Origin: Pseudorhodobacter turbinis | Lineage (GTDB): Bacteria; Pseudomonadota; Alphaproteobacteria; Rhodobacterales; Rhodobacteraceae | DNA length: 64,000 nt | Reading direction: 5' to 3' | Assembly (NCBI RefSeq): GCF_005234135.1 | Contig: NZ_CP039965.1 | Coordinates: forward strand, 1,417,501 to 1,481,500 | In this document: positions 1 through 64,000 of the stretch, one piece after another | Layout of the letters: the number at the start of each line of letters is the position of its first letter | Numbering within the stretch: the stretch's first letter is position 1 | Made by a program: the position numbers and the translations under genes | Notes under the pieces: generated by a model | Seen by the model: the letters and a program-made list of their open reading frames with translations, nothing else | Database searches by the model: none | Told to the model about the DNA's origin: nothing

Positions 1-1012
<1,012 letters not shown>

Positions 1013-1188
1013 TGATCCAGAAAAAGCAAGGTTCATATGAACCAAGCATTCGGAAATAAAGTCAAAAGCAAACATCACTACGTCACAAAGTGACGGCAGT
1101 GTAAGAACATGGAACAATGATAAAGCCGCATAGCTTTATCACTGATGTTGTTACTTCCTGAATACCTCAGGAAAACGTTTCTTTCTCG

Positions 1189-1304
1189 GTTTGGTGGTCA
1201 TAGCGCGAGCAAAACACCCGATCCCTTCCCGAACTCGGCAGTTAAGTGCCGCCGCGCCAATGGTACTGCGTCTTAAGACGTGGGAGAGTAGGTCACCGCC
1301 AAAC
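1189..1304 (+). rRNA. rrf: 5S ribosomal RNA
   Basis: A complete 5S rRNA. The terminal helix I pairs TTTGGTGGT at the 5' end with ACCGCCAAA at the 3' end, and the internal CCGAACTCGGCAGTTAAG segment is characteristic. Outside the gene, ACGTTTCTT (1175-1183) and AAGAAACGT (1310-1318) can form a 9-bp stalk around it, as expected for a precursor processing stem. The 23S-5S spacer is about 175 bp and contains no gene. Confidence 0.95.
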
Positions 1305-1395
1305 CTAGTAAGAAACGTATCTCTCATAACGATGACAAAAATGACCCCAATCCTACACAAGGGGCACTATAGGGCCCAACAAAGCGCCCAACCGT

Positions 1396-1460
<65 letters not shown>

Positions 1461-1472
<12 letters not shown>

Positions 1473-1710
1473 AAATCCTAAATGATATCAAAGACTTAAA
1501 TGTTGAGCGTTTCGCTTGTGTATAAGCACACCCGTTTTACGTCAACGCCACGTCAACGTTTACAGAGCCCCCCTGAAACCCAGGGGGCCTTTTGCGTTTG
1601 CGACGGGGCAATCCCCCGTGGCAACATCGCCGAATGATCGAGTTCCGCACCCTTCCCAATGACCATCCAGACCTCGCGCAGTCGCCCTTGCTGTGCGCGG
1701 CGCTGCTGAC
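1461..1710 (+). repeat. 250-bp direct repeat, copy A (tRNA-fMet 3' end plus rrn downstream flank)
   Basis: Starts in the last 12 bases of the tRNA-fMet, runs through the operon terminator and into the first 77 bases of the next gene. The same 250 bp recur at 22912-23161 with one difference (C at 1668, T at 23119). The copies are in the same orientation and 21.45 kb apart, so they bracket the segment between them. Confidence 0.93.
1567..1594 (+). terminator. Rho-independent terminator of the rRNA operon
   Basis: A C-rich arm (GCCCCCCTG) and a complementary CAGGGGGC arm enclose a short AAACC loop and are followed by TTTT. It lies about 95 bp after the tRNA-fMet and is repeated in copy B near 23018-23045. 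Confidence 0.8.
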
Positions 1711-2134
1711 GCTGCTGACGCTGCAGTATGCGCAGGAGCACGGCGCAATCGGTTTGACTAAAACGAAGGCGTTCAAACGCGTCTTTGTGCATTGGGCGGT
1801 AGAGCATTTTGATTGGCCTGGAAGCAGCGCTGAAGACATGTTCCGCTATAACAAGGTCATCAATGAGTATGAGTTCCTGCCGCTCGAAGTGCTGCACTAC
1901 TTGCTGATCACCCTCCGTTTGGGGCGTCACTTCAAAGGCGATTTTAAGCTGACCAAGCGCGGCGCAGAACTGGCGCAGACGCCGGGCAAGCTGTTTGCCG
2001 AGCTGATCCCCTTCTTTGTCCTACGGCTCGATCATGCGTCCTACGCCCGCTTTGAAGAGCGCCCCTTCGGCAAATGGGACGTCTGGGTGAGCCCGCAGCG
2101 CGTTGATCGTCTGGGTGCGTTGTCGAACCAGTAG
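1634..2134 (+). pseudogene. Conserved hypothetical gene downstream of rrn, 3' end lost
   Basis: The protein starts MIEFRTLPNDHPDL at ATG 1634. I do not recognise its function. It closely resembles the N-terminal part encoded at 40964-41277 (shared WAVEHFDWPGSSAE and FRYNKVINE), so it belongs to a family present more than once here. The family-like sequence runs to about 2088 (FEERPFGKWDVW). Beyond that the frame enters a reversed IS110-type transposase fragment and stops, so the 3' end was replaced by mobile-element DNA. The first 77 bases are also present in repeat copy B. There are no membrane segments or signal peptide. Confidence 0.6.
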
Positions 2135-2293
2135 GTCGCGGGTGCGATAAACCATAGCCGCCCCCTGCTGTTCTTCGCTTTTCACCGCAACGAACCGCAT
2201 AGTTGGCCGAGACGCGGCCTCGGCAATCGCCTCCGCATCGGCCATGTCGTTCTTCTGGCGCTTCACAAACGGCTTCACGTAGGCCGGTGGGAT
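2090..2293 (-). pseudogene. IS110-family transposase fragment
   Basis: The minus strand encodes an internal transposase stretch with KPFVKRQKNDMADAEAIAEA, then FVAVKSEEQQ and RTRDLLVRQRTQTINALRAH. These are typical of the N-terminal half of IS110-family DEDD transposases. The upstream end is cut exactly by the IS3-family element at 2294 and the downstream end breaks at about 2090, so no functional enzyme remains. Confidence 0.75.
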
Positions 2294-2364
2294 GGTAATC
2301 CCCCCCGAAAGTAAGGGGCTGCGGAAGTAGAATTTTCTCGGCAAGATGAACGAGGAGATTTTGA

Positions 2365-2628
2365 ATGAAAATGACCAGATATAGCGAACCCCAGATCCTT
2401 GCGATCCTGCGCCAAGCCGAAGGTGGTGTGCCGGTGGCCGAGCTTTGCCGTGAACATGGCATGAGCAATGCGTCGTTTTACAAATGGCGTGCGAAGTATG
2501 GTGGCATGGATGCATCCATGGTCAGCCAGATGAAAGCCATGGAGGAAGAGAACCGCAGGCTGAAGCGGATGTATGCAGATCTGAGCATGCAGGCGGACTT
2601 ATTGAAGGAAGCCCTCGGAAAAAAGTAA
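2365..2628 (+). CDS. IS3-family transposase OrfA (copy 1)
   Basis: An 87-aa protein with an N-terminal helix-turn-helix ([23 protein letters not shown], in two overlapping parts) and a C-terminal leucine-zipper-like helix ([13 protein letters not shown]). OrfA of this family binds the IS ends. The gene ends in a slippery AAAAAAG heptamer (2619-2625) directly before TAA. It is followed by a perfect 9-bp hairpin (2632-2640 with 2649-2657), the usual signals for programmed -1 frameshifting into orfB. Confidence 0.92.
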
Positions 2629-2651
2629 CGGGGCCATCTCAGCGCCGCGAG

Positions 2652-3452
2652 ATGGCCGAAACGGCGGTAGAGCGACGGGGCGTCAGCATCGCGCTGGCGT
2701 GCCGGGCCTTCGAGGTCAGCGAGACCTGCTATCGTTACAGCCCGAAGCTGAAAGACGAGAACGAGGTGATCGCCGATCTGCTGACAGGGCTGACGGATGC
2801 GCGCAAGACTTGGGGATTTGGCCTGTGTTTCCTGCATTTGCGCAACGTGAAGGGGCATCCGTGGAACCACAAGCGGGTCTACCGGATCTACTGTGAGCTG
2901 GAACTGAACCTGCGCATCAAGCCGCGCAAGCGGCTGAAACGGGAGAAGCCTGACGTTCTGGCGGTCCCGAACAGACCGAATGTGACCTGGTCCATGGACT
3001 TCATGGCGGATCGCCTCGGCGACGGCAGGGCTTTTCGGCTTTTGAATGTGTTGGACGACTTCAACCGCGAAGGGCTGGGGATCGAGGTTGATTTCTCGCT
3101 CCCTGCCGAACGGGTCATCCGCAGCCTTGATCGCATTATCGAATGGCGCGGAAAACCGGGCACGATCAGGGTCGACAATGGGCCGGAATATATCAGCGAA
3201 ACACTGAGAAAATGGGCTGAGAAACATAGTGTTACGATCCAGCACATCCAACCCGGACAGCCCCAGCAGAACGCCTATGTCGAGCGCTACAACCGGACGG
3301 TTCGGCATGAATGGCTGGATCAATACATCATCGAAAGCATCGAGGAGGCTCAGGATCAGGCCACACAATGGCTCTGGACATATAACAACGACCGCCCGAA
3401 CATGGGCATCGGCGGCATCACACCCGCTATGAAACTGAAAATGGCCGCGTAA
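2652..3452 (+). CDS. IS3-family transposase OrfB (copy 1)
   Basis: The catalytic half of the transposase, in the -1 frame relative to orfA; the frame is open from 2484. It has the retroviral-integrase-type DDE triad: [14 protein letters not shown] and [14 protein letters not shown]. As a separate ORF it would start at ATG 2652 (266 aa), but the product expected to act is the OrfAB frameshift fusion. The frame appears intact and the same protein is encoded by all three copies, so the element may still be active. Confidence 0.92.
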
Positions 3453-3716
3453 GTTCTACAGATGCACCCCGTTAAAAAGGGGGCGATTACCCTATGCATC
3501 GATCATGTGCGGCAAACCCTCAGCGTATCTGAGCGCAGGATTTGCCGCACACTCGGCCAACATCGTTCGACGCAGCGCAAAGTGCCATGTGGCTTGCCTG
3601 ATGAAGAACGGCTTACCGAGGATATTATCGCATTGACGAAAGAATTCGGACGATACGGTTATCGTATGATCGCGGGTCTGCTGAATAACGGCGGCTGGCA
3701 CGTAAATCATAAGCGC

Positions 3717-3755
3717 CCCTCTCGCGGTTTGCGGGCAAACCGCTGCCGGGCAACG
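3717..3755 (+). repeat. 39-bp palindromic insert A, in frame in transposase
   Basis: Thirteen codons (PSRGLRANRCRAT) between KR and VERIWRREG of the IS3-family OrfB. The core GCGGTTTGC-GG-GCAAACCGC is a perfect 9-bp hairpin. It differs from insert B by three bases. Confidence 0.85.
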
Positions 3756-4193
3756 GTAGAGCGGATCTGGCGACGAGAAGGGCTAAAAGTCCCGCAAAAA
3801 CAACCAAAGAAGGGTCGGCTCTGGCTGAATGACGGCTCTTGCGTCCGGCTGCGGCCAGAACGCCGCAACCATGTTTGGTCATACGACTTCGTTCAAGATC
3901 GCACCCATGACGGGCGCATCTTTCGCACGTTGAATATCATTGACGAGTTCACCAAGGAGGCCCTAGCTATCAAAGTCAAACGCAGGCTCAATTCAACGGA
4001 TGTGGTCGACGCGTTGACTGATCTGTTCATACTACGTGGCCCGCCCGAGTTTATAAGGTCCGATAATGGCGCCGAATTTATCGCCAAAAAGGTAAGGGCT
4101 TGGATCGGGGCGGTAGGTGCTAAGACAGCCTTCATCACGCCAGGATCGCCTTGGGAAAACGGATACTGTGAAAGCTTCAATGCCCGCTTCCGC

Positions 4194-4232
4194 CCCTCTC
4201 ACGGTTTGCAAGCAAACCGCTGCCGGGCAACG
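4194..4232 (+). repeat. 39-bp palindromic insert B, in frame in transposase
   Basis: Thirteen codons (PSHGLQANRCRAT) inserted between FR and DELLNGE of the same OrfB. The core is CGGTTTGC-AA-GCAAACCG. The outer sequences CCCTCTC and CTGCCGGGCAACG are the same as in insert A, so both are copies of one small repeat. Confidence 0.85.
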
Positions 4233-4650
4233 GATGAGCTGCTCAATGGTGAGGTCTTCTACACTTTACGCGAAGCGCAGATCCTGATCGAGCGCTGGCG
4301 CCACCATTACAATACTGTCAGGCCCCACAGCGCCTTGGGCTATCGCCCACCGGCGCCGGAAAGCATGATGCCGATAGACCAGAGGCCCACCATGCACTAA
4401 CATTCAAACTGGACCACCCGATGGGGGCACTCCACAGTGATCCAGATTCTAATTGTTTAGCGTCGATCGCTGCGGATGGTTCAGCGACCTGATATCGCAC
4501 TCATCAGGCGGCGACTGACACGCTAAAAAGACGGCCCGAGAAAGCCAAGCTCAAGTTACAAGTCTTCACAAAGCGTTGTCCAGAGAACTCATTGCTGGAC
4601 TTTCAGTTCAGCCAATCCCCAAAGTAACAACACGCAACGCAGGGGGGCAG

Positions 4651-5250
4651 GTGCAGGATCGTTTTGATACGGAAACTACGCTGATCGAGTGTCTTGTCGC
4701 CGGTGACAGGTCTGCGTTCGAACACGTCTACAGGATGCACAACGCATCCCTGATCCGTGTCGGTGCAGGGATCGTGCAAAACCGGGCCACTGCGGAAGAG
4801 GTCGTGCAAGATACTTGGATCGCGGTACTGAAAAACATTGCAAAGTTTGAGGCACGGTCATCGCTCGCCGGATGGATATTCACAATCCTGATTAACAAGG
4901 CCAAGACCCGTGCGCAGCGCGATGGGCGGTCCGTTTCCTTCGATGGCGGCGGCGAGGACGATAATCTTGCAGCCGCTTTTGATGGGCGCGGGCGTTGGAA
5001 AGATATGCCCGAGCTGTGGGAAGAGCTGACACCCGAACGTATTTTGGCTGGACGAAATGTCTTGAACCATGTGAATGCGGCGATTGACGCATTGCCAACG
5101 GGGCAGCGCGCAGTTCTGATCTTGCGCGGGCAGCAAGAATTGGAACCGGCAGAGGTTTGCGCGATTTTGGACATAACAGAAGGAAACATGCGGGTACAGC
5201 TGCACCGTGCGCGACTGTCTATACGCAGAACTCTTGATGGCCTGATGTGA
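4651..5250 (+). CDS. ECF-type RNA polymerase sigma factor
   Basis: A sigma-70 of the extracytoplasmic-function class: region 2 (EEVVQDTWIAVLKNIAKFEAR, shown in part, with RSSLAGWIFTILINKAKTR after it) and region 4 (LPTGQRAVLILRGQQ, then EGNMRVQLHRARLSIR as the DNA-recognition helix) are clear. The frame is open from TTG 4576. GTG 4651 is preferred because AGGGGGG lies directly before it, giving 199 aa. The next gene is a zinc-binding anti-sigma factor, so this is a sigma/anti-sigma pair. A motif shared by the anti-sigma promoter and bufA suggests autoregulation and control of the bufferin operon; that link is an inference. Confidence 0.88.
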   Translation: MQDRFDTETTLIECLVAGDRSAFEHVYRMHNASLIRVGAGIVQNRATAEEVVQDTWIAVLKNIAKFEARSSLAGWIFTILINKAKTRAQRDGRSVSFDGGGEDDNLAAAFDGRGRWKDMPELWEELTPERILAGRNVLNHVNAAIDALPTGQRAVLILRGQQELEPAEVCAILDITEGNMRVQLHRARLSIRRTLDGLM

Positions 5251-5295
5251 GAGGTCTTTTATATGTTGGTCATTGGAACTTATTTTTGCGAAACC

Positions 5296-5321
5296 TGTAA
5301 CGATATGCTTAGCCACGTGTC
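5296..5321 (+). promoter_or_regulatory. Candidate ECF-sigma promoter of the anti-sigma gene
   Basis: TGTAACG (5296-5302), 13 bp, CGTGTC (5316-5321), placed 36 bp before the anti-sigma start. The same two boxes with the same 13-bp spacing occur upstream of bufA at 15064-15039 on the minus strand. AAC-containing -35 boxes and CGT-type -10 boxes are usual for ECF promoters. Confidence 0.6.
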
Positions 5322-5357
5322 TTATCATCGTGAAGCAAAGGAAAAGGACACCGTAAG

Positions 5358-5597
5358 ATGCTAAGCTGCAAGGAAGTAGCGGCCCGCGCCAGCGACCTGA
5401 TCGATGGGGAACTGAGCACTTGGGAATCGCTCCAGATGCGCCTGCACCTCGCGATGTGCAAAGGCTGCGAACAGTTTGTCAATCAGGTGCGCACAACGCG
5501 TGATTTGACTAGAATTGCTGTGGCACAGTCAAAGCTCGACGAGGCCGATGATGGCCGCATCAGCGCAATCCTCTCGACGCTTCGCGAAGGCAAGTAA
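5358..5597 (+). CDS. Zinc-finger (zf-HC2-type) anti-sigma factor
   Basis: A 79-aa soluble protein with C4, then HLAMCKGC (H30, C34, C37), the HxxxCxxC zinc-binding pattern of anti-sigma domains. It has no membrane segment, so it would act as a small cytoplasmic inhibitor of the ECF factor encoded 107 bp upstream, releasing it when zinc or thiol chemistry at these residues changes (known for the family, inferred here). It has its own promoter-like motif. Confidence 0.82.
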   Translation: MLSCKEVAARASDLIDGELSTWESLQMRLHLAMCKGCEQFVNQVRTTRDLTRIAVAQSKLDEADDGRISAILSTLREGK

Positions 5598-5632
5598 CAG
5601 GGCGGCTAAGGCCCCCGCGAAAGGACCATAAA

Positions 5633-6070
5633 ATGAATAATATCGTAGCTGGCCTTGTGGCCGGGTTTGTAGCAACTGTCGTTTTGTCACTGATGATGGT
5701 GGCCAAAGGAATGATGGGCGTGATGCCTGAACTGGACGTGATCGCCATGCTCAGCGCGATGATGGGCGTATCTGCTCTTATTGGCTGGCTGGGCCATTTC
5801 ATGATCGGAACACTGGCTTGGGGTGGTGGTTTCGCCCTGCTTTACGCGCTGATCCCGGGCAATACCGCTTTGGTCAAAGGCATCGTCTTTGGCATAGCCG
5901 CATGGCTTGGCATGATGATGATGGTGATGCCGATGGCAGGGGCTGGCCTCTTTGGCATGGCCTTTGGAATGATGGCACCGATCATGACACTGGTGCTGCA
6001 CATTGTCTTTGGGGCAGTGCTTGGAACCGTGTTCCACATGCTTGCGGCACCGAAAGCCGCCTTTCACTAA
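5633..6070 (+). CDS. DUF6789-type small integral membrane protein
   Basis: A 145-aa protein made almost entirely of four hydrophobic helices, very rich in Met and Gly (WLGMMMMVMPMAGAG). It resembles the DUF6789 family, whose function is unknown. It starts 35 bp after the anti-sigma gene in the same direction, so it is probably co-transcribed and part of the same stress response. The many methionines could suit a metal environment, but that is speculation. Confidence 0.7.
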   Translation: MNNIVAGLVAGFVATVVLSLMMVAKGMMGVMPELDVIAMLSAMMGVSALIGWLGHFMIGTLAWGGGFALLYALIPGNTALVKGIVFGIAAWLGMMMMVMPMAGAGLFGMAFGMMAPIMTLVLHIVFGAVLGTVFHMLAAPKAAFH

Positions 6071-6132
6071 GGGCCGCGTCGAACAGCTGGGGTCGGCATA
6101 TGGCCGATCCGGCCTTTTGAATTGGAAAAACC

Positions 6133-7350
6133 ATGCATAGCGAAAAAATCCATTTTCCGGGGGCTGGCGGAGCTATGCTTGCGGCCCGGCTTGATCTGCC
6201 CGAAGGCCCGGTACGGGCGGCTGCAGTGCTGGCGCATTGCTTTACCTGCTCCAAAGACATTGCTGCGGCGCGGAGGATTTCGGGGCGATTGGCAGCGTTG
6301 GGCATCGCCGTTCTGCGCTTTGACTTTACCGGCTTGGGGCATTCTGCGGGGGAATTCGCCAATACCAACTTTTCGTCAAATGTTGCTGATTTGCTGGCCG
6401 CCGCTGCGTGGATGGATGGTCGGGGGATGCCTGCGCAACTTTTGATCGGGCATTCATTGGGCGGCGCTGCGACCTTGAAAGCAGCCCCTCAAATCAAATC
6501 GCTGCGGGCGGTGGTGAGCATCGGCGCGCCGTTTGATCCCGCGCATGTGGCGCATAATTTTGGTGGAAAGCTGGACGAGATCCGCGACAAGGGTAAGGCC
6601 ATGGTCAGTCTTGCAGGGCGCGATATTGAAATTCGGCAGCAATTTTTAGACGATGTTTCGCAAGCGTCACTGGCCGACGCCCTGCCGCGTTTGGGGGCAG
6701 CCTTGCTTGTTCTCCATGCCCCGCGCGACGCGGTCGTTGGCATTGAAAATGCCAATGCCATTTTCAGTGCGGCCAAGCACCCGAAAAGTTTTGTCTCGCT
6801 GGATGATGCCGATCATCTAATCAGCCGCGAGGCGGATGCCGAATATGTGGCTGACCTGATTTCAAGCTGGTCATCGCGCTATCTGGACATGGCCCCTGAA
6901 CCCGTCAAACCCGACTTCCCAGAAGGCGTCGTGCGGAACCCCGAGGCCGAGGCATCGGGGTTCCGGCAAGATATCACCATCGGCGGCGTGCATCAGTTGG
7001 TGGCGGATGAACCCACCTCAATGGGCGGTACCGATCTGGGGCCAAGCCCCTATCAATTGCTATCGGCAGCTCTTGGTGCCTGCACCACGATGACGATCAG
7101 GCTTTATGCCCGCCGCAAGGGCATCCCGCTGGATCATGTAGCCTGCGATGTGGCGCATAACAAATGCCACACCGAAGACTGCGAAGATTGCGACAAGACC
7201 GAACCCAAGATTGATGTCTTCCACCGTGACATCCGGCTGGAAGGCGATTTGACCGTCGATCAACGCGCGGCCCTTTTGGCCATCGCCGATAAATGCCCGG
7301 TGCATCGCACGTTGCACGGGCAGGCGATCATCGAAACCAAACTGACCTGA
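6133..7350 (+). CDS. Alpha/beta hydrolase-OsmC fusion protein
   Basis: A two-domain protein of 405 aa. Residues 1-255 are an alpha/beta hydrolase with the nucleophile elbow GHSLGG and a late DDADHL motif supplying the acid and His. Residues 265-405 are an OsmC-like domain with LLSAALGACTTMTIR and the second Cys in ADKCPVHRTL, the pair used by Ohr/OsmC thiol peroxidases. Such fusions are known bifunctional proteins of unclear substrate; detoxification of organic hydroperoxides is likely. It follows the membrane gene by 62 bp in the same direction. Confidence 0.9.
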   Translation: MHSEKIHFPGAGGAMLAARLDLPEGPVRAAAVLAHCFTCSKDIAAARRISGRLAALGIAVLRFDFTGLGHSAGEFANTNFSSNVADLLAAAAWMDGRGMPAQLLIGHSLGGAATLKAAPQIKSLRAVVSIGAPFDPAHVAHNFGGKLDEIRDKGKAMVSLAGRDIEIRQQFLDDVSQASLADALPRLGAALLVLHAPRDAVVGIENANAIFSAAKHPKSFVSLDDADHLISREADAEYVADLISSWSSRYLDMAPEPVKPDFPEGVVRNPEAEASGFRQDITIGGVHQLVADEPTSMGGTDLGPSPYQLLSAALGACTTMTIRLYARRKGIPLDHVACDVAHNKCHTEDCEDCDKTEPKIDVFHRDIRLEGDLTVDQRAALLAIADKCPVHRTLHGQAIIETKLT

Positions 7351-7372
7351 CGGGCCGCGAGAGGAACCACCC

Positions 7373-7797
7373 ATGACACCGACCGACGTTCTGGCACTGA
7401 CGGCAATGCCGCCATCCAACCCAAGCTATCCGCGCGGACCCTACCGCTTTATGGGGCGGGAATACTTGATCATCACCTACGAGTCTGACGCGCAGGCCAT
7501 CCGTGCGATGGTGCCGGAACCGCTAGTGCCCGATGGATCAAACCATGTGCATTACGAATGGATCACCATGCCTGACAGCACCGGCTTCGGGTCGTGTCAG
7601 GAATCTGGGGTGGTCATCCCCTGCCTGCTGCATGGCGAGCCGGTGAACTACACCGCGATGATGTTTTTGAACGACGAGCCGCCGATCTCGGCCGGCCGCG
7701 AGATCTGGGGCTTTCCCAAACGCTGGGGTGAACCAAAGCTGGAGGTGCGCACCGATACGCTGACCGGCACGTTGCACTATGGCGGCGAGCGGGTAGG
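7373..7797 (+). pseudogene. Acetoacetate decarboxylase family gene, 3'-truncated
   Basis: Starts MTPTDVLALTAMPPSNPSYP and shows the family stretches ITYESDAQAIRAMVPEPL, YEWITMPDSTGFGSC and GREIWGFPKRWGEPKLEV, which contains the conserved region around the Schiff-base lysine. After GGERV (about 7797) the homology ends and the frame runs into the reversed 3' end of a membrane-protein gene. Roughly the last 100 codons are missing. Twenty-two bases separate it from the hydrolase-OsmC gene, so it was probably in that operon. Confidence 0.8.
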
Positions 7798-8101
7798 CCA
7801 GCATCAAACCTGCAAAAGTGGACAAGTAGATAAATGGCGCAATCCATGCCCCTTCCATCATCAGCAGAGTCAGCCCGATCTCAACCCCCGGCACGAAAGG
7901 TGTGGCTATCAAAACGGCGTAGACCACAAGCAGAACCGCCATCATCCAGATTTGTGCGCCGGGATGATCATTGTGGGCCAAGTTATTGGCCCAGTTAATC
8001 AAAAGATGAGCGCCATAGGCCAGCGCAATAAGAAGTGCCAACCGCAAGGCACTGCGCAAAAAAGCGGTGCCCCTACCCGGCGTCTGCGGTTCAATAGTCA
8101 T
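7797..8101 (-). pseudogene. Small VTT/TVP38-like membrane protein, 3'-truncated
   Basis: Starts MTIEPQTPGRGTAFLRS at 8101 and contains three hydrophobic segments, with TPFVPGVEIGLTLLMMEG, a loop typical of TVP38/SNARE-associated (VTT) proteins. Sequence of the family stops at GLMLAY (about 7798), where it meets the truncated decarboxylase gene tail to tail. Its start overlaps the stop of the upstream secreted-protein gene, so the two were translationally coupled. Confidence 0.65.
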
Positions 8102-8423
8102 GTGATTCCCATCGGCAGCGGTCAAAGGCCGCGTAGGATAAAAGTGTGTCTTGGCCTGCGGGACCTATCAGACGCGAACAGCCTTCAAACCGAGTTTGGT
8201 TTTCAAACGCCGCTATGGTGCCTCCGGAGGGTGTGCCGTCCTTGACGCAAAGCGTTTCATTCGGGGCCAACATTGCACTAACCCGGTCGCCATCGTGGTT
8301 TTCTGCAGTAAAAAGTAGTGCTGATGTTGCGCCATTCGTTACGCAAATTTGCCCTGCAAGCATTTTGCAGGGAAGTAGTGCAACCAAAAGAACCGCAGAG
8401 AAAGCAATTGTCACTAGGTGCAT
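8091..8423 (-). CDS. Small secreted protein of unknown function
   Basis: A 110-aa protein with an N-terminal signal-like helix (MHLVTIAFSAVLLVALLPCKMLAGQ) and four further Cys-bearing positions (ICVTNG, LCVKDG, EGCSRL, DRCRW), suggesting an exported disulfide-bonded protein. I do not recognise the family. Its stop codon overlaps the ATG of the membrane-protein gene that follows. Confidence 0.55.
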   Translation of the reverse strand: MHLVTIAFSAVLLVALLPCKMLAGQICVTNGATSALLFTAENHDGDRVSAMLAPNETLCVKDGTPSGGTIAAFENQTRFEGCSRLIGPAGQDTLLSYAAFDRCRWESHDY

Positions 8424-8611
8424 TTAGTCCGTTGAAAGAGTTTTGCCTAATTATTGATAAGTAGGGGAGAAAACACAGTGTATTGCTTATTTTAGAACGG
8501 GTGGACATTAATCGCGTTTCTGCTGCCTGGCACACTTAAACGTGAACGCCTTTGGTGAAACAACGCCCCCTCTCGGTAGTCTTAAAGATACATTCAATGG
8601 GAGGAACTAAT

Positions 8612-9154
8612 ATGAAACGATCAATGATATCCGTTGTTCTGGCGGTCGCTTTGGCGGGGAATGCAGCGCAAGCGCAAGACATGCCGTTTGGATCGCAAGC
8701 CGACGCAGACTATGCAAAGCTGATTTGGGACGTGATGAAGGCCAACAAACTCGTTGGCCCCGGCATGATCCGAAGCACGCCATATGAAGGGACTGATCCG
8801 CACGGTATGATGCTGGAAACCTTCTACACAAAAGCCACGATCGGCGACCACGAGGGGGACCTGATCGTCAAACGCAATTTCGGCCCAGAAGGTGTGACAG
8901 CAGATCAAGCCCTGCGCGAACCGGAAAAACATCTTGGGGCCTACACGGTGATGTTTCGCCGTGAGGCGGGCTATGACCCCGAAGATAAGGACTGGTTCTG
9001 GGTGAAATATCTTCCAGACGGCGCGCTAGATAAAACGCCGGATGGCATGGCATTGGCGGGTCAGGTTGCCAAAGGCATGGATGAGGGTTGCATCGCCTGC
9101 CACAAAAGCGCGGGTGACGATATGGTTTTCACCTCTGACCATCTAGCCAACTAG
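8612..9154 (+). CDS. Cytochrome P460-family periplasmic protein
   Basis: A 180-aa protein with a signal peptide (cleavage likely after AQAQ) and a single heme motif C160-I-A-C163-H164 near the C-terminus, in the arrangement of cytochrome P460/c'-beta proteins. The family binds a c-type heme, often with gaseous or nitrogen ligands such as NO or hydroxylamine; the ligand here is unknown. The start is supported by GGAGGAACTAAT immediately before ATG 8612. The YeeE gene follows 31 bp downstream. Confidence 0.82.
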   Translation: MKRSMISVVLAVALAGNAAQAQDMPFGSQADADYAKLIWDVMKANKLVGPGMIRSTPYEGTDPHGMMLETFYTKATIGDHEGDLIVKRNFGPEGVTADQALREPEKHLGAYTVMFRREAGYDPEDKDWFWVKYLPDGALDKTPDGMALAGQVAKGMDEGCIACHKSAGDDMVFTSDHLAN

Positions 9155-9185
9155 GCCCGCGTGATCCAGCCAGCGTCGGGGTCTT

Positions 9186-10175
9186 ATGTCGTCAGTCCTA
9201 TCCGCGTCCCTGCTCTTGGGATTGATCCTCGGGATCTCGGCGCATCGGGCCGGGCTTTGCACCGTCAAGGCGGTGGCCGAGGTGCTTACCACCCGGCGTG
9301 GCTGGTTTTTGTGGTCCTTCGCCAAGACTTCGTTGTGGACGATGGCACTTTTATCATTTGCCGGGGCTTTGGGCATTGCCCCAACCTTGGGGCAATGGCC
9401 GTTGAACGGCCCCGCACTGATTGGCGGCGTTTTGTTTGGCTTAGGTGCCGGGGCAAACGGGGCTTGCAGCTTCTCAACGTTGGCGCGGCTGGCCGAAGGG
9501 CATTTGGTAATGCTGTTCACCCTTATCGGGTGGCCGATAGGAATGGCCGCTATCCATCTGGCGATTCCCGATCTGCAATATGCACCACTCGCCGCACGGC
9601 ATTTATCGGGCTGGTTGCTGCTGCCACTAGCACCTTGGGTGCTTTGGGAGGTGACGCGCATCTTCAAGCGATTTGGTGATGAGGGCATGGCGATGTTGCA
9701 ATCAGCGCATTGGCCGCTGTCATTTTCCGTCGCGGTGATTGCGGTCGCCAATGTCGGGTTGCTGTTGCTGACCGGACCTTGGTCTTTTACCTCGGCGCTG
9801 ATCTGTACGACCCATGCAGTCCCGCTTGCCAGTTGCGAAAATCCGTCATCGGTGTTTGCGATCTCAGCAGCCGCTGCAATAGGCATTGCTGTTTCAGCGA
9901 TGCTGCGCGGCTCGTTTCGCATTCGCCGGATCAGGCTTGCAGCGGCTTTGCGGCATGGGTCTGCTGGGGTGGCGATGGGGGCTGGGTCAGTGCTTATTCC
10001 TGGCGGCAATGACGGGCTGATCCTGTTTGGTATGCCAGCCCTGTCGCCTCATGCATTACCCGCTTGGCTTGGTATTTGTTTGGGGAGTGGGGTCGCCCTT
10101 GTCATCTTGCGCGCCTTTGGTCGGCCATTGATGGCAATTCGCTGCAATAACGACATTTGCCGCGCGACCCTGTAA
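9186..10175 (+). CDS. YeeE/YedE-family (TsuA-like) sulfur-compound transporter
   Basis: A polytopic membrane protein of 329 aa with about nine helices. The conserved cysteine motifs HRAGLC (near residue 25) and GANGACSFSTLARL are those that line the thiosulfate path in TsuA-type transporters. A late GGNDGLILFGMPALSPHALPAW segment is also family-typical (given here in overlapping parts). Location is the inner membrane. It probably forms a unit with the P460 gene; a joint role in sulfur or redox handling is only inferred. Confidence 0.85.
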   Translation: MSSVLSASLLLGLILGISAHRAGLCTVKAVAEVLTTRRGWFLWSFAKTSLWTMALLSFAGALGIAPTLGQWPLNGPALIGGVLFGLGAGANGACSFSTLARLAEGHLVMLFTLIGWPIGMAAIHLAIPDLQYAPLAARHLSGWLLLPLAPWVLWEVTRIFKRFGDEGMAMLQSAHWPLSFSVAVIAVANVGLLLLTGPWSFTSALICTTHAVPLASCENPSSVFAISAAAAIGIAVSAMLRGSFRIRRIRLAAALRHGSAGVAMGAGSVLIPGGNDGLILFGMPALSPHALPAWLGICLGSGVALVILRAFGRPLMAIRCNNDICRATL

Positions 10176-10234
10176 CAAATCCGCGTTTGGGCGGGTCCCT
10201 TGTACTGAGGCGATGATGAATAGGGAGATGTTGC

Positions 10235-11053
10235 ATGACCACAGCGCGAACAGGGTTATTGGACCGTTTCGGTCATGCATTGGCACGCAAGCTCAATCGA
10301 CCCAGCCAAGGCTACAAGCCCTTCACACCGTCAGATCTTGACACGCTTTGTCAGGCCCTGCGTCCCGGGGACGTGTTGCTAGTGGAGGGGCGTGAGAGAA
10401 TATCAAATGCCATCAAATACTTGACGCAATCCACTTGGTCGCATGCGGCAATGTATGTTGGTGATCAATTACCAACATCTAGCGAAGCCGGTGAAAAACA
10501 TAGGCTGGTTGAAGTCAATCTTGGCGAAGGCTGTGTCAGCGCCCCGTTGAGCAAGTATGTCAATTACAACACTCGGATATGCCGCCCCGTTGGCCTGACA
10601 CCCCAGGAATGTGCCGCTGTGACAGATTTTATGACGGCGCGGCTGGGGCTGAAATACGACTTGCGCAACATCTTTGATTTGTTGCGCTATTTTTTTCCAA
10701 CGCCACCGGTTCCGGTACGCTGGCGACGGAAAATGCTGGCTTTTGGCTCCGGCGATCCGACGCGGGCAATTTGTTCTTCGCTGATTGCCCGGGCGTTTCA
10801 ATCGGTACGCTACCCCATCTTGCCAGACATCCGTGAGGTTAAGGCGCGACCAGGATCGAACTACGCGCGCCATGAGATTTTACACATCCGGCACCACTCG
10901 TTGTTCACCCCGCGCGACTTTGATCTGTCGCCCTATTTCAAAATCATCAAACCGCATCTGGCGCCGGGGTTCGACTATCACTTGTTGGAATGGAGCGACA
11001 GCGAACCTGCCGACGCCTTACCGCCGCAAGGCACAAGCGGCGAGGCTGCATAG
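10235..11053 (+). CDS. YiiX/YaeF-type permuted papain-like amidohydrolase
   Basis: A 272-aa protein with the permuted NlpC/P60 layout: the catalytic His comes first (STWSHAAMYVGD, H70), then a Glu strand (LVEVNLGEG), and the Cys last (RAICSSLIARAF, C180). Family members cleave amide or ester bonds in cell-wall or lipid substrates; the substrate here is not predictable. There is no signal peptide. Its 3' end overlaps the convergent membrane-protein gene by 36 bp. Confidence 0.82.
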   Translation: MTTARTGLLDRFGHALARKLNRPSQGYKPFTPSDLDTLCQALRPGDVLLVEGRERISNAIKYLTQSTWSHAAMYVGDQLPTSSEAGEKHRLVEVNLGEGCVSAPLSKYVNYNTRICRPVGLTPQECAAVTDFMTARLGLKYDLRNIFDLLRYFFPTPPVPVRWRRKMLAFGSGDPTRAICSSLIARAFQSVRYPILPDIREVKARPGSNYARHEILHIRHHSLFTPRDFDLSPYFKIIKPHLAPGFDYHLLEWSDSEPADALPPQGTSGEAA

Positions 11054-11389
11054 CAAAACACAGGCTGCCGCCATCACGCCGAACCAACCAAAAAACCAAA
11101 CCCGACCCGCAATTGCGTTTTCGGCCAAAGATGCGGCAAAGATCAGCTTGCCTTGAGATATAGCATATACCGTGGCCAACAGCCCTATACCCGCAAGGGC
11201 GGCCAAAACTGCTGGACGCACCCCCGACATTCGCAAGGCCGCATAAATGCCCAAGCCGCCAAGGCTGCCGATACCGCCGGTTTTTACCGCCCACAACGGA
11301 TGTGCGCCCAGTGCTTCGGGTAAGCCAAGCACACTGGCCATAATCATCGCTAAGGTGATGGCCAGACTTGCCAGATGCTCAAGTCTCAT
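11018..11389 (-). CDS. Small four-helix membrane protein of unknown function
   Basis: A 123-aa protein with four hydrophobic helices (for example ASLAITLAMIMASVLGL and FGWFGVMAAACVLLCSL) and Arg at both ends. No family recognised. It is convergent with the amidohydrolase gene and 113 bp from the end of the buf operon. The frame is long and the composition is membrane-like, so it is probably real. Confidence 0.55.
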   Translation of the reverse strand: MRLEHLASLAITLAMIMASVLGLPEALGAHPLWAVKTGGIGSLGGLGIYAALRMSGVRPAVLAALAGIGLLATVYAISQGKLIFAASLAENAIAGRVWFFGWFGVMAAACVLLCSLAACALRR

Positions 11390-11502
11390 ATGGTCCTCAT
11401 TCCTTGCAATTTAATCCCGGCGCGCATTACACCGCCTGTCTGGTTGCCAACCGTCACGGTGCATATGTTTGCTTTTGCAGGCATGTCAGATAGCCGCTTT
11501 AT

Positions 11503-12480
11503 TCAATTTCCAAGCATCCAAACCCCATCTGGAAAGAACGCATGAAACGCAAATGCGAACGGAATGTCATGGACCACGTCGCGACCTGCGGCATCGCGTA
11601 CGCGAATATTACCCACCTCTGCCCCCGCACCAATGTTGGCGCTATCCAAGGCCGAGGCTTGGCCCTTTTGCCAAGTGATCGTTACGCCAGCCTCGGTCAA
11701 ACTGCCCGCTGCCCGCACCCGTTCCATAGGCCAAGCCCGATTGCCAACGCGGATCACACGGGCCAAGGGTGCGATGCCATGCGGCGGCGGCGCTCCGTCA
11801 TAAAGGAACGGCTGGATTGAACTGTCATAGCTGACATAGGGGTTCTGCCCATAGGCGCGGCGCCAGTTGGGTTCGTCCATTACCTGACCATCGGGATGGG
11901 CTGCGCGGAAACTTTCCCAGCTTTCCATCCATGCGGGCAACTGCGTCAATTCCTGACCCGCGTAATATCCGACGATGCCCAACCCAGTCGCTTGCTGCCA
12001 CCAGCTTTCGCTTTCTCGGTCATACATCACCATATCTGAATTGCGCAGCAGGCCCGACACACCAAAGCTGAGGGTCTTGCCGTTCAGGCGACGGGAAAAC
12101 ACGATACCGGTGTTGCACAGCGGGCAAAACGTAACCGCAATCGGCTGGCCTTCAACCGTGTCGTTCACAATTTCATGCCACATCAGATAGCGCACCGGAT
12201 AGGCTCGCGCCGTGGCACCATCAGGGGCGAAAGTGATCACCGGCTCACGCGGAGCCAGACGGGTTTCCTGTGCTGCCGGGCGAAAGCCGGGGTCCGACAG
12301 TGCCGGAATGCCGTCCTTTGGCGGGCCGCCGGACATCACCTCATCCATCTGGATCGTGCTGCGACTGAAATCGGTGTTCGGCCAGGCGGCGCTAAAATCT
12401 TGCGCCGTTGCGCTGCCCGCGATCACGAGCGACATCACGGTCGCCGCCAAAATGCTGCGAAAGGGGGGGCGCTCAAGCAT
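11503..12480 (-). CDS. DUF3179 domain secreted protein
   Basis: A 325-aa protein with a signal peptide (cleavage after GSATA). The DUF3179 signature is clear: a Cys pair in VTFCPLCNTGIVF, then FGVSGLLRNSDMVMYDRES and SWWQQATGLGIVG. CxxC suggests metal or redox binding in the periplasm; the function is unknown. Its ATG (12480) overlaps the stop of the DoxX gene by 8 bp, so it is the last gene of the bufABC-doxX operon and probably part of the same metal-stress response. Confidence 0.88.
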   Translation of the reverse strand: MLERPPFRSILAATVMSLVIAGSATAQDFSAAWPNTDFSRSTIQMDEVMSGGPPKDGIPALSDPGFRPAAQETRLAPREPVITFAPDGATARAYPVRYLMWHEIVNDTVEGQPIAVTFCPLCNTGIVFSRRLNGKTLSFGVSGLLRNSDMVMYDRESESWWQQATGLGIVGYYAGQELTQLPAWMESWESFRAAHPDGQVMDEPNWRRAYGQNPYVSYDSSIQPFLYDGAPPPHGIAPLARVIRVGNRAWPMERVRAAGSLTEAGVTITWQKGQASALDSANIGAGAEVGNIRVRDAAGRDVVHDIPFAFAFHAFFPDGVWMLGN

Positions 12481-13033
12481 GGGCGGGCACAGATGCAGAG
12501 CGCAGCCAGCGCGATACAAAGGCATCCGCCGAAAGCCGCCCGCCACCAACAACCATCAGCATCACCATCAAGACAGCCCATAGCAATCGCTGGTCGGCAA
12601 TCAGTCCGTAAGGATCGGTGTCAAAAAACGCCCCGACGGTGGCCGCGTCAATTCCGTGGCCATAAATGTCGGTAAGGCTCATAACCGCCACAAACCCGAT
12701 CATCCCAAAGGCGGCCAGCCGGGTGCCAAGCCCGATCAGGATCATCAGTGGCAGCGCCAGCTCTGCCAGCGTTCCAGCCAAAACAACCAGCTTCAGCGCC
12801 ACAGGCACCTGTGAGGCATCATAGCCGACCGACTCCATGTAGGTTGGCAAGATTTGCACATAGGCCCCGGTCGAGAGCCCAAAGCCGTCGACCTTGGTTA
12901 GAAGCGAGTTCAGAAAAAATGGCAGCAGCACCGAAGCAAATGCCAGCCGGACAAGCAGCGAAAGCGCAGAGCCGGTCCGGTCGGAGACCTGAGATGAGGC
13001 TGAAAACAGCGGGGCGAACATGGCAAGCTTCAT
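12473..13033 (-). CDS. DoxX-family membrane protein of the buf operon
   Basis: A 186-aa integral membrane protein with about four helices and the DoxX pattern (LVRLAFASVLLPFFLNSL, AELALPLMILIGLGTRLAA). The start MKLAMFAPLF at 13033 is preferred because AAGGACAGACCC precedes it. It starts 14 bp after bufC and overlaps the DUF3179 gene. DoxX proteins commonly accompany bufferin operons, where a redox or membrane role is presumed. Confidence 0.85.
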   Translation of the reverse strand: MKLAMFAPLFSASSQVSDRTGSALSLLVRLAFASVLLPFFLNSLLTKVDGFGLSTGAYVQILPTYMESVGYDASQVPVALKLVVLAGTLAELALPLMILIGLGTRLAAFGMIGFVAVMSLTDIYGHGIDAATVGAFFDTDPYGLIADQRLLWAVLMVMLMVVGGGRLSADAFVSRWLRSASVPAHA

Positions 13034-13046
13034 GGGTCTGTCCTTT

Positions 13047-13775
13047 TCAATGTGGTTGTGGCATCGCCTGCAGGGCGCAGGTCGCAAAAATAGCGGCAAA
13101 GATTGCGCCGTGATCGGCATTGGTGGGCAGCGCCTTTCGCAATGGCAAACCGGCGGCAAGCGCGTCCATTGTGGCGCAGGTTCCCGCAGGGGCTGCGACT
13201 TGCAACACCATCATCGCGGGGCGGCACAACAAAATCTCGCCAGCCGGATCGTTGGCTTCGGTTTGACCATTGTGACGGTTCCAGATGGCCAGCACGGGTT
13301 GGGCGTCGGTCAGCCATCGCGCTGAGGGGTGCGGTCGCAACCGCAACCCGCCCAATTTCTCTGGCGATACTTCGGCCAGTGCTGTGGGTTCCAATGGCGT
13401 GGCATCCGCCGCATGGGTGGCGTGGCGCCGCAAAGCCTCCAACCGTGCCACGCCCGGAAGATAGGGCAAGCTGGAAACGGGTGCGAAGGTCACAAGCCAA
13501 TCTGCAAAATCATCGCCGTATAACGCCATAATCGGCAGCCGTGGCGGATGGTGGCGCAGATATTCGCGCGCCATAGCCGAAAAGAATTCGGGCCCAACAA
13601 GGTCGCGCACCACAGGGAAATTCGCGGCGAGCGCGTCGGTCAATCCGACGGTGACGTTGTTGCGATAGATGTCATAACGGCTTGTGGCCTGGCGGCCGGA
13701 TGCGTCAATCAGGTCGGCAGGCCGGGGCAATTCCGGTGCGGTCAGGGCTGCGGCAAATTCGGAAAATGTGATCAT
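13047..13775 (-). CDS. BufC/HvfC-type (DUF2063) partner of the bufferin-modifying enzyme
   Basis: A 242-aa protein beginning [19 protein letters not shown], with [24 protein letters not shown], the DUF2063 signature (shown as overlapping parts), and [19 protein letters not shown]. BufC/HvfC presents the precursor peptide to the MNIO enzyme (known for the family). Its ATG overlaps the bufB stop (ATGA), indicating tight coupling with bufB. Confidence 0.88.
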
Positions 13776-14611
13776 GCCGCTTTCCTGCCCTGCAAAAGCG
13801 TTGCGGCACGCGCGGCTTCGGCCTCAAGCACGGCAAAGGGCGGCACGTCATTGTCCCATTCGATCAAGGTCGGCCTTGGCCCTGTTAGGGCGATCACATC
13901 GCCATAAAGCTGCCAGACCGGATCAGCCACTGGCGCACCGTGGGTGTCGATCAGCACAGGCGTGCCGGCGTTGTCGATTTGCGCGTCATGTCCGCCAAGG
14001 TGAATTTCCCCGACGGCCTCTAGCGGAAAGTCCGCGATATAGTCGCGCGGGTCCAATCCAAGATTGGTAGCCGAGATGAAAACATTGTTCACATCCAGCA
14101 AAAGCCCGCAGCCAGTGCGATCAACGACGGCGGCTAGGAAGTCGGTTTCGGAGAGCGTACTTTCGGTAAAGCGCAGATAGCTGGAGGGGTTCTCCAGCAA
14201 CATCTTGCGGCCCAAAACCTGTTGCACCTGATCAACATGGGCCGAAACCAATGCCAGCGTTTCAGCGGTATAGGGCAGCGGAAGCAAGTCGTTGAAATAG
14301 GCACCTTCATGGGTGGACCAGGCAAGATGCTCGGAAAAGCTGGCGGGGTTCAGCCAATCGACCAAATGGCGCAACCGCGCCAGATGGTCCCGGTCCAGCG
14401 CGGCCATGCCGCCAATTGACAGGCCGACGCCATGCACCGATATCGCAAAGCGCGTGGCCAGATCGCGCAGCATCGCCAGCCGAGGGCCACCGTCCAGCAT
14501 ATAATTCTCGGCGTGAATCTCAAGCCACCCAACAGCGCCGGGCGTGACCAGATCGGAAAAATGCTCGGATTTGAAACCGACTCCGGCAGTGTTGGGCAGA
14601 GCGTTGATCAT
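13772..14611 (-). CDS. BufB: MNIO-family (DUF692) multinuclear iron enzyme modifying the bufferin precursor
   Basis: A 279-aa TIM-barrel protein of the DUF692/MbnB/HvfB family. Metal-binding stretches are visible in order: [55 protein letters not shown] and LIEWDNDVP. These enzymes use two or three irons and O2 to convert Cys of a precursor into thiooxazole or oxazolone-type heterocycles. The substrate should be the BufA encoded 67 bp upstream. Length is typical. Confidence 0.93.
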
Positions 14612-14678
14612 GGGGGTACTCGGACGTTAAGGGGGATTTGAAGCCGCCATCCGAGGCGGCTTCAATCAGGATAATGCT

Positions 14679-14987
14679 TCAGGCTGCGGGAAGATCCCGC
14701 TCCAGGGCTTCCATGGCGCCGGTGCGCGCAACGCCGTCAGCCGAAGCAGGAAGCTCCATGGTCAGACAGGTTCCCGCGGGTACCATTTTCCACGAATTTC
14801 CCTGGTAATCGACCTTCGAAGTGCCTGCACAGGTGGTGCCAGCGCCCGCCGCGCAGTCATTCTGCCCCGCCAAGGCGACGCCAAAGCACTTTTCCATTTC
14901 CTGGGCCTGTGCCGGCCCAGCGAAATGTGCCGCCAAACCAGCTGCCAAGGCGCCAGCGATTATCAGGTTTTTTGGATGACTCGTCAT
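14679..14987 (-). CDS. BufA: bufferin-type (DUF2282) precursor
   Basis: A 102-aa exported peptide with a signal sequence ending near AQAQE and four cysteines (C34, C45, C53, C74) in the bufferin pattern [21 protein letters not shown] and [12 protein letters not shown] 14987 is chosen because it gives a clean signal peptide and GGAGAAAACC precedes it. Bufferins are periplasmic metal-binding peptides (copper in studied cases) whose central cysteines are modified by BufBC. An ECF-type promoter motif lies 52 bp upstream. Confidence 0.92.
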
Positions 14988-15038
14988 CAGGTTTTCTCCA
15001 ATTGAACAAAGCAAAGGCACCAGCGCCTTCCCTCATAT

Positions 15039-15064
15039 GACACGCCAGTGCGCCAGCCGTTACA
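15039..15064 (-). promoter_or_regulatory. Candidate ECF-sigma promoter of the buf operon
   Basis: Reading the minus strand, TGTAACG (15064-15058) and CGTGTC (15044-15039) are separated by 13 bp and end 52 bp before bufA. Both boxes and the spacing match the motif in front of the anti-sigma gene at 5296-5321, while the spacers differ. This suggests that the sigma factor at 4651 transcribes bufABC-doxX-DUF3179. Confidence 0.65.
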
Positions 15065-15490
15065 CAGGTCACGAACAGGTGAACCATGGCGTTTCAACCG
15101 CAGATCGATATTTCTCTGAGCCTGCACTCGTCATCTTTCAGCGTACTGAAAAAAGCCCCGACAATTTTCCTGTGCTTAGGAATGGTTGCGCGCGAATTAA
15201 TCCTTGCCGTCCAGGCATGTGCATCACGTCTTCAAGACGCCCCTGTGGCGAAGTGTGCTAAAGCTCGACACCGATGACATGCTGCAGCCGGTGAAGGTTC
15301 AGTAAGCCGCTGACGGGAGCGGACGTTCGCGATGGATGCAGCGAAGGTCTAAAATGAGCCCAATATGACCGAAGCTGCGGCACGCACGAGGGCCCGCTTT
15401 CGGTGTCTAGTTCCAACGACAAATAAGGTTTTCCCGTATGCTCTACCAACCTCAGCCAGTAGAGCATACATTGATCGCGAGTTATCTTAT
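15065..15490 (+). other. Intergenic stretch without a recognisable gene
   Basis: About 425 bp between the buf promoter and the split pirin gene. Short frames exist but have no family likeness, ribosome binding site or coding character that I trust. Confidence 0.5.
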
Positions 15491-16213
15491 TTAAGGCCAG
15501 TCTTTTGGTTTTGTACGGTCAAGTTCCGGGGTGATCGGGATAAATTCAGCGTCGTCACCGGGCGGCAATTTGAACGGGCCGTTTTCCCAGTCGCCTGCTT
15601 TCCAGTCTTCCTTTGCCTGCTCGATACGGTCTTTCGAGGATGAGACGAAGTTCCACCACAGATAGCGCTTTTCGTTCAGCGTCGCACCGCCAAGGGCCAT
15701 GAAACGTGCGCCCTTTGGACCTGCCTTTAGCGTCATCTTATCGCCTGGGCGGAACACCATCATGCGGCCTTTTTCAAACAGGTCACCAGCAATTTCGACG
15801 CTGCCTTCACTGACATACACACCGCGATCCTCTTGATCGTCGGGCAGCGGAAAGGACTTTCCTGCCTCAAGCACGACGTCCAGATAAAAGGTTTCCGACT
15901 GCATCGTAACAGGGCTGGTTTCGCCGTAGGCAGTGCCGAGGATCAAGTGCGCGCGGGTGCCTGTGTCGGTGATCAGCGGCAGGGCGCCTTCCTTGTGATG
16001 TTCAAAGTCCGGCTCCATTTCTTCTTTGTCCGATGGCAAAGCAAGCCACGTCTGGATACCGAACAGTTTGTTTTGCTTGGCGCGTGTCGCGTCGCTGGTC
16101 CGCTCAGAGTGGGTGACGCCTTTGCCCGCCGTCATCCAGTTCACCTCGCCGGGATAAATCATCTGGTGGGTACCAAGGCTGTCGCGATGTTCGAATTCCC
16201 CCTCATAAAGGTA

Positions 16214-17364
16214 GGCTGTGTCTTGATATCGTGTTGGTCGGCCTTCGTTTTGCCAGAAATGGCCAATATCCCACTCTGGTCGCAATAAACCGGAGGCCTC
16301 CGTGTCATTGAAGCAAACCAGAAACATCAGTCAGCACGCATTCCGTGAGTTCCTCAATCGGATCATCCACCTTACCCCACGACAGATCGAGGATCTCCTT
16401 TCACGGACGCACGATGTCCGTCAGAGACGGGCGGCACTGGCTGAAATAGAGACACGAACAGAACAAGAACGCAAGTGTCCGTATTGCAGCGAAGATGGTC
16501 GCCAGAAATGGGGGCAGACACGAACCGGTGTGCAGCGATATCGTTGCGACTGCTGTTTGCGAACTTACTCTGGGCTGACCGGAACCCAGATCTGCGGACT
16601 GCACCGGCACGATCTTTTCTTGGAGGTTATTCGGAATATGCTATCGGACACGCCCCTCTCGTGTCGCAAGCTCGCCGCGCGTCTTGGGCTTACGAAAGAT
16701 ACGATATGGCGGTGGCGGATGATCATTCTGGAGTCACTTGCAGAGGCTTGTGACAAGGATTTCTCTGGCGTTGTGGAGGTCGATGAGACCTATCAGCGAG
16801 AAAGCCGGAAGGGCTCTCGTGAATGGGCAAATCACGCGGCTAACTCTAACCAGCATCCCGCGCCGCCTCGGCCGCAGTGGTATGTTTATCGCAGCGGACG
16901 GATCAAGATGGCACGTGGCCTCTCGCAGTGGCAGATTCCTTTGCTGACGGTGATGGATCGGGGCGGCAGGCGTCTCTTCGCACCGATCGCAAACCGTCGA
17001 AACCGGACAATCGAAATCGCTCTGGCGCCGATTGTTCCAGATGATGCGGTGTTATGTAGCGATGGTATGAGGGCATATCGCGCTTTCTGCAAAAAGCACA
17101 GCCTCACACACTACGAGGTCTCGAACAAACCTGGGAAACGTGTCGTCGCCGGTGCGTTTCACATCCAGAACGTCAATGCGTTGCACGCGCGATATGATGC
17201 TTTTATCCGGCCGTTCTGCGGACCAGCGACGAAATATCTCCATCGCTATCTGCGCTGGTTCCTTCTTCGCGCCAAGATCAAGCCCGAAGCCGCATTTCGG
17301 AGCATCCTCGCAGCAGCCTGAATAGGAAGCGCGAACATTCCCAACACGATATAGCGACACAACC
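16214..17364 (+). mobile_element. IS1595-family insertion sequence with 8-bp target duplication
   Basis: 1151 bp, bounded by inverted repeats GGCTGTGTCTTGATATCGTG (left) and GGTTGTGTCGCTATATCGTG (right, reverse complement). TAAAGGTA is duplicated on both sides (16206-16213 and 17365-17372), the 8-bp duplication expected for IS1595. The clean ends show a recent, simple insertion, unlike the three IS3 copies. Confidence 0.93.
16302..17321 (+). CDS. IS1595-family transposase
   Basis: A 339-aa protein with an N-terminal zinc ribbon (KCPYCSEDG, then RYRCDCCLRTYSGLTGT), a helix-turn-helix (KLAARLGLTKDTIWRW) and a DDE-type ISXO2 core with VVEVDETYQ, LCSDGMRAY and a late His/Asn region around FHIQNVNALHARY. 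Length and domain order fit IS1595-family enzymes. The frame is intact. Confidence 0.9.
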   Translation: MSLKQTRNISQHAFREFLNRIIHLTPRQIEDLLSRTHDVRQRRAALAEIETRTEQERKCPYCSEDGRQKWGQTRTGVQRYRCDCCLRTYSGLTGTQICGLHRHDLFLEVIRNMLSDTPLSCRKLAARLGLTKDTIWRWRMIILESLAEACDKDFSGVVEVDETYQRESRKGSREWANHAANSNQHPAPPRPQWYVYRSGRIKMARGLSQWQIPLLTVMDRGGRRLFAPIANRRNRTIEIALAPIVPDDAVLCSDGMRAYRAFCKKHSLTHYEVSNKPGKRVVAGAFHIQNVNALHARYDAFIRPFCGPATKYLHRYLRWFLLRAKIKPEAAFRSILAAA

Positions 17365-17688
17365 TAAAGGTAAGTGACGGTTCCCAACCCGATATGCGGG
17401 TGCGGGCGCACATCGATGCCGCCCTCGTCAATGAACTCAGCCGGACCCATTTGGTCGAAGAAGATGAAAGGACCGACCATCTGCCGGTCGGGAGCGGGCA
17501 ATGCACGGCGTACGTCGAAGCCGCCAATGTCACGTGCGCGAGGAATAATCAGCGTTTCGATACTATTGGTGTCAGACTCAGGGCATTCAGGGTTTTGGAT
17601 CGGATTCCAGCTCATAACGGCTCTCCTATTGGGGCGGCGGTGGCATAAAGGCACACTGGCGGTGAATTTACCGCCAGCGCTTTGGCAC

Positions 17689-18429
17689 TTATGGTGCGAG
17701 GTCGAAGAATAGAAACTCTGCGTCTTTGCCTTGATCAAACGTCAACGCGCCTGTTCCGTCAATCGCGAGTCCATCACCTTTGTTCAAAATGATTTCGTTT
17801 ACGCGGACCGACCCACCTGCGACTTGAACCCATGCTTTTCGTCCCGCAGTCAGGTCCTGCGTGATCATTTGATCCCCGCTCAATGTGGCCGCGTAGACGC
17901 TGGCATCGGCTTGCGTTTTCATCGACCCGTCACGTCCATCTTTTGACAGAAACAGCTTCAGTTTGCCGTCTTTGTCAGCAGACGTCAGATCCATCGTATC
18001 ATAAGTCGGCTGCGTGTTTTCCACCTCGGGCACCAGCCAGACCTGCAAGAAGCGCATTTCATCGGTCGCAGATGGGTTAAATTCAGAGTGCGTCACACCT
18101 GATCCTGCGCTCATGTATTGCACGCCACCTGTCCCAACGACCGAGCCGTTGCCCATGCTGTCTTTGTGCTCAAGCGCACCACCCATCACATAGGAAAAAA
18201 TCTCCGCGTTCTTGTGGGGATGCGCGCCAAATCCTTTGCCGCCATCGACAAGGTCGTCGTTGATGACGATCAGATTGCCGAAGCCAAGATGGTTGGGGTC
18301 GTAATACTGACCAAAGCTAAAGCTATGCGCGGACTTGAGCCAGCCAAAGTCAGCTTTACCGCGCTCAACGGCAGGCCGCTTGGTGAAGGTAAGGGCGTTT
18401 TGTGTCGTGATATTCTGATGACGTGTCAT
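17689..18429 (-). CDS. Pirin-family (YhhW-like) bicupin protein
   Basis: A 246-aa protein with the pirin metal-site stretch [24 protein letters not shown] (in overlapping parts) supplying two His, then [12 protein letters not shown] with a third His. The short two-cupin layout and [19 protein letters not shown] resemble YhhW, a quercetin 2,3-dioxygenase-like protein. Start MTRHQN at 18429 follows AAGGAATGAAC. It is the third gene of a leftward set (doxX, reductase, pirin, then the split pirin) opposite a LysR gene. Confidence 0.9.
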
Positions 18430-18470
18430 ATGTTCATTCCTTTTGAAAACGCATGCCAAGGGGCTGCGTA

Positions 18471-19052
18471 TTAGGCGTCGCGCTTCAACGCTCCTGTTGT
18501 TCCAACCAATTGCGCCACGGTCGCCTTCAGCATTCCCGCAGTCATGTCTGCGGTCAGTGCGCCACCCTTGTCAAAGGCGTTGAAACCGTCTGACACAGCG
18601 ACTTGGCTCGGCACAACGGTCACACCGATGTTACTCAGCATCATGCGCAATGGCACAAGGCCGCGCAGTCCGCCCAAAGCACCAGGGGATACGGAGCCGA
18701 TGGCTGCAACCTTACCCTGAAAGGCCCAGAGGCCCGGTTCGTTTTCAGTATGAGGGCGCGAAATCCAGTCCAGCGCGTTTTTCAATAAGGCAGAGATCGA
18801 GCTGTTGTATTCAGGCGATGCGATGAAGAAGCCGTCGTGTTCAACGAACAACTGCTTCAGGCGTTTGGCATTCTCAGGCAAGCCTGTGTCCGCTTCGATA
18901 TCGCCATTGTAAATAGGCATGTCAAAATCTGCGAGGTCGATCAAAGTGACCTCTGCGCCAGCTTCTTTTGCGGTGCGCGCAGCCAAGGCTGCGAGCTGTT
19001 TATTGGTGGACGCCTTGCGAGCACTGCCCGCGAAGATAAGGAGCTTTGTCAT
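18471..19052 (-). CDS. NADPH-dependent FMN reductase (flavodoxin-like, ChrR type)
   Basis: A 193-aa protein with the FMN phosphate loop IFAGSARKASTNKQLA, ASPEYNSSISALLKNALDWISRP (the signature of the NADPH-dependent FMN reductase family, shown across overlapping parts) and IGSVSPGALGGLRGL. It reduces quinones, azo compounds or chromate in relatives. The start MTKLLIFAGS at 19052 fits the family. It lies between DoxX and pirin genes, a common quinone/electrophile-response arrangement. Confidence 0.9.
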   Translation of the reverse strand: MTKLLIFAGSARKASTNKQLAALAARTAKEAGAEVTLIDLADFDMPIYNGDIEADTGLPENAKRLKQLFVEHDGFFIASPEYNSSISALLKNALDWISRPHTENEPGLWAFQGKVAAIGSVSPGALGGLRGLVPLRMMLSNIGVTVVPSQVAVSDGFNAFDKGGALTADMTAGMLKATVAQLVGTTGALKRDA

Positions 19053-19086
19053 TGTCTTGGCTTTCTGTGTTATCTTTGTTCTCAAT

Positions 19087-19518
19087 TTAGGGCTTTAATG
19101 CTTCTGGCAAAAACCCATCGACCACTGGCAGCTTGCGCAAGGCAAAGGCACCGCCACCTTGAGCCGTGACCGCGACAGCGAGGGCCACCAGCAGCAATGG
19201 GAATTCCCAACCGCCATTTGGTGCGCTAAACAACCAGCCGTTCGCGGCGTGGGCCCAGACAGAGCCAATCAAAAGCGGCAAGGAAAGCGCTGCAACAAGG
19301 CGGGAGTAGAGGCCCAGAACAAGGGCAGTACCGCCCGCAAGTTCTGCGAAAATGGTCAGATAGGCCGCAATCGCAGGCAGTCCCAGGCTGTCAAAATAGC
19401 CAACCGTGCCGGGGATTGTGAAAACATAGACCTTCAAAAGCCCGTGGGCTAGGAGGACAACGCCAAGGGAAACGCGGACAATGAGTGCGCCGTAGTTGAG
19501 TTCGTTTTGCTGTTTCAT
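19087..19518 (-). CDS. DoxX-family membrane protein
   Basis: A 143-aa protein with four membrane helices and the DoxX hallmarks RVSLGVVLLAHGLLKV and ELAGGTALVLGLYSRLVA. GGAGGAATATT precedes ATG 19518. It is the first gene of the leftward operon and faces the LysR gene across a 111-bp divergent promoter region. Confidence 0.9.
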   Translation of the reverse strand: MKQQNELNYGALIVRVSLGVVLLAHGLLKVYVFTIPGTVGYFDSLGLPAIAAYLTIFAELAGGTALVLGLYSRLVAALSLPLLIGSVWAHAANGWLFSAPNGGWEFPLLLVALAVAVTAQGGGAFALRKLPVVDGFLPEALKP

Positions 19519-19629
19519 AATATTCCTCCAGAAGTGGGTAACTTGTTCTGGAACCGATATTGCATGTGATGATTGAATTGATAATACTGTCGCTTAGAAG
19601 TTTACTCATTCCATTTGGTTGATAATGAT

Positions 19630-20535
19630 ATGGATCACATCTCTCGCGTTGGCGTATTTATCGCTGTGGTTAAGGCCGCTAGTTTTGCAGGCGCCGCGCA
19701 GGCTTTGGGCATCACCAGCTCTGCGGTGTCCAAGCAGATCCAAAACCTTGAACAGGATTTGCAGGTCAAATTGCTGAACCGCACGACCCGAAATGTGTCT
19801 CCGACGGAAGAAGGAACGCTGTATTTTGAGCGTGCGGCGCGAGCTTTGGAAGACTTGAAAGAAGCGGAAGACGAGATCAACGAGCTAAAGTCGCGCCCCC
19901 GTGGTCCGCTCAAGGTCAGCCTGCCGCAAAGTCTTGGCATCAAATATTTCGGTGATGCTATTGCGCATTTCGCAGCTCAATATCCAGAGGTTGAACTGGA
20001 CGTGAACCTCGATGACCGACTGGTAGATGTCGCAGCCGAACGGTTCGATCTGGTCGTACGCATCGGATATTTAAAGGATACATCATTAATCGCCCGACGC
20101 ATGGCAGACTGCCCGCTCGTACTTTGCGCTAGCCCCGAATATCTTCGCACTCACGGAACGCCACAAATCCCTGCCGACCTTACAAAACACAATGCCCTCG
20201 CATTCACCGGAAACCGGGGGCCGCATGAATGGCGATATACCAATAGCGCGGGCGAGATTGGTCAGGTTGCGTTGCAGGGCAGTTTCAAAGCGGACTCTGG
20301 TGCCATTTTGTGCCGGGCCGCGTTGCAGAACATCGGGATCGTTCTGCTTCCGATCTTTTATGTTGCCGAACATCTGGAAAGCCGCCGCCTCCAACATGTG
20401 TTGCCTGACTTCGCAACATCGCCCAAACGAGAAATCTACGCAGTGTTTCCGCCAAACCGGTTTCAATCGACAAGGTTGCGTCTGCTTGTCGACCATCTGG
20501 TTGCAACTACAAAGCAGCTTCCTTGGCTGACTTGA
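19630..20535 (+). CDS. LysR-family transcriptional regulator
   Basis: A 301-aa regulator with the N-terminal helix-turn-helix (SFAGAAQALGITSSAVSKQI) and a substrate-binding domain (PLKVSLPQSLGIKYF, ERFDLVVRIGYLKDTSLIAR). ATG 19630 is used; a TTG five codons earlier is also possible. It is divergent from doxX-reductase-pirin and most likely controls that operon, as related LysR proteins do for quinone or aldehyde stress genes. Confidence 0.9.
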   Translation: MDHISRVGVFIAVVKAASFAGAAQALGITSSAVSKQIQNLEQDLQVKLLNRTTRNVSPTEEGTLYFERAARALEDLKEAEDEINELKSRPRGPLKVSLPQSLGIKYFGDAIAHFAAQYPEVELDVNLDDRLVDVAAERFDLVVRIGYLKDTSLIARRMADCPLVLCASPEYLRTHGTPQIPADLTKHNALAFTGNRGPHEWRYTNSAGEIGQVALQGSFKADSGAILCRAALQNIGIVLLPIFYVAEHLESRRLQHVLPDFATSPKREIYAVFPPNRFQSTRLRLLVDHLVATTKQLPWLT

Positions 20536-20650
20536 ACAAGACCCAAACATGGACCTCGGCTGCCGCAAGAATGAGTGTTTTACGACAGTACCGATTCCAC
20601 CAGAAAGCAGCTGTTGAATGGATTACAATGAAGGCACGTTTTGTCCGGCA

Positions 20651-20688
20651 GTGCGGTCATTCAAGCTGAATGCCCTGAATGACCGCAC
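20651..20688. terminator. Perfect 13-bp inverted repeat between convergent genes
   Basis: GTGCGGTCATTCA and TGAATGACCGCAC flank a 12-nt loop. It lies after the LysR gene and after the leftward holin gene, so it could terminate both transcripts, although no T-run follows on either side. Confidence 0.5.
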
Positions 20689-20702
20689 CGCTGCAACTGG
20701 TC

Positions 20703-20870
20703 CTATCGCGCACGCTTGTCAGCCACCGACCAGACGACCGACCCAATGGTCAGCAACGCGCCAATCACGGGCTCAACATCAGAGGCTTCGACATATCCCT
20801 TGGCGACGAGAGCAGTGCCAGCGACCGTCAGAACTTGGCGCAGCAGCGCCAGAATTGCAGGTTTCAGCAT
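20703..20870 (-). CDS. Small phage holin-like protein (Pam3-gp28 type)
   Basis: A 55-aa protein, MLKPAILALLRQVLTVAGTA at the start, with two hydrophobic stretches separated by YVEASDVEP. The pattern and size match the short holins of marine phages and gene transfer elements. It is the distal gene of a leftward lysis cassette, 13 bp after the endolysin gene. The longer frame reading (63 aa) is not needed. Confidence 0.75.
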   Translation of the reverse strand: MLKPAILALLRQVLTVAGTALVAKGYVEASDVEPVIGALLTIGSVVWSVADKRAR

Positions 20871-20883
20871 GATTTTCTCCTGT

Positions 20884-21537
20884 TCAGATTTCATTGGTGG
20901 TTGCGAGGTATTCGCCCGGCCTCATGGTTGGCAGGCGCTGCGGACGGGGCGGAAACGTTGCTGGCCAGCGCGCGCCGAGCAGGCGTGACTTGGCGATGCG
21001 GGCGATGGTGACGGCATCGGATTGGTTGCCGCCGAGCACGTAGAAATGCGTGTCGTCCTGACCGATGGCGAAGCCGACATGACCGCCAGACCCGCGGGCG
21101 AAGACCAAAACGGCGCCTGTCACCGGCTGGACCGCTTGCCCGAACAAGAGCCAGTTTCGCGCCCAATAGGGATTGATCCCCAGCGCACCTAGCAAAGGCT
21201 CGTCCGGTAACCCCATACGAATGCAGGTTTCCACGAAATCGCCGCACCAAGGGTTTTTTGACGGGTCGCCCAAACTTCGGCCATCGCGTTTGAGCCAATC
21301 CATCAACCAGGACCGATCGCGGGCCTCGTGGCGGCCAAACGCGGATTTGGCTTCAGTGATCCAGGGCAATGGGCCCAGCGGTGCCTGGGAGGCCGCGCGA
21401 CCATTGGCCGCCAGCAGTGCTTTTATTGCGCGGGCTGTGCGCGACCCCCAGAGACCATCGATAGTGCCAGGGGCATGCCCCAGTTGTTGCAGGCCGTTCT
21501 GGATCAGCCGGATGGGGTCGCGAGTGTCGGTCGTCAT
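20884..21537 (-). CDS. Phage endolysin: peptidoglycan-binding plus CHAP-like (TIGR02594) domain
   Basis: A 217-aa protein. Residues 1-45 form a peptidoglycan-binding domain (LIQNGLQQLGHAPGTIDGLWGSRTARAIK, seen in overlapping parts). The catalytic part has the Cys in NPWCGDFVETCIRMG and the His in GSGGHVGFAIGQDD, the pair of NlpC/CHAP-type cell-wall hydrolases. MTTDTRD at 21537 is the likely start; the frame runs further upstream without a good start site. It lies between the holin and DUF6127 genes. Confidence 0.85.
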   Translation of the reverse strand: MTTDTRDPIRLIQNGLQQLGHAPGTIDGLWGSRTARAIKALLAANGRAASQAPLGPLPWITEAKSAFGRHEARDRSWLMDWLKRDGRSLGDPSKNPWCGDFVETCIRMGLPDEPLLGALGINPYWARNWLLFGQAVQPVTGAVLVFARGSGGHVGFAIGQDDTHFYVLGGNQSDAVTIARIAKSRLLGARWPATFPPRPQRLPTMRPGEYLATTNEI

Positions 21538-21628
21538 GATGTGGTTCCTTTCGCCCGTCACCGGGCAAGAAAAAACCCGCCATGAAGGCGGGTTCGGGTG
21601 GGCTATGTAAAACGGTGCGGCGCGCAGC

Positions 21629-21883
21629 TCAGCCACCCTGGCCAAAAACCTTCATCTTCAGCGCGATGCCTGCGAGCAGCGTCAAGATAATACCAGTGGT
21701 GATGAGTTGAACCGCGCTTTGAACGGCGGTGCGACGCACAAAGCGGATGGCATCGAGAAGGGCGCGCAGATCCCGGATATCGGGGGCGGCTTCCTTGCCA
21801 TCGAGCCCGACATCGGCGAGGGCGCGCTTTGCGCCTTCTTCTGCCGCCCGGGCCAGCAATTCCTCAAATTCGACATCGGGCAT
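21629..21883 (-). CDS. DUF6127-family phage-associated membrane protein
   Basis: An 84-aa protein beginning MPDVEFEELLARAAEEGAKR, with a C-terminal membrane helix (LITTGIILTLLAGIALK). It resembles the DUF6127 family found beside endolysin and holin genes in Rhodobacterales prophages, perhaps a spanin-like or second holin component; that role is inferred. An upstream ATG at 21919 is possible but less likely. Confidence 0.7.
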   Translation of the reverse strand: MPDVEFEELLARAAEEGAKRALADVGLDGKEAAPDIRDLRALLDAIRFVRRTAVQSAVQLITTGIILTLLAGIALKMKVFGQGG

Positions 21884-21915
21884 GCGGACGTGGTTCTGAC
21901 CGGACCGGTGCGGGC

Positions 21916-22059
21916 TCATGCCGAGACGATCCCGACTTCGCTTGGGAGCGTGAGGCTGGTCCAGGCGCTGTTGTCGGTCGGGTTCACGGCCCAAGTGGAA
22001 TAGAATGCCTTTGGCGCGACCATCGGCACGGTCAGGGGCGGCGCGTCATAGTTCACGCC
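21916..22059 (-). pseudogene. Probable C-terminal fragment of a phage structural protein
   Basis: The frame ending at 21916 reads DAPPLTVPMVAPKAFYSTWA and NSAWTSLTLPSEVGIVSA, which looks like the end of a larger protein rather than a complete small one. No start or ribosome site belongs to it. It is followed immediately by the DUF6127 gene, as a tail-region gene would be. The family was not identified. Confidence 0.35.
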
Positions 22060-22061
22060 GC

Positions 22062-22232
22062 CTAGAGCACCTTGCGCCCAATCCGTGTACAAGGCGGGCC
22101 AAGCTGGCGGGCCTCCCATCTGGCGAGGGTATCGCTGGCAAGCCCGAGTTCACCAGCCAGTTGTTCGCGGCTGATCCAGTCGGCCAAAAGGTTCAGAGGT
22201 TTATCCTGCGGGGCAGGGACCGTGGTCTGCAT
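22062..22232 (-). CDS. Small helix-turn-helix protein (excisionase/AlpA-like)
   Basis: A 56-aa protein with the helix-turn-helix ISREQLAGELGLASDTLARW followed by a basic end (CTRIGRKVL). Size and sequence resemble phage MerR/AlpA-type DNA-binding proteins, which act as excisionases or small regulators. The start is ATG 22232 with GGAGCTTGAT before it. The end could be truncated, because the family often continues for another 10-15 residues and fragment sequence follows directly. Confidence 0.55.
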   Translation of the reverse strand: MQTTVPAPQDKPLNLLADWISREQLAGELGLASDTLARWEARQLGPPCTRIGRKVL

Positions 22233-22486
22233 ATCAAGCTCCTATCCAAAACCCGGCAGATGCCGGTTTCAGAGACAGCCAAGCAGATGGTCAGGGGCGG
22301 AACCTAGGCGGAGACCGGAATTGAAACGCCGGAATCAATTCCGCTCTTGTTTTATTGATATTTTACGCTTTGTCCGGAAAGCAGACAGGAAAAGCCGCCC
22401 AGCGCCGTTCCGCTGTTTCCGGTAACGCCGGGCAGATATGTTTGCATGATCGAGGTGGTGGCCGATTTATTCTGGCTTTCGACACC
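22233..22486 (+). other. Non-coding gap between phage-type genes
   Basis: About 250 bp with no convincing gene; possibly the region upstream of both the leftward helix-turn-helix gene and the rightward hypothetical gene. Confidence 0.4.
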
Positions 22487-22864
22487 ATGGATCGGAGCAG
22501 AGCGGCTGAAGCCCGGCAAAGGCTTGTTCCGGTTGAGGGTCGGGCGACCGCGCCGGTTCAGGGAAGTGCCGGAAAATCGCCGCGGGGAGCCGCCCGCAAG
22601 GCAATCGCCGATACGATCGAAGAATGGGTTGCATTCTTATCGGAAAACGATGCTGAAGCGGCTGCGGACTTCTACTACGAAATCAGTATGCTCGCGACGG
22701 CTGGCAATCGCCGCCGCATCGCAAAACACGCGACTATGCCCGAGGGCGTCTTTGAGCGCGTTGAAGATGATCTGCGCGAGCAGAAGGAAGAAGCCGAACG
22801 CGAAGCCGCGAAAGCACAGGCCAAAGACAATGGCGACGATAGCAACGAAAATGTCCCTGCGTAA
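22487..22864 (+). CDS. Hypothetical protein with charged C-terminal helix
   Basis: A 125-aa protein from ATG 22487. The middle (IEEWVAFLSENDAEAAADFYYEI) is acidic, and the C-terminal helix (DDLREQKEEAEREAAKAQAK) is a probable coiled coil. No family is recognised. Its position next to the prophage genes and to repeat copy B suggests an island gene. A second frame over the same bases (22446-22871) is arginine-rich and looks like a shadow. Confidence 0.45.
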   Translation: MDRSRAAEARQRLVPVEGRATAPVQGSAGKSPRGAARKAIADTIEEWVAFLSENDAEAAADFYYEISMLATAGNRRRIAKHATMPEGVFERVEDDLREQKEEAEREAAKAQAKDNGDDSNENVPA

Positions 22865-22911
22865 AACTTAACTGACAACATCAAAGAAAGTTCGCCAAAG
22901 TCCAAATCCCT

Positions 22912-23161
22912 CCCCCGCAACCAAAATCCTAAATGATATCAAAGACTTAAATGTTGAGCGTTTCGCTTGTGTATAAGCACACCCGTTTTACGTCAACGCC
23001 ACGTCAACGTTTACAGAGCCCCCCTGAAACCCAGGGGGCCTTTTGCGTTTGCGACGGGGCAATCCCCCGTGGCAACATCGCCGAATGATCGAGTTCCGCA
23101 CCCTTCCCAATGACCATCTAGACCTCGCGCAGTCGCCCTTGCTGTGCGCGGCGCTGCTGAC
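22912..23161 (+). repeat. 250-bp direct repeat, copy B
   Basis: Begins with the last 12 bases of a tRNA-fMet (CCCCCGCAACCA) without the rest of the tRNA, then repeats the rrn terminator and the first 77 bases of the gene at 1634 (from ATG 23085). Beyond 23161 the sequence diverges. One base differs from copy A. Confidence 0.93.
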
Positions 23162-23265
23162 ATTGCAGTGCACACAGGTCCACCGGTTTGATATGTTGGA
23201 AGTGAGCGTTCTAGACTCTGCCAATGAGTTTTTAGAGATAGTTTTGCGGCAAAGGATTTACGAAA

Positions 23266-23403
23266 GTGGCAATCTACGAACAGTCTACAAAAGACCTTCT
23301 AATAAAGTGGGCGGAGGAACATCTTGCACCCGGTCAGGTCTTCTCAAAAAGCGAAGCAGTAGAATGGTTTGGCAGTCGATATCCTAAAACAAATATAAAT
23401 ACG
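23266..23403 (+). pseudogene. N-terminal fragment of a restriction-endonuclease-like protein
   Basis: From GTG 23266 the frame reads MAIYEQSTKDLLIKWAEEHL, then [20 protein letters not shown]. This resembles the N-terminal winged-helix-like module of certain HNH or McrA-type restriction endonucleases. Homology stops near 23403, where a reversed 2Fe-2S protein fragment begins. Only about 46 residues remain. Confidence 0.45.
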
Positions 23404-23407
23404 GTGA

Positions 23408-23546
23408 AGCTGCCGTTTATGTGTACCGTACACGCGCCGCACTCACCTTGCCCGCAACCCAGCTTTGCGCCGATTAGTCCCAGTTGTTCGCGTAGAACGG
23501 CGTTGTTGCCCAAGTCCGTCGACGGAGGATTCACTTTGCGAATCCA
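23408..23546 (-). pseudogene. N-terminal fragment of a 2Fe-2S (xanthine dehydrogenase-type) small subunit
   Basis: The minus strand encodes [20 protein letters not shown] and then [18 protein letters not shown], the plant-ferredoxin-type CxxxxCxxC cluster motif at the start of the small subunit of molybdenum hydroxylases. Both ends are cut: an IS5-type transposase start adjoins at about 23550 and the endonuclease-like fragment at about 23405. Confidence 0.7.
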
Positions 23547-23564
23547 TGCTGTTAGACGCGGTGC

Positions 23565-24260
23565 ATGAGCAAGCCATCTCCCGCCCGCTACCGCACGACG
23601 AACTGGTCCAGCTACAACGTGTCGCTGCGCAAGCGGGGGGCGCTGCTGATCTGGGTCGACAAGGACATGGTCTGGCGCGCACCGCGTGACGGTCGACCCG
23701 GACGGCCTGTGGTATTTTCCGATGCTGTGATCGGACGCGACCGCAAGATCGCCCAATCGGTGCTGGTCTGGGACGGCACAGGGCGGCATCCCGCGCCGCT
23801 TGCGGCTCAGATGGCGCAGCAGGCCGGATCCGAGGTGACGTTTGCCACCATCGACGGCGGTTTGGCTCAAGATCTAACCTATGCCGAGGTCACGCGCTGG
23901 AAAACCGAATTCGCCCGCATGGACTTGCGCCCCTATACGGACATGCGGTTGGTTTCCATTGCGCGTGGGTCAAATAAGCTGGTCGCGACGCTTATCAATG
24001 AACTGACGCGTCAACACACCGAACTGACGGTCGATCAGGTAATCGTCGATATGGGAACGGTCCCGGACAACGAGTTGTTCAACGCGTTGCGCGAGGTGGC
24101 CGGGAATGGCGGCGTTACCGATATCAAGTCGCTGATCGCGAACACGCCGCAGCCTCGCGGGCAATTAGGGTACGAGCTGCACCGAATTGGCGATGCTCAG
24201 GCCAGCCGGAACATCCACACCGCGATCTATGACGCGTTTCGGCTTTGCCACCAGTCATGA
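23565..24260 (+). pseudogene. Chimeric ORF: IS5-family transposase start fused to the C-terminal half of an FAD-dependent demethylase-type oxidoreductase
   Basis: The first ~54 residues ([20 protein letters not shown], then [12 protein letters not shown]) are the N-terminus of an IS5-family (IS427-like) transposase. At about 23727 the frame passes without a break into [20 protein letters not shown] and onward to YELHRIGDAQASRNIHTAIYDA. That is the NAD(P)/FAD-binding C-terminal domain of trimethylamine-dehydrogenase-like enzymes that demethylate betaines or N-methylproline. The 231-aa reading frame is open but the combination makes no functional sense; it is a recombination product. Confidence 0.8.
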
Positions 24261-24446
24261 TCCATTAACATTTTCGAAACGTAGTCGCCACGACTGAGCA
24301 CCAGCCGGTCCTTTACCCAAATGATCTGCGACCGCTCATTGAGGAGCTGTGACTGAATCTGGTGTTTGGGCGGTTTGAAGGTTGGCGGCGTATCTGGTTG
24401 CTTTGTTGTTGAGAGACAGCAGCCCAACCAAAGGAGATACACCACC

Positions 24447-24510
24447 ATGGAAACGACTAACATTGTTGAATTTGCGCGTCGAGACGGGGTGACGGACGCA
24501 CTGACGGATT
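24447..24510 (+). pseudogene. IS256-family transposase, N-terminal remnant
   Basis: Starts METTNIVEFARRDGVTDALT after AAAGGAGATACACC, the usual opening of IS256-type transposases in this group, then breaks at about 24510 into unrelated sequence. A C-terminal remnant of the same family lies at 32649-33060 on the other strand. Confidence 0.75.
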
Positions 24511-24513
24511 GCG

Positions 24514-24672
24514 GTGCGGGAAAGCTCTCAGTTCTCTCCGATGTCGGTACGGCGATTTTTGGGCTATCAGGAAGGCGACGCTATCGATTGGGTGGTCAGA
24601 GATCGCACGCGCCGGATCCGCATCGAGAAGGTGATCTACCAACCGGAATCCTTTGGTGACCTTCACCTCTAG
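24514..24672 (+). pseudogene. Nucleoside diphosphate kinase regulator (Rnk/GreA-C type) fragment, frameshifted
   Basis: Frame 1 reads AGKLSVLSDVGTAI. After a one-base shift near 24560 the sequence continues GYQEGDAIDWVVRDRTRRIR and KVIYQPESFGDLHL to a stop. This is the GreA/GreB C-terminal domain as found in Rnk-type proteins. The N-terminal half is absent and the frame is broken. Confidence 0.65.
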
Positions 24673-24734
24673 GCCCTCATCCATCAATTTCCTCAAATCA
24701 GCCCCCTTGAGAATGACGATCGCTCATCCGCTGC

Positions 24735-24900
24735 CCCCTTCTCGGCGTGTAAACACGCCTTCCAGCCAACGGATGCTTCTGAACCCATTTGTTCAAAGTC
24801 GAAAGACCCACGCCCAAATCTGATGAAACTTACGGTCGTGGTAGGCGACTTGTAACCGCACTGCATCACGCCGAAACGCGTCTGTGTATCTCGGTGCCAT
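24735..24900 (-). pseudogene. IS3-family orfA remnant
   Basis: The minus strand reads MAPRYTDAFRRDAVRL from 24900. After a frameshift it reads VSSDLGVGLSTLNKWVQKHP, the helix-turn-helix of an IS3-family OrfA. The rest of the element is missing. Confidence 0.6.
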
Positions 24901-24978
24901 TCTTAATCACTTTCATAGCAAACATTGCTCGAAAGAGACAGGAACTAAAACGGGGCACGACCAGAGGTTGCGTCAGAG

Positions 24979-25482
24979 TTAGGCGCTGGCGCCAGTCCGT
25001 TGCACGTTAATCAACCCAGCGGTGGCGAGAACACCAGCAATGAGTGCTAGGAAGAACGATAGGACTGCCCCCAAGGGTTCTAGCAGAACTGCAAGCACAA
25101 ACGTGAACGCAACAGGGCTGAGAACCCCCAGTATAACAGCTCGCAAGGTCGATATTACCATAGCCGCGCCGGAGCGGTGATGAATGGTCATCGCAATGAC
25201 GGTTAGAGAGTGGTTCGCCGCCGCCGCGGTGGCTGTCCCCAGTTTTAAACCAGTTGAAACTGCCAAGGAGGTTGTTGGCCAGTCTTTGGCCTGGAAACAA
25301 GAGCGCTACCCCGTATTCGTCGGCAAGCGTAGACCAACCCGAGCCGACATCATAGCTTTCCGCCGACTAGGTGCTGCCATGCAGCACAACGACGAGCGGG
25401 CCGTTCTTGGGGAAGTTATCCGGAATATAAGTGTCCGCACTCAGCGAGCCGGGGTCAGTTCCAAAATTGTCGAGGACAGTTA
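24979..25482 (-). pseudogene. PHB-depolymerase-type esterase remnant, with a hydrophobic tail
   Basis: From about 25482 the minus strand encodes LVVVLHGST-stop-SAESYDVGSGWSTLADEYG, then FNWFKTGDSHRGGGEPLS. These are the first conserved blocks of poly(3-hydroxybutyrate) depolymerase-like alpha/beta hydrolases, but with an in-frame TAG where a Gln is usual. After a frameshift near 25200 a piece resembling the nucleophile region follows (GAAMVIST), then a hydrophobic C-terminal tail ending at 24979 that I cannot assign. The gene is dead. Confidence 0.6.
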
Positions 25483-26011
25483 ATCGATTTCGAAGATTTG
25501 AGGATATCGAGATGTGGTCTCCTATTCTGGAGCCCGTTATTGGTCACCACGGATTAAACGCACCGGTCGGCAATTGGTTCCCGCCCGAGCACGGCCTGTG
25601 CAGGCGCGCGTATTGCCGGTCGCTTCGGTCGATTAAGGTTTGTTCGGCTGGAAGGGCGGGAGCGGGCCTTCGCTGCGGTGGTGCCCAAGGGCGGCAGTGC
25701 GGACTTTTGGGACCTTGATTCAATGTGCTCCAAGGTCCGCTTCGGTGAGCCGTTAATCAAATGGTCCTTTTTGGAACTGTGTGTGGCGCAAAAATCAACA
25801 ATATAGTCAAATGGATGGTGGTGACAGAAATGTACCACTTGGCTTTGTGTCATTGACCGAGAACTTGATGTTGATTGGTATGGCGGCCTGGATGCTCTCG
25901 AAACTGTGATCCGCTAGCATTTGACCCTCCACTTACTGGAAGGCTTAGCTATTACCTTGTTGGGTTCGCATCTGCGCCCACTTTGCATTCAAACCCCAAG
26001 GAAAAATCAAG
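25483..26011 (+). other. Stretch without a recognisable gene
   Basis: About 530 bp between the esterase remnant and the DUF305 gene. Only short frames without family likeness are present; the sequence looks like decayed DNA. Confidence 0.5.
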
Positions 26012-26464
26012 ATGAACTTTGTGAACTTATCCCTTGCAACAGCGCTCGCAGCGGCAGCATTTTCGCTCCCCGCTTTTGCTCAAGATGCCGAATTCCAGCT
26101 TCCTGAGCATTGTATCACATCTACCGAAATGGGTGAAATGGACCATTCAGCCATGGGCCATAGTGATGGAATGACGGGGTCTGATAGCGTTGACCTCAGC
26201 ACCTCCCCTGAACATGTTCAGAAAAACATGCGCAAGATGATGATTACCATGCCTGCCATGGAAAAAGGCATGATGAATGAAGATCCCGATGTTGCGTTTG
26301 CTTGTGGCATGATTGCGCATCACCAAGGTGCAATAGACATGGCGCAGGTCTTGCTGGACCATGGCGATGATCCCGAAATGATCAAGCTTGCCAAGGAAAT
26401 CATGGACGCACAGGTTGGCGAAATTGAGCTTATGAAAAATTGGCTGGCCATAAACGTGAACTGA
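26012..26464 (+). CDS. DUF305 (CopM-like) periplasmic protein
   Basis: A 150-aa protein with a signal peptide (cleavage after LPAFA). A His/Met-rich linker (GEMDHSAMGHSDGM) precedes the DUF305 core with FACGMIAHHQGAIDMAQVLL and DAQVGEIELMKNWL. DUF305 proteins are ferritin-like helical bundles; CopM binds copper in the periplasm. The ATG follows AAGGAAAAATCAAG. It stands alone between decayed DNA and an AT-rich cassette. Confidence 0.88.
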   Translation: MNFVNLSLATALAAAAFSLPAFAQDAEFQLPEHCITSTEMGEMDHSAMGHSDGMTGSDSVDLSTSPEHVQKNMRKMMITMPAMEKGMMNEDPDVAFACGMIAHHQGAIDMAQVLLDHGDDPEMIKLAKEIMDAQVGEIELMKNWLAINVN

Positions 26465-26640
26465 TCTGAGACGGACTGCAAAGTTTTAAACTGTGCAGCC
26501 CGTCTAAAAAATTTCAATTTTGGAACGTTCAAAATGGGCCCTTTTTGGAAGGGGCACTATCGAAAACCGCACAGAAAAATTATGTTAAAAAGACGGGGAG
26601 AGTATTATCGCAACATAGGCAACGATCTACCTTAGGATTT

Positions 26641-27498
26641 TTAGAGCATCAATGCGTTGTGTCCTAAGAAAATTTCTTCGTTGAAAACATATGGCTGATC
26701 GCGCATCTCGCATTCTGAAATTCTATTCTCATGGGTTCTTAGAATACTATTATACAACTCGAATGAACCTCTGAAAAAGAGTAATCCGTCCTTCTTCAAA
26801 AGCTCCATAGCGCCAATAAAAAATTGAAGATCGTAGGCCAGTTTGTGAAACGCATAAGAAAGCCTTCCGGTCATGAGAGCAGCATTACTTGCATCCTTAG
26901 GCTTTTCCAAAAGAGACAGTGTTTCGCACACCAATGACAATGTAACAAACGAGTGAAACCTAACAACAGTTCCCATTTCTTCGGGCGTGCGGTCATGATG
27001 ATCGACAGAGAAAGATGACGCGGTTCTTGCGTCCACATACAAAGAGCAGTTTCTACTTATTGAATCTACAGTGGCATGCCCTGCTTGATGAACTAGTTCC
27101 TCCAAGATATGATATGGACCGCTTTGCTGTTCGATGTTTATGAAAATTACTCTTGGAAGCTGTGGGTGGTAGAATGAATTTCTCGCGGTGCTCCTAAAAA
27201 TTACTACATGGTCAACGCACAATTCCAGCAAAGAAGAGATGCCATTTAGAGCAACTTGCCCATGAAGCATATTCAAAGCGGACATCACAGAATTCTCAGA
27301 GTTAATTTCCCACTTCGGATCATTAATTGATTCGAAGCCTCCATTCGTTAAGAGCCAGAACTTTTTATTTGTGCAATTATCTGACAAATCCAAACATTCG
27401 ACACAGCCACGAAGTTGTGAATCTAGCATGGAATGTTCACGCTCAAATACGGTAGGTGTTCGCAGCTTCTGTAACAGTAGCTGCGAAGGCTTGTTCAA
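26641..27498 (-). CDS. Putative peptide-modifying protein, HExxH-hydroxylase-like (EExxH variant)
   Basis: A 285-aa protein from TTG 27498, two bases after the 75-aa gene, with AAAGGAG inside the end of that gene as ribosome site. The recognisable core is ILEELVHQAGHATV (E133-E134-L-V-H137, then H141) and, 40 residues later, a further ligand candidate in TVVRFHSFVTL (H182). This resembles the HExxH-motif proteins of RiPP clusters, now known as 2-oxoglutarate-dependent peptide beta-hydroxylases, except that the first His is Glu. It has no signal peptide; C32 and C35 form a CxxC near the N-terminus. The whole cassette is visibly more AT-rich than its surroundings, suggesting transfer. The function is inferred, not established. 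Confidence 0.55.
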   Translation of the reverse strand: MNKPSQLLLQKLRTPTVFEREHSMLDSQLRGCVECLDLSDNCTNKKFWLLTNGGFESINDPKWEINSENSVMSALNMLHGQVALNGISSLLELCVDHVVIFRSTARNSFYHPQLPRVIFINIEQQSGPYHILEELVHQAGHATVDSISRNCSLYVDARTASSFSVDHHDRTPEEMGTVVRFHSFVTLSLVCETLSLLEKPKDASNAALMTGRLSYAFHKLAYDLQFFIGAMELLKKDGLLFFRGSFELYNSILRTHENRISECEMRDQPYVFNEEIFLGHNALML

Positions 27499-27499
27499 G

Positions 27500-27727
27500 T
27501 TAAGCTCCTTTGGGGGAGGGGAGACCTAGCAGCTTGTCCAAGTCTTTGAAAACCTGTTCCAGTTCAGGGATCCATATACCGGTCTGTTTCTGAATTATAA
27601 CGTGGCACGCCTCATACCCTTTTCCCGCCAGCATATCCGACGTTAGTCGTTCTCGGACTTCTTTGGGCATATCAAAATTTGCAATTTCTGTCAGATGAAT
27701 TTCAACAGGTTTAAATCCTTCTTTCAT
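27500..27727 (-). CDS. Small protein coupled to the HExxH-like gene; possible substrate or partner
   Basis: A 75-aa protein from ATG 27727, with GGAGAGAATT just upstream. It reads MKEGFKPVEIHLTEIANFDM, then PKEVRERLTSDMLAGKGYEA, one Cys, and ends GLPSPKGA. No family is recognised. Its leader-like helical N-terminus, small size and tight coupling to the downstream gene fit a precursor peptide or a small binding partner, but there is no obvious repetitive or Cys-rich core. The frame stays open to 27778, but the upstream starts lack a ribosome site. Confidence 0.6.
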   Translation of the reverse strand: MKEGFKPVEIHLTEIANFDMPKEVRERLTSDMLAGKGYEACHVIIQKQTGIWIPELEQVFKDLDKLLGLPSPKGA

Positions 27728-27914
27728 AATTCTCTCCATGAATCTTTCATTGTGAACGATCTTATTAGTAGTGCACAACTTTAAGTAAAAAGATACAAAT
27801 TAGTTTCTAGCGCGGGTAAGTAAGTTTTCTTCGTTGTCTAAATTTATAGTGTTTAATAGGTGTTGTTCAGGTTTTCGTAAATTTATCAAGTAAATGAGCG
27901 TATGCTGTTGCAGT

Positions 27915-27933
27915 GATCATTCTAAAAATGATC
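27915..27933. promoter_or_regulatory. Inverted repeat upstream of the AT-rich cassette
   Basis: GATCATT-CTAAA-AATGATC, a perfect 7-bp inverted repeat about 190 bp upstream of the 75-aa gene, in an otherwise gene-free AT-rich region (27728-28084). It could be an operator or a terminator stem. The remaining bases show no gene. Confidence 0.35.
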
Positions 27934-28084
27934 CTTTTTGGCGCTCTTATGATAGCTGACATCCATACATCACGCAGCATCCGTCAATCAGGGCTCGAAC
28001 CTGCCGTTAGCCACGCTGTCCATGAAGGTTCGATTCGGAAGCGGCGGCGCTGTGTGCCGCGTCCCTTCAGAAGATGACCGGGCC

Positions 28085-28567
28085 TCACCCCAGAACCTCC
28101 ACGACCGGCAGAGTCACTTCGCTCGCCACAGCCCCATGCCTGATCTCCACCCGGTCAGCGTCAGAACGCACCAGCGTCAGGAAATGCACTTTTGTGCCAA
28201 GCGGAACCGGCTCACCAAGGTTTGAGGAGATCGTCAGACGGTGGTCGAGCCCATCCGTGACGGCGGCAGTGATGGTCCGGAGGCCAGCGCGCGACACGAT
28301 CGAGGGGCCGCGTGCGAGAACAATACCGTTGGCGTCGGCGAGCGTGGCATCGACGGCATAAAGGAGGACCGCGTTGGCGGTCTGCGCACCATCAGCGCCA
28401 CCACTGGTCGCCAACTTGTATTTGCCGCTGGCGGTAATTTTTCCGAGCACTGCGCCGACCGGGTAGGGCATGCCCACCAGAAGGGTTACGACCTCGCGGG
28501 TGTAGTTCGGGTTGAGCTCATATTTGAGGACATCGCCCATGCTGGGCGGTTCCGTCAGGACGGGCAT
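28085..28567 (-). pseudogene. Phage head decoration protein fused to an unidentified C-terminal piece
   Basis: The N-terminal part (MPVLTEPPSMGDVLKYELNP, GAVLGKITASGKYKL, NAVLLYAVDATLADANGIVLARGPSIVSRAGL in overlapping parts) is a lambda gpD-type head decoration protein. After RAGL the normal ending is replaced by RTITAAVTDGLDHRLTISSN and on to a stop, apparently the C-terminus of a different phage protein. The fused frame is 160 aa, longer than the usual 110-130, and indicates an internal deletion of the phage genome. Confidence 0.6.
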
Positions 28568-28611
28568 TGGTCAGTCTCCATGTTATTGTGGGTTGCGACG
28601 TGGGCGCTGGA

Positions 28612-29925
28612 TCAACGCTTGGCGTCGGTCGCAGCTTTTTTGGCGGCGGCAATGATCGGGCTGTCTTTGGCGACCGCCGCTGCCGGGGCGGTCGCGACAA
28701 TGCCAGCAGCATCACTGCGGGCGGCAAGGTCGGCCAGCACGCGCGCGCGCAAGGCTTCGGGCTTCAACCCGCGTGATACCGCGTCGGCAGCGTCGATGGA
28801 CACACCCAGTCGGGCGGCCTGAGCACAGACTTGCGCCACCTCGGCCGCCTCGGCGCGCACGGCGTCGACAGTCATCGTGGTGGCGTCTGAGGTGATCGCG
28901 CTCGCAGCGATGGTCGGTTCGGTTGCGATTGGTGCTGCGGCAAGTGGTGCTGAGTTCGGGGTGTCGGCGGGCGTGGTGGTCATCGTTGGACCCTTTCTGT
29001 TGGAGGAAGTGGTGTCGCGCGGGGCGGCAGCGAAAGCGCGGAAGGCGGTGACGGGATCCGCAAGTTCATCGGCAAGACCGACGGCAATGGCATCGGCGCC
29101 GCGGAACACAGCTGCTTCTGTGGCAAGTGCCGCCGCTTGGCTGAGGCGATCCCCACGACCTGCGGCGACGGTTTCTGCAAAGAGGAAGCGGACGACCTCC
29201 AGTTCACGCTGCATCTGGTTATGCACGGCCTCGGGCAGGGGCTGGTAGGGATTGGCGTCAATTTTGTGCACGCCCGCATGGATCAGCGTGACGGCGATGC
29301 CCTTTTGATCCAGCGCGCCGCTCATGTCGGTGTGCAGGGCGACCACGCCGATGCTGCCGACCGCCCCGGTGCGCGGTAGAATGATGCGGTCCGCCTGAGA
29401 CGCCAGAACGTAGCCAGCTGACAGGGCGTGTTCAGCGATGAAGGCGTGGACCGGCTTTTGCGCTCGGGCGGCACGGATGCGATCCGCCAGATCGAAGGCC
29501 CCGGCGACCTCACCTCCAAAGCTGTCGATATCCAGCGCAATCCCACGCACGCCGGGATCCGCGATAGCCGCCTGCAATTGTGCCGCGATGCCCTCGTAAG
29601 ACGTCAGGCCCGAAGATTGCCCGATCCAGGCGCCACGGTGCACAAGTGTGCCCGCGATTTCGATCACGGCAATGCCGTCGACCACCGGGTAGGGTTGGCT
29701 GCCGTTGCGCTGGTGACGCTGGGCGAGATCATTGCCGAACAGCGAAGCGCGGGCCGGGAGGGCAGCTGCAGCTTGGTCTTCTGCCACCGCCTCCAGCCCT
29801 TGGAAGGTGACCTCCTGCCCGGTGATGCGTGGCCCCAGCCCGGACAGGAACGCCAGCGCCTTGGCTGGGTCCACCATCAGGGGCGTGTTGAAGGCGCGCT
29901 GGGCGATCTGCGCGTGGTGCATCAC
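28612..29925 (-). CDS. Phage S49-family head maturation protease/scaffold (SppA/ClpP-like)
   Basis: A 437-aa protein. The N-terminal two thirds form a serine protease of family S49: IEIAGTLVHRG, LDIDSFGGEVAGAFDLAD and the nucleophile Ser in EHALSAGYVLASQADRI, then GAVGSIGVVALH. The Ala/Thr-rich C-terminus (from about residue 310) is a scaffold-like extension. This gpC-type layout serves prohead assembly. The start overlaps the portal gene stop by 4 bp. The gene itself looks intact although its neighbours are not. Confidence 0.88.
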   Translation of the reverse strand: MMHHAQIAQRAFNTPLMVDPAKALAFLSGLGPRITGQEVTFQGLEAVAEDQAAAALPARASLFGNDLAQRHQRNGSQPYPVVDGIAVIEIAGTLVHRGAWIGQSSGLTSYEGIAAQLQAAIADPGVRGIALDIDSFGGEVAGAFDLADRIRAARAQKPVHAFIAEHALSAGYVLASQADRIILPRTGAVGSIGVVALHTDMSGALDQKGIAVTLIHAGVHKIDANPYQPLPEAVHNQMQRELEVVRFLFAETVAAGRGDRLSQAAALATEAAVFRGADAIAVGLADELADPVTAFRAFAAAPRDTTSSNRKGPTMTTTPADTPNSAPLAAAPIATEPTIAASAITSDATTMTVDAVRAEAAEVAQVCAQAARLGVSIDAADAVSRGLKPEALRARVLADLAARSDAAGIVATAPAAAVAKDSPIIAAAKKAATDAKR

Positions 29926-30825
29926 GGTTCATCCTTCGGGTCGGATTTGTCTGCAGCGTCATCCGGCGCATTGTCGTCTGCGTTGTCGTCAGGCTTGCCG
30001 TCTTTGCTACTTGCAGCACCCGGTCCCTGCGCCGGGGATCCCGGACGGCGGAAGTCGAGGCCCAGCGCCAATTCGCGTTTGCGCTCGGCAGCAATTTCGC
30101 GGTCGACCTGTTCGGCGTCATAGCCACGTTCAGAGATGGCCTGCGTGCGAGATTTCAGCCCGGACTCGATCTGCAGGATCTCGGCGGAGGCGTCCTTCAT
30201 CGGGTCGATCCAGTCCCATTTTGTCGGCAACCATGTGCAGGACTGATATTGCCGCCGCTGGCTGTCATAACCGGGAAAATCAATAGCACCGGACAGCACC
30301 GCTACATCCATCCATCGGGCCCAAACCGCACGACACAGCTGGAACACCAGCACGCCATGCTGCCAGGCCGAGATGCGGCGGCGGAATTCGATCAGGGAAA
30401 TCCTCGTGTTGGAGAAATTGCCCTTGGCGGTGTCGCCGGTCAGATAGCCATAGGGGATGCCGAGTGCGGCTGCGATTTGCAGCAGGGTTCGGTATTGGAA
30501 TGGCTCGTAGGTGCCGCCGGAATCCGGGGTGGCGGGCGTCGAGATATCCTCGCCGGGATCCAGCCGTACCACTTGGCCAGGCTCAACCTCCAGATCCTCG
30601 TCGGTCGGGTCCAGCGGCGTTTCCGGGGCGGGTGAAGTGATGAACATAGCGAACATAGCAGCGATCTTTTTGCGCTCCAGCTCTGCATCGTCGTAGAGGT
30701 CCAGCGTGAACAGTTTCACGATGGCAGCGGCAAAACGTGACACGCCGCGCAACTGGCCTGCTTCGACCGGGTCCATCACATGGATCACATCCACGGCGGG
30801 AACACGGACGGTCTCATTGGTGATC
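29922..30825 (-). pseudogene. Lambda-type phage portal protein, N-terminus lost
   Basis: The reading frame from about 30825 (ITNETVRVPAVDVIHVMDPV) to 29922 holds the C-terminal portal domain: GQLRGVSRFAAAIVKLF, LLQIAAALGIPYGYLTGD, ISLIEFRRRISAWQHGVL and WDWIDPMKDASAEIL. Portal proteins are normally about 500 aa; some 200 N-terminal residues are replaced by a ParB-like gene start. The acidic C-terminal tail (DDNADDNAPDDAADKSDP) is usual for the family. Confidence 0.82.
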
Positions 30826-31339
30826 CGAGCTGCCAGAGATCGCCCTCCACCGACACCGGCGTGACCGGCGGTTCGGGGATGTCATCTTCGCCCTCGACCG
30901 CGCCGCCTTCCGCTTGATCCGGATCGCGCAGCAGGGCATCCAGATCCTCGTCAGTGATACCCAGCAGCGACAGGTCGAAATCCTCGGCCAGCAAGCCCGC
31001 GATTTCGTCGCGCAGCATCGCCTCGTCCCATTCGCCCAACTCGGTCAGCTTGTTATCGGCGATGCGATAGGCGCGGCGCTCGGCCTCGTCGAGATGGCTG
31101 AGCCGGATCACCGGCACGTCCTTCAGCCCGAGCATGGCGGCCGCCAGCACCCGGCCATGCCCCGCGATCAACTCGCCATCGTCGGCTACCATGCAGGGCA
31201 CGGTCCAGCCAAACTTCGCCATGCTGGCCGCGATCTTGGCCACCTGATCGGTGCCGTGGATTTTGGCATTGCGGGCGTAAGGGCGCAGCCGGTCAAGCGG
31301 CCAAGTCTCGATCTGGCTCGGTGCAAAGACCAGGTCCAT
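30815..31339 (-). pseudogene. ParB-domain DNA methyltransferase, N-terminal part only
   Basis: Starts MDLVFAPSQIETWPLDRLRP at 31339 and contains the ParB/Srx fold motifs RPYARNAKIHG, DDGELIAGHGRVLAAAMLG and YRIADNKLTELGEW, ending EGDLWQLGS. In complete proteins the DNA methyltransferase domain follows directly after this LWQLG stretch; here it is replaced by the portal gene. Such ParB-methylase proteins are common in temperate phages of this group. Confidence 0.75.
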
Positions 31340-31521
31340 GTTGTGGCTTTCATTTGGGGCAGGGCGGTTAAGCGCGATGCGCGCCGGGCGATGCCAGCGG
31401 CAGGATCGGGATCCGCGATGTGGGGAATTACGAAAGCGCCCGCGAGGGGGGGTAATCCCCCCCGAAAGTAAGGGGCTGCGGAAGTAGAATTTTCTCGGCA
31501 AGATGAACGAGGAGATTTTGA

Positions 31522-31785
31522 ATGAAAATGACCAGATATAGCGAACCCCAGATCCTTGCGATCCTGCGCCAAGCCGAAGGTGGTGTGCCGGTGGCCGAGC
31601 TTTGCCGTGAACATGGCATGAGCAATGCGTCGTTTTACAAATGGCGTGCGAAGTATGGTGGCATGGATGCATCCATGGTCAGCCAGATGAAAGCCATGGA
31701 GGAAGAGAACCGCAGGCTGAAGCGGATGTATGCAGATCTGAGCATGCAGGCGGACTTATTGAAGGAAGCCCTCGGAAAAAAGTAA
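31522..31785 (+). CDS. IS3-family transposase OrfA (copy 2)
   Basis: Same 87-aa protein as at 2365, including the terminal AAAAAAG slippery heptamer and the downstream hairpin for -1 frameshifting. Confidence 0.92.
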
Positions 31786-31808
31786 CGGGGCCATCTCAGC
31801 GCCGCGAG

Positions 31809-32609
31809 ATGGCCGAAACGGCGGTAGAGCGACGGGGCGTCAGCATCGCGCTGGCGTGCCGGGCCTTCGAGGTCAGCGAGACCTGCTATCGTTACAGCCC
31901 GAAGCTGAAAGACGAGAACGAGGTGATCGCCGATCTGCTGACAGGGCTGACGGATGCGCGCAAGACTTGGGGATTTGGCCTGTGTTTCCTGCATTTGCGC
32001 AACGTGAAGGGGCATCCGTGGAACCACAAGCGGGTCTACCGGATCTACTGTGAGCTGGAACTGAACCTGCGCATCAAGCCGCGCAAGCGGCTGAAACGGG
32101 AGAAGCCTGACGTTCTGGCGGTCCCGAACAGACCGAATGTGACCTGGTCCATGGACTTCATGGCGGATCGCCTCGGCGACGGCAGGGCTTTTCGGCTTTT
32201 GAATGTGTTGGACGACTTCAACCGCGAAGGGCTGGGGATCGAGGTTGATTTCTCGCTCCCTGCCGAACGGGTCATCCGCAGCCTTGATCGCATTATCGAA
32301 TGGCGCGGAAAACCGGGCACGATCAGGGTCGACAATGGGCCGGAATATATCAGCGAAACACTGAGAAAATGGGCTGAGAAACATAGTGTTACGATCCAGC
32401 ACATCCAACCCGGACAGCCCCAGCAGAACGCCTATGTCGAGCGCTACAACCGGACGGTTCGGCATGAATGGCTGGATCAATACATCATCGAAAGCATCGA
32501 GGAGGCTCAGGATCAGGCCACACAATGGCTCTGGACATATAACAACGACCGCCCGAACATGGGCATCGGCGGCATCACACCCGCTATGAAACTGAAAATG
32601 GCCGCGTAA
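31809..32609 (+). CDS. IS3-family transposase OrfB (copy 2)
   Basis: Same protein as at 2652, with an intact DDE triad, expressed as an OrfAB fusion by frameshifting. Confidence 0.92.
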
Positions 32610-32648
32610 GTTCTACAGATGCACCCCGTTAAAAAGGGGGCGATTACC

Positions 32649-33060
32649 ATACCGTCCTTGAATTCAATCCCCTGGATGATCTCAGGCATACGGTTTGCGC
32701 CGTCGAGTTTGTGTCATTTGGTCTGGGCTGACAGCATCAGCTTGAACGCCATGACAAGGCCCGTTTTGCGGCTGAGGCATCCTTTGGTTTTGCCGGTGCG
32801 ATGCCGAACCGTGGCGAAGGTGCTTTCGATTGGGTTGGTAGTTTTGATGTGTTTCCAATGCTCAGCAGGAAAATCATAGAACGCCAGTAGCACGTCGCGG
32901 TCTTTGGTCAATTTGGCGACGGCCTTGTCGTATTTCACACCATATGTCGCGACGAAGTAGTCGAATGCAGCCTCAGCGTCGACACGGGTTTCAGCCTGCC
33001 AGCCTCTCGGGCCATTGCTGCGCAACGCCCTGTCGGCCAGTGGATATCGTGCAGATGGCC
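32649..33060 (-). pseudogene. IS256-family transposase, C-terminal remnant
   Basis: The minus strand reads YGVKYDKAVAKLTKDRDVLL, FYDFPAEHWKHIKTTNPIES and TFATVRHRTGKTKGCLSRKT, the conserved C-terminal half of IS256-type (mutator) transposases. After a frameshift it ends LDGANRMPEIIQGIEFKDG at the edge of IS copy 2. The catalytic N-terminal half is missing. Confidence 0.85.
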
Positions 33061-33427
33061 CTTTGCTTTGGCCTGAACCATGAACCCGGCGCGTGCTAAG
33101 GCATCAATCAAAGAACTTGACCAATGCGATTAGAGAACTTCAGTGGGGGCATGCCATTCACTCTACTGCCGCTCTACTGTTGCTATGCTGCAATGCGGCC
33201 CACCGAAGGGGACATTCGCTGCTCCTGCGAAATCAGGTTATCTGCGGATCAACAGTTTGCGGGACAAACCGGTCCATGCCTCCCCATAGATCAATGTCCA
33301 ATTTCGATCGACTGCAAACCCCGCAAAAAGTGTCAGGTATAGGAAGTAGATGGTTGCTGTGGGGGCGCTCGGCAACGGAGGAATGTGGGATCAAATCTTC
33401 GATATACGCAGCCTTCAAAACGAAAAC
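33061..33427 (+). other. Stretch without a recognisable gene
   Basis: About 370 bp between the IS256 remnant and the terminator of the esterase gene. Nothing convincing on either strand. Confidence 0.5.
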
Positions 33428-33451
33428 GGTGCGCAGTCATTCCTGCGCACC
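33428..33451 (-). terminator. Rho-independent terminator of the phytase-type esterase gene
   Basis: GGTGCGCAG and CTGCGCACC form a perfect 9-bp stem with a 6-nt loop. On the minus strand the stem is followed by GTTTTCG. It lies 22 bp after the stop codon at 33474. Confidence 0.75.
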
Positions 33452-33473
33452 GCGTTGTTAAGGCCAAGTTGGT

Positions 33474-35624
33474 TTAGAAGGTGCCAATTGACCAAAAAAA
33501 GGTTTCGCCTGAGCTGTCATCGACGCCGTCGTTATCCGTGCTGGCCCAAGCTGCGCCATCTGCAAAAATCGCCAGACCTTCGACTTTGTCCACGACATAG
33601 CCGTTGCCAGCCTGTAGGTCGGGGATCAGATCGTAAACGGCTTCTTTGCTCACAATAGGCAATTCGCTGCCAAGGAGTGCTGGAACCATCTGGTCGCCGG
33701 AAATGCGATAGACCATTTTGATCGCGGCATTGTCGCCGATCTGGTTATCACGCTCGATGACATAGACGTCACCTGCGTAGGCTACGATTTCAGACAGCCC
33801 GACCCAGCCCGTATCAGCCGCAGCTGTTGGATACAAAACCGCGCCCCATTCACTTGTTTCAATGTCATAGGCAACCAGCTTTACGTGATTGGCAGGATCG
33901 TCTGCCCATTCACGCTGAACTGCCATCCAAAGCGTTCCGTTGATAAGTGTGATGCCCTCAATCCCGAACCGGCGTTCGACCGCGAGAAGCTCCACAGGCA
34001 GGCTGATCTCTTTGTCAATTTCACCGTCGCTGTTGACGTGGTAAATTCCATGTGGGGTCATCCGATCAGTGCGACCTTCTGAGGCCAGCCAGAAGCCACC
34101 TTCGCCGTCTCGTGTGATGCCTTCGAGGTCAAGCTTTTGCGCCGCAAAGCCGCCGCGCGTGACGGGCATGGCATTGGTGATCTGTGCAGGTTTCACAGTG
34201 GTGTCGATGGTGAAGATCGTCGGTTGGTAGCTGTAAAAGCTGTCGTTGATGGCGTAGACAATGCCGTCCTCACCCGCGACCATGCCTGAAATTGCGCCCC
34301 AGCCGATCAATTCATCCGCACCCGCAGATGTAAGTTGCGGATAGGCAGCGGGTGCGTCTTGGTATTCATAGATCATGACGTGACTACGAATGCCGCCATC
34401 CTCGATCAGATCTGCTTCGTTGGCTGTGACGAACAGGCCGCGCGACGGGATCGCGATGGCACCTTCAGGTGCAATCCCGGACGGGAGCATTTGCGTGAGG
34501 ACCGGTGCGCTGGGATCCGTGACGTCATAAACACCAACTACTGAGGCGCGCTCGGCTAGGATAAAAGCATAGGGTATGTCGTTGAAAATGGCGAATTCCA
34601 TGCCCTCGGGCTCTGCGCCTTTGGCGTCTGAGCGTTTGTCGGGGTAGTGGCCAATCTGGACGATGGCATGCTCAAAGCTGTTGCCTGCTTCAAAAATTTC
34701 GGTGCCGTCTTTGTTGAAAATGGTCCAACCACGTGCGCCGCCGTCCATATCGCCTTCATTTGCGATAGCGAAGTGATCCGTGTCGATCCACTGGACGCCA
34801 TCCGGTTCACGCAGGCGGCCTTCTTGGGTTTGGGTGAACAACAGCGCGCCGCGCTCATCCGTTGTGTCAATCTCAGTGAGATCGACAGATCCGGCTGAGA
34901 AGTGGTTTAGAATCTCCCCTGTCTGGGTCATGACCACGATGTGGTTGTTTTCTTGCATCGTTACGACGATTTCACCCGCGGCGTTCACATCCACAAACTC
35001 TGGCTCAGGATCATTAGGGCCGATGTCGGCCAGGCCATTGACGTCTATCTGCACCATACTGTCACACGCTGGGACGCCGTTTTCGATGCCGATGGTTACA
35101 ACATAACCACCCGGCATTTGACCAAGGCCGCCTTCGCCCAAATCTTCGTCACGTTCATTTTCAATCGCAACGGCGATAAAGCTGCCATCGGGTGCGGTCG
35201 CGGTGCTGTCTGGCTGACCGCCGAGATCGCAGGCGGATACTTCTTCCATGGTTGTCAGGTCGAAAGCCTTCAACATCCCCGATGGTGCTGTGTAGCTTTC
35301 CGATGTGTTCACACCAACCATGGCGATATTGCCCAAAACGGACACGGCCGTCGGTTCGCCGCCAACGTCGATATTGCCTTTCGCCAAGGGTGCGGTGGGA
35401 TCCGTGATGTCGATCAACCCGATGACGCCGAGCGGGCTGTCAGAATAAACCAGCGTCATGCCGTCGCCTGAAGCGCTGATGATCTCGGCGGATGACTCCG
35501 CTGACGCGTCTTGGTTATTGGCAAATGTCGCAAAGTTGCTGATGCGGTTGAAGTTCATTTCAGCCGCAGCACCCGTCGCGGTGATCGCAATGACTGACGT
35601 CATGCCGAGTAGTTTTAGTGACAT
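33474..35624 (-). CDS. Secreted esterase-like phytase-family protein
   Basis: A 716-aa exported protein (signal peptide MSLKLLGMTSVIAITATGAAA). Residues ~40-430 are a WD-like beta-propeller with repeated DITDPTAP-type blades (GLIDITDPTAPLAKG, GVYDVTDPSAPVLTQ), as in choice-of-anchor I proteins. Residues ~450-716 match the phytase-type esterase-like domain (LDLEGITRDGEGGFWLASEG, RRFGIEGITLINGTLWMAVQ, VDKVEGLAIFADGAAWASTDNDG, in overlapping parts). It probably hydrolyses phosphoesters in the periplasm or outside the cell. It is monocistronic with its own terminator. Confidence 0.85.
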   Translation of the reverse strand: MSLKLLGMTSVIAITATGAAAEMNFNRISNFATFANNQDASAESSAEIISASGDGMTLVYSDSPLGVIGLIDITDPTAPLAKGNIDVGGEPTAVSVLGNIAMVGVNTSESYTAPSGMLKAFDLTTMEEVSACDLGGQPDSTATAPDGSFIAVAIENERDEDLGEGGLGQMPGGYVVTIGIENGVPACDSMVQIDVNGLADIGPNDPEPEFVDVNAAGEIVVTMQENNHIVVMTQTGEILNHFSAGSVDLTEIDTTDERGALLFTQTQEGRLREPDGVQWIDTDHFAIANEGDMDGGARGWTIFNKDGTEIFEAGNSFEHAIVQIGHYPDKRSDAKGAEPEGMEFAIFNDIPYAFILAERASVVGVYDVTDPSAPVLTQMLPSGIAPEGAIAIPSRGLFVTANEADLIEDGGIRSHVMIYEYQDAPAAYPQLTSAGADELIGWGAISGMVAGEDGIVYAINDSFYSYQPTIFTIDTTVKPAQITNAMPVTRGGFAAQKLDLEGITRDGEGGFWLASEGRTDRMTPHGIYHVNSDGEIDKEISLPVELLAVERRFGIEGITLINGTLWMAVQREWADDPANHVKLVAYDIETSEWGAVLYPTAAADTGWVGLSEIVAYAGDVYVIERDNQIGDNAAIKMVYRISGDQMVPALLGSELPIVSKEAVYDLIPDLQAGNGYVVDKVEGLAIFADGAAWASTDNDGVDDSSGETFFWSIGTF

Positions 35625-35883
35625 TCTTGTTTCCCCAAAGTGATAGCTTTCGCGCGCACTGTTGGGGCGTTTCATGACGGCGAGGTGAAGGTTTTGTAAC
35701 GGCCTAATGAATACTTCCGGCCGCTCGAAGTGATAAGAAAACGGAGGAACTTGTTTTCAAACCTTTCACACAGCGACCTCTCTCCGGTGAACCGCAAGCG
35801 AGTTGCATGCCTAAAACCTGGCGAGCGGTTATGAAGGCATTGCCAAGTTGCTCAGTCCTACTGGATTGGCTAGACGGTGGCGC

Positions 35884-36563
35884 ATGAAATCACCGGGCAC
35901 AATGCTACGCCTTAAGGGGTTTCGTCACCCCGGTAAAATCATCGGTTACGCGGCCTGGGCGTACCATCGGTTCGCGCTGAGGACTGCGGATGCCGAGGAT
36001 CTGCTTGCCGAACGTGGCCTGATTGTCAGCCGGGAAGCAGTCCGTCTCTGGGTCAATCGTTTCGGGGCTCATTGCATCCGCCGCGACCGGCCACGGCCGA
36101 ATGACAAGTGGCATCTCGATGATGGCGCTGCCCGGCAGCGCTTGCCTGCATGTGCGAGAGGGTCGTGTTCCGATCAATGGCGTGAAGCATTGGCTCTGGC
36201 GCGCAGTAGACGCCAACGGCGACGTGATCGATGTTTTCGTTCAGACGCGCCGAAATGCCAAAGCCGCCACGCGCTTCATGGCAAGGCTGATCGCACAATT
36301 CTGCCAACCAAGGGTTGTCATTACCGTCAAATTACGCAGCTACATCAAGCCGGTTGCTCATCAAGCACCGGACGCCGATCATCTGGCTCAGAAGGGCCTC
36401 AACAACAGAATTGAGGGCGGTCACAGGCCCCCGCGACGACGAGAAAAGGTTCAAGTCGCCCAGACAGGCACAAAGCTTCCGCCTCTCAGTAACTTTATAC
36501 CGTCATGCAAGGGCAGATGTTTTCTGCCTGTGGGCCGATTATGCCGTGGAGATTGTGGCTTGA
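35884..36563 (+). pseudogene. IS6-family transposase, frameshifted
   Basis: Three frames together give an IS6-type transposase: GFRHPGKIIGYAAWAYHRFA to WHLDD in the first, HWLWRAVDANGDVIDVFVQT to NNRIEGGHRPPRRREK in the second, and RFKSPRQAQSF to FCLWADYAVEIVA in the third. Besides two frameshifts, the second catalytic Asp is changed (VITVKLRSY instead of VITDKLRSY). It is inactive. Confidence 0.88.
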
Positions 36564-36652
36564 AGTCAGCCTACATGACCTTTCAAAAATACGCCTTAAC
36601 AACTTGGCGATGCCGGTGAAGTAATCTGTAATAATCTGCATTGTAGCGTCGG

Positions 36653-37060
36653 TTATCGAACGACGTGAACAGAGCATTGCGCATGACGTACAACCCGGCC
36701 AGCGGTACTGCCGAGCAGATAATCCTGCAGACCCGGCCGATGCGATGCGATGACGATGCAATCGACTGAGTTCGCCTTAGCCCAGTCGAGAATTGTCCGG
36801 CCGGAATGCCCCTCAAGAAGGATACCAGTTCCCGTTTCAAACCGCGACGCCAACGCATCAAGCCGATCCTTTATCGCGACCTTCAGCTTTTCACCGTAGC
36901 CCTCAGGCATGTAAGTAATAGCAAAGTTCGGAACTTCCTCTTGTACGTGAAGGATGGAAACGCGAGCACCCTTGTCGGCGAGTATACTTGCCGCCTGAAG
37001 GGACTGCTCCGGATCATGCTCGTCGTCAAAACCGACGGCAACAAGGATATGCTTGTACAT
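36653..37060 (-). CDS. Universal stress protein (UspA family)
   Basis: A 135-aa single-domain protein starting MYKHILVAVGFDDEHD. The ATP-binding loop is GLQDYLLGSTAGRVVRHAQCSVHVVR (in overlapping parts), the G-2x-G-9x-G(S/T) motif region of ATP-binding UspA proteins. GGAGGTCAAC precedes ATG 37060. It is cytoplasmic and probably stress-induced; no operon partner remains. Confidence 0.9.
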   Translation of the reverse strand: MYKHILVAVGFDDEHDPEQSLQAASILADKGARVSILHVQEEVPNFAITYMPEGYGEKLKVAIKDRLDALASRFETGTGILLEGHSGRTILDWAKANSVDCIVIASHRPGLQDYLLGSTAGRVVRHAQCSVHVVR

Positions 37061-37149
37061 GTTGACCTCCAAATATGATTACTCTGGATAGACCGGGTAG
37101 ATAAGACTTGCATTGATTCAGATCAGCCAGACGATGACCCGCAACACAA

Positions 37150-37510
37150 AGGACACGTTGTTGGCGTTGAGCCCATGGTGCCGGGCAGTCGCTCTTTAAT
37201 CGAACGGCTGGGGGCGCAAGATCAGTGTACAATCCGTGCAGCGGGCATTGGCGTTGCTTCGGCGGCTTCGGGTGACACAGGGGCTAATTCTCGATTGGAT
37301 GAGACTATTGAGATTGCACGAGCCGTCGACGGTGCTGGCGCAATCATTCTGGGGTCTGGGGTCTGGGGTCTGGGGTCTGGCGGGCTGACCGGCCGAGGGC
37401 CAGAACTAACGCAACGGCACGGTATACCAATAATCGATTGTATTGAGGCTGCGATTTTGCTTGCTGAGGCGGCATCGCGCTGCAACGTTCAAACACCTGA
37501 TCAAAGTTAG
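37150..37510 (+). pseudogene. Asp/Glu/hydantoin racemase-family fragment with a 7-bp tandem repeat
   Basis: From about 37150 the frame reads HVVGVEPMVPGSRSLIERLG, then DETIEIARAVDGAGAIILG and GRGPELTQRHGIPIIDCIEAAILLAEAA, the C-terminal half of an Asp/Glu racemase-family enzyme. The catalytic second Cys region (normally after ILG) is replaced by an expanded GGGGTCT repeat at 37351-37378. The N-terminal half is absent. Confidence 0.65.
37351..37380 (+). repeat. Four tandem copies of GGGGTCT
   Basis: The 7-bp unit GGGGTCT occurs four times in a row plus GG. Because seven is not a multiple of three, each gain or loss shifts the reading frame of the racemase-like ORF. Confidence 0.9.
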
Positions 37511-38323
37511 ATTTTTGTCTCATTGATCGTCAAAGTCAAAACAATACGGTTGCTGTTAAGGCTACCCGCGTGTGCTTGTGGTTGAGGTAGCATGTGGGTG
37601 TCTGGATAGGGCAGGATGTCTCTGAAAGTTTAGTTTCACATGGTCTTGGAAACCAGATTTACGTTACCTGTAACGAGGGGGTGATTTATCTGCGAACTCA
37701 GGCATCAACTTCATGCTCGGCGGCCGCAGCCCTACAGGCAACCAGGCAGCTTTCACCTTCGACAATGAAGATCCCGCACAGATCTGGGTCAGTATGGGGA
37801 AAATAACATCGGATTGCCGTGGCTGTGCTTCGAATTGCGAGCATGTCATGTCGAGCCTGCAAGCTCACAGTTCGGTTCATGTTCTCGTCGAGACTGGTGA
37901 TACTGTGCGTTCCCCCCCCCCCCCCGAGGGTGCTCCAGCAAGGCGACCGCAGATTGCATCCCTGTTTTCGCCCGCTGACAGGGCCTGCCCCCTTAAGTAT
38001 GGCAAGATATTGCGGAGACCTGTGGTCCGGGATTTGCATTAGTATTTACTGCGGCCGACACTGGGATGTTGCGAACAGCCACGACCAAGACTTTATTATG
38101 CAGGGGCGTCATTGCGGATGAGGTGGCGAAACGCGCGGGGGTGCGATTTTAAACGTCGGGTGTTCGATCCACTTTTCCCGACCGCACGATAGGGTACATC
38201 CACATGCCCTTAGCAATCCATTTACGAATCCGCGCCCAAGCCTTGACCCCATTAGATATGGCTGTTCGGGAATGCAATTTCCCTTTTTTGCTATTTCCGT
38301 CATAAAGGGGGTAGGAGGACACT
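37511..38323 (+). other. Gene-poor stretch with a C14 homopolymer
   Basis: About 810 bp with only unassigned short frames. A run of 14 C at 37912-37925 stands out. A frame near 37711 (NFMLGGRSPTGNQAAFTFDN) has coding-like composition but no identifiable family, and is broken on both sides. Confidence 0.5.
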
Positions 38324-38785
38324 ATGTTTAACGCCTGGAAGCAAGAAAAAGCCACTGCGGCACTCGTTGATGCGGCCAACGCGCTCTCCAACAAGCTGGC
38401 CGAAGCAAAATCGCATTTTTTGGAAAGTCACGCCGCGTTTACTACGTTTTGGGCAGCCACATATCTTGCCCAAGGGCAGAATTTGTACGGCATGATCGAC
38501 TGGACGCCTAGAGAGGTCTCGCGTTTTGTCTCTAAAACGCAGACAAAAATCGCCGCCCTGCGCAAAACACGCGAGTATGACAGTAGCGACGGGCTGTCTG
38601 TCTGGCTTCATACGGCACGCGCTGTATCAGAGCCCCGAATTGTATCTGATGTTTGCGACATCTGGCGGCAGATAGTGAACGCTGGCCCGAATGCAGAGTC
38701 TATGGCCGTCGACCTATTGCAAGACGCGGGCCTGCCTGTTGATCTTGACGTCCGCGCACCAAAGGGGTTTGGGACGAAAGAATAG
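38324..38785 (+). CDS. Conserved-looking hypothetical protein
   Basis: A 153-aa protein with a good ribosome site (GTAGGAGGACACT) before ATG 38324. It is helical, beginning MFNAWKQEKATAALVDAANA, with AAFTTFWAATYLAQGQNLYGM in the middle and no membrane segment or signal peptide. The family was not recognised. It stands alone upstream of the convergent recombinase gene. Confidence 0.6.
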   Translation: MFNAWKQEKATAALVDAANALSNKLAEAKSHFLESHAAFTTFWAATYLAQGQNLYGMIDWTPREVSRFVSKTQTKIAALRKTREYDSSDGLSVWLHTARAVSEPRIVSDVCDIWRQIVNAGPNAESMAVDLLQDAGLPVDLDVRAPKGFGTKE

Positions 38786-39017
38786 GCTTCTGGGCTGCGT
38801 GACTGGCCGCTGGTCTAGGATTTCTCCACAGTCATGTGTACTCTCGTAGGACCCGTGTCACAAAGCAGCCGCCCCCAAATGAGCTTAGGTATGTTAACAT
38901 TTTCAAGGTGCTGTCAGTAATTTATCAGTATAGCTGAATATTTTAACTTGGGCATTGCGAAAAAAAATGGCCTAGAGATTCTTCTCAGATCAACTTCTTC
39001 AAACGAAGCTGCGCAGA

Positions 39018-40688
39018 TCAGGTAGATTGCGGCGGTTGCGGCCTCCCCGCAACCAACACTAATTCGTCAATGTTATCAATGGCCTGAGATTTACTTCTCG
39101 GGCCTTGATTGCCTTTGGACCCCAGACTCAGGATCAGAAGCTGCGCCAAAGCGCCTTCGAGATGAATTGCGAGTTTGCCGTCGGGTTTGGTAGGCTGAAG
39201 CACGATGCGGTCGATCAGGCCGCGCAATGCTCCCTTTGCCTCCAGCATACCGTCGGGTTCCTGAAGTTGCCGGATCAGCGTAGCGACCTTGTCGCGGTAG
39301 GTCTCTGCCAGTTTCGGGTGTAGCCGGATGGGCGACGGGGCCGGATCGCGTTCCATCTGCGCCTCAAGCTCGATCCGGCGGGCATCCAGCGCGATCATCT
39401 TGTCCTTCACCTGCTCGGCGGGAACGCCTGCGATGATGGCATCGACCAGCTTTGCGTGGTCTGCCTTTGTCTTCGCCAGCTCCTTTTCCAACGCACTACG
39501 ATTTTGCGATGCTGTCGCTTGCAGGCGGTTGCGCTCCTTGGCGTATTCTTCGCAGAACACCTTCAGGGCATCTTCATCCATCAGGTTGTCTTGCAGGGCT
39601 TTGAGGACAAGCTCCTCCAGTTCGACCTGTGAGATCATAGCCATATTAGTGCAATATGCCTTGCCTTTGTTGCGGGCTATCGAGCAGCCAAAGCTATTTT
39701 TGTTTACCTTCGAGAACCCGCCGCCGCAGCACCCACAGGCCATCAAGCCAGAGAACAGGGTCCGGGGCCTGCGCCTGTCCCAGATTGGAACGTCTGAGTT
39801 CTTTACCTTCATGGCCCCTTGTCTGGCTCTTACCGCGTCCCAAAGTGCATCGTCGATGATCCGCAGGTCCGGAACGTCGGTGATTACCCAGTCGGCCTCT
39901 GGATTGAGCCGAGACACGCGCTTGCCAGTGTCGGGGTCTTTCACATAAGCCAGTCTGTTCCAGATCTGCCGTCCGATGTAGAGCTCGTTGTTCAGAATGC
40001 CGGTGCCGCGCTCACGGTTGCCGTGCAGGGTTGATGTGCCCCAGCCACGCCCCGTTGGGCCAGTGATGCCGCCCTCGTTCAATTTTTCCGCAATCTTGCG
40101 CGGGGAAAGGCCTGCCGCGTAATCAGTGAAGATGCGCCGCACCACGTCTGCCTCGATAGGATCAATCTTGCGGTCACCCCTGATCGGCTCACCGCTGGCA
40201 TCATAGTGAATGACATTTTGATAGCCGAAGGCCTTGCCGCCCGCTGATTTACCGGCGAGGGCACGCCCTTTGAGGCCACGATGGGTTTTGATGGCGAGGT
40301 CTTTGATGAATAGGGAGTTCATCGTGCCTTTCAGGCCGATGTGCATCTCGGAAATCATGGCTTCGCTTACTGTCTCGATCATGATGCCTCGAAACTGCAG
40401 TTTTTGGAAGATCGCGGCGATATCAGCTTGATTGCGCGACAAGCGATCAAGTGCTTCTGATGAGACAACATCAAAGACGTTGCCTTGTGCGTCTCGCAAT
40501 AATTTTTGAATGCCACTGCGCATCAGGCTCGCGCCAGAGATCGCTTTGTCGGAATAGACTTCAATCACGTTTAAACCCTGCCGCTTGGCATGCTCACGGC
40601 AAGAGCGGATCTGGTCGTCAATTGATGCATCGCGCTGCATGTCAGTGGAAAAACGGGCATAGATTACGGCACGAAGAGGTTGTGTCAT
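39018..40688 (-). CDS. Large serine recombinase (resolvase/integrase)
   Basis: A 556-aa protein from ATG 40688. The N-terminal resolvase domain has the catalytic Ser in VIYARFSTDMQRDASIDDQI and DRLSRNQADIA. The recombinase domain follows (KSAGGKAFGYQ, RKIAEKLNEGGITGPTGRGW), then a zinc ribbon (CGCCGGGFSKV to CSIARNKGKAYCTN) and a coiled coil (SALEKELAKTKADHAKLVDAI). Large serine recombinases integrate or excise phages and islands. No prophage structural genes remain next to it. Confidence 0.93.
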   Translation of the reverse strand: MTQPLRAVIYARFSTDMQRDASIDDQIRSCREHAKRQGLNVIEVYSDKAISGASLMRSGIQKLLRDAQGNVFDVVSSEALDRLSRNQADIAAIFQKLQFRGIMIETVSEAMISEMHIGLKGTMNSLFIKDLAIKTHRGLKGRALAGKSAGGKAFGYQNVIHYDASGEPIRGDRKIDPIEADVVRRIFTDYAAGLSPRKIAEKLNEGGITGPTGRGWGTSTLHGNRERGTGILNNELYIGRQIWNRLAYVKDPDTGKRVSRLNPEADWVITDVPDLRIIDDALWDAVRARQGAMKVKNSDVPIWDRRRPRTLFSGLMACGCCGGGFSKVNKNSFGCSIARNKGKAYCTNMAMISQVELEELVLKALQDNLMDEDALKVFCEEYAKERNRLQATASQNRSALEKELAKTKADHAKLVDAIIAGVPAEQVKDKMIALDARRIELEAQMERDPAPSPIRLHPKLAETYRDKVATLIRQLQEPDGMLEAKGALRGLIDRIVLQPTKPDGKLAIHLEGALAQLLILSLGSKGNQGPRSKSQAIDNIDELVLVAGRPQPPQST

Positions 40689-40714
40689 GGGAATATCCAC
40701 TTCTGAAATGTAGC

Positions 40715-40915
40715 TTAATTGGTAGAATGCTTCGAGTCAGGTGTATTATCTAGGCCTGTTTCGTGATCGGCTCTGGCGGCTTCGCGGGCCAGAGCCCGGA
40801 TCATGGCGAAGAAATGTTCCCGCTGCCCGCCTGTGGCATGGTCGGAAGACACGGCAAGAGGCGATGCATTTGGCACCTCCCTTTCGCATGCATGTCTCTT
40901 CCGTTCTCGTGCCAT
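40715..40915 (-). CDS. Small ORF upstream of the serine recombinase
   Basis: A 66-aa basic frame, MARERKRHACEREVPNASPL, then REHFFAMIRALAREAARADHE, ending 27 bp before the recombinase start in the same direction. The C-terminal helix looks real and may be an accessory protein; the family was not identified. The alternative is chance, as the overlapping region upstream belongs to the chimeric gene on the other strand. Confidence 0.4.
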   Translation of the reverse strand: MARERKRHACEREVPNASPLAVSSDHATGGQREHFFAMIRALAREAARADHETGLDNTPDSKHSTN

Positions 40916-40963
40916 CGGCCGAGGTCTCCTGGCCCCGCGGAAAACCCCGTGGCAGCATCGGGC

Positions 40964-41713
40964 ATGATCACATTCCACCCCCTGTCCAATGACCATCCCG
41001 ACCTTGTGCACTCACCGCTCCTGCGCGCGGCGCTGCTGACGCTGCAATATACCCAGAAACATGGGTCCATAGGCCTGACCAAGACGAAAGCGTTCAAGCG
41101 CGTCTTCGTCCAATGGGCGGTCGAGCATTTTGACTGGCCGGGCTCCAGCGCAGAGGAAATGTTCCGCTACAACAAGGTCATCAATGAACACGAATTCCCG
41201 CCGCTCGAGGTGCTGCACTACCTGTTGGTCACCCTGCGCCTGGGGCGGCACTTCAAGGGCGAATTCCGGCTGCCCGCGCTGATCATCGCGCCGAACGCCA
41301 ATCGCGGGCTCAAGTCGCTCACGGCCAAACGCGACCTGCCTCTGCATCCGCAGCTGGTGGATCTCGGGCTCATTGACCACGCCGCCCGCCAGATCGCCCG
41401 GCACGGGCCGCAAGCCGATCTCTTCCTCGACCTGCGGCCCCGCAAGGGCTCGGGGTTCGGAGGTCAGCTCGATTACCGCTTCCGCAAGCTGGTTCAGACC
41501 CGGCTCAACGGTAATCCGGAGGGCAAGGTGTTCCACAGCTTGCGGCACTACGTGGCGACGCAGCTTGGCCGTATCGCTGATCTGCCGGAGGCCGTGCGCA
41601 AGGATATCCGATCGTGGAGGCCGAGAGCGTCGATACCTGTGTCGAGTGGTCCTGCCGCAGCGGGATACTTCAAAAACCGGCCCAGTTTTCCAGTGGTCCA
41701 ACATCTGTATTGA
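40964..41713 (+). pseudogene. Chimera: rrn-associated hypothetical protein fused to a tyrosine recombinase C-terminal domain
   Basis: From ATG 40964 to about 41277 the protein (MITFHPLSNDHPDLVHSPLL, VEHFDWPGSSAEEMFRYNKV) is a divergent homologue of the gene at 1634. It then passes in frame into a tyrosine-recombinase catalytic domain: KSLTAKRDLPLHPQLVDLG, FHSLRHYVATQLGRIADLPE (HxxR box). After AVRKDI a frameshift at about 41610 takes the frame away from the expected ending, and the nucleophilic Tyr is lost. Neither half is complete. Confidence 0.7.
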
Positions 41714-42104
41714 AAGACTAATCCGATATTCGAAAGGCTTGATATTCGGAATAGGGCGTCTGATCTCGGGGCAACGGCTGATCCCATGGGGGGCGATTGC
41801 GGGCTTGGGGCCAATTTCCGGGTCAAGCCGACAGTCCAACACTGAATTGGGTAACCTCAGATTGAAGGCTCGTAATCCCGGCTTTCGGCGGCGGGTGTCC
41901 CGCCTAAACCATGCACGACCTCATCAGCTTTTGGGCTTTGCTCAATCACCCACGTCTCGTGTTGATCACCATAGATTTTACCGCCGTCTTCAAAGATGAA
42001 CGCGGCGGCAAAGGTGCCCTTCTCTGATCGCAGCAGGCGGCCGAGCCATCCGTGTCCGGGCCTTGGTCCATCAGATACGAGATCCGCTGGTGTATATCGC
42101 TCAC
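41714..42104 (+). other. Stretch without a recognisable gene
   Basis: About 390 bp of probably decayed sequence between the recombinase chimera and an amidohydrolase fragment. Confidence 0.45.
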
Positions 42105-42410
42105 CATAGGGTCGCTTTTGAGCTGGTTTGCGATCTCTGCAATTCTGGGCGTGGTTGGGTAAAGCTTAGCGGGGAATATTTGCGGGGCGTGCCTGGCGGA
42201 CAGGCTGATAAGGGCTTTCGCGATACGGCGCTGCAATTGGTAGAGATGTTTCCTGAGCGCATTGTTTGGGGGTCGGATTGGCCGCAGGCTACCGAGGCGG
42301 TACGACCGCCTGCTATTTCGATGCTGAACCCGCTTGAGGCTGTAGCCAAAACTCAAAGTCTAAAGCGGCAAATTCTTTGGGATAATGCTGTAAAGTTCTA
42401 CGGATTCTAG
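42105..42410 (+). pseudogene. Amidohydrolase (2-pyrone-4,6-dicarboxylate lactonase-like) C-terminal fragment
   Basis: The frame reads GWVKLSGEYLRGVPGG, LVEMFPERIVWGSDWPQATE (containing the catalytic Asp of the TIM-barrel amidohydrolase_2 family) and ILWDNAVKFYGF at the end. Only the last third of a roughly 280-aa enzyme remains; upstream metal-binding His motifs are absent. Confidence 0.7.
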
Positions 42411-42503
42411 TCTTGGCTTAAAAGAGGTGGTGCTGGCAGCTGTGCTTGTTCGGCGGGTCAAAGGCTTTCTGGGAAGGGCGTTTGGTACCTGCCGGGATTA
42501 TCA

Positions 42504-42558
42504 CTCCGCCTCACGCATTGTTCGGAATATGCATTTTTGAACAATGCGTGAGGCGGAG
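42504..42558. terminator. Perfect 20-bp inverted repeat downstream of the bkd operon
   Basis: Arms 42504-42523 (CTCCGCCTCACGCATTGTTC) and 42539-42558 (its exact reverse complement) flank a 15-nt AT-rich loop containing ATGCAT. It lies 12 bp after the lpdA stop on the minus strand, so transcription termination or RNA 3'-end protection is likely, though no T-run follows. Confidence 0.6.
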
Positions 42559-42569
42559 CGGGATGCGGA

Positions 42570-43958
42570 CTAGCCGTGGTTTGCCATGCTGGATATCGAC
42601 AGCGCGGCTTCTTGAAGCGCCTCACTGAGGGTGGGATGGGCGTGGATTGTTCCGGCCAGATCCTCGGCGCGCAAGCCCGATTCAATAGCCAGCGCAAACC
42701 CCGACACAAGTTCGGAGACACCAGAGCCCGTAGCCTGAATCCCTAAGATGACATGGTCGGACTCGCGCGCCACGATCCGCACAAAACCTTCGGTATCATC
42801 CAGCGTCATGGCGCGGCCGTTGGCACGAAACGGAAATTCGCTTACCTTTGTGGCGACACCTTCGGGTACCTCTGACGGCAACAGGCCTGCTGTGGCAATC
42901 TCGGGGTCGGTAAAGCAAACGGCGGGCACACAGGCCTTGTCCCAAGCATTGGCGGTGCCCGCGACAATGTCAGCGACGATTTCACCCTGGGCCATGGCAC
43001 GGTGGGCCAGCATTGGCCCCGGCGTCACATCCCCGATGGCATAGACGCCGCGCATAGAGGTAAGGCAATGGTCATCAATCTCGATGAAAGCGCCATCATG
43101 GCGCAAGCTCAGCTCTTCTAGGCCAAGCCCATCGGTGCAGGGTGTCCGCCCGACGGTAATCAGAACGGCATCGGTTTCCAGCGTTTCGGCCCCATCCGCA
43201 GTGGTAAGCCCCAGAATGCTCTTGTCATTGTCCCAGCTCGCCAGTTTTGTGGACAGCTTCAGATCGATGCCAAGCGTTTCAAGCCGACGTTTCACGCCGC
43301 GTGTCAGCTTGTCGTCGTATTGCATCAAAATACGCTCGCCCGCCTCGATCACGGTCACTTGGCTTCCAAGTTTCGCAAAGGCCGTTCCCAGTTCCAGCCC
43401 GATATACCCGCCGCCAATCACGGCCAGCCTTTTGGGTGGCGTATCCAAAGCAAGGGCCGCAGTTGAATCGAGTATGCGGCCACCAAAGGGGAACCCGCTC
43501 AATTCCGCAGGGCGGGCACCCGTGGCAATCACGATGTTCTCGGCCGTCACCAACATCGGGCCCGTCTCGCTTTGGATCTCGACGGTTTTGCCATCCCGAA
43601 ACCGCGCCCAGCCCTTCACGCTTTTGACATTGCTACGCTCAAGCAGGCCGCTCACGCCGGTGCAAAGCCGGTCTACGATGCCTTGCGACCAGTCTTGCGT
43701 TTTGCCGAAATCCAGCTTCGGTTCCGAGACAGTTATGCCCTGTAGGCCCTCTTTGGCTTGAAGGGCCGCGTTGTGATAAAGGTCGGCAGCATGGATCAGT
43801 GCCTTGGATGGAATGCAGCCAACGTTGAGACATGTGCCCCCGACGCGCTTGCCCTCTACAAGGATGGTATCAACCCCTAGGCGCGCGGCGCGCGATGCAC
43901 AGACATAACCACCAGGGCCGCCGCCGATGACCAATAGCGAGCATTTAAGTTCAATCAT
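42570..43958 (-). CDS. lpdA: Dihydrolipoyl dehydrogenase, E3 of branched-chain 2-oxoacid dehydrogenase
   Basis: A 462-aa flavoprotein disulfide reductase: FAD loop VIGGGPGGYVCASRAA, redox-active disulfide GGTCLNVGCIPSKAL, NAD loop AVIGGGYIGLELG, FAD contact VYAIGDVTPGPMLAHRA, and the active-site His-Glu in HAHPTLSEAL. It reoxidises the lipoyl groups of the E2 encoded just upstream. The start overlaps the E2 stop by 8 bp, so this is the last gene of the operon. Confidence 0.95.
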   Translation of the reverse strand: MIELKCSLLVIGGGPGGYVCASRAARLGVDTILVEGKRVGGTCLNVGCIPSKALIHAADLYHNAALQAKEGLQGITVSEPKLDFGKTQDWSQGIVDRLCTGVSGLLERSNVKSVKGWARFRDGKTVEIQSETGPMLVTAENIVIATGARPAELSGFPFGGRILDSTAALALDTPPKRLAVIGGGYIGLELGTAFAKLGSQVTVIEAGERILMQYDDKLTRGVKRRLETLGIDLKLSTKLASWDNDKSILGLTTADGAETLETDAVLITVGRTPCTDGLGLEELSLRHDGAFIEIDDHCLTSMRGVYAIGDVTPGPMLAHRAMAQGEIVADIVAGTANAWDKACVPAVCFTDPEIATAGLLPSEVPEGVATKVSEFPFRANGRAMTLDDTEGFVRIVARESDHVILGIQATGSGVSELVSGFALAIESGLRAEDLAGTIHAHPTLSEALQEAALSISSMANHG

Positions 43959-45237
43959 CGCCCAACTCCATGAATAGCATTGCAGGGGTTTCCAATAAGG
44001 ATTTCAGCTTGGCCACAAATTCCGCGGCAGCCCATCCATCCACAACACGGTGGTCGAAGCTGCACGACAGGTTCATCATCTGTCGCGGGATAAAGGTTCG
44101 CCCATCCCAGACGGGTCGCACGTCAATCTTGTTGACACCGACGATGGCCACCTCGGGTTGGTTGATGATCGGCGTTGTTGCCAAAGCCCCAAGTTTGCCA
44201 AGGGAGGTGACCGTCATGGTAGAGCCAGATAAGCTTTCCGGTCCGATCTTGCGGCTGCGGGCGGCGTCAGAAAGGCGTTTGATTTCGCGGGCTGTGGCCC
44301 AAAGGTTCAAGGCTTCGGCGTGGGGGACGACAGGCACCATAAGGCCACCATCTGTTTGCGTGGCAATACCGCAATGCAAAGCATCAAAGCGGGTAATAAC
44401 CCCCTCTTTGGCATCGTAATGGGCATTGATTTCCGGATGGTCGACCACTGTTTCGGCCAAGGCGCGCAGCAAGAACGGCAGGATTGTCAGGCGACCACGA
44501 TCGGCACCGAACCGGGCGTTCAGCTTGGCGCGCAATTCCTCTAGGGCTTCGACGTCGACTTCCTCAATGATTGAAAAATGAGGGACCTGCTGTTTCGCCT
44601 GTGCCATACGTTCGGCGATTTTGCGGCGCACACCTGTGACCCGTATGTCCTCGGTGCCCATGCGGCGTGTAGGGCCCTTAAGCGCACTAAGATCGGGGCC
44701 GTGGTTTATAAAGTCTGTCAGGTCTTCGTGCTCGATGCGCCCGGCTTTGCCGCTCCCTCTTAGTTGCCGCAGGTCAATGCCCAATTCGCGTGCCCTGCCC
44801 CTTACTGCGGGGGATGCGAGTGGGCGACCTGCGGCATTGCGCACTATCGGCAAAGCGTCAGAGCGGGCCGGTCTGCGCGCGGGGGGCGGAGCGGCAGGTT
44901 CTGCCTTGGCTTTCGGGGCGGGGGCAGCAGGTTCGGCCGGGGCGGAAACAGGCGGGGCTGGCGCAGGATCGGCCGGTGTCGAGGTGGCAACGGTTTCGTC
45001 GCTGTCGATCTTGATCAGATCGCTGCCGATTGCCAAGATGTCCCCGGCCTTGCAGCCAAGCCATACAACTTTACCACCAATGGCAGCAGGAATTTCCACT
45101 GTTGCCTTGTCGGTCGTGACCTCGCAAATAATGTCATCCTCGCGGATTAGATCGCCGACTTTCACCAGCCAATCACTGACTTCGGCCTCCGCAATCCCTT
45201 CGCCGATGTCAGGCAACTTATAGGTCTGTTCTGTCAA
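43951..45237 (-). CDS. bkdB: Branched-chain 2-oxoacid dehydrogenase E2 (lipoamide acyltransferase)
   Basis: A 428-aa protein with one lipoyl domain (residues 1-80, ICEVTTDKATVEIPA carrying the lipoylated Lys), an Ala/Pro-rich linker, a peripheral subunit-binding domain (ASPAVRGRARELGIDLRQLRGSGKAGRI, in overlapping parts) and the acyltransferase core ending FDHRVVDGWAAAEFV with the HxxxDG active site. It forms the core of the complex that oxidises 2-oxoacids of Val, Leu and Ile. Three bp separate it from the E1 beta gene. Confidence 0.95.
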   Translation of the reverse strand: MTEQTYKLPDIGEGIAEAEVSDWLVKVGDLIREDDIICEVTTDKATVEIPAAIGGKVVWLGCKAGDILAIGSDLIKIDSDETVATSTPADPAPAPPVSAPAEPAAPAPKAKAEPAAPPPARRPARSDALPIVRNAAGRPLASPAVRGRARELGIDLRQLRGSGKAGRIEHEDLTDFINHGPDLSALKGPTRRMGTEDIRVTGVRRKIAERMAQAKQQVPHFSIIEEVDVEALEELRAKLNARFGADRGRLTILPFLLRALAETVVDHPEINAHYDAKEGVITRFDALHCGIATQTDGGLMVPVVPHAEALNLWATAREIKRLSDAARSRKIGPESLSGSTMTVTSLGKLGALATTPIINQPEVAIVGVNKIDVRPVWDGRTFIPRQMMNLSCSFDHRVVDGWAAAEFVAKLKSLLETPAMLFMELGDD

Positions 45238-45240
45238 TTT

Positions 45241-46254
45241 TTAGCCCTCCATGACTTTGGTGATTGCCCGTTTCACACGCTCGGGGCCCGGGAAATAATC
45301 CCATTCCTGGGCGTGAGGATAGGGTGTGTCCCAGCCGGCAACCCGCAAGACCGGCGCCTCGAGGCTGTAGAAACAATCGCTTTGCACAAGCGCGGTCAGC
45401 TCTGCTCCAAAACCGGACGTCAAGGTTGCTTCATGCAAAACGATGCAGCGCCCTGTTTTGGTGACCGATGTGATGATCGTCTCTAGGTCGAGCGGTACCA
45501 ATGTGCGCAGATCGATCACCTCGACGTCTTTGCCGGATTCCTCGACAGCGGCCAGCGCCACATGCACCATCGTGCCATAGGTCAACAACGTCACGGCGCT
45601 GCCTTCGCGCAGGACCGCAGCCTTGCCTAGCGGAGTTTCGTAATACCCCTCTTCTACATCGCCCATTTCATGCTTGGCCCAGCTTTCGGAGGGGCGGTCG
45701 AAATGCCCGTTGAAGGGACCGTTATAAAGCCGCTTCGGCTCTAGAAAAATGACCGGATCGGGGTCGGCAATTGCCGCAAGCAACAAGCCTTTGGCATCGC
45801 GTGGGTTTGACGGCACAACGGTTTTCAAACCGGCCACATGGGTAAATAGCGATTCCGGGCTTTGGCTGTGGGTTTGCGCGCCATAGATGCCGCCGCCCGT
45901 CGGCATTCGCACCACTATTGGGCAAGTGAATTCCCCTGCCGAGCGATATCGCAGCCGTGCCGCCTCGCTTACGATCTGGTCATAGGCCGGATACATATAG
46001 TCGGCGAACTGAATCTCGACGACGGGTTTAAGGCCGAAAGCGGCCATCCCGACTGCGGTGCCGACGATGCCGAGTTCGGAGATGGGCGTGTCAAAGCAGC
46101 GTTGAACGCCAAAACGGCTTTGCAATCCGGCTGTGCAGCGGAAAACACCGCCAAAATAGCCGACGTCCTCGCCCATCACGACCACATCAGGGTCTCGTTC
46201 CATCGCAACCGCGTGGGCATCGCGAATGGCTTCGATCATTGTCATACGGGCCAT
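45241..46254 (-). CDS. bkdA2: Branched-chain 2-oxoacid dehydrogenase E1 beta subunit
   Basis: A 337-aa transketolase-like protein (MARMTMIEAIRDAHAVAMER, VVMGEDVGYFGGVFRCTAGL, ADYMYPAYDQIVSEAARLRY) with the C-terminal domain holding GRCIVLHEATLTSGFGAEL. It pairs with E1 alpha for thiamine-diphosphate-dependent decarboxylation. One base separates it from the E1 alpha gene, so the two are translationally coupled. Confidence 0.95.
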   Translation of the reverse strand: MARMTMIEAIRDAHAVAMERDPDVVVMGEDVGYFGGVFRCTAGLQSRFGVQRCFDTPISELGIVGTAVGMAAFGLKPVVEIQFADYMYPAYDQIVSEAARLRYRSAGEFTCPIVVRMPTGGGIYGAQTHSQSPESLFTHVAGLKTVVPSNPRDAKGLLLAAIADPDPVIFLEPKRLYNGPFNGHFDRPSESWAKHEMGDVEEGYYETPLGKAAVLREGSAVTLLTYGTMVHVALAAVEESGKDVEVIDLRTLVPLDLETIITSVTKTGRCIVLHEATLTSGFGAELTALVQSDCFYSLEAPVLRVAGWDTPYPHAQEWDYFPGPERVKRAITKVMEG

Positions 46255-46255
46255 G

Positions 46256-47491
46256 TTAGTATCCTACCTCGTGGCGTTGGCGTATCAGATGAGGGGGCAT
46301 CTCTGCGTATACGTCTTCAAACATATCGCGAGGGCTGGGGCGGCTGCCTGAATGCAAGGTGCCGATTGCCTCAGCTTCTTTTTGCGCGGCGATCACCTCA
46401 TCCATCACTTCGGCTTCGGCCTGTTTGTGGCGTTCCTCGCTCCAGAGCCCTTTTTGAATGAGATGGGTTTTCAACCTCAGAATAGGGTCGCCCAATGGCC
46501 AGGCTTTGCCCTCTTCTTTGGGGCGGTAGGCTGTGGGGTCATCCGATGTGGAATGACCGCCTGCACGGTAGGTCACATATTCTATCAGGGTCGGCCCCAG
46601 ATTGCGTCGTGCGCGCTCCACCGCCCAGGTTGCCGCGGCATGAACCGCAAGATAGTCATTCCCGTCCACCCTTAGTGCAGGCAAACCGAAACCATGCGCA
46701 CGGGCCGCAAATGTGCCAACGCCACCACGTGCAATACCTTGGAAGGTGGAAATGGCCCATTGGTTGTTGACGACATTCAGAATGACCGGCGGATTATAGG
46801 TCGAGGCAAAGACGAGTGCCGCGTGGAAATCGCTTTCTGCGGTTGAACCGTCCCCGATCCATGCCGCCGACAGCTTGCGTTCGCCCTTGATGGCTGCGGC
46901 CATGGCCCAGCCAACAGCTTGCACATATTGCGTCGCAAGGTTCCCCGAGATCGAGAAGAACCCGTGTTCCTTGGAGCTGTAAAAAACAGGAAGCTGACGG
47001 CCGCGCACGGGGTCCTGCTCGTTCGAGTAGACCTGACACATCATCTTGACCATCGGATAGCCGGCAGCAACCAGAAGTCCCGCCTGCCGATAGGTCGGGA
47101 AATTCATATCCCCCTGACGGAGTGCCTTTTGGAAGGCGCATGAAATAGCTTCCTCCCCCAAGTGCTGCATATAAAAGGAGGTTTTGCCCTGCCGTTGTGC
47201 CGTTTGCATGCGCGCATCATAGGCACGCAGGGTCATCATATGGCGCAGGCCTTCCTTTAGCGCTTCGTCAGACAAAGAGCCGGCCCACGGCCCGACGGCC
47301 TCTCCCTCGCTGTTCAGGACCCGAAGGATTGTAAATGCAAGGTCGCGCATGTCTTCGGGGTTCGAGTCCGGTTCCGGCCGTCTAACCTCTCCGGCGTGGG
47401 GGATCTGGACATGGGTGAAGTCGGGGCTGTCGCCTTTACGGAGGGCAGGTTCGGGGACTTTTAAATGGGGGGGTACTTCTTCAAACATCAT
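46256..47491 (-). CDS. bkdA1: Branched-chain 2-oxoacid dehydrogenase E1 alpha subunit
   Basis: A 411-aa thiamine-diphosphate enzyme with the ThDP/Mg motif AAWIGDGSTAESDFHAALVFAS to VVNNQWAIST (GDG...NN, in overlapping parts) and the phosphorylation-loop region VTYRAGGHSTSDDPTAYR. The Pseudomonas-type long N-terminus is present. First enzyme gene of the operon; its start overlaps the end of the small ACT-like gene by 11 bp. Confidence 0.95.
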   Translation of the reverse strand: MMFEEVPPHLKVPEPALRKGDSPDFTHVQIPHAGEVRRPEPDSNPEDMRDLAFTILRVLNSEGEAVGPWAGSLSDEALKEGLRHMMTLRAYDARMQTAQRQGKTSFYMQHLGEEAISCAFQKALRQGDMNFPTYRQAGLLVAAGYPMVKMMCQVYSNEQDPVRGRQLPVFYSSKEHGFFSISGNLATQYVQAVGWAMAAAIKGERKLSAAWIGDGSTAESDFHAALVFASTYNPPVILNVVNNQWAISTFQGIARGGVGTFAARAHGFGLPALRVDGNDYLAVHAAATWAVERARRNLGPTLIEYVTYRAGGHSTSDDPTAYRPKEEGKAWPLGDPILRLKTHLIQKGLWSEERHKQAEAEVMDEVIAAQKEAEAIGTLHSGSRPSPRDMFEDVYAEMPPHLIRQRHEVGY

Positions 47492-47708
47492 ACTTGTCCT
47501 GTGTCAGGTCGTGGCATTGACGGAGCTGTGTGAAAAACTTGTCGCGGACGGTTTGATCGCCTGTTCTTAGGGCGAAATTGACTGCGAACTGACCGCATTC
47601 TTTTCGGCGCATGGTCAGTTGGTCGAAATCAATGTCCATCCGTCGGGCGATGTCCATTACGCGCGCGACAGTGTTCAGCGGGTGCTTGCAGTGAAAATTT
47701 ATGTCCAT
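47481..47708 (-). CDS. Small ACT-like protein leading the bkd operon
   Basis: A 75-aa protein, MDINFHCKHPLNTVARVMDI, then MDIDFDQLTMRRKECGQFAV and a C-terminal helix. The beta-alpha-beta pattern and sequence are reminiscent of ACT-type regulatory subunits of acetohydroxyacid synthase (IlvM-like), which sense branched-chain amino acids; this assignment is tentative. AGGATCT precedes the ATG. Overlap with bkdA1 implies coupled expression. Confidence 0.6.
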   Translation of the reverse strand: MDINFHCKHPLNTVARVMDIARRMDIDFDQLTMRRKECGQFAVNFALRTGDQTVRDKFFTQLRQCHDLTQDKYDV

Positions 47709-47788
47709 TCAGATCCTCCAACCTGACAGCATGATAGTATTTAATTTGAAGAAGAGGTTTTCATTTTACGCTACCCATGTTTGATATA

Positions 47789-47806
47789 CAGAAATATTAT
47801 TCTTTG
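47789..47806. promoter_or_regulatory. Lrp-type operator candidate between bkd operon and its regulator
   Basis: CAGAAATATTATTCTTTG is an imperfect palindrome (AGAA...TTCT around an AT-rich centre) close to the known Lrp consensus. It lies in the 127-bp divergent region, 30 bp before the regulator start. Confidence 0.45.
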
Positions 47807-47835
47807 ATCTGGCAAGAGTGAGGGAGATTCATTCG

Positions 47836-48306
47836 GTGAGCAAGGCCTTGGTAATGGACGAGATGGACCGCAGGATTCTCAAGGTGTTGGCGCGAGACGG
47901 GAGGATTTCAAATGCGCAGCTTGCACAAGAGGTAGGTTTGTCACCAAGCCCGTGCTGGCAACGGTTCCGTCGATTGGAACAAAAAGGGGTTATCTCCGGC
48001 TACCATGCAATTTTCGATCAAGAAAAATTGGGTGCCTCAGAGATCGTTCTGATCGAAATTGTCCTGGATCGGCATGATGACGAGACATTGGAGATCTTCG
48101 GGCAAAAGATGCAACAAATGCCCGAAGTCCTTGAGGTTCACTTGACCACAGGGGAATACGACTACCTGATTAAAGTGGCGGTGCAAGGCACCCGTGGCTA
48201 CGAAGAGTTCTTGAGAAAGAAGTTGTACAAGGTGCCTGGTATCCGACATTCGCGATCCAGCTTCGTGTTGCGCAGTTTGAAAAATATTCAGGCATACTTG
48301 CCGTAA
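47836..48306 (+). CDS. bkdR: Lrp/AsnC-family regulator (BkdR-like)
   Basis: A 156-aa protein with the N-terminal helix-turn-helix (MDRRILKVLARDGRISNAQL, AQEVGLSPSPCWQRFRRLEQ) and a C-terminal ligand-sensing RAM domain (LDRHDDETLEIF, VLEVHLTTGEYDYLIKV). GTG 47836 is chosen because GGGAGATTCATTCG precedes it; a GTG 18 bp earlier is possible. Divergent from the bkd operon, as bkdR is in Pseudomonas and relatives, so activation by branched-chain amino acids is likely. Confidence 0.88.
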   Translation: MSKALVMDEMDRRILKVLARDGRISNAQLAQEVGLSPSPCWQRFRRLEQKGVISGYHAIFDQEKLGASEIVLIEIVLDRHDDETLEIFGQKMQQMPEVLEVHLTTGEYDYLIKVAVQGTRGYEEFLRKKLYKVPGIRHSRSSFVLRSLKNIQAYLP

Positions 48307-48625
48307 AGACGGGTCATGCCCGCGTGAAGCGGCCCGACACAACCGGGCAGCTTGCTTTATGATTCTTATATAAATTCCGCTCGAACGTATTTGCTGACCA
48401 ACGGCAGCATTACTTTTGTTGATGTGATTACATCATTAAATATCGCTTGTTTTTATACGACTTGAAACTAGCCTCATTAAGCGAGCTACGCGCCAGTGCA
48501 TTGCCGAAAGTAGCAAAGTGTTTCCCGACGCGTTCTTGGGCACTGCGGGCGCTTCACCATTCGACGGTGTTTGAAGTCGCGCTTGAACGCTTGTTTAACC
48601 ACGAGAGGGTAACCGTGTTGAAAGC
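48307..48625 (+). other. Gap between bkdR and the truncated dadA
   Basis: About 320 bp without a recognisable gene. The dadA N-terminal coding sequence should lie here but is absent: in-frame TAA occurs at about 48595-48600 and no GxGxxG stretch is found. Confidence 0.5.
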
Positions 48626-49720
48626 GTGGTTTCTCCTGCGGTTTTGCGTCGTCTTCCATATCTTATGGCATCTTCGAAGGGGCCCCTCGCGGTGGAGCCA
48701 TTGTATTTACCCCGCATGATCCCTTGGGGGATTCGCCTGCTTCGGGCCTTGATGCCTCAATGCCGCGTGGCCGTTACTCAGGGTTTGCGCTACCTCAATG
48801 AGCGTGCATTGCTGGCCTACACACCGCTTTTGGAGGCTGCCGAATGCGCCTCCTTTTTCCAGGCCCGGGGTAGTATTTTTGTCTACTCAGACGAACGGAC
48901 GTTCGCAGCTGCCATTCGCGAAACCGGGTTTCTGCGATCCTCTGGTGTTCAAGTCGAAGTGTTGACAGCAGAGCAGGTTAAATCTCTGGAACCTGCCGTT
49001 GACGGGCAGATTAGCGGGGGTCTGTTTTTTAGCGGGAATGGTCACTGCGTCGATCCATTTGCGCTAGGGTGCCGGTTCGCACAGGCAATTGAGAGCCGTG
49101 GCGGAGAAATAATCGCAGCAAAGGCCGATAAGCTGACACGCAGCGATCATGGCTGGACCGTTTCTACGGGTGCGGGCGCGTTCGATGCCGCCAATGTTGT
49201 TGTTGCAGCGGGCTATCAGTCCGACCGGTTGCTGCGGCCCCTTGGGTATACAATGCCTCTCCAATCGGAGCGCGGGTATCACCTCATGTTGCCGCAATCA
49301 GGCGTATCGCTTTCAAGGCCAGTCGCGGTCGCCGAGCATGGTCTTATCGCGACGCCCATGAACAAGGGCTTGCGTCTGGCGGGTACGTCCGAATTTGCTT
49401 CGGAAAAGACACCACTAAACGAAAAGCGCGCCGACCTTTTGTTTGAACATGCGAAACAGGTCTTCTCTGATCTCAACCGTTCCGGAGCCAGCCGCTGGTT
49501 GGGAAACCGGCCGATGCTGCCAGACTCGTTACCTGCAATCGGGCGGGCACGACGGCATCCGGGCCTCCTATATAACTTCGGCCATCATCATCTGGGCCTG
49601 ACTCATGCCGCGGTGTCCGCATCTGTCCTGTCTGACGTGCTATTTGGCAGAGCTGACAGCTTTGTTGATACCAAATTCAACCTTTCCAGATTTGGAAAGT
49701 TCGTTGGCATGAAAAGCTAA
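48626..49720 (+). pseudogene. dadA: D-amino-acid dehydrogenase (DadA-type), 5'-truncated
   Basis: The frame from 48626 reads VVSPAVLRRLPYLMASSKGP, LAVEPLYLPRMIPWGIRLLR and on to a family-typical end with RPMLPDSLPAIGRARRHPGL and LYNFGHHHLGLTHAAVSA. DadA enzymes oxidatively deaminate D-amino acids at the membrane. The first ~45 residues, with the FAD-binding GxGxxG motif, are missing and an in-frame stop lies just upstream, so the product is almost certainly inactive. The rest is well preserved, suggesting a recent loss. Confidence 0.82.
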
Positions 49721-49724
49721 CGTT

Positions 49725-50034
49725 TCAGGATGCAGCCGAAGTTACGATTTTTTTGCTGAGAGGTTTGCGTTCAGCTATATATTGGCCATGTTTTTCAAAA
49801 TTGCAGATATCCTTGATAACGTCGACGATGCCTTTCAAGGAAGATGAAAGCTCGCTTTGGCGACCGTAAATTCTATAAATAACACTGCATGTTTTCTTTT
49901 GGACATTTATCTCTGTCAGGTGGCCGGAGGAAATGAGCGTTGAAATGCTTGCCTTTGGCAGGATGGCGAGGCCCATACCGGCTTTTACCATTTCAATCTG
50001 GGCAACCAAACTATCTACTTGCACCGTTTCATAG
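49725..50034 (-). pseudogene. LysR-family regulator, C-terminal fragment cut by IS copy 3
   Basis: The minus strand reads VQVDSLVAQIEMVKAGMGLA, then ILPKASISTLISSGHLTEI, the end of a LysR substrate-binding domain, and ends at 49725, convergent with dadA. The helix-turn-helix part is gone; the break coincides exactly with the IS end at 50035. Confidence 0.85.
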
Positions 50035-50073
50035 GGTAATCGCCCCCTTTTTAACGGGGTGCATCTGTAGAAC

Positions 50074-50874
50074 TTACGCGGCCATTTTCAGTTTCATAGC
50101 GGGTGTGATGCCGCCGATGCCCATGTTCGGGCGGTCGTTGTTATATGTCCAGAGCCATTGTGTGGCCTGATCCTGAGCCTCCTCGATGCTTTCGATGATG
50201 TATTGATCCAGCCATTCATGCCGAACCGTCCGGTTGTAGCGCTCGACATAGGCGTTCTGCTGGGGCTGTCCGGGTTGGATGTGCTGGATCGTAACACTAT
50301 GTTTCTCAGCCCATTTTCTCAGTGTTTCGCTGATATATTCCGGCCCATTGTCGACCCTGATCGTGCCCGGTTTTCCGCGCCATTCGATAATGCGATCAAG
50401 GCTGCGGATGACCCGTTCGGCAGGGAGCGAGAAATCAACCTCGATCCCCAGCCCTTCGCGGTTGAAGTCGTCCAACACATTCAAAAGCCGAAAAGCCCTG
50501 CCGTCGCCGAGGCGATCCGCCATGAAGTCCATGGACCAGGTCACATTCGGTCTGTTCGGGACCGCCAGAACGTCAGGCTTCTCCCGTTTCAGCCGCTTGC
50601 GCGGCTTGATGCGCAGGTTCAGTTCCAGCTCACAGTAGATCCGGTAGACCCGCTTGTGGTTCCACGGATGCCCCTTCACGTTGCGCAAATGCAGGAAACA
50701 CAGGCCAAATCCCCAAGTCTTGCGCGCATCCGTCAGCCCTGTCAGCAGATCGGCGATCACCTCGTTCTCGTCTTTCAGCTTCGGGCTGTAACGATAGCAG
50801 GTCTCGCTGACCTCGAAGGCCCGGCACGCCAGCGCGATGCTGACGCCCCGTCGCTCTACCGCCGTTTCGGCCAT
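50074..50874 (-). CDS. IS3-family transposase OrfB (copy 3)
   Basis: Same protein as at 2652, intact DDE triad. Confidence 0.92.
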
Positions 50875-50897
50875 CTCGCGGCGCTGAGATGGCCCCG

Positions 50898-51161
50898 TTA
50901 CTTTTTTCCGAGGGCTTCCTTCAATAAGTCCGCCTGCATGCTCAGATCTGCATACATCCGCTTCAGCCTGCGGTTCTCTTCCTCCATGGCTTTCATCTGG
51001 CTGACCATGGATGCATCCATGCCACCATACTTCGCACGCCATTTGTAAAACGACGCATTGCTCATGCCATGTTCACGGCAAAGCTCGGCCACCGGCACAC
51101 CACCTTCGGCTTGGCGCAGGATCGCAAGGATCTGGGGTTCGCTATATCTGGTCATTTTCAT
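50898..51161 (-). CDS. IS3-family transposase OrfA (copy 3)
   Basis: Same protein as at 2365, with the same AAAAAAG frameshift signal and hairpin. Confidence 0.92.
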
Positions 51162-51232
51162 TCAAAATCTCCTCGTTCATCTTGCCGAGAAAATTCTACT
51201 TCCGCAGCCCCTTACTTTCGGGGGGGATTACC

Positions 51233-51586
51233 GTCACAGACAACGGCCCAGCCTTTAAGTCTGAGGCGTTCACCAATTGCTGTCTCGATCTGCGTGTCGC
51301 AACATTACGAACACACGCAGGTGTTCCCGGTATGCGCGGGACGGGTGAGCGTATTTTTGGCACATTAAGCACCGATTTAATGCCACGTTTGGTGGGGCGC
51401 ACCTTCTCGAATTCTATTGAGCGAGGGGATTATAAATCCGAGAAAAGAGCTTGTCTGAATGCGGAAGATGTTGCTTTCGTCTTGGTGCGCTGGGTTGTCG
51501 ATATTTATCACAACTCGCCGCACGAGGGTCTTGGTGGCCGAACCCCGTTGGAACAATGGGACGCTGATATGGAAGATGGGAACTAA
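51233..51586 (+). pseudogene. TniA/TnsB-type DDE transposase, 5'-truncated
   Basis: The frame enters from the IS end with VTDNGPAFKSEAF, the second catalytic Asp of an rve-type transposase, followed by GVPGMRGTGERIFGTLSTDL (catalytic Glu region) and SPHEGLGGRTPLEQWDADME. The N-terminal half was removed by IS copy 3. It stops only ~115 residues after the Asp, so the Mu-type C-terminal beta-barrel common in TniA is not visible. TniB and TniQ genes follow. Confidence 0.8.
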
Positions 51587-51599
51587 CGGGAGCATAACC

Positions 51600-52592
51600 A
51601 TGGAGTTTACAACCTCAACCGCTGCGCAAATCCAGAAACTGCGCGAAATCCATATTCCATCCGAACGCGATCGCGAGCTAAAGAAACATCTCTATCGTTT
51701 GTTCGAAGTCGATAGCTCGGGGGAAATGACCTCAGTACCTTGCCGCTACACCGCGGGGCAGGAAACTCGAGGCGTAATCCTCATTGAAAAGCCAGGTGGC
51801 GGCAAAACAACCGCGGTGCGCACCATGCTTCAGGAAGCACCGTTTTTGGCACATAATCCTGATACGGGTGCGCCGCGGTACCTTGAAATTCAGGTGCCGA
51901 GCCCCGCAACATTGAAAAGCGTTGGCTTGGCGATCCTCGCCGCTTTGGGCGTGGACACTGTAACGCAAAACGCGAAATTATGGTTCATCTGGAAGACGGT
52001 TAGTCAGCGCCTGAGTGTTGCCGGGATTCGTGTCCTTTGGTTAGATGAAGCACAGGATCTCATCATGGCGCGTTCTGCCAGTGATACTGAAACCTCTTTG
52101 CGGATGATCAAATCCCTGATGCAGGGCGAACATGCGGTCATTCCCATTTTGAGTGGGACAGAACGCTTGGCAGAGGTAGCCGCATTAGATCCCCAGGTTT
52201 CGCGACGATTTACAAAGATAGTGCCTTCTAACCTTCAGCATGGCGTTGACGAATTTGGTTTGATCTCTCTGGTTGAGTACTATTGCGAAGAGGTCTCAAT
52301 CAAGGCTCGCGTCAATGCCGATGTTATGGCGCGCTTGATTACCGCAAGCCGTCACCGCTTCGGGCGTGGTATAGATACGATCATCAATGCCATCGAATGT
52401 GCGCTGTGGGAGGACGATAAGATCCTCACTATTGATCATTTTGCCGAAGCCTGGGCTATGCAGGAAGGTTGCGATCCGAGTGCCAATGTCTTTCTTAGCG
52501 ATCACTGGCTTTCCATCCCGCTCGAAGCGGGAGCGGAGGAATACGACGAGGCGCGTACAAAGCGACAAAAGAAAAAGCTGGAGAAGGTTTGA
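51600..52592 (+). CDS. tniB: TniB-type transposition AAA+ ATPase
   Basis: A 330-aa ATPase with Walker A IEKPGGGKTTAV (about residues 62-73), Walker B IRVLWLDEAQD (about 143-153) and sensor IPILSGTERL, as in TniB/TnsC-like transposition proteins. ATG 51600 follows ACGGGAGCATAACC, 13 bp after the TniA stop. In Tn5053/Tn402-like elements TniB with TniA directs target choice. The frame is intact. Confidence 0.88.
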   Translation: MEFTTSTAAQIQKLREIHIPSERDRELKKHLYRLFEVDSSGEMTSVPCRYTAGQETRGVILIEKPGGGKTTAVRTMLQEAPFLAHNPDTGAPRYLEIQVPSPATLKSVGLAILAALGVDTVTQNAKLWFIWKTVSQRLSVAGIRVLWLDEAQDLIMARSASDTETSLRMIKSLMQGEHAVIPILSGTERLAEVAALDPQVSRRFTKIVPSNLQHGVDEFGLISLVEYYCEEVSIKARVNADVMARLITASRHRFGRGIDTIINAIECALWEDDKILTIDHFAEAWAMQEGCDPSANVFLSDHWLSIPLEAGAEEYDEARTKRQKKKLEKV

Positions 52593-52596
52593 GATC

Positions 52597-54429
52597 GTGC
52601 ACATGCTTCCCATCTTGGCTCCATATGCCGATGAAACGACCGTTTCCTGGTGTGGCCGTGTCGCCCGTTTTCACACTGGCCTGACCTGCGCAGATTTTCT
52701 GGAATTGATGCGGATCAGTCAGCTCGATGTGATGGACCTTAGCGATTATGCCGTGGAACGCCTGTCAAAGTTGACAGGCGTTTCAGAAACGCAAATCTTG
52801 AGATGTGGTACCCAGAAAGCTGGCGAACGGCTATTGACCTACAACGGTGAAATCTTCGGTTCCACGTTCATTACCCGCGGCTTCACAACTTATTGCCCAG
52901 CGTGCTTACTTGATGATGCTACAGAGGAGGCACATGGCGACAGGGTAGGGCGCTTTTCGTGGATGTTGGATCCTGTCCGCATGTGTCCACGCCATGGTAT
53001 TTACCTCACCCGGCGGAAGAACCTTGGGTACTTTGAGAGATTCCAGAACATGGATAAGGTCGCGCCATCAGATCAGGAACTTTCTGATCAAGTTGCCGTC
53101 GCGGAGGCCGCAAGCGTTTCGCCACTTCAGATGTATGTTGGGGGCAGGTTGTTGGGCGCAGTAGGGCCCGGCGGGATGGATGCACAGCGTATCGATCAAG
53201 CGGCGCGTGCTTGTGAAATGCTGGGCGTCTACCGCGTCCATGGGGCCCATACCGACATCGACGATCTGACAATTCAGCAATGGGACGAAGCGGGCTCAGT
53301 TGGCATGGAAGCTGTATCTCAGGGGGCCGAAGGCATTTACCAGTTGCTGGAAGAGATTGTGCAAAAAGCGACGGTCGAAAAACGCTGGGGTGGCCCACAG
53401 TCAGCATTGGGTGGGGTTTATAAATGGCTCCAGTTCAACACGTCAAAGCAAGATCCGGGTCCGATCAAGGATGTCGTGCGGGATTTTATTATCGATCATA
53501 TGCCCGTCGAACCAGGTACGGTCCTGTTCGGAGCCACTGTGCTACAACGGAAACGGCATACGGTGACTACGTTATCCAAGGTGAGCGGGGTTCACCGGAA
53601 GACACTCAATAGAGCTTTGGTTCTTACGGGGCTGCTTGCGGGAGGGAACCCTGCTGAGTTCGAAAGCAGAAGAACTTTTAATGCAGATGACGGCGAAGCA
53701 CTGGCACATCGGATTACAAATTCTACTCCCATTAAAAAGATACCAGATTATCTGAACTGTAACCGTACGCAGGCACAGATGATGGTCAAAAATGGTATCT
53801 TGAACAAGCTCGGGAACGACCCGTCGATAATAGGCGGCTTATTGTCGAATGTCGCGAATGATGATCTTGACGATTTTCTTGCTCGGTTCAGGCGCGCGGG
53901 GCAACCTGTGGCCTCAGCAGGCGATGGTATGGCTGACGTTATTGCTGCGTCTGAAATAGCCCGTGTGCCTGTCGCGGATATCGTTGCTCTTGTGCTCGCA
54001 GGACGACTGCCTCGGGTCGAGACCGGAGCGGAAGAACTGCGGTTTAAGTCAGTCTTTGTTGATCCTGAAAATGTGCGGATGGTGTCTGAAGCAGAAGTGG
54101 CTGGACATGGGCTGTCGCCAAAAAACGTGTCTGATCTAATTGGCCTGAAGCTTCTGGCAATTGATCTCCTTCGTGTAAACCGTGACACGGACGGGGAGCT
54201 GTTCCTCAATGCTTCCACCATTACCAACGCGCGTGGCACGGTCCGGTATTGTTACGCCAAAGAAGAGGTGGAACGGTTTTGCGAGAAATACGTCAAGCTT
54301 CAGGATCTCGCTGCCGAGCATGGCATTGTTACGAGAACAATGGGCCTAAAATTGAGCAAGGCGGGTATTGAACCGATCATGGAGTTTAAGTCGCTCCAAG
54401 CAAAAGTATTCCGACGAAAAGACCTTTAA
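52597..54429 (+). CDS. tniQ: TniQ-family transposition protein
   Basis: A 610-aa protein. The N-terminal TniQ domain has two zinc half-sites, FTTYCPACLLDD and DPVRMCPRHGIYL, after SWCGRVARFHTGL. The remaining ~400 residues contain further helix-turn-helix-like blocks (TLSKVSGVHRKTLNRALVLT, DIVALVLAGRLPRVETG). TniQ/TnsD proteins recognise the target site. GTG 52597 is favoured (GGAGAAGG eight bases before); ATG 52603 is the alternative. It lies four bases after tniB. Confidence 0.82.
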   Translation: MHMLPILAPYADETTVSWCGRVARFHTGLTCADFLELMRISQLDVMDLSDYAVERLSKLTGVSETQILRCGTQKAGERLLTYNGEIFGSTFITRGFTTYCPACLLDDATEEAHGDRVGRFSWMLDPVRMCPRHGIYLTRRKNLGYFERFQNMDKVAPSDQELSDQVAVAEAASVSPLQMYVGGRLLGAVGPGGMDAQRIDQAARACEMLGVYRVHGAHTDIDDLTIQQWDEAGSVGMEAVSQGAEGIYQLLEEIVQKATVEKRWGGPQSALGGVYKWLQFNTSKQDPGPIKDVVRDFIIDHMPVEPGTVLFGATVLQRKRHTVTTLSKVSGVHRKTLNRALVLTGLLAGGNPAEFESRRTFNADDGEALAHRITNSTPIKKIPDYLNCNRTQAQMMVKNGILNKLGNDPSIIGGLLSNVANDDLDDFLARFRRAGQPVASAGDGMADVIAASEIARVPVADIVALVLAGRLPRVETGAEELRFKSVFVDPENVRMVSEAEVAGHGLSPKNVSDLIGLKLLAIDLLRVNRDTDGELFLNASTITNARGTVRYCYAKEEVERFCEKYVKLQDLAAEHGIVTRTMGLKLSKAGIEPIMEFKSLQAKVFRRKDL

Positions 54430-54452
54430 GCCAAGCCAATATCGAGAAACTC

Positions 54453-54480
54453 AGGCCGCCCTTCGGGGCGGTCTTTTTTT
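54453..54480 (+). terminator. Rho-independent terminator after tniQ
   Basis: GGCCGCCC and GGGCGGTC pair across a TTCG tetraloop and are followed by seven T. It lies 24 bp after the tniQ stop. Confidence 0.92.
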
Positions 54481-54491
54481 GTGCTCATTAT

Positions 54492-54656
54492 GGCAAAACT
54501 TACCCCGATTTCCGGCGCAAAACTATACCCGCACCCTTGGCAAAAGTGGCTGTGCATTTGACACGTGCTTATTTGGGGGTGTCTTCAACTTATTGATTTT
54601 GAACGTATGTTTTTGATTTCGAAAATCTGCTTGGCATAACTATACCCGCGTCGACA
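54492..54656 (+). repeat. Right end of the TniABQ transposon with iterated transposase-binding repeats
   Basis: Three direct repeats share the core AACTATACCCGC: GGCAAAACTTACCCC (54492-54506, weakest), GGCGCAAAACTATACCCGC (54514-54532) and GGCATAACTATACCCGC (54633-54649). The last is followed by GTCGACA. Spaced repeats of this kind and a terminal ACA are how TnsB/TniA-type transposons end, so 54656 is the likely right boundary. No coding sequence is seen between here and 54820. Confidence 0.6.
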
Positions 54657-54820
54657 GTTGGCGGCCGAAATGGCAATGCCGGAAAAGGTCGGCCACTCTG
54701 ACGGTCGACGAACCACTCTGTATATTTGGCGATTTACGCGGCAGTATCGAAGCAATAGCTATTGGGGTGACTTGCGGGGATTTCTCTTTTGCGGGCAAAT
54801 GGATATGCTAGAGGTATCTT

Positions 54821-55726
54821 ATGGGTATTGTGGAAAACGGTTGCGTCATCGGGGTTGATGGCGGTGGCACGGGCTGCCGGGCCGGGCTTGCGACGCTTGA
54901 CGGTTCCGTGCTTGCAACGGCAAAGGCCGGTCCCGCAAATTTTTCCACCGATCCGGATCAGGCAAGGGCCAATGTGATGGCGGCCATTACCTGTGCGGCA
55001 GAAAGCGTGGGGCTGCTGCCCGCGCAGCTGCGGTGCTGTGCCATTCACCTCGGGCTGGCCGGCATTATGCAAGAGGCTGACGCGGCACGGTTTCGGGCGG
55101 TTTTGCCTTTCACGCGGGCCGTTGTGACGGATGACCGGCCAACCTCCTTTGCGGGGGCCTTGGGGCAGGGTGACGGCGTTTTGGCGGCGGTTGGGACCGG
55201 CACTTTGGTCGCCGCACGCTTTGCACAGACCCATCGGTATTTTTGCGGTTGGGGCTTTGATCTGTCGGATCAGGCCTCGGGTGCATGGTTGGGACGGGGC
55301 GCTTTGATGCGCTGCCTGCTGGCGCATGACGGGTTGGCGGCGCAAAGCCCCCTGACGCGCGCAATCATGGCGCAATTCGGGGACGTGCCGACCACGCTTG
55401 TTGATTTTGCGAGTGCGGCCCTGCCAGCTGATTACGCGACATTCGCCCCCCAAATCGTGGAGGCGGCCAAAGTCGGGGATGAAACCGCCAGCGATTTGAT
55501 GCGGCAAGGTGCGGCCTATTTGAACAGCTGTTTCGCGGCGGCCTCGGCGGGGCAATCAGGCCCGTTTTGCTTGTCAGGCGGAATTGGCCCGCACTATGCG
55601 CCCTATCTCGAAACCCGGTTTCGTGACCGTTTGGTCGCCCCGCTTGGCACCGCCCTTGACGGTGCGTTGTTTTTGGCGCGTCAGGCCCATCAGAACATGG
55701 AAACGCTTCGGTTGGCAAAGGAGTGA
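54821..55726 (+). CDS. BadF/BadG-type sugar kinase, probable N-acetylglucosamine kinase
   Basis: A 301-aa ASKHA-fold kinase with the phosphate loops VIGVDGGGTGCRAGLA at the N-terminus, AAVGTGTLVAARF in the middle and GPFCLSGGIGPHYAPYL at the C-terminus, plus GWGFDLSDQASGAWLG. The family phosphorylates N-acetylglucosamine or related sugars. With the SIS and nagA genes directly downstream, phosphorylation of GlcNAc in the cytoplasm is the likely role. AGAGGTATCTT precedes the ATG. Confidence 0.85.
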   Translation: MGIVENGCVIGVDGGGTGCRAGLATLDGSVLATAKAGPANFSTDPDQARANVMAAITCAAESVGLLPAQLRCCAIHLGLAGIMQEADAARFRAVLPFTRAVVTDDRPTSFAGALGQGDGVLAAVGTGTLVAARFAQTHRYFCGWGFDLSDQASGAWLGRGALMRCLLAHDGLAAQSPLTRAIMAQFGDVPTTLVDFASAALPADYATFAPQIVEAAKVGDETASDLMRQGAAYLNSCFAAASAGQSGPFCLSGGIGPHYAPYLETRFRDRLVAPLGTALDGALFLARQAHQNMETLRLAKE

Positions 55727-55728
55727 GC

Positions 55729-56757
55729 ATGCCCCATCAAACCCATATGCGTCGGGAAATCCTTGAAATTCCCGATGCGGTTGAAAGCCTTTTGATACAG
55801 GGAAAATCCGGTATGGCGGCGGGCGCGCGCGCCTTGGCGGCCTGCGATCCAAAGTTTATCATTTCTGTCGCGCGGGGGTCGTCGGACCATGCCGCTACCT
55901 ATTTCAAGTATATCTGTGAGATGGAGGCGGGTATTCCCGTGGCCTCGGTCGGGCCATCTGTGGCCTCCATCTACGGGCGCAAGCTGACCCTGCAAGGGGG
56001 GGCCTGTCTGGCGGTATCGCAATCGGGCAAAAGCCCTGATATTGTGCGCATGGCCGAAATGGCAACTGCGGGCGGGGCATTGTCCTTTGCCCTGACCAAC
56101 CATCCTGACAGCGCGCTTGCCAAGGCCAGCACCCATACGCTGCAACTTCATGCGGGCGCCGAGCAAAGCGTGGCGGCGACCAAGACATTCGTCACCTCTA
56201 TCGTCTCACTTGCTTGGCTGCTGGCGGAATGGCGCAAGGATCGGGCCTTGTTGGCGGCCCTCCATGGCTTGCCAGAGGTGCTGTCCCAAGCGGTGACGAT
56301 GGATTGGAGCGCGCTTGGCAACCAGATCGCCGCGCGGCCGTCGCTTTATTGTTTGGGGCGCGGCCCTGCCTATGCGATTTCCAGCGAGGCGGCCCTGAAG
56401 TTCAAGGAAACCTGCCAGCTTCACGCGGAATCCTTTTCCTCGGCCGAGGTGCTGCACGGTCCGGTCTCGATTGTGGATCGCGGCTTTCCGGTGCTGGCCT
56501 TTGTCTCGGCCGACGCGGCAGAGCAATCTGTGGTCGGCGTGGCCGATGCGATGGCGGCAAAAGGCGCTGCGGTCTTTGTGACCTCGGATAAAGCCAGTCA
56601 AGCCACCGCCCTGCCTTGTGCCCGTACGGCCCATCCGCTGACCGATCCGATTTCACTGATCCTGTCATTTTATGCGATGGTGGAGCAACTCGCCCGTGCG
56701 CGCGGGATCAATCCCGACGCCCCGCGCCACCTTCAAAAAGTAACGGAAACACTATGA
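55729..56757 (+). CDS. SIS-domain glucosamine-6-phosphate deaminase/aminotransferase-like protein
   Basis: A 342-aa protein with two SIS domains: SVARGSSDHAATYFKYICEM and LAVSQSGKSPDIVRM in the first, ALKFKETCQLHAESFSSAEV and HGPVSIVDRG in the second. It resembles the isomerase half of GlmS without the glutaminase half, the NagB-II type of deaminase. ATG 55729 follows AAGGAGTGAGC and begins 2 bp after the kinase stop. Confidence 0.9.
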   Translation: MPHQTHMRREILEIPDAVESLLIQGKSGMAAGARALAACDPKFIISVARGSSDHAATYFKYICEMEAGIPVASVGPSVASIYGRKLTLQGGACLAVSQSGKSPDIVRMAEMATAGGALSFALTNHPDSALAKASTHTLQLHAGAEQSVAATKTFVTSIVSLAWLLAEWRKDRALLAALHGLPEVLSQAVTMDWSALGNQIAARPSLYCLGRGPAYAISSEAALKFKETCQLHAESFSSAEVLHGPVSIVDRGFPVLAFVSADAAEQSVVGVADAMAAKGAAVFVTSDKASQATALPCARTAHPLTDPISLILSFYAMVEQLARARGINPDAPRHLQKVTETL

Positions 56758-57902
56758 CACAGCGCGCCTATATCGGGGCGGATATTTTTGACGGCAGCGG
56801 TCTGCAACCGGGCATGGCGATCTTACTGGAGGGCGAGGTTTTCCGCGCTATCCTGCCTGAGGGGGATATTCCGGCGGGGTTTCAACGCATCACGCTTGCG
56901 GGTGGCACATTGATGCCGGGCTTTGTTGATCTTCAGGTCAATGGCGGCGGCGGGGTGATGTTCAACAGCCAAACTTCGGCCGAAGGTCTGGCTGTAATCG
57001 CACAGGCACATGCCACAACAGGCACGCGGGCGCTGCTGCCGACCCTGATCACCGATACGGTCGAGCGCACCCGCGCCGCCGTCGACGCGGTTGAAGCGGC
57101 GATCCGGAAAGGAGTTTCGGGGATCATCGGCATCCACCTTGAGGGACCGCATCTGTCGCTGGCGCGCAAAGGGGCGCATGACCCTGCGCTGATCCGAAAG
57201 ATGGAGCAGGCAGACGAGGATTTCCTGTGCGATGCGGCGCAACGCTTGCCCAATGTGATGATCACGGTCGCGCCCGAATCCGTCAGCACCGCACAGATCG
57301 CACGGCTGAGCGGGGCGGGCGTTATCGTCTCAATCGGTCATACCGATTGCAGCTTTGACGAGGCTGAGGCTGCCTTTGCGGCGGGCGCGCGCTGTGTCAC
57401 CCATCTTTTCAATGCCATGAGCCAGCTTGGCAACCGAGAGCCGGGGTTGGTCGGGGCGGCCCTGCAAGCCGGGGCGGTTTCAGCGGGGATGATTGCTGAT
57501 GGTATTCATGTGCATCCCGCCGCGATGCGTTTGGCGCTGGCTGCCAAACAGGGGCCTGCGGCGATTTTTCTGGTGACGGACGCGATGGCCACCGCCGGAT
57601 CGGATATCACGGAGTTCACCCTTAACGGGCGGCGGGTGTTGCGAGAGAACGGCGATTTGCGGCTTGAGGATGGTACTTTGGCGGGCGCGGATCTTGATTT
57701 CTCACGCGCGCTGTCGGTGATGATCGACGAGGTCGGAATTGATCCGGCACGGGCGTATGCGATGGTGACCTCTGGCCCTGCCAAGCTGTTGACGACAGAT
57801 TTCGGGCTTGGCGGCTTTACCTCCGGCCAGCGGTGGAACGGCATCTGGTTGGATGACAAACACCGCTACACCCCGATTGGCTCAGGCATCAACCCTGCGT
57901 AG
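56754..57902 (+). CDS. nagA: N-acetylglucosamine-6-phosphate deacetylase
   Basis: A 382-aa amidohydrolase with GGTLMPGFVDLQVNGGGG, the metal/substrate motifs GIHLEGPHLS, VSIGHTDCSFDEAEAAF, CVTHLFNAM, ADGIHVHP and catalytic Asp in LVTDAM. It removes acetate from GlcNAc-6-P to feed the SIS deaminase. Its ATG overlaps the SIS stop (ATGA), so the three genes form one operon. Its 3' end overlaps the convergent cobF by 21 bp. Confidence 0.95.
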   Translation: MTQRAYIGADIFDGSGLQPGMAILLEGEVFRAILPEGDIPAGFQRITLAGGTLMPGFVDLQVNGGGGVMFNSQTSAEGLAVIAQAHATTGTRALLPTLITDTVERTRAAVDAVEAAIRKGVSGIIGIHLEGPHLSLARKGAHDPALIRKMEQADEDFLCDAAQRLPNVMITVAPESVSTAQIARLSGAGVIVSIGHTDCSFDEAEAAFAAGARCVTHLFNAMSQLGNREPGLVGAALQAGAVSAGMIADGIHVHPAAMRLALAAKQGPAAIFLVTDAMATAGSDITEFTLNGRRVLRENGDLRLEDGTLAGADLDFSRALSVMIDEVGIDPARAYAMVTSGPAKLLTTDFGLGGFTSGQRWNGIWLDDKHRYTPIGSGINPA

Positions 57903-58619
57903 CAAATAGATATCCATGATCCAGCCATGCGCCGCCCGTGCGGCCTGCCGCATGGAGCGTATCTCGGCGCCAACCTCATCCAGCCTACCGGCATGGAGCA
58001 GCTGGTTCGCCATGCCCAGATAGGCCCCCCACCAGATATGATAGGCACTGCCCTCCAGCACCTCGAACGCAGCACCCTGATCCAGCATGACCACCAGCGT
58101 GGTAGCGCCTTGGGGCCAGCCATGATCGCGCAGGCGGCGGCCGGTGGTCACGGTGAAATCCCCGCCCAATGTGTTGAGGGGAATGCCATGCGCCGCCGTC
58201 AGCACTTGCAGCGCGGTGATCCCTGGAACAACCCGAACTTTCGGCGCAGGCGACAGCCGCGCGGCAATCCGCAGCGTGCTGTCATAAAGCGAAGGGTCCC
58301 CCCAGACCAGCAGGGCGACCCGCTTGGCCGAAGGCGGGATGGAGGCGGCCCAAACGGCGGCAATCCGGTCGTGCCAGTCCTCGACCGCCTTTAAATAGGG
58401 CAAGGCGGGGTCGCGGCGGGGCAGGTCAAATTCGACCACAGGCGCATCCGCCCCCAAGACCGAGGCCACAATCTGACGTCGCAGGTCGGCAAGATCGGCG
58501 CGATCCGCCCCCTTGCGCGGGATCAGGATAAGATCGGCCTCGGCCAAGGTTTTTCGGGCCTCGACCGTCAGATGGTCAGGGTTGCCGGTGCCGATACCAA
58601 TAAGAAATAATGTCTGCAT
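57882..58619 (-). CDS. cobF: Precorrin-6A synthase (deacetylating)
   Basis: A 245-aa SAM-dependent methyltransferase starting MQTLFLIGIGTGNPDHLTVE, with ALLVWGDPSLYDSTLRIAAR and VRVVPGITALQVLTAAHGIP. CobF methylates C1 of precorrin-5 and releases acetate, a step specific to the aerobic pathway. It is downstream of the CbiM-like gene and probably under the same B12 riboswitch. Confidence 0.95.
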   Translation of the reverse strand: MQTLFLIGIGTGNPDHLTVEARKTLAEADLILIPRKGADRADLADLRRQIVASVLGADAPVVEFDLPRRDPALPYLKAVEDWHDRIAAVWAASIPPSAKRVALLVWGDPSLYDSTLRIAARLSPAPKVRVVPGITALQVLTAAHGIPLNTLGGDFTVTTGRRLRDHGWPQGATTLVVMLDQGAAFEVLEGSAYHIWWGAYLGMANQLLHAGRLDEVGAEIRSMRQAARAAHGWIMDIYLLRRVDA

Positions 58620-58665
58620 TGTTGAACGCGTCCGGGCCTTTGCTGTGGCCCGAACGCTTGATCCA

Positions 58666-59346
58666 TTAGCTGTGCTGATGATACAGGCGGTTGGTCAACA
58701 GCGGTGATCCTTTCAGTCCGTGCAAGGATTTCGCCCCCGCCAGAACCGCCAGATCGGCCAGCGGCTCTATCAGGACCACCAGCATATAGGCTGCACCAAA
58801 GGACCCGATGGCCGCCAGATTATCGGCCCCCACGCCCTGACCGTAGATCGCCCAAAAACCCACCCAAAGCACCACACCGCCCTGATAGGCCGCCGACATT
58901 TTCAAAACATGGCTATAGCTAAGGTCGACATAAGCCACATGCGCCGGAACAACGCGCCGCGCCAGAAGATCAATCGCAAACAGCGGGAACAGCAGCGTTG
59001 TGACATTGACGAAATACATCGGCAGATCGGTCGGCGCAAAAAAGAGCGATTGCACCAAAAGCCCGGCCGCCAGCCCGATGGCCGAGGCAGGCGCCCCCAG
59101 CAGCAAGAACAGCGTCGTCCCTAGGATCAAGTGGACCTCTGACACGCCAACGGCAAAATGGGGCAGCACCTCAAAGAAGATAAAGGTTCCGACCATTGCG
59201 ATCACCGACCGCAGGGCCAGTGATACAATGTTATGGGTTTTTAGATCATCGACGATCAGCTTGGCGGTATAGCCCGCAGCCGCGGTTGCGGTGGCATAGG
59301 CAAAGACCATCTTGGCGCCATCTACGACGCCGGGTTCGATATGCAT
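58666..59346 (-). CDS. CbiM-like energy-coupling-factor transporter component
   Basis: A 226-aa membrane protein with the N-terminal MHIEPGVVDGAKM, in which Met1-His2 form the metal-binding N-terminus of CbiM/NikM substrate-binding subunits, and about six helices. It probably takes up cobalt for cobalamin synthesis. A cobalamin riboswitch lies directly upstream, supporting that role. No CbiN, CbiQ or CbiO genes are seen in the window. Confidence 0.8.
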   Translation of the reverse strand: MHIEPGVVDGAKMVFAYATATAAAGYTAKLIVDDLKTHNIVSLALRSVIAMVGTFIFFEVLPHFAVGVSEVHLILGTTLFLLLGAPASAIGLAAGLLVQSLFFAPTDLPMYFVNVTTLLFPLFAIDLLARRVVPAHVAYVDLSYSHVLKMSAAYQGGVVLWVGFWAIYGQGVGADNLAAIGSFGAAYMLVVLIEPLADLAVLAGAKSLHGLKGSPLLTNRLYHQHS

Positions 59347-59411
59347 ATCAGTCTCTCCGGACCGCCCACCCGGCGGCCATGGGTGCCGGATGCTCCGGCG
59401 TTGCGTTTCAG

Positions 59412-59573
59412 AACGGCAGGTCTCCTGACTTGCGGGTCATCGCGGTTCTGGCCCTTCCCGGCCCAAAGGGGCCAGTGGTTTTGCCAGTCTCGCTATCCGC
59501 CTACAGTTGCGGGGGCAGTCGGGGCTTTTCACCCCGTTCCCTTTTGATCCCTCTCGGGAACCGTTCGAGGTTT
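59412..59573 (-). ncRNA. Cobalamin (B12) riboswitch
   Basis: On the minus strand the conserved elements occur in order: AAAGGGAACGGGGTG, GCCCCGACTGCCCCCGCAAC, then AGCGAG and CCACTGG, GGGAAGG, GATGACCCGCAAG and the B12 box GTCAGGAGACCTGCC. It ends about 65 bp before the CbiM-like gene, which with cobF should be repressed by adenosylcobalamin. Confidence 0.92.
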
Positions 59574-59598
59574 ACTATGACGCCAAGTGACCGGCGTT

Positions 59599-60333
59599 TC
59601 AATCCAGCTTTGCGCAATCGGTGGCAAGCGGTCCAAAAAGAATGAGCGCGGGGGCGGTGCCGGTGTTTTCACCAAGTTGCCGTGCCAGCTCTTCAACCGT
59701 CGAAAGCTGAAGCTTCTGGTCGGGGGTGCTGACCCCTTCGGCCAAAAGCGCGGGCGTATCGGCGGGCAAGCCATGGGCGGTCAAGGCCGCCGCCAAAGCG
59801 GGAAAGCTGCGCTTGCCCATAAAGACCACCGTCGTGGCCCCCGGATCGGCCAGGGCCGCCATATTCAGATCGGGGGGCAAGCCGCCGCTGGTATCGGCGC
59901 CGGTTACAAATTGCACCCGCCGCGCGGTCAGGCGACGCGTCAGCGGCAGCCCCGCCGCCGCCGCCGCCGCGATGGCCGAGGGGACGCCGGGGATGATCTC
60001 ATATTCGATGCCTGCGGCTTTCAGGGCGACAAGCTCTTCCTCCAGACGGCCGAACAAACCGCTATCGCCGGATTTGAGCCGCACCACACGCTGACCGGTT
60101 TTCGCATAATCCACCAGCAAGCGGCTGACGTGATCTTGCTTGGGCGAGGGGCGTCCCGCGCGTTTGCCCACCGCCACCATATCCGCGCCCTGCCGCACAA
60201 GTGCAAGGATCGGACCCGAGGCCAGATCATCAAAGAGCACCACATCGGCGCGTTTCAACCTGTCGGCGGCTTTTAGGGTAAGCAACTCGGGGTCGCCGGG
60301 GCCGGAGCCGATGATGCTGACAAATCCGGTCAT
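59599..60333 (-). CDS. cobA: Uroporphyrinogen-III C-methyltransferase
   Basis: A 244-aa tetrapyrrole methylase: SIIGSGPGDPELLTLKAADR at the N-terminus, VVRLKSGDSGLFGRLEEE and IEYEIIPGVPSAIAAAAAAG. It makes precorrin-2, the branch point to cobalamin and siroheme. Stand-alone form without CysG domains. Its start overlaps the cobB stop by 4 bp, making it the last gene of the cobL-cobE-cobM-cobB-cobA run. Confidence 0.95.
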   Translation of the reverse strand: MTGFVSIIGSGPGDPELLTLKAADRLKRADVVLFDDLASGPILALVRQGADMVAVGKRAGRPSPKQDHVSRLLVDYAKTGQRVVRLKSGDSGLFGRLEEELVALKAAGIEYEIIPGVPSAIAAAAAAGLPLTRRLTARRVQFVTGADTSGGLPPDLNMAALADPGATTVVFMGKRSFPALAAALTAHGLPADTPALLAEGVSTPDQKLQLSTVEELARQLGENTGTAPALILFGPLATDCAKLD

Positions 60334-61655
60334 GATGTCTCTGCTGTAATAAGGTGAAAGAAGGTGCCGCTGGCATGGCCACGAATTGATCCGGTTTCCG
60401 TAACCGGCCCGCCATCGGCATCAAAGACATCGGCAAGCGGCGCGTCGGGTTGTTCCAGAATGGTGGAATAGTGGAACTCATGCCCGCGCAGGGCGTGACC
60501 GGCGGCAAAGCCGGGCAGGCCCGCGCGCAAGACCGCGCGACGGTAGCCCAAGTGAAAGCGGCGGGTTTCATAGCTGGTCACAAGGCCCAAAAGACCGGCC
60601 ATCTGGTGGCGCACCCCGTCCTTGTCGATCAGCGCCTGTCCCAATGCCATATAGCCACCGCACTCGCCATGCACGGGGCGGCTTTGCGCATGGTGCTGCA
60701 ATCCGGCCCGAAACTGCGCCGCTGCGGCCAACCGCCCTGCATGCAATTCGGGATAACCGCCGGGCAGCCAGACCAGATCGGCCGCCGCATCCGGTGCCTC
60801 ATCGGCAAGGGGAGAAAACGGCAAAATCTCGGCCCCTGCTGCGCGCCACCCTTCCAGCAAATGCGGGTAGGTAAAGGAGAACGCCGCATCCTGTGCCAAG
60901 GCGATCCGTTGTGCCGGTGGTTTGGGCAGCGCGCCTTGCCCCAACGCATGCCCCTGCGCCAAGGTTTTGATCCGTTCCAGATCGACATGCGCGCGCAAGA
61001 ACGTGGCATAGCCTGCAATCGCCGTTTCCAGATCGGGGTGCTCCACCGCTTGGATCAGGCCCAGATGGCGCTCGGGTAGGGAAAGATCACCGCGCCGGGG
61101 CAGGGCGCCCAGCACCTCAATGCCTGCAGCCTCCATGCCAAGGCGGGCCAGCCGCTCATGGCGGGGGCTGGCGACACGGTTCAAGATTACGCCCGCAAAG
61201 GGCAGGTCGGGGTTATAGCGCGCAAAGCCAAGCGCCGTTGCCGCCGCCGATTGCGCCTGTCCGCTGACATCGATCACCAAGATCACAGGCCAGCCCATCC
61301 GCAGCGCCGTCTCTGCGCTGGAACCAAAGCCCGTCTGTCCGCGTGTGGCGACCCCGTCGAACAAGCCCATCGACCCTTCGGCCACGGCGATATCCGCGCC
61401 CGTCCCTTGTGCCGAAACCGCGTCCAGCAGTGCAGGGTCCATCGCCCAAGTATCAAAATTGAACGAGGCCCGTCCGCTGGCGGCGCGGTGAAAGGCGGGG
61501 TCGATATAATCCGGCCCGCTTTTGAACGGCTGCACCACCAGCCCGTCCTCGGCCAATGCGCGCAGCAGGCCCAGCATCACGGTGGTCTTGCCTGTGCCTG
61601 AAGCCGGTGCCGAGATCATCAGGCCGGGAAGTTTGCGGTCATAGGGGTCAGTCAT
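60330..61655 (-). CDS. cobB: Cobyrinic (hydrogenobyrinic) acid a,c-diamide synthase
   Basis: A 441-aa protein with the dethiobiotin-synthetase-like P-loop [31 protein letters not shown] and [12 protein letters not shown] in the N-terminal half. The C-terminal type-I glutaminase domain follows, with nucleophile Cys in [14 protein letters not shown] and His in GHEFHYSTI. It amidates carboxylates a and c using ATP and glutamine. MTDPYD at 61655 is preferred; MEMTDP at 61661 is possible. It overlaps the cobM stop. Confidence 0.95.
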
Positions 61656-62442
61656 CTCCATCTGTCCATTCTGCCCAAGGGCTGTTTGCCGATTGCGGGC
61701 GGTAACGCCGGTCATAATCCGCCGCATAAAGGCAGCTTTCGCCAAACCCTTCTTGTGCCAAGGCAGGCCCCACAAGGATCAACGCGGTGCGGGTGACACC
61801 TTCGGGGATTGCGGAGGCAAGCCCTGCTATGGTGGTGCGGATGATGCGCTGATCTGGCCAGCTTGCACGCCAAACGATTGCGACGGGGCAATCCCCGCCG
61901 TAGTCAGGCGCAAGATCGGCCACCACTTGCGCTGCGTTCTGGATCGACAGGTGGATCGCCAGCGTGGCCCCCGTGGCGGCGAAATTCACCAGCGTTTCCT
62001 TGGGCGGCATAGAGGAGGCCCGCCCCGGTGTGCGCGTCAGGACCAGCGATTGCGCCACACCCGGCAGCGTCAATTCCGCCCCAAGCGCGGCAGCAGCAGC
62101 AGCAAAGGCTGGCACGCCGGGGGTGACGGTAAAGGCAATACCCTCGGCACGCAGTCGCCGGATTTGCTCGCCCATCGCGGACCAGACCGACAGATCCCCC
62201 GAATGCAGCCGCGCCACGTCAAGCCCGGCCTGATCGGCCGCGCGAATTTCTGCGATGATGGCATCCAGATCAAGGGAGGCGGTGTTCACGATCCGCGCGC
62301 CTTTTGGGCAATGGTCCAGAACGGCCTCGGGGACCAGAGATCCGGCATAAAGACAGACCGGACAGGCGGCGATCAGATCGCGACCACGTAAGGTAAGCAG
62401 GTCGGGTGCGCCGGGGCCGGCGCCGATGAAATGTACGGTCAT
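61648..62442 (-). CDS. cobM: Precorrin-4 C11-methyltransferase
   Basis: A 264-aa methyltransferase with [52 protein letters not shown] and [20 protein letters not shown]. The family methylates C11 of precorrin-4. Overlaps cobE (4 bp) and cobB (8 bp), consistent with one polycistronic message. Confidence 0.95.
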
Positions 62443-62807
62443 GGGTCCTCTGTCATGGCAAGGGCACAGGTGGCCTGCCGGTCGGTTGAGATGATGCGCG
62501 GTGCAAGCAGTCGCGCTTGGGGGCCGGCGGCAGCAAGGGCTGCGGCCTCGGCGACGCTGCCGGTGCCATGGCTTGTTTGTGCGGCTGCACTTTGGGTCGG
62601 GGTGTTTATGGCGGCCAGATCATGGGCGGGAACGGCGCGAAAGGGCAGGCCGGTTTCGGTGACAAGCTGTTGAAACGCGGCGGATTGGGCCTTGGCCGCG
62701 GCGGTGGCCAGACAGTCCGGCCTATGCCCGTCTGCGGCCTGCACCAGCGCGTTGCGTAGGCTTGCGGCGCTGGCACCTGCCCTGAACCCAAATCCCGCGA
62801 TGATCAT
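62439..62807 (-). CDS. cobE: CobE/CbiG-C-type cobalamin biosynthesis protein
   Basis: A 122-aa protein starting [20 protein letters not shown], with [17 protein letters not shown] and [15 protein letters not shown], the CbiG C-terminal domain pattern. CobE is needed in the aerobic pathway, but its exact step is not settled. Its ATG overlaps the cobL stop (ATGA). Confidence 0.88.
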
Positions 62808-64000
62808 AGCACCACCGCCCATTGCACGACCGGATAGCTGGCCTTCCAGCCGCGTTTGCTGCCCAAGGGCGCGGCGCGCGCCAGTTCGATCCGCAGCAAT
62901 GTTCCGCCCAGGCGGGCCTGCGCAGAGGCCAGTAATGCCTCGGATTCCAGCGTGACGGCATTGGCGACCAGCCGTGTGCCTTGGGGTAATGTTGTTGTCA
63001 GATGGTCCAACATCCCATCCGACAACCCGCCACCGATAAAGACCGCATCAGGGCGGGGCAGATCGGCCAATGCCTTGGGGGCGTGACCTTCGACGATCTG
63101 CAAACGGTCGACGCCCAGCCGGTCGGCATTGCGGCGGATGGTGGCGGCACGGTCGGCACGCGGCTCTATCGCCACGGCTTGGGTCGTTGGATGTGTCAAA
63201 AGCCATTCAACCGCGATAGAGCCGGACCCGCCGCCGATATCCCACAGCCGCAGCCCCGCACGCGGTTCCAGCACAGAGAGGGTCAGCGCGCGGATCGGGC
63301 GTTTGGTGATCTGGCCGTCGGTCTCAAAAAAGCTGTCGTCGATGCCGCTGCTGCGAGGCAGGGCGGGGCCGTTGCCTGCAACCTCTAGCGCGACACAAAG
63401 CGGGTGTGCGAAATCACGGTTCGGTAGGGCCTGCGCGGGCGCATTCGTGATCCGTTGCCTTGGACCGCCAAGGGATTCCATCACCGTCATGCGGGTTTCG
63501 CCAAACCCTTGGGCGCAAAGCCATGCGGCTAGCGCGTGCGGCGCGTGGCCATCCCTTAACAGCACAATCGCACGCGCGCCGCTTGCCAGATGCGGGCGCA
63601 GGCGCGCCAGCGGGGCGGCGTGCAAGCCCAAGCATAGCGTTTCCTCCAACCGCCAGCCAAGTTGTGCAGCGGCAAGGGAAAAGGTCGAGGGGGTAGGAAA
63701 TGCGCGCCATTCGCGGCGGTCAAGATGGGCGGCGATGACGCTGCCCGCACCAAAACAAAACGGATCACCCGAGGCCAGCACAACCACCCGCTGCCCGCGC
63801 AAAGCCAGCAGCAACGGCAGCCCATCCGCAAAAGGCACCGGCCATTCCACCTGTTTGGCCAAGGTTTCGCCCAATAATGCCAGATGGCGGGGTGGGCCCA
63901 TCACAACTTTGGCCTGCGTCAGCGCATCACGGCTTGCGGGGGACAGCCCCTCCGGTCCATCTTCGCCAAGTCCGATGATTGTCAGCCAAGGGGTTTCAAC
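62804..64000 (-). CDS. cobL: Precorrin-6B C5,15-methyltransferase (decarboxylating), 5' end outside window
   Basis: Reading from the window end the protein begins PWLTIIGLGEDGPEGLSPAS, the CobL N-terminal methyltransferase (CbiE-like) domain, with VVVLASGDPFCFGAGSV. The C-terminal CbiT-like domain has LWDIGGGSGSIAVEWLLTHP and DAVFIGGGLSDGM. It methylates C5 and C15 and decarboxylates the C12 side chain. About 398 codons are visible; at most a few are missing. First visible gene of the operon. Confidence 0.93.
   Translation of the reverse strand, partial: VETPWLTIIGLGEDGPEGLSPASRDALTQAKVVMGPPRHLALLGETLAKQVEWPVPFADGLPLLLALRGQRVVVLASGDPFCFGAGSVIAAHLDRREWRAFPTPSTFSLAAAQLGWRLEETLCLGLHAAPLARLRPHLASGARAIVLLRDGHAPHALAAWLCAQGFGETRMTVMESLGGPRQRITNAPAQALPNRDFAHPLCVALEVAGNGPALPRSSGIDDSFFETDGQITKRPIRALTLSVLEPRAGLRLWDIGGGSGSIAVEWLLTHPTTQAVAIEPRADRAATIRRNADRLGVDRLQIVEGHAPKALADLPRPDAVFIGGGLSDGMLDHLTTTLPQGTRLVANAVTLESEALLASAQARLGGTLLRIELARAAPLGSKRGWKASYPVVQWAVVL

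Follow-up and report, generated by a model that had tools for sequence, protein, structure and literature searches.

The window, by which we mean the whole 64,000-nucleotide stretch of Pseudorhodobacter turbinis DNA analyzed here, contains two adjoining genes whose larger product belongs to a new and very rare HQxxH variant of the HExxH hydroxylase kind, with a conserved small partner. HExxH peptide hydroxylases are a recently recognized class whose motif includes the very Glu that is replaced in this lineage. Our preferred reading, which we consider roughly an even bet, is that an HQxxH iron enzyme with the fold of these hydroxylases oxidizes the conserved 75-aa partner, and that the pair is carried as cargo of mobile elements. 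Directly shown are the conservation of the pair, the homology to known hydroxylases, the HQxxH alignment, the conservation of the candidate ligands and the phage slot occupied by one relative, whereas iron, the oxidation, the partner as substrate and the place of action are inferred.

The features of the pair are listed in Table 1. The first-pass annotation described two coupled genes 1 bp apart, with the ribosome site of the second inside the first, in an AT-rich patch between a DUF305 gene and phage debris. Coordinates and sequence bear out the first part of this description, the TAA stop of the small gene (27502-27500) and the TTG start of the large gene (27498-27496) being separated by 1 bp. 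GC content and Pfam neighbors agree with the second part: the small and large genes have GC contents of 44.9% and 41.9%, the kilobase bins that contain them have values of 0.443 and 0.410 against 0.51-0.66 in the remaining 62 bins, and the neighbors are the DUF305 gene on one side and, on the other, genes for a lambda-type head protein D and an S49 peptidase together with a fragment of a portal gene, whose Pfam match covers positions 193-354 of 354.

Table 1. Coordinates in the window of the gene pair, its ribosome sites and the codons of putative metal-site residues
Feature	Position	Strand	Remarks or basis
75-aa small protein gene	27727-27500 (27500..27727)	-	ATG start, stop included
285-aa HQxxH enzyme-like protein gene	27498-26641 (26641..27498)	-	TTG start, stop included
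Ribosome site AAAGGAG of large gene	27505..27511	-	within 3' end of small gene
Ribosome site GGAGAG of small gene	27732..27737	-	sequence
H137-Q138-A139-G140-H141 codons, aligned to HExxH	27076..27090	-	profile alignment
E133 and E134 codons; E134 specific to this lineage	27097..27102	-	alignment
H167 codon; invariant in four members, non-His in references	26998..27000	-	alignment uncertain here
H182 codon, third ligand candidate	26953..26955	-	alignment

Searches with the 285-aa protein were uninformative about its relatives. Against 5.8 billion proteins, in a search that sees relatives with shared exact 5-residue words, it retrieved only itself; scans of genome_contigs and viral_contigs gave no relatives, a match was found in 1 of 295 family genomes, namely its own, and tblastn against plasmids and phages returned itself or nothing. 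It was the search with the 75-aa partner that opened the family, yielding two close relatives, P0003 (72% identity) and P0004 (61% by the search row, 58% when aligned). A small-protein profile then recovered L004 (a Roseitalea sp. MAG) and L005 (a Phyllobacteriaceae MAG) in genome_contigs and L006 in viral contigs, so that the enzyme family considered here consists of four sequences (window, L004, L005 and L006). The large protein of L006 is recorded as a hypothetical protein of Sinorhizobium meliloti that occurs on 20 contigs, and a large-protein profile run against the 5.8 billion proteins retrieved this protein and the window protein alone. The same profile matched 2 of 385 class genomes (its own genome and one partial match, E 0.0024), while the small-protein profile matched 1 of 289 class genomes, its own, and 59 of 394 family genomes at E <= 1, with non-own matches at E 0.0098 or weaker. 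Three viral scans gave no member beyond the L006 contig. Since these searches added no further member, the pair family looks rare within what they can see.

The gene pair is more than a chance arrangement, homologous pairs being found in the same order at three other loci. In all four readable loci (window, L004, L005 and L006, the contigs of P0003 and P0004, which measure at most 4,375 and 1,040 bases, being outside this count), the small gene precedes the large one, which sustains the proposed association with a 75-aa-type partner and places a small gene beside a modifying enzyme as in RiPP units. The junction is a 1-bp gap in the window and a GTGA overlap in both L004 and L005, and the spacing in L006 is about 60 bases if the ATG at 2271 is the start. 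The large proteins of L004, L005 and L006 have 20-37% identity to that of the window. Comparison of L004 with L005 indicates that the small partner is the more constrained member, on these two sequences, with 93.4% identity (dN 0.029, dS 0.90, dN/dS about 0.03) versus 54.4% for the large protein (dN 0.404, dS 2.87, which is near saturation, dN/dS about 0.14). A phage S49 peptidase is encoded some 1 kb away from the pair in the window, and in L004 an M24 peptidase-family protein is encoded some 0.5 kb past the pair; by our reading neither is common to all four loci, and they were therefore not counted as parts of the unit. Both MAGs also encode a conserved protein divergently beside the pair (L004 5314-5703, 129 aa; L005 5299-5820, within a 173-aa ORF), for which we found no Pfam match above cut-off and no homolog in the window genome.

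We next considered the kinship of the large protein. Its relation to HExxH peptide hydroxylases, suggested in the first-pass annotation, is supported by profile alignment and by a fold match to the solved HExxH domain of ChlB (PDB 8s5f; Foldseek E 1.9e-5), which was also the outcome of the proposed comparison with hydroxylase structures, and a third His downstream of the motif (H182) occurs in all four members. The structure model is of modest quality (mean pLDDT 65.5, pTM 0.69), L005 taken alone gives a weak alignment with the references (probability 20), and absence of a fold family from the VIA-align list is uninformative. Neither the window protein nor any of its three relatives scored above cut-off in NCBIfam or Pfam. 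The suggested check against a TIGR04267-type profile failed, in that none of the four proteins gave a TIGR04267 row (NCBIfam cut-off, 40 bits) and the model had no match in the window genome. Because this cut-off is not reached and the motif reads HQxxH in 4/4 members versus HExxH in 12/12 references, we do not claim membership in TIGR04267 and retain kinship and fold. The 12 references exclude L003, L048 and L049, whose scores (20.8, 21.7 and 21.1 bits) are below the TIGR04267 cut-off, and a Photobacterium tblastn match; they include L051 and L052, which entered as tblastn relatives of a Pantoea protein and without a separate model score. The overall fold and the position of the three His are those of the aKG-HExxH-type peptide beta-hydroxylases (TIGR04267 / mod_HExxH; ChlB, PflC, PosC, PesO and BpmH), whereas the window lineage differs from them by HQxxH in place of HExxH, by the additional Glu134, by the lack of an SPLR...RP stretch and by falling below family detection. 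Another structure, the Ni-bound SjiH (PDB 22ob), carries the PDB description "radical SAM core domain-containing protein", whereas the window protein is stand-alone and about 10% identical to it over the aligned part.

Profile alignment pairs ELVHQAGH of the window protein with ILAHECGH. The stretches ILEELVHQAGH and RFH that had been singled out earlier are both present in the 285-aa protein, the latter within VRFH; the accompanying statement that the first His is Glu arose from a wrong register. EExxH was rejected as the motif after profile alignment: H137, the first His, is kept, and the changed residue is the Glu of HExxH, which has become Gln. The proposed ligand set stands, H137, H141 and H182 being present in 4/4 members and aligned to His in 12/12, 12/12 and 10/12 references, respectively. 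Position 133 is Glu in 4/4 members and acidic in 9/12 references, and position 134 is Glu in 4/4 members and in 0/12 references. All four large proteins share E133, E134, H137, Q138, H141, H167 and H182, as well as R212, K219, D223 and Q225, among others. A single predicted helix (128-148) carries both position 134 and position 138, which as i and i+4 lie one turn apart, so the acidic group may have moved by one helical turn to Glu134. A lineage in which three His are kept, the Glu is replaced and another Glu is added one turn away would test the role of this Glu. The term HQxxH was not found in the papers listed by our literature search, which is no proof of its absence.

Loss of the Glu could also mean that the protein is an inactive pseudo-enzyme, a dead HExxH protein used for binding. 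NCBIfam contains a "lost HExxH" extension form of FxsBH, a model that L006 matches weakly (E 0.11, far below cut-off, over residues 56-118, outside the motif), and the SPLR...RP stretch of the references is absent from the lineage alignment, H167 standing nearby in a loosely aligned region. Yet ligands should tend to disappear from a dead site, and the invariance of H137, H141 and H182 in four divergent members makes this explanation improbable in our view. The absence of both the defining Glu and SPLR...RP suggests that cosubstrate binding may differ or that activity may be lost; judging from these residues, cosubstrate use of the HQxxH enzyme could differ from that of the references. In zincins, the Glu of HExxH is the general base. 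A zincin peptidase cutting the small protein or another target is a very improbable reading given that this catalytic Glu is Gln in every member and that the best peptidase row (5nie) has a Foldseek E-value of 0.53 against 1.9e-5 for ChlB; in its favor, zincin peptidases do occur at lower rank in the fold lists, and PflC, an HExxH relative, hydrolyzes truncated peptides according to PMC12636437. The Gln lineage may have lost the hydrolytic activity seen in PflC, and might separate oxygenase from residual peptidase activity.

The partner itself is strongly conserved. Besides M1, six small proteins share L12, E14, C41, H42, T49, G50, I51, W52, P54, E55, L56, V59, F60, D64 and L67. The idea that the C-terminus would vary more than the N-terminus does not hold, as residues from about 10 to 70 are conserved and variation is confined to the first nine or so and the last few residues. 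The arrangement of a RiPP precursor, a conserved leader followed by a variable core, was accordingly not observed, and its conservation, which exceeds that of the enzyme, sets the small protein apart from classic variable-core precursors. Such constraint disagrees with a diversifying RiPP core and, as far as the sequences indicate, fits a fixed-function substrate or an adaptor. Several references likewise have a short gene directly before the enzyme gene: in 7 of 12 (L002, L042, L043, L044, L047, L050 and L051; an ORF in L041 was judged non-coding), an ATG-started ORF ends within about 110 bases upstream, by reading. Five of these seven ORFs share an LDxxKL-like start, of which the 75-aa protein has no clear counterpart. 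The window partner is conserved, unlike the variable partners of the known hydroxylases. The ORF at L047 374-682 (oriented) precedes an HExxH hydroxylase gene; its predicted short product has His-rich stretches and, judged by eye, probably a signal peptide. Searches of NCBIfam, Pfam and PADLOC yielded no family for the pair in the window. The structure model of the small protein (pLDDT 58.2, pTM 0.34) was too poor for a fold search. One weak hit obtained with the small-protein profile, an engineered cytochrome c555 trimer (E 0.0043), was taken as chance around "ACH", because the protein has no CxxCH and no visible signal peptide and no single stretch was significant.

The conservation of the partner, including its central and C-terminal part, and its far stronger constraint relative to the enzyme are also what would be seen if the small protein were a binding partner or activator and the enzyme modified some other host or phage protein. 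We consider this a possible but minority explanation, given that the gene order matches precursor-then-enzyme and that the characterized relatives described in PMC13060819 and PMC12636437 act on a peptide from their own cluster. Under our preferred reading of a partner-oxidizing iron enzyme, the 75-aa protein would be made first, in translational coupling with the enzyme, whose likely ligands H137, H141 and H182 would hold iron. The enzyme would then most likely oxidize one or more residues of its partner. HExxH enzymes oxidize His, Asp, Phe, Gln or Pro of their own peptides (same sources), and the invariant H42, P54 and D64 are the obvious candidate sites. We saw no signal peptide by eye on the small protein, and neither a transporter nor a protease was seen to recur beside the pair at all four loci; an intracellular action of the modified protein is therefore probable. 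The pair would travel as mobile cargo, at one locus within a phage slot that a sister phage fills with a pair of defense genes.

L006 is a Mu-like prophage that shares 80-81% identity with the Sinorhizobium phages StopSmel and Aussie across some 3.5 kb, and its positions 1-438 are S. meliloti pSymB-like DNA. On the left, its cassette is bordered by a 33-bp match (L006 1611-1643 to StopSmel 312-344) and on the right by matches before the c repressor (3814 onwards). The equivalent left-end slot holds two small ORFs in StopSmel and, in Aussie, an AriA-AriB (PARIS-like) pair between the phage end and the c repressor (AriA E 1.5e-30, AriB E 8.2e-18). The Aussie genes (OR786373.1; L068 566-2772) are annotated as hypothetical. 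According to PMC9122126, P2-like phages and P4 satellites have hotspots for antiviral systems, PARIS among them. The PARIS proteins are unrelated to the window pair, and a known defense system was rejected as the identity of the pair, PADLOC having returned 0 families for the window small and large proteins and for the L004 and L006 large proteins.

A survey of this slot covered 36 proteins from 18 loci, namely the L006 enzyme and 35 left-end ORFs chosen by eye in Aussie and 16 other related phages, out of a pool of 26 phage loci plus StopSmel, Aussie and L006. It mostly omits shorter ORFs, takes no protein from L071, L072, L074, L076, L077, L079, L084, L089, L091, L093 or StopSmel, and may include some host genes or repressors. 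Two of the 36 proteins match AriA-type ATPase models at 1e-5 (among the matches listed, 25 of 100 families); the second, beside the Aussie AriA, would be L075 1740-3332, which begins like an ATPase. Neither Aussie slot protein finds another slot member by phmmer. In light of this survey, we speak of an accessory slot with an AriA-AriB pair in at least one phage and no longer of a "defense slot". Among the surveyed sequences, L087 639-1340 and L095 4-819 look like repressors. The corresponding left-end part of another related Mu-like phage encodes, at L070 1909-2982, a protein that starts with what we take to be a DUF4062 domain.

A fixed, conserved partner together with a slot used by AriA-AriB would tie HExxH-type chemistry to phage-host conflict, a link that we did not find in the literature searched. 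In one such scenario, a phage carries the pair as a module for immunity or lysogenic conversion: the HQxxH iron enzyme, whose acidic group has shifted by one helical turn to Glu134, activates the conserved small protein post-translationally in the lysogen and protects the prophage's host against competitors. We judge this scenario rather unlikely; a role in phage defense would draw on a single slot of one group of phages, and we do not conclude it. The size of the pair and its gene order resemble type II toxin-antitoxin modules, and two of the four loci adjoin or lie inside phage DNA, as would suit a prophage-carried small antitoxin gene followed by a metal-dependent toxin. This interpretation is decidedly improbable, as the fold match is to a peptide hydroxylase and the window pair has no family in the three databases searched. 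No phage gene was seen near the L004 and L005 pairs (Pfam on four proteins, three from L004 and one from L005, the latter without any match).

The cassette of the window lies directly beside a prophage remnant, the phage region being a decayed prophage. The D gene and the repeat next to it are retained in relatives G296 and G302, in neither of which the cassette DNA had a match at the nucleotide level. The repeat is a 74-108 bp element (27949-28063) just 3' of the phage head gene D; it has two further strong copies in its own genome (95% and 83% identity) and a third weaker one, lies beside gene D in G296 and G302 as well, and is not a tRNA by ARAGORN. At 29922-30794, only the C-terminal half of the phage portal gene is kept, and a transposase nearby (31522-32609) was taken as IS3 type. 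Elsewhere in the window, a cobalamin riboswitch is located at 59398-59580 on the minus strand (131.7 bits).
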